Part shown: positions 1 through 34,685 of the stretch, in pieces
Layout of the letters: the number at the start of each line of letters is the position of its first letter
Numbering within the stretch: position 1 is the first letter of the stretch
Assembly: GCA_040755755.1 (NCBI GenBank)
Contig: JBFLZW010000063.1
Location: 1 to 34,685, forward strand
Source of the DNA: a bacterium
Lineage (GTDB): Bacteria > SZUA-182 > DTGQ01
Length of the DNA stretch: 34,685 bases
Direction: 5' to 3'
Made by a program: the position numbers and the translations under genes
Notes under the pieces: generated by a model
Database searches by the model: none
What the model was told of the DNA's origin: nothing
The model's input: the letters and a program-made list of their open reading frames with translations, nothing else

Positions 1-127
1 GGCATGGAAGCAAGCAAAAAGTAAAAAAGCACAAGGAGGAACTTATTTTACTTTTACTTTTCAATGATATCCTCTGCGTCTCAGCGTCTCTGCGGGAAAA
101 TTACTAATTCTTATGTAAGTGCCATTC
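1..127. mobile_element. Truncated copy of MITE-like element (right part), cut by the window edge
   Basis: This is the inner part and one end of the same non-coding element that is complete at 27020-27285 in the opposite orientation. It ends with the terminal repeat CTTATGTAAGTGCCATTC at 110-127. The subterminal stretch at about 71-96 (CTCTGCGTCTCAGCGTCTCT and on) is the inverted partner of the stretch at about 34543-34565. Bases 1-66 are identical to 34620-34685, so the window begins and ends inside copies of one repeat. No ORF of its own is visible. Confidence 0.8.
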
Positions 128-376
128 GGGTTAAAAGTTGACCTTCTCAGAAAAATTAAGGAACGAATTCAGCCAAAGCCTGGAATTAAGGCCGCAGGGT
201 GCACTGAGAGAGACAAATGATGGATATGAGCTACGGGAACCACAGCAGCTTACTTACAGCAGTGATTTTGCCCCCAAAAATGGCCTTCTAAGGCATAAAA
301 ACACCTCTCCTTGGAATATCTATCGTAAATAAAACAATATAATGGCTTGGTCCGACCCGCAGCCCCAGCCCAATGG
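128..376. other. Intergenic stretch without a supported gene
   Basis: A 64-codon open frame starts at a TTG at 138 directly after the mobile element, but it has no ribosome-binding site and no recognisable protein features. The stretch may hold a gene remnant next to the insertion. No terminator or promoter could be identified with confidence. Confidence 0.4.
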
Positions 377-811
377 CTAGATGTGCGATCTTACCCAGCC
401 GGTAAGGGTATTGATACTCACAGCCCCGGATTGCCGGGCAATCTCCTTTCCTCCTTTGAAGATGACCAGGGTCGGGATGCTTTGGATCCCATACTGCATG
501 GCAATCGACTGCTCATCTTCCGTATTGAGCTTGGCCAGTCGTACCTGGGGTTCCAGTTGAGCGGCAGCCTGCTCAAAAACAGGGGCCATCATCCGGCAGG
601 GGCCGCACCAGGGAGCCCAGAAATCCACCACCACCGGTATGCCGCTGTGCTCAACGTGCTTGCTGAAATTGGCACTGGTAAGCACCACCGGATGTGCCTC
701 GAACAGGGGTTGTTTGCAGTTGCCGCAATTAGGCTTATCGTTGAGCCTGTCGGCAGGTACTCGATTCGTGTTATCACAATGTGGGCAGACAACATGTAAC
801 AATTCACTCAT
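377..811 (-). CDS. trxC: Thioredoxin 2 (TrxC-type, zinc-ribbon thioredoxin)
   Basis: A 144-residue cytoplasmic thiol-disulfide oxidoreductase that reduces protein disulfides, normally recycled by thioredoxin reductase. The N-terminus carries a zinc ribbon, C9-x2-C12 and C29-x2-C32, which distinguishes TrxC from TrxA. The thioredoxin fold follows with the active site WCGPC at residues 68-72 and the cis-proline segment IPTLVIF near 112. Length matches TrxC proteins (about 139-145 residues). The start is supported by GGAGG about 9 nt upstream of the ATG. In the TrxC family the zinc site tunes redox behaviour and expression is often stress-linked, but no OxyR-type site was identified here. It appears to be monocistronic. 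Confidence 0.95.
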   Translation of the reverse strand: MSELLHVVCPHCDNTNRVPADRLNDKPNCGNCKQPLFEAHPVVLTSANFSKHVEHSGIPVVVDFWAPWCGPCRMMAPVFEQAAAQLEPQVRLAKLNTEDEQSIAMQYGIQSIPTLVIFKGGKEIARQSGAVSINTLTGWVRSHI

Positions 812-860
812 AATCAGGCCTCCAAGATAGTATTTTCATAGATGTTTTATGAATTGTCTT

Positions 861-888
861 ATTTTACTCTATGGATAGCTAAAAGCAA
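861..888 (-). promoter_or_regulatory. Candidate sigma-70 promoter for trxC
   Basis: On the minus strand TTGCTT and TAAAAT are separated by 16 bp, about 50 nt upstream of the trxC start. The -35 match is moderate and the region is AT-rich, so this is only a candidate. Confidence 0.35.
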
Positions 889-1054
889 ATATTTTGTGCA
901 CTGATGTGCTATCGGGTCGAAGAAAGGCAAGTTTATTGGAAAAGCATTCACTCCCCCTCTCCCTCTATCCCTTTTCCGTTTTTATGGGGAAATTCCCTTC
1001 GCTTCCGCACATAGGCATTGAGCACTGAGGAGCGTTTTTCTCCCTCGCCCCTTT

Positions 1055-1314
1055 GGGGTTCAGGGGCGGACAGTTTTAATTTATATCAGAGGCAGCCTCC
1101 TGTTGTTACCCCTATAAGGGAGCGAATGCTCCTCATAATCCCTCCCCCTTTTGAGGCAGGGAGCCCCTGTGGCAGGGAAGGTTAGGTGGGGGTGAAGCAA
1201 AACAATATCTTCCTCTCTTTGTAGAGGCAATATTGTTATCTGAAGATACTCCCCCCAGAGAGCAATATCGTTCATAAAAGAAGAAAAAATAAAACTGTCC
1301 GCCCCTGAAACCCC
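1055..1314. mobile_element. Non-coding inverted-repeat element, MITE-like
   Basis: The arms at 1055-1078 and 1290-1314 are inverted copies differing by one inserted base; they contain CAGGGGCGGACAGTTTTA. Weaker similarity continues outwards through C-rich flanks. The interior (about 210 bp) has no credible gene and contains C-rich runs and a short hairpin around 1205-1250. A target duplication could not be recognised, so the exact borders and mobility are inferred. The rest of 812-1373 is otherwise empty apart from the trxC leader and C-rich low-complexity sequence. Confidence 0.5.
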
Positions 1315-1373
1315 AGGGGGAGAGGGAATATAAAACGGTTATCATGCGTACTGTCTTTTTATACCTTTCCACC

Positions 1374-2147
1374 TCACCACCAGGAGAAGGGTGAAAGAAA
1401 TGGCGACATCATATACGGTGACATGAAATATGGCGACAGATATGACGACATCATCAACAGGGACATGAGTGGCGACATAAACGGGAAAGCAACGGGAGAC
1501 AGGAATGGCGACATCATCAAAGAGGATGCAAAGGGCGCTCCGAATGGTGTCAGTAAACCGGAAACAGCAGCCGGAGCCGCTGTCGTAGCTGTCGGGGCAG
1601 CAACCGTTGGGGCAAGAATTGTCGGGGCAACAGCCGTTGGAGGAGCAGCAACCAGAGGAAGAGCAACTGTCGGAGGAATGACCGTAGGAGCAACAACAGT
1701 TGGAATAACGACAGCCGGAGTCGTAATGACCGGGATCACTGCGGTTGGAGAAATGGCTGTCGGAGGAATTACCGGAACAGCAGTTGTCGGAAGTATTGGA
1801 GCTGCAGGAACAGCGGCCGTTGGAACCGCTGGAGTCGGAGGAACAACAACTGTCGGGACCGTTGGTGCCGGAAGAACAACAGATGGTGCAGGGACAGCCG
1901 GGGCCGGAGGAACATAGCCAATAGGATAGATGTAGAGCGTAGCCGGAGGTGTTATGCTGGTCAGTTTTGCTACCGAGCCGCTTCCGGGCGCGGAAATACT
2001 GATATTAAGACTGGTTAATGAAGGAGAAACATAAATTGGAGCCAGTTGAGCTTGGGGATCTGTTGATGAGAGTAACAAGGCAGCAGTCACAAGAATAATG
2101 ATATTGAGCAGTCTGACAGGTCTAATTCGATTTAACTTGAAGATCAT
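1374..2147 (-). CDS. Secreted Pro/Val/Ala-rich low-complexity repeat protein, function unknown
   Basis: I do not recognise a family. The 257-residue product begins with a basic stretch and a hydrophobic segment (IIILVTAALLLSS) followed by a plausible signal-peptidase site near DPQAQ, so export is likely. Residues about 70-200 are degenerate proline repeats of the type APTVxPP, poor in charged residues. The C-terminal 50 residues are tandem Met/Ser/Pro/Phe repeats (MSPFLSP, MSPYMMSPF) ending in WW. The ATG at 2147 is preferred over a GTG 15 nt upstream because GAGG lies about 9 nt before it. The opposite strand is also open here, but it lacks a signal peptide and a ribosome-binding site. An extended envelope-spanning or surface polypeptide is possible, but this is only inferred from composition. 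Confidence 0.65.
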   Translation of the reverse strand: MIFKLNRIRPVRLLNIIILVTAALLLSSTDPQAQLAPIYVSPSLTSLNISISAPGSGSVAKLTSITPPATLYIYPIGYVPPAPAVPAPSVVLPAPTVPTVVVPPTPAVPTAAVPAAPILPTTAVPVIPPTAISPTAVIPVITTPAVVIPTVVAPTVIPPTVALPLVAAPPTAVAPTILAPTVAAPTATTAAPAAVSGLLTPFGAPFASSLMMSPFLSPVAFPFMSPLMSLLMMSSYLSPYFMSPYMMSPFLSPFSWW

Positions 2148-2268
2148 CTTTCCATACCTCACTAATCACATGAACCTTTGAGCAACAACAACCTTAACTC
2201 GATCGGGGCTTAATCCACTTTGAATCTTCAACGATAATCTCTATCTTTCCGTAACCCTCACTCACAGA

Positions 2269-2301
2269 ATCCACATCTCAAAAATCATTGAGATTGTGGA
2301 T
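2269..2301. repeat. Strong hairpin in the intergenic region before thrC
   Basis: ATCCACATCTCAA (2269-2281) pairs with TTGAGATTGTGGAT (2288-2301) around a six-base loop, with one bulged base. A run of six T follows at about 2309-2314 on the plus strand, but the spacing is long for an intrinsic terminator and no plus-strand gene precedes it. Its role is unclear. The ORF overlapping it downstream (2313-2591) looks spurious. Confidence 0.5.
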
Positions 2302-2466
2302 GCCCTCATTTTTTGAGTATTTTCACCTCCTCCACTTTGATAGTTGGTAACAATCGATTCTATCTTTTCAAAAAGCAAACTATGTGCCAGGGCATAATCA
2401 GACCGCAGAGGAACTTCTATTTTATTGATGGAGTACTTCGGCTACGGCCCGGGATGCCGCCTTGCG

Positions 2467-2494
2467 CCACTGACCACTGGCCACTGACTACTGA
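2467..2494. repeat. Heptamer tandem repeat (CCACTGR type), four units
   Basis: Units are CCACTGA, CCACTGG, CCACTGA and CTACTGA. The same heptamer class, on the other strand, forms the tract at 7766-7811, and a palindromic version lies at 23218-23239. All are intergenic. Confidence 0.7.
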
Positions 2495-2526
2495 TAACTT
2501 AATTTTAAGGATTCCTCTGCTAGTGC

Positions 2527-2555
2527 TTGACATCGAAGGGAAGTCAACTTATGAT
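2527..2555 (+). promoter_or_regulatory. Sigma-70 promoter for thrC
   Basis: TTGACA (2527-2532), a 17-bp spacer and TATGAT (2550-2555): a near-consensus promoter about 80 nt upstream of the threonine synthase start. It may also serve the flippase gene downstream. Confidence 0.7.
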
Positions 2556-2636
2556 AACGGCATTTGCAGTTTTTTCACCAACGTACCGTAAAATTACCTG
2601 GATAATGCTTCAGGGAGAGAATAAGGGAGAAAATAT

Positions 2637-4043
2637 ATGTCCTGGGAAAAATCTCTGGATGGGATAGAGAAGGAGCTGTTGCCCAGCCATCAGGCGGATA
2701 TGGTTTTTGAGTGCCTGGAATGCGGCCGGACTTACCATATCGACCAATTCCTCTATACCTGTCCCACGTGTAAAAGTCTTCTGAAAATCAGGGACAAGAA
2801 CTTCGATCACCTGACGAAGGTTTCCGGCGAATCGTGGCGGAAGATATTCAACGCCCGCAGGATGCTGAACCGCCCTTCATTAAAGGGTATCTTTCTTTTT
2901 TATGAGCTGATACTTCCCTGTATTCCCCTCGAGGATATTATCTACCTCGGCGAAGGGCACACGCCCCTGGTCCAGGCCAACGGGGACCTGGCAGCCCTTG
3001 TCGGGGCGGACTTTTTCATTAAATACGATGGCTTGAATCCTTCGGCCAGCTTCAAGGACCGGGGCATGGCCAGTGCCGTAAGCTTTATCAACTATTCGAT
3101 CAGGAAGCGGAACATCACCCAACTGCTGGGGATTTGCGCCTCCACGGGAGATACTTCGGCTGCCGCGGCCCTGTACTTGAGCTACCTGAAGAAAGGCGTG
3201 GTCCGCTCGGTGGTTCTGCTCCCCCAGGGCAAGGTAACTCCCCAGCAATTATCGCAGCCGCTGGGAAGCGGGGCTACGGTCATAGAAGTTCCCGGCGTTT
3301 TTGACGACTGCATGAAGATTGTCGAGGAACTTACGGAAAACTATGAGGTATTTCTCCTCAATTCCAAAAATCCGGTCAGGATCATGGGGCAGAAATCATA
3401 CTCCTATGAGGTTGCCCAGCAGATGGATTATGACACCAAAGACCTGGTGCTGGTGGTTCCCATCGGCAATGCCGGAAATATTACGGCTGTCATGGAGGGG
3501 TTCCTCGACCTTTACCGTTTGCAGATCATCCCGCAACTGCCCAGGATCATCGGCGTGCAGAGCCAGCATGCCAACCCGGTATCCCGCTGGCATAAGGAAG
3601 GGCAGTATCACCCTGTCAAGGTAAGGCCGAGTGTAGCCCAGGCAGCCATGATCGGCGATCCGGTATCTTTCCCCAAGGTCTTTCGCCTGGTTACTACCCA
3701 TTTTCAGGACAAATTCTCTGCCGTCGAGGTCACGGAGCAGGAAATCCTGGACCATATGCTGGAGGCAAACCGCCATGGTCATATTGTTTGCACCCAGGGA
3801 GGAGAATCCATTGCCGGGGTACGGAAGGCGGTTCAGGAAGGGCTGATCAGGGACGGGCAGAAGATAGTGGTGGATTCTACTTCACACCAGCTCAAGTTTT
3901 CGGGATTTCAGCAGATGTACTTTGAGGACAGATTGCCCGAAGGGTATGAAATCGTTCCCCGCAAGGAATTGCAAAACCGGCCGGTCCAACTGCCGGCTTC
4001 GGCTTCTCAGATTGCCCGGTATTTAAATTTGCAGAAGAAATAA
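2637..4043 (+). CDS. thrC: Threonine synthase (PLP-dependent, with N-terminal zinc ribbon)
   Basis: Converts O-phosphohomoserine to threonine, the last step of threonine biosynthesis, in the cytoplasm. The 468-residue protein starts with a rubredoxin-like zinc ribbon, C26-x2-C29 and C42-x2-C45, common in this branch of threonine synthases. LGEGHTPL (104-111) is followed by the PLP site NPSASFKDRG, with K140 as the Schiff-base lysine. The glycine-rich phosphate-binding segment IGNAGNI and a serine/threonine-rich C-terminal part (VDSTSHQLKFSGF) complete the fold-type II enzyme. The start has AAGGGAG about 7 nt upstream. Related cysteate synthases have a similar fold, but the motifs and length fit ThrC better. 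The flippase gene follows 66 nt downstream. Confidence 0.9.
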   Translation: MSWEKSLDGIEKELLPSHQADMVFECLECGRTYHIDQFLYTCPTCKSLLKIRDKNFDHLTKVSGESWRKIFNARRMLNRPSLKGIFLFYELILPCIPLEDIIYLGEGHTPLVQANGDLAALVGADFFIKYDGLNPSASFKDRGMASAVSFINYSIRKRNITQLLGICASTGDTSAAAALYLSYLKKGVVRSVVLLPQGKVTPQQLSQPLGSGATVIEVPGVFDDCMKIVEELTENYEVFLLNSKNPVRIMGQKSYSYEVAQQMDYDTKDLVLVVPIGNAGNITAVMEGFLDLYRLQIIPQLPRIIGVQSQHANPVSRWHKEGQYHPVKVRPSVAQAAMIGDPVSFPKVFRLVTTHFQDKFSAVEVTEQEILDHMLEANRHGHIVCTQGGESIAGVRKAVQEGLIRDGQKIVVDSTSHQLKFSGFQQMYFEDRLPEGYEIVPRKELQNRPVQLPASASQIARYLNLQKK

Positions 4044-4109
4044 GTTGTATAGAAATTATCCATTACACAGTATAAAATATATTTTTTCCCCCTGGGATGC
4101 TGGAATGTC

Positions 4110-5411
4110 ATGGTAGCCCGTGATTCATTGGTAACTTTATTCACCCGGCTCGTTACCTTCAGTCTGGCTTTTGCCGGAAATATCATTCTGGCCAGGCTCC
4201 TTGGAGCTTCGGGCATGGGCATGTGGGCGGTCATCATCTCCTTCCTGGCACTGGTTATCCATATCTGCGGGCCGGGTATTGCCTACGCCAATGTTTATTA
4301 CGTCGCTCAGCGCAAGTATACCCCCGGGCAGGTCTGGGCCGCAACCTTATTGACCGGCATCGGATTCGGCAGCCTGGCCATACTGACCGGCACCGTTCTG
4401 GTGCTGATGAAATTCCGAAGCCTGACCACTATCCAGGACAAGCGGCTGGTTCTGCTGGCTTTGCTGTCACTCCCTCTGATGTATATTTCGACCTGGGGGG
4501 GGAGAATCGTTCAGGGGATGAACCGGATCGGCCTGATGAATCTCCTGGATGTAATTTCCCAGGTTGCCTACCTGGTGTTGATGGTGCTGTTTGTCTGGGT
4601 TCTCAGGTGGGGGCTGTGGGGGGCGGGCATTGCTTATATCGGCTGGCACCTTTCAGGTGTGATCGCCCTGGCGATTATGCTGGCCGTGCTCATGCGCCCG
4701 GGTGAGTTTCGTCTTTCGTGGGAGGCCATTCGCTCAAGTGTGACCTACGGCTTGAAGATGTATGTGGGCAAGCTGTCAAACTGGGCCAATAACCGCGTGG
4801 ACCTTTTGATTGCCCCCCTCTTCCTGCAGAGTGCACAGATCGGGCAATATGCCATGGCCGTAGCCGTTACCGAAAAGCTCTGGATGTTTCCCGATGCCAT
4901 GTCTCAGGCCGTGTTTCCCAGGATATCCGCCGATGACAGGGGAAGACCCGAGCTGACTGCCCAGGCCTGTCGAGTAGCCCTGATCGTGATGCTGCCGATC
5001 GCCCTGCTGCTGACAGCCATTGGCTGGTGGTTATTCCCCCTCCTGTTTGGCCCTGAGTTTCAGGGCTCTTATATGCTGATGATGGCCATTTTGCCGGGAA
5101 CCCTGGCTTTTGGGCTCAGCCGCATCCTGACCACCAGTCTGGCCGGGATCAACCGTCCGGCAACCCTGTCGGGTGTGGTTGCAGCCTCGGCTGCCGTGAA
5201 TATCATCCTGAACTTTCTGCTGATTCCCTGGATCGGGGTGGTAGGATGCTCTTTGGCCAGCACCGGCTCATACAGCTTCGAGATGCTTCTTTTGGCATTT
5301 TTCTATTGCAGGCACCACCAGGTAAACCCTTTATCGCTGCTGAATATCAGCCGCAGCGACTTTACCCTGATCTTCGAGCGGGGCAGGCGGGCTTTCGCTC
5401 ACTGGTTTTGA
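4110..5411 (+). CDS. Polysaccharide flippase-like membrane protein (Wzx/MATE-like superfamily)
   Basis: A 433-residue integral inner-membrane protein with about 12 hydrophobic segments. The first (LVTFSLAFAGNIILARLLG) and the GASGMGMWAVI turn are typical of polysaccharide biosynthesis (PST/Wzx, MurJ-related) transporters, which flip lipid-linked oligosaccharides across the membrane. The second half repeats the fold, with NRVDLLIAPLFL near residue 230 and AVFPRISAD near 270, both common landmarks of the family. No glycosyltransferase or other sugar-pathway genes are nearby, so its substrate cannot be guessed. Upstream GGGATG is a weak ribosome-binding site. It may be co-transcribed with thrC. 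Confidence 0.8.
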   Translation: MVARDSLVTLFTRLVTFSLAFAGNIILARLLGASGMGMWAVIISFLALVIHICGPGIAYANVYYVAQRKYTPGQVWAATLLTGIGFGSLAILTGTVLVLMKFRSLTTIQDKRLVLLALLSLPLMYISTWGGRIVQGMNRIGLMNLLDVISQVAYLVLMVLFVWVLRWGLWGAGIAYIGWHLSGVIALAIMLAVLMRPGEFRLSWEAIRSSVTYGLKMYVGKLSNWANNRVDLLIAPLFLQSAQIGQYAMAVAVTEKLWMFPDAMSQAVFPRISADDRGRPELTAQACRVALIVMLPIALLLTAIGWWLFPLLFGPEFQGSYMLMMAILPGTLAFGLSRILTTSLAGINRPATLSGVVAASAAVNIILNFLLIPWIGVVGCSLASTGSYSFEMLLLAFFYCRHHQVNPLSLLNISRSDFTLIFERGRRAFAHWF

Positions 5412-5450
5412 TGAGGGAAATGACGGCTTGAGTATACATCGGCTGCTCAC

Positions 5451-5500
5451 AATGAAGATTGACATACCCTGCTATTTACCTTATAATGAAATTTGACATA
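5451..5500 (+). promoter_or_regulatory. 16-bp direct repeats flanking the bioB promoter (candidate operator)
   Basis: AATGAAGATTGACATA (5451-5466) and AATGAAATTTGACATA (5485-5500) match at 14 of 16 positions and lie 34 bp apart, about three helical turns. The first covers the -35 box and the second sits at the expected transcription start. No inverted TTGTAAAC-type BirA operator is seen, so if this is a repressor site its reader is unknown. A duplicated promoter is the alternative. Confidence 0.5.
5459..5487 (+). promoter_or_regulatory. Consensus sigma-70 promoter of the biotin operon
   Basis: TTGACA (5459-5464), exactly 17 bp, TATAAT (5482-5487): both boxes match the consensus perfectly. 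Transcription would start near 5494, about 40 nt before the bioB ATG. Confidence 0.8.
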
Positions 5501-5532
5501 ATCCCAACAAAATATGGAATCAGTCACCCACC

Positions 5533-6540
5533 ATGCCGGATAAAGAGATTAAGAGACTCATCCAAAGTCTTGGAGAAAAGATTCTCGAAGGAGGATCCCT
5601 AAGTCTGGAAGAAGCTTCCATCCTCGATGAGCGGACCTCTGCCGGGGATATTCCTGCCTTATTCGAGATGAGCAGCCGGATCAGGGACGAATTTTTCGGC
5701 AGGTCAATCAGGCTGTGCGCCATCATCAATGCCAAAAGCGGCTACTGCGCGGAAGATTGCGGCTTTTGTGCCCAGTCGATGCACCATGAAACTCAGGTTG
5801 CTGCCTACCCGCTGCTGAGCCCCGATCAGATCCTCCAGAAAGCTGGCCAGGCCGAGAAGATGGGAGCTCAGTGCTTCAGCATAGTGACCAGCGGCGGCAA
5901 AACCGAAACCCGGCGGGAGATCGACAGCCTGTGCGAAACTGTTCATCTCATAAGCCGGCGGTTCCCATCGCTCTCCTGTGCTGCATCTCTGGGTACACTA
6001 TCAATCGGCTCTCTGTCAAGCCTTAAAAATGCCGGATTGAAGCGGTATCATCACAACCTGGAGACAGCCGAAAGTTTTTTCTCCGGAATATGTACTACCC
6101 ACACGTTCCGGCAGCGAAAGGAGACCGTCGAAGCAGCCAAAGCAGTCGGCCTTAAGGTATGCAGCGGAGGGATTTTCGGTCTGGGTGAATCATCCCGGCA
6201 AAGACTGGAGCTGGCCTTCAGCCTGAAAGAGCTCGATATCGACTCCGTTCCGCTCAATTTCCTCCATCCCATTGCCGGAACCCGCTATCAGGACAGAGAA
6301 CTTATACCGCCTCTTGAGGCATTGAAAAGTGTGGCCCTGTTCCGTTTCATCCTGCCCAAAGTGAGCATTCATATTTGCGGTGGCCGCCAGATTGCCCTGC
6401 GCAGCCTGCAATCATGGATATTTCTGGCCGGTGCCAGCGGGCTCATGGTGGGTAATTATCTCACCACGCAAGGCGGGCAATGGGAAGATGACCATAAGAT
6501 GATTCAGGACCTGGGATTCACATTTTTTCATGACTCCTGA
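5533..6540 (+). CDS. bioB: Biotin synthase
   Basis: Radical-SAM enzyme that inserts sulfur into dethiobiotin, the last step of biotin synthesis. The 335-residue protein has the cluster motif SGYCAEDCGFCAQS with C72, C76 and C79 binding the [4Fe-4S] cluster. The cysteines expected to hold the auxiliary [2Fe-2S] cluster appear in SLSCAASLG and KVCSGGIFGLGE, and the arginine ligand in HICGGRQ. Length matches the family. The start ATG has only a weak ribosome-binding site; no better in-frame start is visible. Its last codons and stop lie inside a dispersed repeat (6531-6573). It opens a cluster that encodes the whole pathway from malonyl-ACP methylation to biotin. Confidence 0.96.
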   Translation: MPDKEIKRLIQSLGEKILEGGSLSLEEASILDERTSAGDIPALFEMSSRIRDEFFGRSIRLCAIINAKSGYCAEDCGFCAQSMHHETQVAAYPLLSPDQILQKAGQAEKMGAQCFSIVTSGGKTETRREIDSLCETVHLISRRFPSLSCAASLGTLSIGSLSSLKNAGLKRYHHNLETAESFFSGICTTHTFRQRKETVEAAKAVGLKVCSGGIFGLGESSRQRLELAFSLKELDIDSVPLNFLHPIAGTRYQDRELIPPLEALKSVALFRFILPKVSIHICGGRQIALRSLQSWIFLAGASGLMVGNYLTTQGGQWEDDHKMIQDLGFTFFHDS

Positions 6541-6573
6541 ATAAAAGTACATCATTCACCCGTTCGTAGTATA
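6531..6573. repeat. Half-copy of the dispersed hairpin element at 12012-12185
   Basis: This stretch aligns with 12143-12186: both begin TGACTCCTGA, continue through an A-rich AAAAGT segment, and end in ATTCACCCGTTCGYAGTATA (19 of 20 identical). The bioB stop codon is the TGA inside it, so the 3' end of bioB and the leader of bioF come from the repeat. Confidence 0.7.
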
Positions 6574-6576
6574 ATC

Positions 6577-7764
6577 ATGCTGCAGGAATCTTTAAAAAAA
6601 TATCTTCACCAGGAAATCTCCGATCTTCAGAAGGCAGGGTGCTATCGCCGGATGAAACTGATTGACAGTGCATCCGGTGCCAGAATTTCCCTGCACGGAA
6701 GAGAGGTCATCAATTTTTCTTCCAATAACTACCTGGGACTGGCCTCGTCCGGCTTTCTGAAACAGGCGGCCATCCAGGCCCTCACCGGCTTTGGCGCAGG
6801 ATCAGGGGCCTCACGTCTGGTTTCCGGGAACCTGACCCTCCACGATGAGCTGGAGAGGAAAATCGCTGACTTCAAGAAAACCGAATCGGCGCTTCTCTTC
6901 AACTGCGGCTATATGGCCAATTGCGGGCTTATCAGCGCTCTTTGCCAGCGGGAGGATGTAATCTTCTCCGACCGCTTCAATCACGCCAGCATAATCGACG
7001 GCATTCTGCTGAGCAGGGCCAGGCTGGTGCGCTATGGCCACAGGGACATGGATGACCTTCGCAGGCTCCTGGTTCGCTACGGGAGCAGCCGGGGAAAGCG
7101 GCTGATTGTCACTGACTCGGTGTTCAGCATGGATGGCGACCTTGCCCCCTTGCGGGAGATCGTTGACCTGGCTGCCGAATTTGACGCTTCAGTCATGGTC
7201 GATGAAGCCCATGCCACCGGCGTGCTGGGAGAGCATGGCCGGGGAGCGGTGGAAGCCCTGGACCTCGAAGGAGAGATCGACATTCAGATGGGCACCCTGA
7301 GCAAGGCGCTGGGCGGATTTGGCGCCTATGTGGCGGGAGATTCCCTCCTGATCGATTTTTTAATCAACCAGGCACGGCCCTTCATCTTTACTACCGCCCT
7401 GCCACCGGCAGTCATCGCCGCTGCCCTGAAAGCACTGGATATCGTAGAAAACCGCCCCGATCTTCGGGACACTCTGCTGCGGCAGGCCGACTGGTTCCGG
7501 AAAAAACTGCACGAGGCAGGCTTCAATACCCTCAACAGTGAGACCTATATCATTCCCATTCTGGCAGGAGAAAATGAAAAGGCCCTCAGTTTCAGCCAAA
7601 AGCTCCTGGAAGAGGGTATTTACGCACCGGCCATCCGCCCGCCTGCCGTTCCCAAAGGAACAGCCAGACTGCGGCTTTCTCTTATGGCTACCCACACCCT
7701 GGCCGATCTGGAAGAGGCGATGGACAAGATACAGCGGATCGGGCAGGAGCTTGGGCTTGTTTAA
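6577..7764 (+). CDS. bioF: 8-amino-7-oxononanoate synthase (KAPA synthase)
   Basis: PLP-dependent condensation of pimeloyl-ACP with L-alanine to give KAPA. The 395-residue protein shows the alpha-oxoamine synthase landmarks: NFSSNNYLGLA near residue 46, GSGASRLVSGN near 71, the cofactor-binding VDEAHATGVLG and GTLSKALGGFG with K243 as the Schiff-base lysine. C-terminal RPPAVPKGTARLRLSLMATH is also typical. Gene order rather than sequence alone favours BioF over related glycine C-acetyltransferase. There is no clear Shine-Dalgarno; the leader is repeat-derived, and translational coupling to bioB 36 nt upstream is possible. Confidence 0.94.
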   Translation: MLQESLKKYLHQEISDLQKAGCYRRMKLIDSASGARISLHGREVINFSSNNYLGLASSGFLKQAAIQALTGFGAGSGASRLVSGNLTLHDELERKIADFKKTESALLFNCGYMANCGLISALCQREDVIFSDRFNHASIIDGILLSRARLVRYGHRDMDDLRRLLVRYGSSRGKRLIVTDSVFSMDGDLAPLREIVDLAAEFDASVMVDEAHATGVLGEHGRGAVEALDLEGEIDIQMGTLSKALGGFGAYVAGDSLLIDFLINQARPFIFTTALPPAVIAAALKALDIVENRPDLRDTLLRQADWFRKKLHEAGFNTLNSETYIIPILAGENEKALSFSQKLLEEGIYAPAIRPPAVPKGTARLRLSLMATHTLADLEEAMDKIQRIGQELGLV

Positions 7765-7765
7765 T

Positions 7766-7811
7766 CAGTGGTCAGTGGCCAGTGATCAGTGATGAGTGGT
7801 CAGTGGTCAGT
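7766..7811. repeat. Heptamer tandem repeat (CAGTGRY type) between bioF and bioH
   Basis: Six consecutive 7-bp units plus a partial seventh: CAGTGGT, CAGTGGC, CAGTGAT, CAGTGAT, GAGTGGT, CAGTGGT, CAGTAAA. It begins immediately after the bioF stop codon, inside what should be one operon, so it probably does not end transcription completely. Confidence 0.85.
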
Positions 7812-7863
7812 AAAAACAACCGTTCATAAGCGATAGTCATCACACCATTTACCAGGAGACAAG

Positions 7864-8661
7864 GTGAATCAGGGGAAACTTCTTCGCTCCACACCGCTGA
7901 TTTTTCTCCACGGGTGGGGGACAACAGCCAGAATCTGGCAGCGGCAGGCAGGCCACTTTTCTTCGACAGGGCCTGTTCTCGTGCCGGACTACCTGATTAA
8001 AAATTGCGGTCCATCGCTTCTTTCCACTCCACTTACTTTGGAAAGCCTGAATTTTGAGTTATTCACCCTCTGCCGCCAGCGGGCATTTCCTTCGGTGCAT
8101 CTCGTTGGCTGGTCTTTGGGCAGTCTGATCGCCCTGGATTTTGCTTCCCGCTTTCCCCGCCTGGTCAGTTCCCTGACTCTGGTGGCAGCAACTCCCAAAT
8201 TTGTAGCCGATGACAGCTTCCCGGATGGGACCCCCAGGGGAGAATTGCGGCTGCTGCGCAGCAGGCTGCTTCGCGACCGGCTCCTTGCTTTCAGTGCATT
8301 TCATCAGCTCCTGTTCACCGAGCAGGAAAAAAATCAGCCCCTTATGCTGAAAATCAGAAACCTTCTGAAAACCGATACCGAGATCAGCGGCCAGACGCTT
8401 CTCGAAGGCATGAATATTCTTGAGAATGCGGACCTTCGGCCGGCTCTGCCTTCCATTCAGACTCCGGTGACGATTATTCATGGTGAAAATGACCGGCTCT
8501 GTCCTGTCGGAGCAGCCCGCTATCTGCACCAGCATATTCCTCACTCTCGGTTAAAAATATTGCCGGATTGCGGTCATCTACCCTTTCTGACCAGAGAAGA
8601 GGAGTTCAACCAGGCATTGGAAGAGTTTCTTGAGTCTGTCTCAAAAGAGCCCGCCTCGTGA
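7864..8661 (+). CDS. bioH: Pimeloyl-ACP methyl ester carboxylesterase (BioH-type alpha/beta hydrolase)
   Basis: Removes the methyl ester from pimeloyl-ACP methyl ester, ending the disguised fatty-acid cycle started by BioC. The 265-residue alpha/beta hydrolase has the oxyanion segment FLHGWG near residue 14, nucleophile elbow GWSLG with S84, D210 in GENDRL and H238 in CGHLPF. This spacing is very close to E. coli BioH (S82, D207, H235). Start GTG at 7864 has AGGAG six bases upstream. Assignment rests on fold, spacing and position between bioF and bioC; alternative esterases such as BioG or BioV are not seen. Confidence 0.88.
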   Translation: MNQGKLLRSTPLIFLHGWGTTARIWQRQAGHFSSTGPVLVPDYLIKNCGPSLLSTPLTLESLNFELFTLCRQRAFPSVHLVGWSLGSLIALDFASRFPRLVSSLTLVAATPKFVADDSFPDGTPRGELRLLRSRLLRDRLLAFSAFHQLLFTEQEKNQPLMLKIRNLLKTDTEISGQTLLEGMNILENADLRPALPSIQTPVTIIHGENDRLCPVGAARYLHQHIPHSRLKILPDCGHLPFLTREEEFNQALEEFLESVSKEPAS

Positions 8662-8748
8662 GCTTGTGAGACTTTAAGGCTCTTTCGGAGGGAGTCTTCG
8701 GAGTCCTCCCATTGATATTCTGCCCCAGGAGATGTTAAAATTGATTTT

Positions 8749-9615
8749 ATGCCTATCCATCCTCTCTGGATCAACAAGAAAAATGTGCAGAGAAACTTTT
8801 CGGCAGCAGCAGCCAATTATGATCGGGTGTCTGGCTTGCAGCGGGAAGTCAGCCGCCTGCTGCTCTCCTGCCTGCCTGTCTCCTTCTGCGGGGCAGCGCG
8901 GGTTCTGGATATCGGGACAGGTACAGGTCTGGCACTTCTGGACCTGGCCGCATCATTTCCTGACAGTGAATTCCACGGTCTGGACATTTCCTATGGCATG
9001 ATCAGACAGGCACTGCGGACAGCAACTCGTGCGCCCACCTCCTGCGCTCTATCCGTGGCAAACCGGATGTTCTTCCTTCAGGCCGATGCGGAAAGGCTGC
9101 CCTATTGCTCCAGTGTTTTTGACCTTGCGCTCTCCAATCTGACCTATCAATGGGTAGCGGATCACGGACAGGCTTTTGGGGAAGTCTGCCGGATTTTAAA
9201 GCCAGGCGGCAAGTTTGCCTTTTCCACCTTCGGACAGGGGACCTTGGCTGAGCTGCATACCGCTTTCCGGCAGGCTTGCCGGAAGCTGAAGGGGGAAGAA
9301 GCACCGCCGCAATCGCACGGTCAGGAGTTTCTCACTCTAGGGGAACTTGAGGCAGTCCTGCGGGACTGCGGATTTTCTCGTCTCAAGGTCAGGGAATGCG
9401 CCCTGCCCAGGATCTATCCTGATGTCCGTTCCCTGCTCATGGAGCTCAAGGCCACGGGTGCCTCGAACGCTACCTTAAGCCGGTCCGCGGGATTGGGAGG
9501 CCGAAAGGTCCTTCAGGAAATGCAGAATTACTATGAACAGCATTTCCATAATGGACAGGGTATCCTGGCCACGTATCAGGTTATCCTGGTTCAGGGTGAA
9601 AAAATAGCAAAATAA
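8749..9615 (+). CDS. bioC: Malonyl-[ACP] O-methyltransferase
   Basis: SAM-dependent methyltransferase that caps malonyl-ACP so that the fatty-acid machinery can build the pimeloyl chain. The 288-residue protein opens with NFSAAAANYDRVSGLQ, characteristic of BioC, then the SAM-binding VLDIGTGTGLAL near residue 52, LDISYGMI (motif II), and the LSNLTYQW motif typical of BioC. The class I methyltransferase core is followed by a C-terminal substrate-recognition part. The ATG lacks a well-spaced ribosome-binding site; AGGAG lies about 17 nt upstream. A small hairpin (about 8689-8710) lies between bioH and bioC. BioDA starts 18 nt after the stop. Confidence 0.92.
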   Translation: MPIHPLWINKKNVQRNFSAAAANYDRVSGLQREVSRLLLSCLPVSFCGAARVLDIGTGTGLALLDLAASFPDSEFHGLDISYGMIRQALRTATRAPTSCALSVANRMFFLQADAERLPYCSSVFDLALSNLTYQWVADHGQAFGEVCRILKPGGKFAFSTFGQGTLAELHTAFRQACRKLKGEEAPPQSHGQEFLTLGELEAVLRDCGFSRLKVRECALPRIYPDVRSLLMELKATGASNATLSRSAGLGGRKVLQEMQNYYEQHFHNGQGILATYQVILVQGEKIAK

Positions 9616-9633
9616 GGAACAATAGGAGAAACA

Positions 9634-11823
9634 ATGAAGAGAAGTAATGGGATCTTTGTCACCGGCACTGACACCGGCGTGGGAAAAACCATAGTGGCCG
9701 CTGGCCTGGCCCTTGGCCTGAAGCGGCAGGGGCTGAATGTAGGGATCATGAAGCCCGTTCAGACAGGTGCTGCCAGGCGCGAGGGAGGAGAGCTTTATTC
9801 TCCTGATGCTGTGTTTGTGCAAACAGCCCTGGAAGCTGGAGGTGGAAGTGGCCGTGAGATGCCACCCTGCTCCAGTCATCCTTTTCCCTTCAACCCCCAC
9901 ACCCCCTATGTGCTGAAGGAGCCCTTGGCACCCCTGGTCGCAGCCCGGCTGGAAGGGGTGGAGATAGAACCGGCCAGGATCATCGAAGCCAGCCATTGGA
10001 TGGCGGAGCACTCCGCATGTCTGGTGATCGAGGGAGCAGGAGGTGTTCTGGTGCCCATCAGCCGGAACTACCTGATGATCGACCTCATCAAGGACCTTGG
10101 CTTTCCTGTGGTCCTGGTGGCCAGGGTGTCTCTGGGCACCATCAACCACACGCTCCTGACCCTCGAAGCCCTGCGGCGGCGGGGGATCATCATAGCCGGA
10201 GTGGTCCTCAATCAGCCAGACCCCTCTCGACCCGGCATCTGTGAACAGACGAATCCGGAAGTCATTCAGGCCCTCGGCCAGGTGGATCTGCTGGGAATCA
10301 TGCCCTATTCGCCCTCTATCAGCCTCGAGCGGGGAGAAATCGGCAATCTGGAAGAGCTGGTTCACAGGCACCTTGATCTTGGGCTGCTTGCAAAAGTCCT
10401 GAAACCGGCCCTCCCTGGCCGGGAAGGGGCCGATGATTCTCAGGGAGAAGCCGGGCAGGAACTGCTCTCTTCCCAGCGCTCGGCCCTGCTCAAATCCTGG
10501 GACAGGCAGTATCTCTGGCACCCATTCACCCAGATGCAGGACTGGACCAGGGATGATCCCCTGGTCATCGAGCGGGGAGAGGGCGTATACCTGGAGGATT
10601 CCGACGGCAGGCGGTACCTTGACGGAGTTGCCAGTCTCTGGACCAATGTCCATGGCCACCGGAGGAGGGAAATCGATGAGGCCATCCAGGATCAATTGAC
10701 CAGGATCGGACACTCTACCCTGCTCGGTCTGACTCATGCTCCGGCTATCGAACTGGCCAAGCGCCTCATCCAGATCGCCCCCGCAGGACTGAGCCGGGTC
10801 TTTTACTCGGACAACGGGGCTACAGCCTGCGAAATCGCCCTGAAGATGGCTTTTCAGTATTGGCATCAGCAGGGGAAGGCTGAAAAAACAAGCTTTGTCT
10901 ACTTTGAAAACAGCTATCACGGAGATACTCTGGGAGCGGTCAGTGTCGGCGGCATTGATCTGTTTCATCAACTGTATCACCCGCTGCTCTTTCGCGGCTA
11001 CCGGGCAACATCCCCGTACTGCTACCGCTGCCCCTGTCAGCTTGAGCCCTCCTCGTGCGGGCTGCGCTGCCTGGAAACCCTGGAGCGCACTCTTCAGGAA
11101 CATGCTGAAGAGACCTGCGCCCTGATCATCGAGCCCTGCGTGCAGGGCGCTGGCGGCATGCTGGTGGCACCGCAAGGTTTTTTGCGCCGGGTGCGGGATT
11201 TGTGCGACCACTATCAGGTGCTGATGATCGCCGATGAGGTGGCGGTCGGGTTTGGCCGGACCGGCAGGATGTTTGCCTGCGAGCACGAAGATGTCCACCC
11301 CGACCTCCTGTGCATGGCCAAGGGGATAACCGGCGGATACCTCCCTCTGGCGGCCACCCTGGCTACGGAGAAGATCTATGAGGGTTTTTTGGGAGATTAC
11401 AGTCAGAAGCGGACCTTTTTCCACGGCCATACCTACACGGGAAATCCCCTGGCCTGCCGGGCTGCCCTGGCCAGTCTGGATATTTTCGACAGGGAAGGGG
11501 TAATTGGCCATGTTCAGGAAAGGGCAGAGCACCTCGCCGAGGGGCTGCGGAAGTTTTGGGAACTGCCCCATGTCGGAGATATCCGGCACAAGGGCCTGCT
11601 GGCCGGTATCGAGCTGGTCCGGGACAAAACAAGCCGGGAGCCCTATGGCTGGGAAGAGAAGACCGGCATCAGGGTCATTCAGGAGGCCCGGAAGATGGGC
11701 GTAATTCTCCGCCCCCTTGGCGACGTGATCGTGCTCATGCCACCTCTCTCCATTAACGCTGCGGAACTGGATGAGCTTCTGTCGGTTACGCTGAAAGCAA
11801 TCAGGCAGGTTACGGAAGGGTAA
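9634..11823 (+). CDS. bioDA: Bifunctional dethiobiotin synthetase / DAPA aminotransferase (BioD-BioA fusion)
   Basis: A 729-residue fusion catalysing two consecutive steps: KAPA to DAPA (BioA, SAM as amino donor) and DAPA to dethiobiotin (BioD, ATP and CO2). The BioD part is residues 1 to about 250, with Walker A GTDTGVGKT (11-19), KPVQTGA and EGAGGVLVPI. A charged linker of about 30 residues follows. BioA starts near residue 281 with WDRQYLWHPFTQM and has YSDNGATACEIALKMA, DEVAVGFGRTG and PLP lysine K563 in MAKGITGGYLP. The domain order runs opposite to the reaction order, as in the plant and fungal BIO3-BIO1 proteins. The reading frame is unbroken, and both halves retain their key residues. 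AGGAG precedes the ATG. Confidence 0.94.
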   Translation: MKRSNGIFVTGTDTGVGKTIVAAGLALGLKRQGLNVGIMKPVQTGAARREGGELYSPDAVFVQTALEAGGGSGREMPPCSSHPFPFNPHTPYVLKEPLAPLVAARLEGVEIEPARIIEASHWMAEHSACLVIEGAGGVLVPISRNYLMIDLIKDLGFPVVLVARVSLGTINHTLLTLEALRRRGIIIAGVVLNQPDPSRPGICEQTNPEVIQALGQVDLLGIMPYSPSISLERGEIGNLEELVHRHLDLGLLAKVLKPALPGREGADDSQGEAGQELLSSQRSALLKSWDRQYLWHPFTQMQDWTRDDPLVIERGEGVYLEDSDGRRYLDGVASLWTNVHGHRRREIDEAIQDQLTRIGHSTLLGLTHAPAIELAKRLIQIAPAGLSRVFYSDNGATACEIALKMAFQYWHQQGKAEKTSFVYFENSYHGDTLGAVSVGGIDLFHQLYHPLLFRGYRATSPYCYRCPCQLEPSSCGLRCLETLERTLQEHAEETCALIIEPCVQGAGGMLVAPQGFLRRVRDLCDHYQVLMIADEVAVGFGRTGRMFACEHEDVHPDLLCMAKGITGGYLPLAATLATEKIYEGFLGDYSQKRTFFHGHTYTGNPLACRAALASLDIFDREGVIGHVQERAEHLAEGLRKFWELPHVGDIRHKGLLAGIELVRDKTSREPYGWEEKTGIRVIQEARKMGVILRPLGDVIVLMPPLSINAAELDELLSVTLKAIRQVTEG

Positions 11824-12011
11824 AGACTTTTTTCAGTATGGCCAACTTTTACGGCACTCTCCCCCTATCAGACCTGACCTCCCTGTCACAGCGACTCCCT
11901 GCTGCCACAGGGGCTCCCTGCCTCATCCCACCCTCCAGTTTACTAATTTCTTGAGTTAATTAATCATAGCGAGTAAAATATTTATATAATGAATGCCTGA
12001 TAAGCCGAGTT

Positions 12012-12185
12012 ATACTATAAACGGCTTAGAACTGAACTTTTCCAGAGGAGCCAGGAGTCAGGAGTCAGAATTCAGAAGAAGGTATGGGCCATCTTAAGTA
12101 AGGAGTTCTTTTACCTTCTTCTGGCTCCTGGCTCCTGACTTCTGACTCCTGAGCAAAAAGTTCAATATTCACCCGTTCGCAGTAT
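12012..12185. repeat. 174-bp imperfect inverted repeat with internal heptamer arms
   Basis: Outer arms ATACTATAAACGG (12012-12024) and CCGTTCGCAGTAT (12173-12185) match at 10 of 13. After 8-bp spacers on each side, TGAACTTTT (12033-12041) pairs with AAAAGTTCA (12156-12164). The inner arms (about 12046-12082 and 12114-12152) are built of AGTCAGG-type heptamers and their complement. The symmetric spacing argues for one palindromic element. Its right half recurs at 6531-6573. The rest of 11824-12205 has C-rich filler (11855-11940) and no gene. Confidence 0.75.
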
Positions 12186-12205
12186 ATCTTTTCAGGAGGA
12201 AAAAC

Positions 12206-12643
12206 ATGAATAAAGAACAAATTGCATACTGCGGCCTTTGCTGCGAAGACTGTTTTGTCCATAAGGGCAAACTTGCTGATTTAGCGAGAGATTTAAGGAA
12301 AGAATTGAGAGAATCAAAATTCGGGAAGATGGCGGAGTTCCTCTCCACGATCCCATTCTTTGAAGTTTTCAAGGATTACCAGCAATGCTACGATGTTCTT
12401 GGCGCAATGGTAAAAGTACGATGCAAGAAATCTTGCCGGGGCGGAGGAGGCCCTCCTTCCTGCAAGATGAGGAAATGCTGCCAGAAGAAGGGAATCGAAG
12501 GCTGCTGGCAATGCAATGATTTTGAAACCTGCGAGAAACTTGACTTCCTCAAGCCAGTCCACGGCGAGGCCCACATAAAAAACCTGAGAAAGATAAGGAA
12601 GGATGGAGCAGATAAGTTTCTGGAAAGCAAGAGGTACTGGTAG
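12206..12643 (+). CDS. Cys-rich DUF3795-family protein
   Basis: The 145-residue protein opens with IAYCGLCCEDC, the hallmark of DUF3795, and has many more cysteines clustered at about residues 70-112 (RCKKSC, SCKMRKCC, CWQCNDFETC). These suggest binding of zinc or another metal, but the biochemical role of the family is not established. No signal peptide or membrane segment is present. AGGAGG lies 6 nt before the ATG. It is preceded by the hairpin element and stands alone on its strand, 224 nt before the next gene. A GGAGG with no following ORF at about 12664 hints at a decayed gene downstream. Confidence 0.75.
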   Translation: MNKEQIAYCGLCCEDCFVHKGKLADLARDLRKELRESKFGKMAEFLSTIPFFEVFKDYQQCYDVLGAMVKVRCKKSCRGGGGPPSCKMRKCCQKKGIEGCWQCNDFETCEKLDFLKPVHGEAHIKNLRKIRKDGADKFLESKRYW

Positions 12644-12867
12644 TAACTGATAAACAGGAAAAAGGAGGTTAAGCACTTTCCAAGCAATAATAGGGATAAT
12701 AACAATACTCCATTAATCTACGCTAATAAGAGGCAAAGCTCATGAAGGAAGCTTACCATGCTTACTGCCCAAATGCCCCGGCTCAATAGCTGCGCGGCGG
12801 ATTTACTGGGCCGCGAATTTACTGATTCACTATGCAATGTTTAGCTAACTCAGGGCAGGAAGGCTCC

Positions 12868-14853
12868 ATGAAAAAGGTCGTACTTTCTTTTTTACCGATG
12901 CTTGTCTTTATCCTGGTGATAATCTCATGCCAGGCCCTGGCCGCTCAGGAAGAAAAGAGTATTCCAGTGCAGGGTGGGCAAAACCTTTCCCTGTATAAGG
13001 ACTGCTGCGCCCTGGTAGTGGGAGTGGGCAACTATGACCAGTGGCCGGACCTGCCCAATGCTGTCAACGATGCCAAAGAGGTTTCACGGTTTTTCCGGCA
13101 AAGGGCATTCAAAGTAAAACTGCTGACTGATCCGGGCTCTCAGGAATTGAAAAAAGCCCTTGATGATTTTGTCCGTGAAGCCGGACAGGAACAAGACCGC
13201 GCTATTGTCTTCTACTACGTCGGACATGGCAAGAGCCGGGTTATCGCCGATGGCACCAGGTGTGATTGGATCATTCCCCGGGATTGTCCTCTCCTTCAGG
13301 ATAACCCTCAGGGGTTTGACGACCGGGCCATTGACCTGAAGGCTCTCGTGAAGTTTTCAACACTCCTTCGATCAAAGCATGTGCTGATGCTGTTCGATGC
13401 ATCCTTTTCCGGAACTGCATTTTCTTATGAGCCAGCGGCACTGAAAATTATTGACCGCACGAGTGCTTTGCCGGTAAGGCAGTACATAATTGCCGGAAAA
13501 GAAGGTGAGCGTATCTCAGAGCAGAGCGTATTTAAACAATTCCTGCTCAAGGGCTTGGAGGGTGAAGCCGACTTGATTTACGATGGCTATATCACCGGAT
13601 CGGAGCTTGGCCACTACCTTATCGACATGGTTGAAAAGGTCACCGCAGGGTGGCAGCATCCGCAGTATGCCAAGGCCAGCGATCCGGCCCTGGCCGGTGG
13701 TGATTTCATCTTTCTGCCCGTAGAAGTTAAATCCGAAAGCGTCCGGCTGTTTGTGGAAACAGATCCCAAGGATGCCCAGGTGAAAATTTTGAATATCAAT
13801 CCGCGATTTGAACAGGGTATGGAACTGGAACCGGGAAAATACCATCTTGAGGTCTCAGCGTCCGGCTGCACAACCAAACAGGAGTGGATCACCCTCGAAC
13901 CTGGAGAGGATAAAAAATTCGAAATACACCTTGAGAAAGAACCGGCGAAAGAACAAGAGCAAGAACCCGGAAAAGCACCTGGGAAAGAACAGGGGAAAGA
14001 GTCCGGGAAAGGTGAAAATGCTCTGTTCAACAGCCTGGGCATGGAGTTTGTGTTTATCAAGCCTGGCAGCTTTGTTATGGGCAGTCCAGCCGGAAGTGGC
14101 GGAGAGCCCGATGATGAGAAGGAGCACCGGGTAACCATAAGTAAAGGATTCTACATCCAGACTATGGAGGTTACAATGGGCCAGTTCCGGAAATTTATCC
14201 AGGCAACCGGCTATGGCGGTATCGAGTCGGAGAAGAAAAGCGGCTGCTGGGTGAAAGCCGAAGGGGGAATATGGAGGCAGAAAAAAGGCATTGGCTGGGA
14301 TAGCCGCCGCACCTGGGAATCAGCGGAATCTGCGCAAACCGAACGGCATCCGGTAACCTGCGTGACCTGGAACGATGCCCAGGCCTTCATCAAATGGTTA
14401 AGCCGTAAGGAAGGTGCTGTTTATGACCTGCCTACTGAAGCGGAGTGGGAATACGCCTGCCGCGCAGGAACAATCACCCCCTTCTCCTTTGGCCGGTGTT
14501 TGTCCACGGATCAGGCCAACTACGATGGCATTGGTCCCCTTTTTGCCGACTGCCAAGGCTCTTACCGTCTGGCCCGCTACCGGCCGATCGAGACAGGAAG
14601 CCTTGCACCCAATCCCTGGAGGCTTTTTGATATGCACGGAAATGTTGCCGAGTGGTGCCAGGACTGGTATGCCCCTTACCCCGACGGCCCGGCTACGGAC
14701 CCCAAAGGACCACCAGAAGGCACGGAGCGCGTAATGCGCGGCGGCCACTGGGCAACTGATGCCCGGGGATGCTGCTCCGCCAGACGCTGGAGCCTCCCGC
14801 CCGACGCTGCTTCTGAAGCGGTCGGGTTTCGACTGGTTGTGAGGAGGCGGTAG
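12868..14853 (+). CDS. Secreted caspase-like (C14) / PEGA-like / FGE-sulfatase-domain protein, predicted protease-dead
   Basis: 661 residues. The N-terminus has a signal peptide; IISC could be a lipobox, and ALAAQ is an alternative SPase I site. A caspase-like domain spans about residues 45-270: LVVGVGNYD, NAVNDAKEV and the catalytic-type histidine H120 in YYVGHGKS. The catalytic cysteine motif, normally DACxSG, reads DASFSG with S179. A PEGA-like beta domain (about 290-365) and a Lys/Glu/Pro-rich linker (about 365-385) follow. The C-terminus is an FGE/SUMF1-like domain (about 390-661) with TMEVTMGQFRKF, LPTEAEWEYACRAGT, DMHGNVAEWCQDWY and VMRGGHW. The ATG at 12868 is preferred over 12832 because AGGAAGG precedes it and the signal peptide then starts at residue 1. 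Function is probably binding or scaffolding outside the cytoplasm; this is inferred. Confidence 0.85.
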   Translation: MKKVVLSFLPMLVFILVIISCQALAAQEEKSIPVQGGQNLSLYKDCCALVVGVGNYDQWPDLPNAVNDAKEVSRFFRQRAFKVKLLTDPGSQELKKALDDFVREAGQEQDRAIVFYYVGHGKSRVIADGTRCDWIIPRDCPLLQDNPQGFDDRAIDLKALVKFSTLLRSKHVLMLFDASFSGTAFSYEPAALKIIDRTSALPVRQYIIAGKEGERISEQSVFKQFLLKGLEGEADLIYDGYITGSELGHYLIDMVEKVTAGWQHPQYAKASDPALAGGDFIFLPVEVKSESVRLFVETDPKDAQVKILNINPRFEQGMELEPGKYHLEVSASGCTTKQEWITLEPGEDKKFEIHLEKEPAKEQEQEPGKAPGKEQGKESGKGENALFNSLGMEFVFIKPGSFVMGSPAGSGGEPDDEKEHRVTISKGFYIQTMEVTMGQFRKFIQATGYGGIESEKKSGCWVKAEGGIWRQKKGIGWDSRRTWESAESAQTERHPVTCVTWNDAQAFIKWLSRKEGAVYDLPTEAEWEYACRAGTITPFSFGRCLSTDQANYDGIGPLFADCQGSYRLARYRPIETGSLAPNPWRLFDMHGNVAEWCQDWYAPYPDGPATDPKGPPEGTERVMRGGHWATDARGCCSARRWSLPPDAASEAVGFRLVVRRR

Positions 14854-14952
14854 AGAGGGGGAAATAGCAAAGGGTAAAAGGGCCGGGTAGTGACTGCTCC
14901 AAATTATGAGAAAAGTCAGGCAAGATGGAGATATTAAAAATATGCTGAATGA

Positions 14953-15156
14953 GCATTTTCATCTGCCCTCCATAAAGAAGAGATGGAAAAACAAGGCCGT
15001 TTGTTTATCTACAGACTGCCCTCTTACTCTCCAGATAAAAACCCTATTGAAAAATTATGGAAAAAGACAAAAGCAGACGCCACCCATTGCAAATATTTCC
15101 CTTTTAAAAAAGGCGAGGGTACTCTGGGAACATCTACCCGCTTTCAACCTTCCTGA
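14953..15156 (+). pseudogene. IS630-family transposase remnant (C-terminal end)
   Basis: In the frame ending at the TGA 15154-15156 the sequence reads RLFIYRLPSYSPDKNPIEKL and then WKKTKADATHCKYF. This is the C-terminal block of IS630/Tc1-like transposases, where the Glu of NPIEKLW is the last catalytic acid. Upstream the frame closes at 14950-14952 and no catalytic Asp blocks are found, so only about 50 codons survive. Its tail overlaps the 3' end of the photolyase gene on the other strand. A competing ORF in another frame (14906-15199) is a shadow. Confidence 0.75.
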
Positions 15157-16531
15157 CATAAGCCCATATGTCGCATTTTCTCTCCAGGCCCTGAGCTGAC
15201 AGAAAGCGTACTTTGCCAAAAACCGGCCGCTCTTTCCATGGCCGGTCATGCAGCCCGAAGATCCAGGCAACGTTGGCGAATGAATTTGGATCGCGGCCAT
15301 CGAGGAAATATTTATTATTTATCGCCAAAGCAGTCCTGAAGGCATCTTCGGGCGTCGGGGACCATTCGAGGATCTTTTTTCCCCAGTACATCCGCAGGTA
15401 GTTGTGCAGATAGCCTGTGTATTTCATCTCCTTCATGGCAGCGTTCCAATATGGATCATGAGTTTGAGAGCTTTCCAGTTGTTCCGGAGTATAGAGATAC
15501 TCACGCTTGTCATACTGATGGGCCAGCAGGGTCTTTATGGCCCATCCGGGAAGACAGGTAAAGGAGTCGTAGTCGGGAGTAAAGTGCACAAAATTGATGG
15601 TCAACTCCCGTTGAATGATCAATTCATCCAAAAACGCTGCCGTATTCTGCTCCAGCCCGCTGCCTGAAGCCTCTTTGATTTGCAGGGCCAGATACAGCGG
15701 TGAAATCTGTCCAAAATGAAGATACATGCTCATATGTGAGACAAAGTCGGTCTGGGGCTGGTCACGGTTTTCTGAATAATTGCTCAGGCTGTCGCGGATG
15801 AACTCCTGAAAACGTCTTTTTGCTTCCCCTGTTCCGCCCTTATGAAAACGGGTTACCGGATCGACACCTCGATCTATCTTTTTGAGCCTGCCCAGCACAG
15901 TCTGAATATCGCTCAGGTCCACACGGGTATCAGCAGTGATATCGGCAACCTGCAGATCGAGTAATTGCCGCTCAGGCAAGAGCGGCTGCAAGCCGACAAG
16001 GTAATCATCCAGGTGCCGGGTGATCTTGGGCCGGATTGTGCGGGCAGCGTATTCGGCCTTATCCGACACTATCTCGACCGGCACAATCACCTCGGTTTCG
16101 ACCTGACATACGCTGCAGGGTGCTTTGGCGGCCACTTCACTGCGCCATGCTTTCTGATGTCGCAGGTATCCGCAATCACAGACAATCAGGGATGCTCTCC
16201 GGCCAGCGGCCAACGCCACCTGGTCCGGCCTGCCAAAGCAGGCTATCATCCTGATGCCGCGTGCAGCCAGATGAGACTCCACCTCCCGCAAACCCTCAAG
16301 CATGAAAACGTAGTGCCGCAGGTTCGCTTCAGGATAATCATCCGTCAGCCCGAAAACAACCAGTAACGGCTGCTGCAAATCATTGGCCTTTTGTATGGCA
16401 AATTCCAGGGCATGGTTATACTCCCCCCGCTGCGACTGCTGCATCCAATACAATACATAATCACCTTCCCCCCGGATGCCCTTGTCATTGAGCTGCCGGA
16501 TGCGCCCGGATTGTATGCCTTGATGAACCAT
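15134..16531 (-). CDS. phrB: Class II CPD photolyase (deoxyribodipyrimidine photolyase)
   Basis: A 465-residue FAD enzyme that splits cyclobutane pyrimidine dimers in DNA using light. An N-terminal antenna-type Rossmann domain (VLYWMQQSQRGEYNHALEFA, near residue 25) precedes the helical FAD-binding domain. Class II signatures are clear near the C-terminus: YLHNYLRMYWGKKILEW, FLDGRDPNSFANVAWIFG and FGKVRFLSAQGLERK. The ATG at 16531 is chosen over a GTG 6 nt upstream because GGGAG is 8 nt from the ATG and only 2 nt from the GTG. It is divergent to the M6 peptidase gene and convergent with the transposase remnant. Class II enzymes are found in scattered bacteria and archaea and in animals and plants. 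Confidence 0.93.
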   Translation of the reverse strand: MVHQGIQSGRIRQLNDKGIRGEGDYVLYWMQQSQRGEYNHALEFAIQKANDLQQPLLVVFGLTDDYPEANLRHYVFMLEGLREVESHLAARGIRMIACFGRPDQVALAAGRRASLIVCDCGYLRHQKAWRSEVAAKAPCSVCQVETEVIVPVEIVSDKAEYAARTIRPKITRHLDDYLVGLQPLLPERQLLDLQVADITADTRVDLSDIQTVLGRLKKIDRGVDPVTRFHKGGTGEAKRRFQEFIRDSLSNYSENRDQPQTDFVSHMSMYLHFGQISPLYLALQIKEASGSGLEQNTAAFLDELIIQRELTINFVHFTPDYDSFTCLPGWAIKTLLAHQYDKREYLYTPEQLESSQTHDPYWNAAMKEMKYTGYLHNYLRMYWGKKILEWSPTPEDAFRTALAINNKYFLDGRDPNSFANVAWIFGLHDRPWKERPVFGKVRFLSAQGLERKCDIWAYVRKVESG

Positions 16532-16800
16532 TTTCACATCTCCCGGTACTTTGAGCGTGCAGGTGTTCTGACGGTTATCGGAATAAGCCGCCGGTTTTCA
16601 TTACGGAGCCACTCGCTGGTAAATTCCGCCAATACCTCGGCTGGATTGGTAAAAAGTGACGGCTGGCAATATGAAGACAGCCAGTAACAACTTTACTGAG
16701 CGGAAACCGATGAGGCTTAAAAATGGATGTACGCATGCTCTCCCAAAAACAATCAATGAATCCGATGGGATGGGGAAAGACAATTACGAAAAGGAAACAA

Positions 16801-19290
16801 ATGATGAGACATCAAATGGTTATGCATCGCTGGGTTACTCGCATTGTGCTCGGTTTTCTTCTGCCACCAGCCCTTGTTCTTGCTGTCATTGCCCCTGGTT
16901 CGGCAGGCAGCAATAATCCCTGTTGCGCCAGCGGCAGGCAGGGCTCTTTTATCCGATCATACATGCCGCCCAATGAGGTCAGCATGCTGTTTTCCTTCAG
17001 TGCCGGAGGAACCTGGTGTCAGGGGATATCCGGAATCGAGGCAAAAAAGGCCTGTATGGATTACCTGCAGCAAAAACTCGGTAAAAGGCCGGAGGACCGC
17101 CCTCACCCGATAGGGGCCGTTTCCCTGGCCAGAGGAGAAAAAAGCGGCAGGAGAATCGTCAACCATCACGGGCAAACAAGGGTCGATGGAGTAAAAACCG
17201 ATTGTATTCTCATCCTTCTGGTGGAATTTGCCGGTACTGACGATTCCCATACCGGGCCGCTGCATAATGAATTGCCGGAACCTGACCGCAGGTACAACCT
17301 TCTGGACTTCTGGACCCCGGATTTCAACCGGGAGCATTATGAAAACATGCTCTTTTCCCAGTCTCCGGGAGCATTGTCCATGGCTAATTACTATCTGGAG
17401 CAGTCAGGAGGCACCTATACGGTAACCGGGCATGCATACGGCTGGATACCGGTTGGCCATTCCGAGTGGTACTACGGCGCGGATGATCCCGAAGGGGGAA
17501 TCGACAACCTCAATGGATATGTCTTCCGGCTGGTCAGGGATGCAATCGATGCTGCCGCTGATTCCATCCCCTGGGCTGATTACGATCTCGAAGACCCGTA
17601 TGATCTGGACGGGGACGGCAGCTATGCCGAGCCTGACGGGTATGTGGATCACCTCATGATCATTCATGCCGGTGCAGGCCAGGAGGACCGGGGCGGGCAG
17701 CAGGGCGATGATGCGATCTGGTCACACAGCGGCTGGGCTGAGTGGCACCTTGACCGCGGCCCCGGTTTCGGGGGGATACCGACCGCAGACCCCGGAGTAT
17801 GGGTGGGTGCCTATACCATGGAGCCGGAAGACGGGACCATCGGCGTGTTCTGTCATGAGTTCGGCCATGACCTTGGCCTTCCTGACGAATACGACACCAT
17901 ATACAGCGGTGATGCCTCGACAGGCTATTGGACCCTGATGTCAGCCGGTGCCTGGCTGAGCCTTCCCGGCCAGCCGCTGGGCACCTGCCCTGCCGGCCTC
18001 AGCGTCTGGGCAAAGTATACTCTCGGCTGGGCGGAGCCGATTGTCATCGAGCCCGGAAAGATGCGGGAAGACATCCTGCTTCGGCCTGTAGAGAACAGGG
18101 GATTGACCGATAAATGCATCAAAATCGATCTCCCGGCCTTTATCTCCACAATCGAGATCAACAAGCCCCACAGCGGTGAACACGAGTGGCATTCGGGTAT
18201 GGGGAATAGCTTCCGCCATACCCTGACCCGGCGGCTGAACCTTCCTTCCGGTACGGTTTTACGGTTCTGGACCTGGTACGATATCGAAAAAGACTGGGAT
18301 TACGGATGCGTGGAAGTCTCTTCGGATGCAGGCGGAACATGGCAGAAGGTAGCGGGGAATATCACCACGTGCGACGATCCTCATGGCCAGAATCCCGGAC
18401 ACGGAATCACCGGCCAGAGCAAAGAATGGGTACGGGCCGAATTCGACCTGTCGGCATTCAGCGGAGAGGTGAATCTCCGATTCCGGTATCTGACTGACCG
18501 TGATGTGCAGGGCCTGGGGTGGGTCCTCGACGACCTTGAGTTTGTCAGCGGCTCCGGCAGCACGATCTTTGCGGATGACGTGGAGTCCGGTGCCGGAGCC
18601 TGGGCAGCCAAAGGTTGGTACATCTCCAGCGGCTCGGAAAAGCGCACGGAGCCCCGGTATTATCTTGCTGAATGGCGTGAGCCCATAGGTTTCGATATTG
18701 GCATGACCAACTGGTTCCACCGGGTCGATACTGTCCCGCCCAATAACCTGGTGGAGAAAGTGTGCGCTGACCCTGGCATGCTGCTCTGGTACCGTGATGG
18801 ACAATTCACCGATAACTGGGTGGGAAAGCACCCCTGGAAGGGGTTTTTGCTGCTCGTGGATGCCCATCCTGAGCTTGTCCTGGCCGATAATACGGCCTTT
18901 CTGGCCAACTGGCTGTTCGAGCCTCCGGCCCCGCGTTTTGAGCCGCCATATCCGAACAGGGACCTCCCCTTCTGCACCCGCATCCAGATCGCTGACGCTG
19001 CCTTCGGGCTGAAGCCGACTTCAGGCTGCGGTCTGACCAGATGGTTTGGATTGCCCGTATGCGCTCAAATGCCGCAACTTCCCGCAAGTCCGGTATTTGA
19101 CGATTCAATCTGCTATGTCGATAAATCCTGGTCGGCCTGGTATCAATCCGTACCGTTTGGCGTCTATATCCGTGAGTCCATCAACAGCGTCGAAACGCCT
19201 GCCTGCGGGCTGAAGATCATCGTTCAGGAAGAGAGCCCTGACGGAGAAGGAGGCAGGATAACGGTGGATTTCACCGGCTTCAGGCCATGA
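16801..19290 (+). CDS. Secreted M6-family metalloprotease (immune inhibitor A-like)
   Basis: 829 residues counted from the ATG at 16801, which gives a signal peptide directly (RIVLGFLLPPALVLAVIAPG, then SAGS) and has AAGGAA upstream; an in-frame ATG at 16723 would add a poorly suited leader. The zinc site is HEFGHDLGLPDE, H352 to E363, typical of M6 peptidases, with MSAG (the Met-turn region) downstream. The domain holds Asp-rich, probably calcium-binding stretches (DLDGDGSYAEPDG). Residues about 455-600 form a MAM/jelly-roll-like region (FWTWYDIEKDWDYG, WVLDDLEF), as in immune inhibitor A. Secreted proteolysis is well supported; the substrate is unknown. The gene converges with the S10 peptidase. 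Confidence 0.88.
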   Translation: MMRHQMVMHRWVTRIVLGFLLPPALVLAVIAPGSAGSNNPCCASGRQGSFIRSYMPPNEVSMLFSFSAGGTWCQGISGIEAKKACMDYLQQKLGKRPEDRPHPIGAVSLARGEKSGRRIVNHHGQTRVDGVKTDCILILLVEFAGTDDSHTGPLHNELPEPDRRYNLLDFWTPDFNREHYENMLFSQSPGALSMANYYLEQSGGTYTVTGHAYGWIPVGHSEWYYGADDPEGGIDNLNGYVFRLVRDAIDAAADSIPWADYDLEDPYDLDGDGSYAEPDGYVDHLMIIHAGAGQEDRGGQQGDDAIWSHSGWAEWHLDRGPGFGGIPTADPGVWVGAYTMEPEDGTIGVFCHEFGHDLGLPDEYDTIYSGDASTGYWTLMSAGAWLSLPGQPLGTCPAGLSVWAKYTLGWAEPIVIEPGKMREDILLRPVENRGLTDKCIKIDLPAFISTIEINKPHSGEHEWHSGMGNSFRHTLTRRLNLPSGTVLRFWTWYDIEKDWDYGCVEVSSDAGGTWQKVAGNITTCDDPHGQNPGHGITGQSKEWVRAEFDLSAFSGEVNLRFRYLTDRDVQGLGWVLDDLEFVSGSGSTIFADDVESGAGAWAAKGWYISSGSEKRTEPRYYLAEWREPIGFDIGMTNWFHRVDTVPPNNLVEKVCADPGMLLWYRDGQFTDNWVGKHPWKGFLLLVDAHPELVLADNTAFLANWLFEPPAPRFEPPYPNRDLPFCTRIQIADAAFGLKPTSGCGLTRWFGLPVCAQMPQLPASPVFDDSICYVDKSWSAWYQSVPFGVYIRESINSVETPACGLKIIVQEESPDGEGGRITVDFTGFRP

Positions 19291-19298
19291 AGTTTAAA

Positions 19299-19366
19299 GC
19301 GTGGGAGCGTGAGAGAGCGAGAGAGTGGGAGAGCGAAAACGCTCTAACTCTCTCACGCTCCTACGC
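19299..19366. terminator. Long octamer-repeat hairpin between convergent peptidase genes
   Basis: Arms at 19299-19317 and 19348-19366 match at 18 of 19 positions, and the tip AGAGCG-aaaa-CGCTCT (19331-19346) pairs perfectly. The arms have an 8-bp period (ACGCTCTA, ACTCTCTC, ACGCTCCT on the right arm). There is no T-tract, so termination would depend on stem stability or processing. The stop codon of the S10 gene (19368-19370) lies just outside the right arm. Confidence 0.6.
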
Positions 19367-19367
19367 T

Positions 19368-21059
19368 CTAACGCTCTAACGCAAATGCCGTGTTCATGAA
19401 GTTGGCCACGTCGCTGGTCAGTTTTTTCAAAGATGGCAGATGCACATAGATCTGGTGTCCGACATCGTAGTATGCAATCGTGACATTGCCCTGCAGGCCG
19501 GGGTCGAGGCCAAGATGACTGACCGTATAATCAGTAGCGAAATAGGGTGTAGTCAGGTCATAATAGCCTGCGGCTATCAGTACCTTCAGATACTTGTTCT
19601 TGCTGATAGCTTCTCGCAGGGTTGCGGTGACATTGGTGAATCCCTGCCCTTCATGATGACCCAATCCCCAGTTCCAGGAGCGATTCACCTCCTCATTGAG
19701 AACCTCATACTGAAGGTCGTTGACATACTTAAGCTCATTGCGTACATAATCGCTCATGGCCGCTCCAAAAGGTCCCATAACCAGAAAGAGTGAAGGGTCA
19801 TACTCGTCATACTCCTGGCCGGCGTCAGGATCGGGGCCTTCAAACCGGCCATCCAGGAGGCCGATTATCCGGTGTTCCTTCCGAAGCAGCTCCCTGGTGA
19901 AATCGATGTGGCTGATTCGCAGGTTATGACTGCTGATATAGGTGGGGGAAAGGGAGGTATAGCGGGCCAGTTTTTCGATCACCCGATCCCGCTCAGAACC
20001 TGAGAGTGCGGCACCTTTCAGCAAAGCCAGGCTGTATTCGTTCATTGCCCAGCCCTCGGCTTCCTTCAGGAGTCTGGGCAAATCGCTCGATTGCAGATCA
20101 GGGGAGAGCTTCTTATGGTACCATGCGGCTGCCGTATACGTGGGTAAAAACAGAGAACAGGGCAGATCGTTGCCCTGGTTGAACATGATGGTCTGAAAGT
20201 CCAGGGCCGGTGAGATAAGCACCAGACCATTGAGATTCAGATTGACCTTATCCTGAAGGAATCCGGCCAGCTCTGCGGCCCTGGTTGCACCGTAGCTTTC
20301 ACCGGCAATGAACTTCGGCGACGACCAGCGCCCGAACCGGGTAACGTAGAGGCGAATAAAATCCCCGGCAAGATTGATATCCTCCCGAAAGCTGTAAAAC
20401 CGCTTCGGATCGATGCCGGAACGGGCCCCGGCGTGGTGCCCGGTGGTGCCGGACTTCTCACCTGATCCGGCACCGGATTCAGAATCAGGCCGGGAGGGGG
20501 GGCGGCTGTAGCCGGTGCCTATGGGATCAACAAAAACAAGGTCGGTGAAGTTAAGCCAGGTATATTCATTATCGAGCAGCCGGTAGGGAGGCGAGGCATT
20601 TTTGCCCTCATCTTTCAGGAATATCCGCCGGGGACCAAGAGCACCCAGGTGCAGAAAGACCGAAGCTGCTCCCGGCCCGCCGTTAAAGGCAAAGGTGAGC
20701 GGCCATTTGCCTTTGTTCTTCCGGTCATCCCGTTCATAGGCGACAAAAAACAGATCGGCCTTGGGCTGGCCCGATTCTTCCTTGATCTCCAGATAGCCTG
20801 CCGTGGCCGTATATCTCAGAGTCTGGCCATTGACGGTAATTTCCCGGTGCGTGACCGAAAGCTCTTTGGTGTTAGATTCATCCGCCTTTTTCCCGGTCGT
20901 GTCCGGAGATTGCTGTTCGCCTCCGGCCGGTTCGGTCGTGGTTTTGGCGACCGGCGGATCCTGGGTCGCACCACGGGCCCTGCCTGGTGCGGCAGGACAC
21001 ATGACAAACACTACCACAGCGGCAATCAGGGAAATACTACCTCGGTGCTGCTTTTTCAT
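19368..21059 (-). CDS. Secreted serine carboxypeptidase (peptidase family S10)
   Basis: 563 residues with a signal peptide (ISLIAAVVVFVMCPAAPG) and a low-complexity Thr/Glu/Gln linker to about residue 70. The S10 core has the oxyanion-hole segment FNGGPGAASVFLH, WLNFTDLVFVDPIGTGYSRP, the nucleophile S255 in AGESYGATRAAE, the acid in GYYDLTTPYFATDY and the histidine in YDVGHQIYVH. All triad residues are present. S10 enzymes remove C-terminal residues and usually prefer acidic pH; bacterial members are exported. The start has GGAGGAAAGG upstream. Together with the M6 peptidase it makes a convergent pair of exported proteases, fitting degradation of external protein. Confidence 0.9.
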   Translation of the reverse strand: MKKQHRGSISLIAAVVVFVMCPAAPGRARGATQDPPVAKTTTEPAGGEQQSPDTTGKKADESNTKELSVTHREITVNGQTLRYTATAGYLEIKEESGQPKADLFFVAYERDDRKNKGKWPLTFAFNGGPGAASVFLHLGALGPRRIFLKDEGKNASPPYRLLDNEYTWLNFTDLVFVDPIGTGYSRPPSRPDSESGAGSGEKSGTTGHHAGARSGIDPKRFYSFREDINLAGDFIRLYVTRFGRWSSPKFIAGESYGATRAAELAGFLQDKVNLNLNGLVLISPALDFQTIMFNQGNDLPCSLFLPTYTAAAWYHKKLSPDLQSSDLPRLLKEAEGWAMNEYSLALLKGAALSGSERDRVIEKLARYTSLSPTYISSHNLRISHIDFTRELLRKEHRIIGLLDGRFEGPDPDAGQEYDEYDPSLFLVMGPFGAAMSDYVRNELKYVNDLQYEVLNEEVNRSWNWGLGHHEGQGFTNVTATLREAISKNKYLKVLIAAGYYDLTTPYFATDYTVSHLGLDPGLQGNVTIAYYDVGHQIYVHLPSLKKLTSDVANFMNTAFALER

Positions 21060-21272
21060 TCCTTTCCTCCTCTCTCGGCATTGCTCCGAATGTTTAATTC
21101 ATAACCATGAATCAGGTAGAGAAATAGTCACATATAATAAAATCCATAAACGTTCATTGGTTCATCGGTTGTTCTTAGGGTAGAGCGGGCAAATTATATC
21201 ATGGATCATGAGTTATGTCTCAATCCGCCGATTATGGAGGCGGAAGGGAAAAATAAGGTTAAATAATAATCC

Positions 21273-22478
21273 ATGAATCCATCTGACCGGAGAGAAATAC
21301 CCCTAACCGTTATTGCCCTTGGATTAGTAAGCTTCTTTGCTACTTTTTCGAGTGACATGATCTATCCCCTTCTGCCGATATTTTTATCCGTGCTCGGTGC
21401 AGGAGCTCTCAACCTTGGCCTTGTTGAAGGCATAGCCGAGACGACATCTTCCACCATCAAGATTCTTTCAGGTTATCTCACTGATAAGGCAAAAAAGAGA
21501 AAGCCCTTTGTCCTCACCGGGCAAAGCCTGTCCTCTCTGGTGCGGCCTTTGATCGGGCTGTCCGGTGCATGGCCTACCGTCCTCGGATTGAGATTTATGG
21601 ACAGGGCAGGAAGCGCAATCAGTACTTCCCCACGGGATGCCCTGATCGCTGATGTAACCGAGTACGAGTCCACCGGACAGGCGTTCGGGTTTCAACGGGC
21701 CATGGAGCATGGGGGGTCAGTGCTGGGGCCGCTGGCCGCGGTTCTCCTGCTCAAGGTATATAGATTCAGCCTGCGCAAAGTTTTTCTCTTTTCCGCACTT
21801 CCGGCAGCTCTGTCTATCGGATTTCTGATTTTCCTGGTCAAAGAAAAATCGGGGAAGGTATCTGCGGCAGGCGACATCGGCAAAAGTCACCTGACCGGCA
21901 GACGAACGCCCAGGCAGAATGGCATGGGACGCGGTTTCAGACTGTTTATTCTCGCGGCCATCACCTTTACCCTTGGCCATCCGACTGACACCTTCCTCCT
22001 GCTCAGGCTTCATATGGCGGGTGTTGAGGCGGCAAGCTCAGCGGTTTTGTGGTCATTATTTAATACTATCAAGGTAATTTCAACCTATGCAGGTGGCTAT
22101 GTTTCCGACAGGATAGGCCCTAAACCGATGATAATTGCAGGATGGTTCTATTATGCCTTCATGTATCTGTTGTTTGCCTCCCTGCAGGGTAAAAGACCAC
22201 TGATCGGCGTCTTCCTGCTTTACGGCATTTACTTTGGCATCACCGAGCCTGCCATCAGGGCTTTGACTGCCTCATTTGCACCTTTCGATCTGCGGGGCAG
22301 GGCGTTCGGCTACTACAGCGGCGCTATCGGATTGGCATCCCTCCCGGCCAGCCTCCTGTTTGGCCTGCTATGGCAGAAGCTGGGTTATCAGTTTGCCTTC
22401 GCAGCAGGGGCAGTCTTCGCTGTGCTGGGATGTACATGGATGTTCTTGATTAAGGACCATTTGGGGGGCAACCCTTGA
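21273..22478 (+). CDS. Major facilitator superfamily transporter
   Basis: A 401-residue inner-membrane protein with about 11-12 predicted helices in two halves. The loop GYLTDKAKKRKPFVLTGQS between helices 2 and 3 is an MFS motif A variant (G-x3-D-x2-x-R/K-x-x-R/K), and its counterpart GYVSDRIGPKPMIIAGW is in the second half. DRAGSAISTSPRDALIAD near residue 110 is common in a poorly characterised subfamily of MFS proteins. The substrate cannot be inferred. It stands alone, with a weak ribosome-binding site (TAAGG) and heptamer repeats directly after its stop. Confidence 0.85.
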   Translation: MNPSDRREIPLTVIALGLVSFFATFSSDMIYPLLPIFLSVLGAGALNLGLVEGIAETTSSTIKILSGYLTDKAKKRKPFVLTGQSLSSLVRPLIGLSGAWPTVLGLRFMDRAGSAISTSPRDALIADVTEYESTGQAFGFQRAMEHGGSVLGPLAAVLLLKVYRFSLRKVFLFSALPAALSIGFLIFLVKEKSGKVSAAGDIGKSHLTGRRTPRQNGMGRGFRLFILAAITFTLGHPTDTFLLLRLHMAGVEAASSAVLWSLFNTIKVISTYAGGYVSDRIGPKPMIIAGWFYYAFMYLLFASLQGKRPLIGVFLLYGIYFGITEPAIRALTASFAPFDLRGRAFGYYSGAIGLASLPASLLFGLLWQKLGYQFAFAAGAVFAVLGCTWMFLIKDHLGGNP

Positions 22479-22570
22479 CAGGAGTCAGAAGTCAGGAGTC
22501 AGGAGTCAGAAGTCAGGAGTCAGGAGTCAGGAGAAACGTTTTTATTCTGACTCCTGGCTCCTGAATTCTC
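22479..22570. repeat. AGTCAGG-type heptamer array with inverted distal arm
   Basis: About eight units of GTCAGGA/GTCAGAA run from 22479 to about 22534. An AT-rich spacer (AAACGTTTTTATT) and the inverted arm CTGACTCCTGGCTCCTG (22547-22563) follow, so the RNA would fold into a long hairpin. It lies between the convergent MFS gene and the secreted-protein gene at 22599 and may act as a terminator. The heptamer is the same as in the inner arms of 12012-12185. Confidence 0.8.
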
Positions 22571-22598
22571 AAAAAAACAGCCTCAACAACCTGTGGAG

Positions 22599-23198
22599 TT
22601 ACGGCTCAAGAAAGATAGTACCCTCGAATTTCTCATTGCCGGAAAAAACCCCTTTGCCCCTGGCAAACCTTCGGCCAGCATCAGGGGTCATCACCAGAGT
22701 GAGCGGGGCGTTGATCCTGCCCTGGCTTGTAGCCGGATTAAAGGGCAATTCAGCAAAAAGAATCCCGCGGGCGATAGTCGGAATGCAGCGTACCCCTGCG
22801 GTGTTTTTCACTGCCTTCGCGCTCATGATCGACCAGATTCCCCGCACCTGCCAATATCCTGTTCTTTGGCCCGGTATACTCTGACTGGGCAGGAAGGAGG
22901 TCAAGGTCATCTGAAACCTGCCCCTTCCCGCCGGGGCGCAATTGCCAACCGGGCTGGCCGTAGCCTCCACTATGTAGCCGCCGGTCATGGCTCCATCTCC
23001 GACCGATGTTGTCTGGCCGCTGCATATCACTCTGGCCTCGGTCAGCTTCCATCCTGATGCTGCCTTTAACGTGACTGACATTTCCGGTACTTCCCTAGAT
23101 CCGGCCACAGCAACTGACAACACCAGGACCAGCATGACTGATAGGGCGAAGATGAGGCCACGAGTTGCCGGTATTACCTGCCTCTTGTATGGCATCAT
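22599..23198 (-). CDS. Small secreted protein of unknown function
   Basis: 199 residues counted from the ATG at 23198, which has a strong AGGAGG 7 nt upstream; an upstream in-frame start at 23225 has no such support. The N-terminus is a signal peptide (LIFALSVMLVLVLSVAVAGS). The mature part is Gly/Thr-rich with probable beta strands and three cysteines (VICSG, NCAPAG, RCIPT), which may allow one disulfide. No family was recognised. It shares its strand with the ThDP enzyme upstream, whose stop is about 55 nt from this start, but a palindrome lies between them, so co-transcription is uncertain. Confidence 0.7.
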   Translation of the reverse strand: MMPYKRQVIPATRGLIFALSVMLVLVLSVAVAGSREVPEMSVTLKAASGWKLTEARVICSGQTTSVGDGAMTGGYIVEATASPVGNCAPAGRGRFQMTLTSFLPSQSIPGQRTGYWQVRGIWSIMSAKAVKNTAGVRCIPTIARGILFAELPFNPATSQGRINAPLTLVMTPDAGRRFARGKGVFSGNEKFEGTIFLEP

Positions 23199-23217
23199 AA
23201 TCAATTCCTCCTTTTCC

Positions 23218-23239
23218 GTGGTCACTGGCCACTGACCAC
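23218..23239. repeat. Near-perfect palindrome of the CAGTGRY heptamer class
   Basis: The sequence from GTGGTCA to TGACCAC around the central TGGCCA differs from its own complement at only two symmetric position pairs. It sits between the ThDP-enzyme stop and the next gene on that strand. Confidence 0.65.
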
Positions 23240-23253
23240 TCTCTCACTCTCTC

Positions 23254-24975
23254 CTACTTTCCTCCTCCTTTACCCATGACTGATTGAATCTCTTCGGACA
23301 ATCCGCCTTCAATCTGCACATCGATGAGATGCGGTCCGCTCGTATCGGCCAGGGATTCTTTCAGCGCCTTTCTCAGAGAGTCAGGATCGGTTGCCGTCCA
23401 TGCTGACTTCAGGCCGAATCCCCTGGCTATCTCATTGAACCGGATGGCGGGAGAGTCGATATCCTGGTGCGGAAACTTGCGAAGGCCTTCTCCCTCCTCA
23501 GCCCAATACTCCAGAATGTTCAGCTTCAGGATCCGATAACTTCGGTTATTACAGATCAGGAAGATGATATGCAGGTTATGGCGGGCTGCGGTCCATAAAG
23601 CCTGGATTACGTACAGGGCTGCACCGTCACCCGACAGGGCCAGTAAAGGCTGGTTGGGAAAGGCGAGCTTGGCCCCGACTGCACCGCTCAAGCCTACCCC
23701 CAGGCACCGCCCCCGGCTGCTGAAGTAGCTCACCGGCACAGCGGTAGCAAGATAGTGGATCAGAGGGGCGGTGGCTGTGATCGACTCATCGTAGATAACG
23801 GCATTTTCCGGGAGCATTTCAGCCACGGTCTTCATCATCAGCGACGGGTGCATGGGCCGTGCCTGGCGAAGGTGATCGTATTTTATCTGCACATCTCCCC
23901 AATCCTCTTTCTTCCTGTTCTGCCAGTATCGTTTCCGTGCCGCTGCCTTATTCCGAAATTCAGGATCGGGCCGCAGCTCTATGCCGGTCGAGATAGCCTC
24001 CAGGGTCTGCTTCGGACTGGCCACGATACCGATCTCGACCGGAAAGTTTTTGGCAATTTCCCAGGGATTCAAGTCAACCTGAAAAAGCCGTACCCCCTGG
24101 CGGAAGTAGGGGCCCTTGTCGGGAAACATCTCCGGGAAAAGTGAGGTGCCGACAGCCAGAACCACATCAGCCTGGCTGGTGACGGAATGGTTGTACTTGC
24201 CGTAAGAGAAATTCAGGGTGCCCATGAACAGAGGATCCTGGTGATAGGCCCTGCCCTGATAGGTAAAATCCGCTCCGTACACCGGACAGCCGAGCTGATC
24301 GGCCAGTCTGGTCACCAGATCCTGACCGCCGGAAAGCTGAACCTGATCCCCGATCAGCATGATGGGATTTTCGGCCTCCATCAGCGCCTGTACGATCTTG
24401 GCCACATCCTCAGGCGGCGGGCCTGCCTGCCAGTCCAGGCAACTGGTGGGATAAATGTCAGGCTCGATCTCCTCATCGAAAACATCCATGGGAATAGCCA
24501 GAAATACCGGCCCCTGCGGAGGGGTCATGGCTACCTTAAACGCCCTGCGCAGCACTTTGAGCGTATCGTCTCCCGGAATGATCCGGTAAGCCCATTTCGT
24601 CACCGGCCTGGCTGTTTCGACCAGGTCTCCGGCAAAAAATCCATCGAAGGAAGCGAACTTCGACGGGGCTTCACCGGCATAAACCACCAGGGGCAGGCTG
24701 CTTTGCCGTGCCTCATACAGCATGGCCATGCTGTTGCCAAGCCCGACCATGGTATGCACCTGCACCATTGCAGGCCTATTTGTCACCCGTGCATAGCCAA
24801 GAGCCATTCCCGTGACAACCGACTCCTGCAAGCCCGGAACATAGGTAAGCTCAGGAAAGTCAGACAGCGCATCCAGAAACGATTCCTCCAGCGTGCCGGG
24901 ATTACCGAAAATATATTTCACTCCATCAGCAAGCAGTTGCTTCATAAAAGCATGCTTGGTTTTTATCTTTGCCAT
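23254..24975 (-). CDS. ThDP-dependent enzyme, benzoylformate decarboxylase-like
   Basis: A 573-residue enzyme of the acetolactate synthase/pyruvate decarboxylase superfamily. GNPGTLEESF near residue 24 and the cofactor-activating glutamate in LQESVVTGMALGYAR are in the PYR domain. VHTMVGLGNSM aligns with the region of benzoylformate decarboxylase that carries its catalytic His. The PP domain has the Mg-ThDP motif GDGAALYVIQ and CNNRSY. The serine at position 26 of benzoylformate decarboxylase is threonine here, so the substrate is uncertain. No acetolactate synthase small subunit or mandelate genes are adjacent. GGAGGAG precedes the ATG. Confidence 0.8.
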   Translation of the reverse strand: MAKIKTKHAFMKQLLADGVKYIFGNPGTLEESFLDALSDFPELTYVPGLQESVVTGMALGYARVTNRPAMVQVHTMVGLGNSMAMLYEARQSSLPLVVYAGEAPSKFASFDGFFAGDLVETARPVTKWAYRIIPGDDTLKVLRRAFKVAMTPPQGPVFLAIPMDVFDEEIEPDIYPTSCLDWQAGPPPEDVAKIVQALMEAENPIMLIGDQVQLSGGQDLVTRLADQLGCPVYGADFTYQGRAYHQDPLFMGTLNFSYGKYNHSVTSQADVVLAVGTSLFPEMFPDKGPYFRQGVRLFQVDLNPWEIAKNFPVEIGIVASPKQTLEAISTGIELRPDPEFRNKAAARKRYWQNRKKEDWGDVQIKYDHLRQARPMHPSLMMKTVAEMLPENAVIYDESITATAPLIHYLATAVPVSYFSSRGRCLGVGLSGAVGAKLAFPNQPLLALSGDGAALYVIQALWTAARHNLHIIFLICNNRSYRILKLNILEYWAEEGEGLRKFPHQDIDSPAIRFNEIARGFGLKSAWTATDPDSLRKALKESLADTSGPHLIDVQIEGGLSEEIQSVMGKGGGK

Positions 24976-25554
24976 TGGTTATTCTCCTCCATAACTCTTA
25001 TGTCCTGGATGTTGGATCTCGTCTCCTCACCCAGACGATGTCTTTCATATCTTTCCAACCGCATCGGTCAATTTTGCTGAAAGGAAGGATACAGAACGCT
25101 TTCCCCCCTCGCCCTCCTTAACGAACCTATCCAAATTCCAAAAAATTAATCCAAGAGCTCTTGGGTCATACAAATTCTCCAACTACGGACCGATATATGT
25201 GTGTGGTGGTATCAGGGTTAAAAAGCTATCCCTTGCCCCCTTTTGGGAGCAATGCTATTGTTAAGGGATAGCGGAGTTCATGTCCAGAGCTCAGGGCGGG
25301 CAGTGTTTTTCCCCCTCGCCCCTCTGCTGGGGAGAGGGTCGGGGTGAGGGGGAACTGGTCGCGTAATTAAGCAAGGTCTGTACGAGCCGTATTGGAGCCG
25401 CAGGCTGGCTCTACAGTTCATAATATATTGAAAACATAAAGGTTATTTTCAAGCTTCTATTTTCCGGGCAAATGTACTAGAATAACTATGTATCGAACCG
25501 CAGGAATCGAGCGGAACGATAGGGGAATACTATTATGGAGGCCAAAAAGGGACC
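24976..25554. other. Long intergenic region with hairpins, no gene
   Basis: Two foldbacks stand out. GCTATCCCTT (25225-25234) pairs perfectly with AAGGGATAGC (25263-25272). A C-rich/G-rich foldback spans 25311-25352, with CCCCCTC pairing GAGGGGG around an inner C-rich/G-rich stem. Neither has a T-tract on the strand of an adjacent gene. The G-rich strand of the second could also form quadruplex-like structure. The promoter of the M48 gene should lie at the right end, but no box pair is convincing. Confidence 0.5.
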
Positions 25555-26934
25555 ATGAGAAACTTACCGGACAAGGTCTGCAAGCGGCCGCTCGCCCTTG
25601 TGCTCCTTGGTTTTTTCATTATTTTCTCCGGCTGCACGGCCAACTACCGGACCAATCCCTCCGCCCGGACAAACTCGGCTGCGGAATCAACGGTTTCTTC
25701 GGATGTTGAGATGGGGAAAAGAATTTTCGAGGAATTGAAACCTCAACTGGAATTTACTGCCAATCCATTAATTCAGGTCTATGTTGACCGGATCGGAAAA
25801 AGGATTGTCGAACAGGTTTACCCTAATCGGTTCGAATTCCGCTACTTTGTCATCAAATCCAATCAGCTCAATGCCTTTGCCTTGCCGAACGGATATATCT
25901 TCTTTACCGAGCGCCTGCTGAATGCCGTAAAAACGGAAGATGAACTGGCCTTTGTTCTCTGTCATGAAACCGCTCACGTTGCCAAAACCCATTTCCGAAG
26001 GCTCATGGAGAAAAAATCCAAGGTTGACATGGCCACTATGGCTGCCATGATCGCAGGCCTGCTCCTGAGCAAAGACGGTGAAATGGCCACGGCTGTTCAG
26101 GCTTTCAGTATCGGAGCGAACCAGACTATTTCCCTCAAGTACAGCCGGGAGTTTGAAGATGAGGCGGACGAGGCGGGATTTGCCTACCTCACTGATTCGG
26201 GATATCAGGGGCAGGGAGCCATTGACTTTATGGAAAAGCTCAATCAACTGGAGCGGATCACCATAGTTCCGCCGGTCTACCTCTCGACCCACCCGGCCAC
26301 TGCCTCGCGGGTTTACCATCTGGAGCAGTTAAACCGGAGAAACCCGTCCACTCCTGCAAAACCGGTAGGCAACATCCGCCGTTTTCAGATCTGGAACCGG
26401 CTCGAAACCGAAAACCCCCAGGAGTACTGGAAGGATATTCAGGCCGCCTGCCAGGAGGACCCCAACAATCCCGATCTTCTGTACGGTCAGGCCCTGGCCC
26501 TCGGAAAGATCGGCAGGGCGAAGGAATCCCTGGATTTCTTTCAAAAGTGCCTGGCCATCAATCCCCGTGACAATGATGCGCTTCGGGATATGGGAATCAG
26601 TCTCTTCCGCCAGGGTGAATACCAGGAGGCGCAAAAGCGCCTGGATCAGGCGGTCAAAGCCAGTCCCGATGATTTCCTGGCCTTTCATTACCTGGGCCGG
26701 ACGTTGAAAGAAGCGAATCAGGCAGACAAAGCCATAGCCAAACTCACTCAGTCCAGAGAACTGCAGCCGGACTTCGCTGAAAATTACTACTATCTGGGCC
26801 TGCTCTACCAGCAAAAAGGCCAGTTGGAGGAAGCCCATGAGAACTTCAGCACCCACTTCTCCCTGAAAGGGAATCAGAAGGCAGCCCAGTTTCACCACAA
26901 GGAAGCGGAGCGGATCAAGGCAAGCAGGAAGTAA
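25555..26934 (+). CDS. M48-family metalloprotease with C-terminal TPR repeats (BepA/YfgC-like lipoprotein)
   Basis: 459 residues. A signal sequence ends in FSGC, a plausible lipobox, so the product is probably lipid-anchored in the periplasm. The M48 zinc site is HETAH at residues 137-141, with the third ligand in SREFEDEADEAG near residue 200. A short linker (about 260-290) leads into three or four TPR units (about 300-459): DLLYGQALALGKIGRAKESL, ALRDMGISLFRQGEYQEAQ and so on. This domain order is that of BepA, which degrades misassembled outer-membrane proteins. ATG choice is supported by GGAGG and AAGGGA upstream. A small ORF follows 30 nt downstream and is split by a mobile element. Confidence 0.9.
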   Translation: MRNLPDKVCKRPLALVLLGFFIIFSGCTANYRTNPSARTNSAAESTVSSDVEMGKRIFEELKPQLEFTANPLIQVYVDRIGKRIVEQVYPNRFEFRYFVIKSNQLNAFALPNGYIFFTERLLNAVKTEDELAFVLCHETAHVAKTHFRRLMEKKSKVDMATMAAMIAGLLLSKDGEMATAVQAFSIGANQTISLKYSREFEDEADEAGFAYLTDSGYQGQGAIDFMEKLNQLERITIVPPVYLSTHPATASRVYHLEQLNRRNPSTPAKPVGNIRRFQIWNRLETENPQEYWKDIQAACQEDPNNPDLLYGQALALGKIGRAKESLDFFQKCLAINPRDNDALRDMGISLFRQGEYQEAQKRLDQAVKASPDDFLAFHYLGRTLKEANQADKAIAKLTQSRELQPDFAENYYYLGLLYQQKGQLEEAHENFSTHFSLKGNQKAAQFHHKEAERIKASRK

Positions 26935-26964
26935 GAGATGGGAGTGGAGAATGGGAGGGTGAAA

Positions 26965-27348
26965 ATGGCATCAATTATCCACAGGGATGAGAATAACGAG
27001 TTAGAAGAGATGTTAGGGCGAATGGCACTTACATAAGAATTAGTAATTCTCCCGCAGAGACGCTGAGACGCAGAGGATATCATTGAAAAGTAAAAGTAAA
27101 ATAAGTTCCTCCTTGTGCCTTTTTACTTTTTGCTTGCTTCCAGGCCGTTGACACATCGATATATCCCGACTTTCATCAGGACCTTGCCGGATTGGTTGTT
27201 CTCTGCGTCTCTGCGGGAGATCTTTTTTCCCTGTGTGCTTTGTGTCCTCTCTATATTATAAGCTTGGCTTATGTAAGTGCCATTCATGTTAGGGCTTGAT
27301 CTCGACCAAGAAGCTATTGAAGACCTTATCAAGGCGCGCAAACTTTAA
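26965..27348 (+). pseudogene. Small ORF (36 codons when repaired) split by MITE-like insertion
   Basis: An ATG at 26965 with GGGAGG six bases upstream opens a frame reading MASIIHRDENNELEEMLG. The frame enters the element at 27020. If the element and one copy of the 10-bp duplication are removed (joining 27019 to 27296), it continues in frame as LDLDQEAIEDLIKARKL and stops at TAA 27346-27348. The repaired peptide is acidic and largely helical. An in-frame ATG at 26938 would add nine residues. It follows the M48 gene by 30 nt and was probably its last cistron. I do not recognise a family. Confidence 0.65.
27020..27285. mobile_element. Complete 266-bp MITE-like element with 18-bp TIRs and 10-bp target duplication
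   Basis: Perfect terminal inverted repeats GAATGGCACTTACATAAG (27020-27037) and its complement (27268-27285) are flanked by direct copies of ATGTTAGGGC (27010-27019 and 27286-27295). The interior is non-coding and about 93% identical by eye to the joined right and left window-edge copies. Subterminal inverted repeats contain GCAGAGACGC motifs. A duplication of 9-12 bp is typical of IS4-superfamily insertions, so a full-length IS4-like parent elsewhere in the genome is likely, but no transposase is present here. Confidence 0.9.
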
Positions 27349-27379
27349 AGGCCCTTCGGAACACCATTTTGAAATTTTC

Positions 27380-27409
27380 TTGATTAAAGGTAGCGTTTTA
27401 AGATATCTT
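27380..27409 (+). promoter_or_regulatory. Candidate sigma-70 promoter of the restriction-modification genes
   Basis: TTGATT, an 18-bp spacer and TATCTT, about 60 nt before the endonuclease start, in AT-rich sequence. Both boxes are degenerate. Confidence 0.35.
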
Positions 27410-27468
27410 ACTTTAGTGAAAACTTCTGACCAAATTTCCACAAATTATGTCGAAGGGAAATATAAGCC

Positions 27469-28350
27469 ATGATAGAAGGAAGGCAAACGTCTTTTGCAGA
27501 ATACAAGATAAACGGGCATAATTGGATAACGCTTGCCACAGGAGAATATTATCCGGATATCTTAAAAGATGCTTGCGAGCTCTACAAACCGGTGTTAGTG
27601 ATGTTTGGGCAATTGCTCAAGACTTCCGAATCATCAATACGCTTATTTATGCAAATTTCAGAAGTTCCGAATGGATGGATGAGGGTGCAACTTGCTCGAG
27701 TTTTTCGAAAGTATGTTAGCCCCGAAACGCCAGTTGAGATGCTTAAAAGGAGTACAAAGGCGAAAGAAATTTGCGACCAATATGGAGCAAGTTTTAGGCC
27801 GATTCAGGAAGTCCAAGCTGCATATACAGGCCGCCCTATACCTGATGAGGCGTTGTGTGCAATTTTATGGGAATACAAGGATCGCGGGAAAAAAGGTTAT
27901 GACTTAACTGAGCGATTTTTCTCTATATTCCGTTCCCAATTTCCCAATCTGCCTATTATAGGCCCACAGCGAGCTGGGAAGGATGTTCAGATAGGTTCCG
28001 TGTTTGCTGACTATCCTAACCCAAATCGTCCTGTAGACTTTGTGATCTATGATGATAATAAAGTTGATGTATTGGCTATAGGACTGGCTCGATACGATTC
28101 CGACCGAGGTGGTGCACAAGAGGACGATAGAACCGGTGGTTATCAAAATTGTGCTAACGAAATCCTTGGTTATGCACAAAAGTGTAAATTAAAAACCAAA
28201 GTCATTTTTCTCAATGATGGACCAGGTCTTTTACTTGGATCGATGTGGGATGATTATGCAAGCATAGAGAACAGTTGGCCAGGTAAGATTATTATTGTAA
28301 CGCTTCGTCTAGTGCCAGAACGTATCTCTCTTGAATGGCTTCGGACTTAA
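27469..28350 (+). CDS. Predicted type II restriction endonuclease (partner of the following methyltransferase)
   Basis: A 293-residue soluble protein immediately upstream of a DNA methyltransferase. A predicted nuclease-like core around residues 185-225 reads VDFVIYDDNKVDVLAIGLAR and then YDSDRGGAQEDDRTGGYQNC. This Asp-rich stretch precedes a conserved-looking ILGYA helix and KVIFLNDGPGLLLGSMWDDY. A classical PD-(D/E)xK lysine is not obvious: the position where an E-x-K would follow the hydrophobic strand reads GLA. The enzyme class is therefore inferred mainly from context. The coding sequence is clearly AT-richer than the neighbours on both sides, suggesting horizontal acquisition as a unit. 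AAGGGA lies about 11 nt upstream of the ATG. Confidence 0.65.
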   Translation: MIEGRQTSFAEYKINGHNWITLATGEYYPDILKDACELYKPVLVMFGQLLKTSESSIRLFMQISEVPNGWMRVQLARVFRKYVSPETPVEMLKRSTKAKEICDQYGASFRPIQEVQAAYTGRPIPDEALCAILWEYKDRGKKGYDLTERFFSIFRSQFPNLPIIGPQRAGKDVQIGSVFADYPNPNRPVDFVIYDDNKVDVLAIGLARYDSDRGGAQEDDRTGGYQNCANEILGYAQKCKLKTKVIFLNDGPGLLLGSMWDDYASIENSWPGKIIIVTLRLVPERISLEWLRT

Positions 28351-28367
28351 AACAAGGAGGAGTAAAA

Positions 28368-29741
28368 TTGGCTACGGGTATTCCTAAAACAAAATGGAAT
28401 AACGATAAAGTACCACATTCTATTGACACCCTTCAGGATATTTTTGATATATCATTATCTTACAAAGGGAAACGCCTGGAGCGTGAAATTCTTGCCACTA
28501 GACCCGCTGAAACTAAAGTATTGTGGCAAGGTAAATATAAGAATGAAGATCAAAATGAGAACCGTCTTTACTATGGTGACAACTTGCATATCTTAGCTTC
28601 TCTTCTCAATGATCCCTTAGTACGTGGAAAGGTACGCCTTATTTATATTGATCCGCCTTTTGCAACTAAAAGTATTTTTCAGTCTCGCTCTCAAACCGAT
28701 GCTTATTGTGACTTATTAGTTGGTTCCAACTATATTGAGTTCATGCGTGAAAGATTATTGTTACTTCGAGAGCTCTTAGCGCAAGATGGTTCAATTTATA
28801 TACACCTTGACGATAATATGGCTTTCTATATTAAAATTATTATGGACGAAATTTTTGGCCGAGAAAACTTTCGAAATTGGATCACACGAAAGAAATGCAA
28901 TCCCAAGAATTACACTCGAAAAGCTTATGGTAATATTTCAGACTATATTCTCTTTTATACTAAATCAGATAGTTACGTCTGGAATCGCTCTCTTGAAAAA
29001 TGGACTTCAGATCGCGCTGCAAAGGAATATCAGTACATTGAAGAGAAAACCGGACGTAGATATAAGAAGGTTCCCATTCATGCCCCTGGCATACGAAATG
29101 GTGAAACAGGAAAGCCTTGGCGAGGAATGAGCCCTCCGCCTGGAAAGCATTGGCAATTTCTGCCCAAAACACTTGATGAGATGGATGCAAGAGGAGATAT
29201 CTATTGGTCTCCAAATGGTAATCCACGGAGAAAGATATATTTAGATGAAAGTGACGGTATTCCTGTGCAGGATATTTGGCTAGAATTCTGCGACGCGCAC
29301 AACCAGAACATAAAAATTACTGGCTATCCAACGGAAAAAAATCCAGATTTGCTTGCCCGTATTATTGAAGCCTCCTCAAACGCTGGTGATCTGATAATTG
29401 ATTGTTTTTCTGGAGCTGGAACAACTTTGGCTGTAGCTTCTCAGCTAGGGCGCAGATGGATAGGAATTGATAATAGTGGTGAAGCTATCACAACTACTCT
29501 GAGGCGATTTGCTCAAGGGCTTGAACGCATGGGTGATTTCGTCACCAAAGGTAAATCTCCAAAAGAAAATAAACAGATCGGTAAACCTCTTCCAATGTTC
29601 GATTCAGCGGAATTGCCCATACAAGGTAAGGTAATCTCTAAACAGGATAATGTTATCAAAGATTTCTCTCTTTATGTGACGGAGTCGTATGCCGAGGAAT
29701 TAGAAGACAGTATTATGAAATGGAGAGAGTGTATTTATTAG
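28368..29741 (+). CDS. DNA methyltransferase, beta-class amino-methyltransferase (adenine-N6 or cytosine-N4)
   Basis: 457 residues starting at TTG 28368, 17 nt after the endonuclease stop. AGGAGG sits 7 nt upstream of this TTG, much better placed than for the in-frame ATG 28335, which overlaps the endonuclease gene. Motif IV DPPF (D95-F98) precedes motif I DCFSGAGTTLA (from D345), the order of the beta class. A long target-recognition region lies between them. DPPF is compatible with N6-adenine or N4-cytosine methylation. The methyltransferase protects host DNA against the neighbouring endonuclease. It ends only 10 nt from the convergent sigma-54 activator gene. Confidence 0.88.
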   Translation: MATGIPKTKWNNDKVPHSIDTLQDIFDISLSYKGKRLEREILATRPAETKVLWQGKYKNEDQNENRLYYGDNLHILASLLNDPLVRGKVRLIYIDPPFATKSIFQSRSQTDAYCDLLVGSNYIEFMRERLLLLRELLAQDGSIYIHLDDNMAFYIKIIMDEIFGRENFRNWITRKKCNPKNYTRKAYGNISDYILFYTKSDSYVWNRSLEKWTSDRAAKEYQYIEEKTGRRYKKVPIHAPGIRNGETGKPWRGMSPPPGKHWQFLPKTLDEMDARGDIYWSPNGNPRRKIYLDESDGIPVQDIWLEFCDAHNQNIKITGYPTEKNPDLLARIIEASSNAGDLIIDCFSGAGTTLAVASQLGRRWIGIDNSGEAITTTLRRFAQGLERMGDFVTKGKSPKENKQIGKPLPMFDSAELPIQGKVISKQDNVIKDFSLYVTESYAEELEDSIMKWRECIY

Positions 29742-29751
29742 AAACCGTGCC

Positions 29752-31119
29752 TTAATTTTCCACACCGTACTTCTTCATCTTATAGCGCAGGACCCGTTCG
29801 CTGATACCCAGGTATTCGGCAGCCCTGGTCTGTACTCCATGATGGAGGTTCAGGGCCTTCTCGATCATTTTTTTCTCCAGCGAGGACACTGCCGTGTCGA
29901 GCGATTGAGCCGGACCGGGCACAAGATCCTCTTCAGACAGATGGGCGTGATGGGCATGGATATTCGGCGGAAGGTCAGCCAGGGTGATGTATTCATGCCG
30001 GGTCAGGACTATGGCCCGCTCCATGATGTTTTCCAGCTCTCTGACATTACCCGGATAGTGGTACTTGAGCAGCACGTCGAGAACCTCTTTGGTCACGCCC
30101 CTGACTTCCTTTTTGCATTTCTGAGTATACCGCTGCAGGAAAAACTCGATCATTCTGGGAATATCCTCCTTGCGCTCCCGCAAGGGGGGCAGGAAGATCG
30201 GCACCACATTCAGGCGGTAGTAGAGGTCTTCACGAAAGTTGCCCTCAGTGATATCCTTTTCCAGGTCCTTGTTCGTGGCTGCAATAACGCGCACATCGAC
30301 ATGAAGGCTGGTGTTTGCGCCGATCCGCTGGATTTCCTTTTCCTGAAGAACCCGCAGGAGCTTGGCTTGCAGGGGATGGGAGATGTCTCCGATTTCGTCC
30401 AGGAAAATGGTCCCGGAATTGGCTTCTTCGAAACGGCCGATCCGTCGCTGAATAGCGCCGGTAAACGATCCCTTCTCATGGCCGAACAGCTCGCTTTCCA
30501 GCAGGTTTTCCGGCAGGGCCGCACAATTGACTTTGATGAAAGACCGCTTTGCCCTGGGGCTGTTGAAGTGAATGGCATGGGCGATCAGTTCCTTGCCCGT
30601 TCCGCTCTCACCGCGGATCAGCACCGTCGTATCGGTCCTGGCCACCCGGCTGACCAGGCTCAGGATTTCCTCCATGGTATCGCTCCCGCTGATGATATTA
30701 TCGAACGAGTATCGCTGAGAGAGCATTTCCCGCAATTCGCGGTTTTCCTCGACCAGATGCAGGTATTCCGTTCCCTTTTGGATGATGATCAAAAGCTCGT
30801 TCAGGTCAATGGGTTTGGCCAGGTAATCGTAAGCCCCGGACTTCATGGCAGCTACCGCCCGGTCAACCGTGCCATATGCGGTAAAAATAACGACCAGAAT
30901 GGCAGGGTTGATCCTTTTAACCTCCTTCAGCAATTCCTGCCCGGTTACCTCCGGCATCTGATAATCAGTCAGGATCATATCGATCTGCTCTTCTCTGACC
31001 AGGCTCAATGCCTCTTTGGCATTGCCGCAGGCCAGGGCGTGATATCCCTTTTTCACCAGAAAACCTTTCAGCATCTCCCGCTGATTCTTCTCATCATCGA
31101 CAATCAGAATGTTGATCAT
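29752..31119 (-). CDS. NtrC-family sigma-54-dependent response regulator
   Basis: 455 residues. Receiver domain 1-120 has D8, D9 and the phospho-acceptor D52 in ILTDYQMPE, with T79 and K101 at the usual positions in FTAYG and LAKPID. The AAA+ domain (about 140-370) has GESGTGKE (Walker A), ESELFGHEKGSFTGA with Ser in place of the second residue of the GAFTGA loop, a common variant, and GTIFLDEIGD (Walker B). A Fis-type helix-turn-helix (AAEYLGISERVLRYKMKKYG) closes the protein. It activates sigma-54 RNA polymerase. The ATG overlaps the kinase stop (ATGA), so the two are translationally coupled. GGAG is about 11 nt upstream. Confidence 0.95.
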   Translation of the reverse strand: MINILIVDDEKNQREMLKGFLVKKGYHALACGNAKEALSLVREEQIDMILTDYQMPEVTGQELLKEVKRINPAILVVIFTAYGTVDRAVAAMKSGAYDYLAKPIDLNELLIIIQKGTEYLHLVEENRELREMLSQRYSFDNIISGSDTMEEILSLVSRVARTDTTVLIRGESGTGKELIAHAIHFNSPRAKRSFIKVNCAALPENLLESELFGHEKGSFTGAIQRRIGRFEEANSGTIFLDEIGDISHPLQAKLLRVLQEKEIQRIGANTSLHVDVRVIAATNKDLEKDITEGNFREDLYYRLNVVPIFLPPLRERKEDIPRMIEFFLQRYTQKCKKEVRGVTKEVLDVLLKYHYPGNVRELENIMERAIVLTRHEYITLADLPPNIHAHHAHLSEEDLVPGPAQSLDTAVSSLEKKMIEKALNLHHGVQTRAAEYLGISERVLRYKMKKYGVEN

Positions 31120-32834
31120 ATCTGCTTCATCTCCACAACCGGCATCATTGGCTTGACAGGCAGCCAGATCCGAAACTCCGAGCCCTCTCCTACCGCGGAC
31201 TCCACTTCGATTTTTCCGCCATGCTCCTCGACAATCTTTTGTGAAATGGGCAGGCCCAGTCCTACCCCACCTTCTTTACTGGTATAGTATATCTCGAAAA
31301 TCCTGGCCGTGTCGGCGATACCTGTTCCGGTATCAGCCACGCAGATCAGAATCCGGTCCTGCACCTGACTGACCCTGACCGTGATCAGCCCTCCTCCGGG
31401 CATGGCCTGGACGGCATTGCGGATGATATTGATCAAAGCCTGCTTGATCTGGTTTGGATCACAACGGCACTGCAGGCACGGCCCCTGCTGGTATTCGGTC
31501 TGGATTTTCACCCGGTTCTTTTCCGCTTCAGCAGCGAAAATGAAGACAAGATCGTCGACCAGGTGCGGGATATTAACCTCCTGCAACTCAAGCTTCGGTT
31601 CCCTGGCAAAATTGAGAAAATTACCGATGATCTTATCGACCCGCGTGACCTCGTTTCTGATGATCTCGGTGAAGTTAATGAATTCCTGCCTGTTTTCCTC
31701 GTTTGCGGGCAGATACTCGTGCTGAAGCCGCTGAATGGCCATACTGATGGCATTCAACGGATTTCTGATCTCATGGGCTACGCCTGCCGCCAGCTTGCCG
31801 ATAGAGGTCAGGCGTTCGGTTCGCTGCAAACTCTCGGCCAGGATTTTGTGCCGCCTGTACTGGACGCATTGATGGTAAAAGATGGTTATCAGACCACCGC
31901 TGCCCAGGGCAATGATCAGCAGGCCAAACCAGAGTGAATTTTTCTGGGATTGCTGAATATTTTTGGTAAATTTATCCAGAGAGAGGCCAACCCGGAATAT
32001 CCCCGCCACCTTCCCCTGAAAAATGAATGGCCTGACAATCTCATAAGCTTCCGCCCCTGACTGAAGGCGGCGAAAGCCGGTCTGAATGCCGGTGGGACGC
32101 TGCGAGATTTGCAGTACCGGCAGGCGGACATGCCGCGGAGCAACCATGCAGCTTTGCTGGTCCTGGAAGGAAATATAGCTGATTCCGTCCTGTTCGGCAA
32201 TATCACTGATTAGTTTTCCAAGTCCGATCTCCTTGCGAAACTGCTCCATATAGTGGGCATCCACATGGACAATGATGGCTCCCTGGTTGTTTTCCCTGGC
32301 TATTGCTACCCAGAAGAGATTCTCCATGATTGGATGATCCTGATGAACCCCCTCCAGGATGAATCTCTTCTCACCGCGCAGAATGGGATCGATCACCCTG
32401 AGAAAAATCGCCCGGTGCCGGTAATCAGGCAGCCAGTTCAGGATCGAGGGGAAAGGCGGAGCCAGGGAATCAAGCATCACCCTGCCGCACTGATCGACCA
32501 CCTGGACGCGAAACAGATTATTCCTGGTTACCACCTCATTCAGGAGAATGCTGCTGCAGCCATTCACCTGAATCAGCATATCGATCAACCGCGCATTGTC
32601 CAGAAGGCGGTTAATCAGTATCTCCTGGGCCAGTTTATTGGAAATAATGGCGTTCTTTCCGCTGGCCTGAAGGCTTTCCACCAGGGCCTCTCCCTGCTCG
32701 TGCAAAGCCTTATAGAGAACCTGTTTCCCCTTTTGCATTTGCCAGAGGCTGTGGAAACCGACAACAATGATCAGCAAAAAAATGCTCGCAATTGCGTAGG
32801 TCCACGAAAGATTCGTCTCTCTTTCTTCTTTCAT
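31116..32834 (-). CDS. Membrane-bound sensor histidine kinase, partner of the NtrC-type regulator
   Basis: 572 residues. TM1 is about residues 11-30 (YAIASIFLLIIVVGFHSLW) and TM2 about 298-320 (SLWFGLLIIALGSGGLITIFY), enclosing an extracytoplasmic sensor of about 265 residues with no recognised ligand-binding motif. HisKA follows with H354 in VAHEIRNPLNAI, and HATPase with NIIRNAVQAMPGGG (N box), CVADTGTGIAD (G1) and GGVGLGLPIS (G2). It lacks PAS domains. AGGAAA precedes the ATG. The kinase and regulator form a two-gene operon. The signal is unknown. Confidence 0.95.
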   Translation of the reverse strand: MKEERETNLSWTYAIASIFLLIIVVGFHSLWQMQKGKQVLYKALHEQGEALVESLQASGKNAIISNKLAQEILINRLLDNARLIDMLIQVNGCSSILLNEVVTRNNLFRVQVVDQCGRVMLDSLAPPFPSILNWLPDYRHRAIFLRVIDPILRGEKRFILEGVHQDHPIMENLFWVAIARENNQGAIIVHVDAHYMEQFRKEIGLGKLISDIAEQDGISYISFQDQQSCMVAPRHVRLPVLQISQRPTGIQTGFRRLQSGAEAYEIVRPFIFQGKVAGIFRVGLSLDKFTKNIQQSQKNSLWFGLLIIALGSGGLITIFYHQCVQYRRHKILAESLQRTERLTSIGKLAAGVAHEIRNPLNAISMAIQRLQHEYLPANEENRQEFINFTEIIRNEVTRVDKIIGNFLNFAREPKLELQEVNIPHLVDDLVFIFAAEAEKNRVKIQTEYQQGPCLQCRCDPNQIKQALINIIRNAVQAMPGGGLITVRVSQVQDRILICVADTGTGIADTARIFEIYYTSKEGGVGLGLPISQKIVEEHGGKIEVESAVGEGSEFRIWLPVKPMMPVVEMKQI

Positions 32835-33041
32835 CGCTGCTTTCCTGAAAAACTGCTCAGTGATCAGTGGCGCACGGCATTCCGTTTTTTTGGCCTATTA
32901 TAATGCTCAAACCTCTCATTCTCAAGATGGGAATGAAAATAAAAAGTCAACGGCTTTCATTCTTGCTTTTCTCTGTGCCTCTGTGTCTCTGTGGTTTCTT
33001 TGTCTTTGTTTTTATTATGGTCAAAAGCTATCGTTTGCAAT
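32835..33041. other. Intergenic leader of the two-component operon, no gene
   Basis: A single CAGTGATCAGTGG heptamer pair lies at about 32859-32871, and an exact-looking run of CTCTGTG-type repeats at about 32970-32995. A promoter for the kinase gene must lie here or further upstream, but no convincing pair of boxes was found. Confidence 0.45.
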
Positions 33042-33070
33042 TAAAAAATAAGGCGGGAAAGTTTCCCGCC
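33042..33070 (-). terminator. Intrinsic terminator on the minus strand
   Basis: A perfect nine-base-pair stem GGCGGGAAA/TTTCCCGCC (33052-33070) is followed on the minus strand by TTATTTTTT. This is a textbook rho-independent terminator. It ends a minus-strand transcript that begins upstream of the two-component operon; no annotated gene of usual size precedes it. Confidence 0.85.
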
Positions 33071-33275
33071 TCCCGTATCAAAATCTCTTTTATGCCCTTC
33101 GAGGATATGTCCTGGTAAAATCACCGGGAATGGAAAGTCCGCTTACTTTCCTTTCTCCGGTTTATTTCACATTCCCACCACCTCCTTATTCCATGTTATT
33201 CTTGACCATTGGGATGGCAAACTCGACAATTTCAATGACTTTGTAAGGCCGATCACCTCCTTCATGTTCTTTGTT
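33042..33275 (-). ncRNA. Candidate sigma-54-controlled small RNA or small-ORF transcript
   Basis: The predicted transcript runs from about 33275 to the terminator at 33042, about 235 nt. It contains a nested hairpin: GGAAAGT/ACTTTCC (33132-33151) inside ACCGG/CCGGT (33123-33161). It also has two copies of AAGGAGGTGRTSGG; the first includes a 12-nt exact match to the full consensus Shine-Dalgarno AAGGAGGTGATC. Two tiny frames are possible: 33167-33265 (32 codons, starting MKEVIGLTK and ending NKEVVGM) and a frame ending at 33186 whose codons follow an RNY pattern and read RPYKVIEIVEFAIP. Neither has a well-placed start and ribosome-binding site, so non-coding, leader-peptide and small-protein readings all remain open. 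No known RNA family was recognised. Confidence 0.4.
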
Positions 33276-33285
33276 CTGTAGGAGT

Positions 33286-33301
33286 AGCAAGCGTCATGCC
33301 A
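33286..33301 (-). promoter_or_regulatory. Candidate sigma-54 promoter (-24/-12)
   Basis: On the minus strand TGGCATGACGCTTGCT fits the consensus TGGCAC-N5-TTGCW, with a single change (C to T) and correct spacing between GG and GC. It lies on the same strand as, and about 450 bp upstream of, the gene pair encoding a sigma-54 activator system, and a terminator closes the unit it would drive. Confidence 0.5.
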
Positions 33302-33509
33302 TCTCCCGATAAAAATCTGTTTTTCGTAATTATCAGAAAAATAAAGAGAATCATGGCATTTTCCTCCAAACTGAACCAGAAAGGCATGGGCCTTTCGACA
33401 ATTTTGTTCAGGCTGCCCGGCTGGAAAATATTATAAAGTTAACTATTGGCCTGACTTTATACGTCTTTTTCCCTAAACGAGGCACCGAAGGAGCTCGACA
33501 AAAATGTCG
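33302..33509. repeat. Cluster of short inverted repeats upstream of the sigma-54 promoter
   Basis: Four foldbacks lie in 210 bp: ATGCCAT/ATGGCAT (33296-33302 and 33353-33359) enclosing TTTTTC/GAAAAA; CTGAAC/GTTCAG (33371-33376 and 33406-33411) enclosing AAAGG/CCTTT; TATAAAGT/ACTTTATA (33432-33439 and 33454-33461); and CGACA-aaaa-TGTCG (33496-33509). They could be activator-binding sites for the sigma-54 promoter or an RNA structure. The orientation cannot be told from palindromes. Confidence 0.45.
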
Positions 33510-33541
33510 CGAAAAGGTTGCATTCTGGTCAGTCAAATTTT

Positions 33542-33571
33542 TTGACAAATCACTGCTCCGTCCAGTATCTT
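33542..33571 (+). promoter_or_regulatory. Sigma-70 promoter upstream of the 68-residue ORF
   Basis: TTGACA (33542-33547), 18 bp, TATCTT (33566-33571). The -10 box lies within the palindrome AGTAT-CTTA-ATACT (33564-33577), a plausible operator. Confidence 0.5.
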
Positions 33572-33577
33572 AATACT

Positions 33578-33610
33578 AGGTGCAGTTGTTACTGCCTCTT
33601 TTTTATTTTT
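33578..33610 (+). terminator. Terminator-like hairpin just downstream of the promoter start site
   Basis: GCAGT-tgtt-ACTGC (33582-33595) with a short AGG/CT extension is followed by CTCTTTTTTATTTTT. It starts almost where transcription from the 33542 promoter should begin, suggesting early termination or an attenuator. Confidence 0.5.
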
Positions 33611-33684
33611 GCAGAGAATTACCCGCACCATGGCGGATATAAGGGAGGGAACTGGACATAGGAAGAGGTTCGAGGGAGCTGTAT

Positions 33685-33891
33685 ATGATTGTTAAAAAGG
33701 AAGAAAGAATTTTTGATGGCAAAGAGACTTCCCTGAAGTCCGAGGTATTCCGGAAATTTCTGGAAAAATGTGTCTGTAAAATCGATAATCTGGATAAAGA
33801 CCTTTCCCTGACTCTTGACCAGATGGAGGTAGATGCCAGGGAAAGGACTATTAATTACTATTATCAGATTATTGGCAAATTTCTTTATTAA
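33685..33891 (+). CDS. Small protein of unknown function (68 residues)
   Basis: Not recognised. The product is hydrophilic and charged, with a predicted helix (SEVFRKFLEKCVCKIDNL) and an aromatic C-terminus (INYYYQIIGKFLY). It has two cysteines and no signal peptide. GAGGGAG lies 6-7 nt before the ATG. A promoter and a terminator-like hairpin are found in its leader. It is divergent from the predicted sigma-54-driven transcript. Together with its neighbours the composition is AT-rich. Confidence 0.55.
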   Translation: MIVKKEERIFDGKETSLKSEVFRKFLEKCVCKIDNLDKDLSLTLDQMEVDARERTINYYYQIIGKFLY

Positions 33892-33906
33892 GTTGAAGTT
33901 TTGAGT

Positions 33907-33934
33907 ATTACCATTACGTTATTACCATTGCGTT
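33907..33934. repeat. 14-bp tandem duplication
   Basis: ATTACCATTACGTT and ATTACCATTGCGTT are adjacent direct copies. A small hairpin CGAAGG/CCTTCG follows at 33958-33976 without a T-tract. The rest of 33935-34161 shows no gene: the frame 33965-34159 has no ribosome-binding site. Confidence 0.6.
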
Positions 33935-34161
33935 GCCGGCAATTATCGCGAATGAACCGAAGGCTTGAAACCTTCGTCGTCATCGCTGGGTCATTATTAT
34001 CCGCAATGCGCAGCCCCTGCAATCATCCCAGCCGTAAACAACCCGCAAACCTGCGATAAAGTTACAGTGGCCAGTGTTTTCCTCGGTGTTCCGGCCCTAC
34101 TGTGCAAAAAAGAAGGCGCTGATCATTTACAGGAACTTTCTCTAGTGAAAAACTTATAATT

Positions 34162-34472
34162 TCACCAATAGGGAGATATGCCTTCACGTGTATATGTATA
34201 GGTAGATTTGTCATCAATAGTACCATCGAATCCCCTGTCATATTCTTCGACCTTAGATGTTAAATTATCATTATCGTAGGTATAGACAAAGGTTGATCTA
34301 TCATCAACAACACCATTAGCACCTCGATCATAGTCCCTAACCAGAGAAATTTTATATCCAGAATTGTTGTAAGTATATGTATACAGGTACTTATCATCAA
34401 TTGTATTATTGGCACCTCGATCATACTCCTCAAGCTCAGTTATTAATTTATTTTCCTCATTATAACTAAAGG
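34162..34472 (-). pseudogene. C-terminal fragment of a DRG-repeat protein, truncated by MITE-like insertion
   Basis: The frame ending at 34162 carries three tandem units of about 31-35 residues: EYDRGANNTIDDKYLYTYTY, DYDRGANGVVDDRSTFVYTY and EYDRGFDGTIDDKSTYTYT. Each has the pattern YDRGxxGxxDD followed by alternating Tyr/Thr, reminiscent of RHS/YD-like or calcium-binding beta repeats of surface proteins. The frame runs directly into the mobile element at 34473, which supplies the first 15 or so codons, including an ATG and a hydrophobic stretch. The true N-terminus is outside the window or lost. Confidence 0.7.
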
Positions 34473-34685
34473 GAATGGCACTTACATAAGCTAAGCTTAT
34501 AATATAGAGAGAACACAAAGCGCACAGGGGAAAACGATCTCCCGCAGAGACGCTGAGACGCAGAGAGCAACCAATCCGGCAAGGGCCTGATGAAAGTCGG
34601 GATATCCCGATGTGTCAACGGCATGGAAGCAAGCAAAAAGTAAAAAAGCACAAGGAGGAACTTATTTTACTTTTACTTTTCAATG
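34473..34685. mobile_element. Truncated copy of MITE-like element (left part), cut by the window edge
   Basis: It begins with GAATGGCACTTACATAAG (34473-34490) and matches the element at 27020-27285 in opposite orientation. The last 66 bases repeat the first 66 of the window. The 10 bp before it (TAACTAAAGG) differ from the 10 bp after the copy at the left edge (GGGTTAAAAG), so the two edge pieces do not look like one insertion. Confidence 0.85.

Follow-up and report, generated by a model that had tools for sequence, protein, structure and literature searches.

A protein encoded in a 34,685-nucleotide window of bacterial DNA combines an orthocaspase domain, a PEGA domain and an FGE-sulfatase domain, and has Ser where the catalytic Cys of its caspase domain would normally stand. 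The comparisons described here support the view that this Cys-to-Ser replacement is fixed and that the caspase-FGE protein carrying it, which is probably exported, has been retained. We consider it likely that this protein is a maintained pseudo-orthocaspase that serves, after export, as a binder or scaffold.

The window covers contig C63 either entirely or in its first part; the genome, made up of 88 contigs, belongs to a small phylum. The gene (12868..14853, + strand, like all features of the protein given below) lies in an open reading frame that extends from 12832 to 14853. Its start is the ATG at 12868, a few bases downstream of the sequence AGGAAGG, its stop codon ends at 14853, and the product has 661 amino acids. 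Residues 1-26 (12868..12945) resemble a signal peptide as judged by eye, and the protein is probably exported, as the original prediction had stated. The orthocaspase (C14) domain occupies residues 39-283 (12982..13716) according to Pfam, alignment and Foldseek. It is followed by the PEGA domain (residues about 293-358, 13744..13941), for which the Pfam match covers residues 319-358 and the start is taken from the orthologue's match. A charged linker rich in Glu, Lys, Gly and Pro is apparent from the sequence (residues 360-385, 13945..14022), and the FGE-sulfatase domain (residues 393-657, 14044..14838) is established by Pfam, structure-database alignment and Foldseek.

A Pfam scan of the whole protein detects Peptidase_C14 (PF00656, 7.5e-16) and FGE-sulfatase (PF03781, 3.4e-51). 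PEGA (PF08308) is unlisted in that scan, and a separate scan of its region places it above the curated cut-off (24.4 vs 20.8 bits). The fusion of caspase-like, PEGA-like and FGE-like parts that had been read from the sequence is thus borne out for all three families. No separate p10 domain appears in the Pfam scan, and the segment past Ser179 is covered by Pfam alone. An AlphaFold model was calculated from a 21-row alignment and used at the level of single domains (pLDDT 71, pTM 0.47); its caspase and FGE cores are confident. The best Foldseek matches are human FGE (1y1h, 2.1e-18) for the FGE part and MALT1 (3v4o, 2.8e-11, TM-score 0.72 by target length) for the caspase part. Sequence searches of solved structures agree, also returning MALT1 and FGE for the respective parts. 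PvdO is among the best solved relatives of the FGE domain, which also matches structural proteins, PorK among them.

The caspase domain was originally described as keeping the histidine motif YYVGHG while reading DASFSG instead of DACxSG. A profile alignment of 139 caspase domains confirms this description, including the residue number 179: the His-Cys (HC) dyad is altered at one residue, with His120 (13225..13227) retained and Ser179 (codon TCC, 13402..13404) in place of Cys. The DxCxSG-type motif therefore lacks its catalytic Cys, appearing as DASFSG in the window protein and as DASFTD in its orthologue. The alignment also indicates that two pocket-type acids are kept, Asp68 (13069..13071) and Asp177 (13396..13398). 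Both acids are present in the two His-Ser (HS) proteins and in 114 of 125 HC domains. We take them, by analogy, to be equivalents of residues in the MALT1 P1 pocket; a paper search found no literature support for this assignment.

Past the active site lies an EF-hand-like loop (DLIYDGYITGSE, residues 235-246, 13570..13605), which in HC relatives mostly conforms to D-x-[N/D]-x-D-G and which we infer to bind calcium. In the alignment, Ile occupies the third ligand position in both HS proteins. Among the HC domains that have both flanking Asp residues, this position is N, D, E, S, T or Q in 67 of 69. No general coupling between loss of the dyad and loss of the EF-type loop was seen in the collected domains, many broken ones retaining DxN/DxD.

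Full-length searches of 60 genomes and caspase-domain searches of the phylum yielded one full-length orthologue (G003:C520), a protein of 640 amino acids with 49% identity that is encoded in another genus of the same family. Its domain order is identical and all domains are kept; the charged linker is mostly absent. Its active-site motifs are YFSGHG and DASFTD, so that TD replaces SG directly past the active-site Ser, whose codon is TCC as in the window gene. Close homologues with Cys at residue 179 had been proposed as the sign of a sporadic substitution or a sequencing error. The sole close full-length homologue found instead carries Ser, which makes both of these explanations unlikely; the conservation of Ser is a matter of two sequences. 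The full-length and caspase-domain searches gave no match in a genome of the same genus (G001) rated 96% complete. No further HS orthologues occur among the matches fetched from phylum searches of 9, 4, 50, 4, 7 and 7 genomes and from a search of 386 genomes; the whole-protein scan of genome contigs was dominated by FGE matches.

No neighbourhood common to the window gene and its orthologue is evident, and orthology is therefore judged solely from sequence. The orthologue's contig, 4.5 kb long, encodes a protein kinase whose tail is PEGA-like (recognized by eye), and the window gene is accompanied by biotin-synthesis genes, a photolyase gene and an M6 peptidase gene. The last of these, an immune inhibitor A-like metallopeptidase gene (16723-19290), is located two genes downstream and is followed on the opposite strand by an S10 serine-carboxypeptidase-like gene (19368-21059). 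Within the run of biotin-synthesis-like genes, a single open reading frame (9634-11823) encodes a BioA-like aminotransferase fused to an AAA_26 domain resembling BioD. A reading of the gene as part of a defence system found no support in PADLOC, which returned a generic caspase model only (1.1e-8) and nothing for the two neighbours scanned.

A broken fragment of the pseudo-orthocaspase gene is present elsewhere in the same genome (L118:9291-9549, contig C6, minus strand). It consists of 222 bases of the FGE 3' end (98% identity) adjoining 39 bases of the PEGA region, with the intervening stretch missing and with single-base indels. A separate HC caspase gene lies roughly 5 kb from this fragment.

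The two HS proteins share 51% identity in the caspase domain and 54% in the FGE part. For comparison, the caspase domains of an HC pair from the same two genomes (G000:C24 and G003:C481) are 68% identical. Judged by these alignments, the HS protein as a whole diverges faster than that HC protein, yet it is retained, with full-length frames intact.

To place the substitution among other caspase domains, we used a purpose-built profile, which recovered 113 distinct domains at first and 139 after later searches. The sample comprises the searched loci and 60 hand-picked stretches, and covers part of the matches listed from the 386-genome search. The HC dyad is found in 125 of the 139 domains and HS in two, which are the window protein and its orthologue. 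HA also occurs twice (L209, L022), and nine dyads occur in single domains: HD (L148), HQ (L183), SA (L191), HF (L127), HG (L175), YV (L192), YC (L195), RA (L221) and YA (L242). One further domain has no aligned His column. Dyad loss is thus recurrent (13/139 domains), and those broken domains that were included in the tree are scattered across it. The 21 FGE-fused domains consist of 16 HC, two HS and one each of RA, HG and HA. A link between FGE fusion and dyad loss was considered, with 5 of 17 FGE-fused domains broken vs 7 of 95 others (Fisher p 0.018, for 112 of the 113 domains, the one without an aligned His column being left out). When the HS pair that had prompted the search is removed, p becomes 0.14, and we make no such claim.

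A tree of 108 of the 113 domains, those with segments of at least 180 residues, was inferred with IQ-TREE. The HS pair forms one clade (support 100/99) inside a clade of 10 rows (99/91) that also holds five HC rows and three other broken dyads. Cys-bearing members of this larger clade include the FGE-fused G245:C41 and L063 and the PEGA-bearing G003:C457. The simplest account of this arrangement would be a single old Cys-to-Ser change that preceded the split of the two genera; the tree is unrooted, and the direction of change is not provable from it. G003:C457 (L115:2800-4965) is encoded in the same genome as the HS orthologue. It has the motif DSCFSG, and combines PEGA with Lcl_C domains instead of FGE.

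In the FGE-like domain, the alignment with human FGE, read by eye, matches only the second of the two active-site Cys residues of FGE: Thr630 (14755..14757) stands at human Cys336 and Cys635 (14770..14772) at human Cys341. The absence of the first catalytic Cys, also part of the original prediction, is therefore confirmed. Mutation of five residues is reported to alter FGE activity, namely Ser333, Cys336, His337, Tyr340 and Cys341 (PMC4505483). Their equivalents are His627, Thr630, Asp631, Gly634 and Cys635, so that one of the five is kept. Among 99 FGE-like domains found by motif search in our loci, a biased sample because the loci were picked as relatives of the query, Cys occupies the first position in two and the second in 41. 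The statement that both enzymatic domains are altered accordingly holds for the caspase domain, which has lost its Cys, and is overstated for the FGE domain. With 97 of 99 sampled FGE-like domains lacking the first Cys, we set aside the idea of a doubly dead enzyme as something special. For the same reason, the FGE domain of the window protein looks typical of the broad family that shares this fold, with no sign of damage.

Several known systems resemble the window protein. MALT1 paracaspase, which sequence and Foldseek searches both rank first among solved relatives of the caspase domain, is a catalytically active Cys protease set in another domain context. TbMC1 and TbMC4 of Trypanosoma brucei are eukaryotic type I metacaspases that are not known to contain an FGE or PEGA domain. 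In both, Ser replaces the catalytic Cys, by HS and YS substitutions (PMC6426788). Formylglycine-generating enzyme and PvdO share the FGE-sulfatase fold over the whole domain, and differ in the activity residues, among which the window protein has the Cys341 equivalent only. Fusions of C14 with FGE-sulfatase have been described, the latter domain occurring in 33 of 671 prokaryotic caspase homologues, with Ser as the commonest replacement of Cys (43%) and with a Trichodesmium caspase-FGE protein whose dyad is replaced (PMC3501461). As far as the dyads named there allow comparison, the window protein is set apart by its intervening PEGA domain and its His-Ser dyad.

Bacterial pseudo-orthocaspases are likewise established as proteins in which a caspase p20-type domain has its HC dyad replaced, frequently with Ser for Cys; dyad variants track domain architectures, and clades with conserved function have been proposed (PMC6426788). 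Those described there come mostly from Alphaproteobacteria and Cyanobacteria and have dyads such as Tyr-Ser and Tyr-Asn, whereas the window protein has His-Ser, belongs to a small phylum and carries PEGA and FGE-like domains. Deletion of a pseudo-orthocaspase in Synechocystis led to higher tolerance of oxidative stress (PMC7889975). Supplements aside, our literature search found no paper evidently concerned with a His-Ser caspase-PEGA-FGE protein. Fusions of caspase and FGE domains, like pseudo-orthocaspases with Ser for Cys, have been published before, and the window protein adds to a described kind.

The original prediction left a choice between a non-catalytic receptor or scaffold and a Ser-based variant. 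We favour the non-catalytic alternative because a ligand of the EF-hand-like loop is lost, because SG is lost in the orthologue and because divergence is faster, while recognizing that sequence by itself leaves the choice unsettled. Most simply, the nucleophile would have been lost through one ancient Cys-to-Ser change in the lineage from which the window protein and its orthologue descend, leaving the caspase fold, the pocket acids and His120 in place. The protein would be exported across the cytoplasmic membrane, as its N-terminus suggests, and may act outside as a binding module. Its caspase domain could hold basic peptides without cutting them, with PEGA and the linker spacing this domain from the envelope and the FGE-fold domain providing a second binding surface. 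In one concrete form, the protein might act as a decoy for, or regulate, Cys-bearing orthocaspases that the same genomes encode. Two more caspases, each with an HC dyad, are encoded in the genome of the window protein. One of them (C24) is only 24% identical to the window protein, which counts against a decoy role.

One counterpoint to a pseudo-enzyme is that Ser can act as a nucleophile and that His120 survives here; in the pseudo dyads most often published, His is lost as well (PMC6426788). Ser179 and His120 might accordingly serve as a serine hydrolase on the caspase fold, perhaps free of calcium. Such an enzyme would fit the preserved pocket acids and Gly-His-Gly turn as well as His120, and also the fact that both genera have Ser at the site and not Ala, Gly or something bulkier. 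We nevertheless regard it as unlikely, given the lost loop ligand, the faster divergence and the TD that stands for SG just past the site in the orthologue. Moreover, other broken dyads carry A, F, V, D, Q or G, which makes loss of function the common course, and those relatives of caspases already known to have Ser at the site are considered inactive (PMC6426788). Less probable still is the fuller proposal of a working Cys-to-Ser swap fixed in one lineage together with loss of the calcium-loop ligand, which would yield a calcium-independent serine orthocaspase outside the cytoplasm.

It is similarly doubtful that the FGE-like domain is the working part, performing another chemistry in the manner of PvdO or other members of the family while the caspase domain serves for docking only. 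That domain is full length and is the slightly better conserved half (54% vs 51%), and a PvdO relationship would suit this role; against it, of the five residues tied to FGE activity (PMC4505483) four are changed, and the domain is widespread in multi-domain proteins and matches structural proteins such as PorK. The poorest prospect is a gene in decay, with a caspase heading toward a pseudogene. Divergence beyond that of the HC pair, the broken recent copy of the gene's 3' part and the lack of a match in G001 are all compatible with decay, but the two genera, whose proteins are 49% identical, have intact frames of 661 and 640 codons with no domain missing.

The window protein alone changes no current view. 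As what is probably a maintained, non-catalytic binding protein, it extends the pseudo-orthocaspases by a His-Ser lineage from beyond the groups that account for most reports, kept between two genera that also encode Cys-bearing caspases. It could help in asking whether caspase-fold proteins serve as exported binders, and whether Ser is able to take the place of Cys on a caspase fold.
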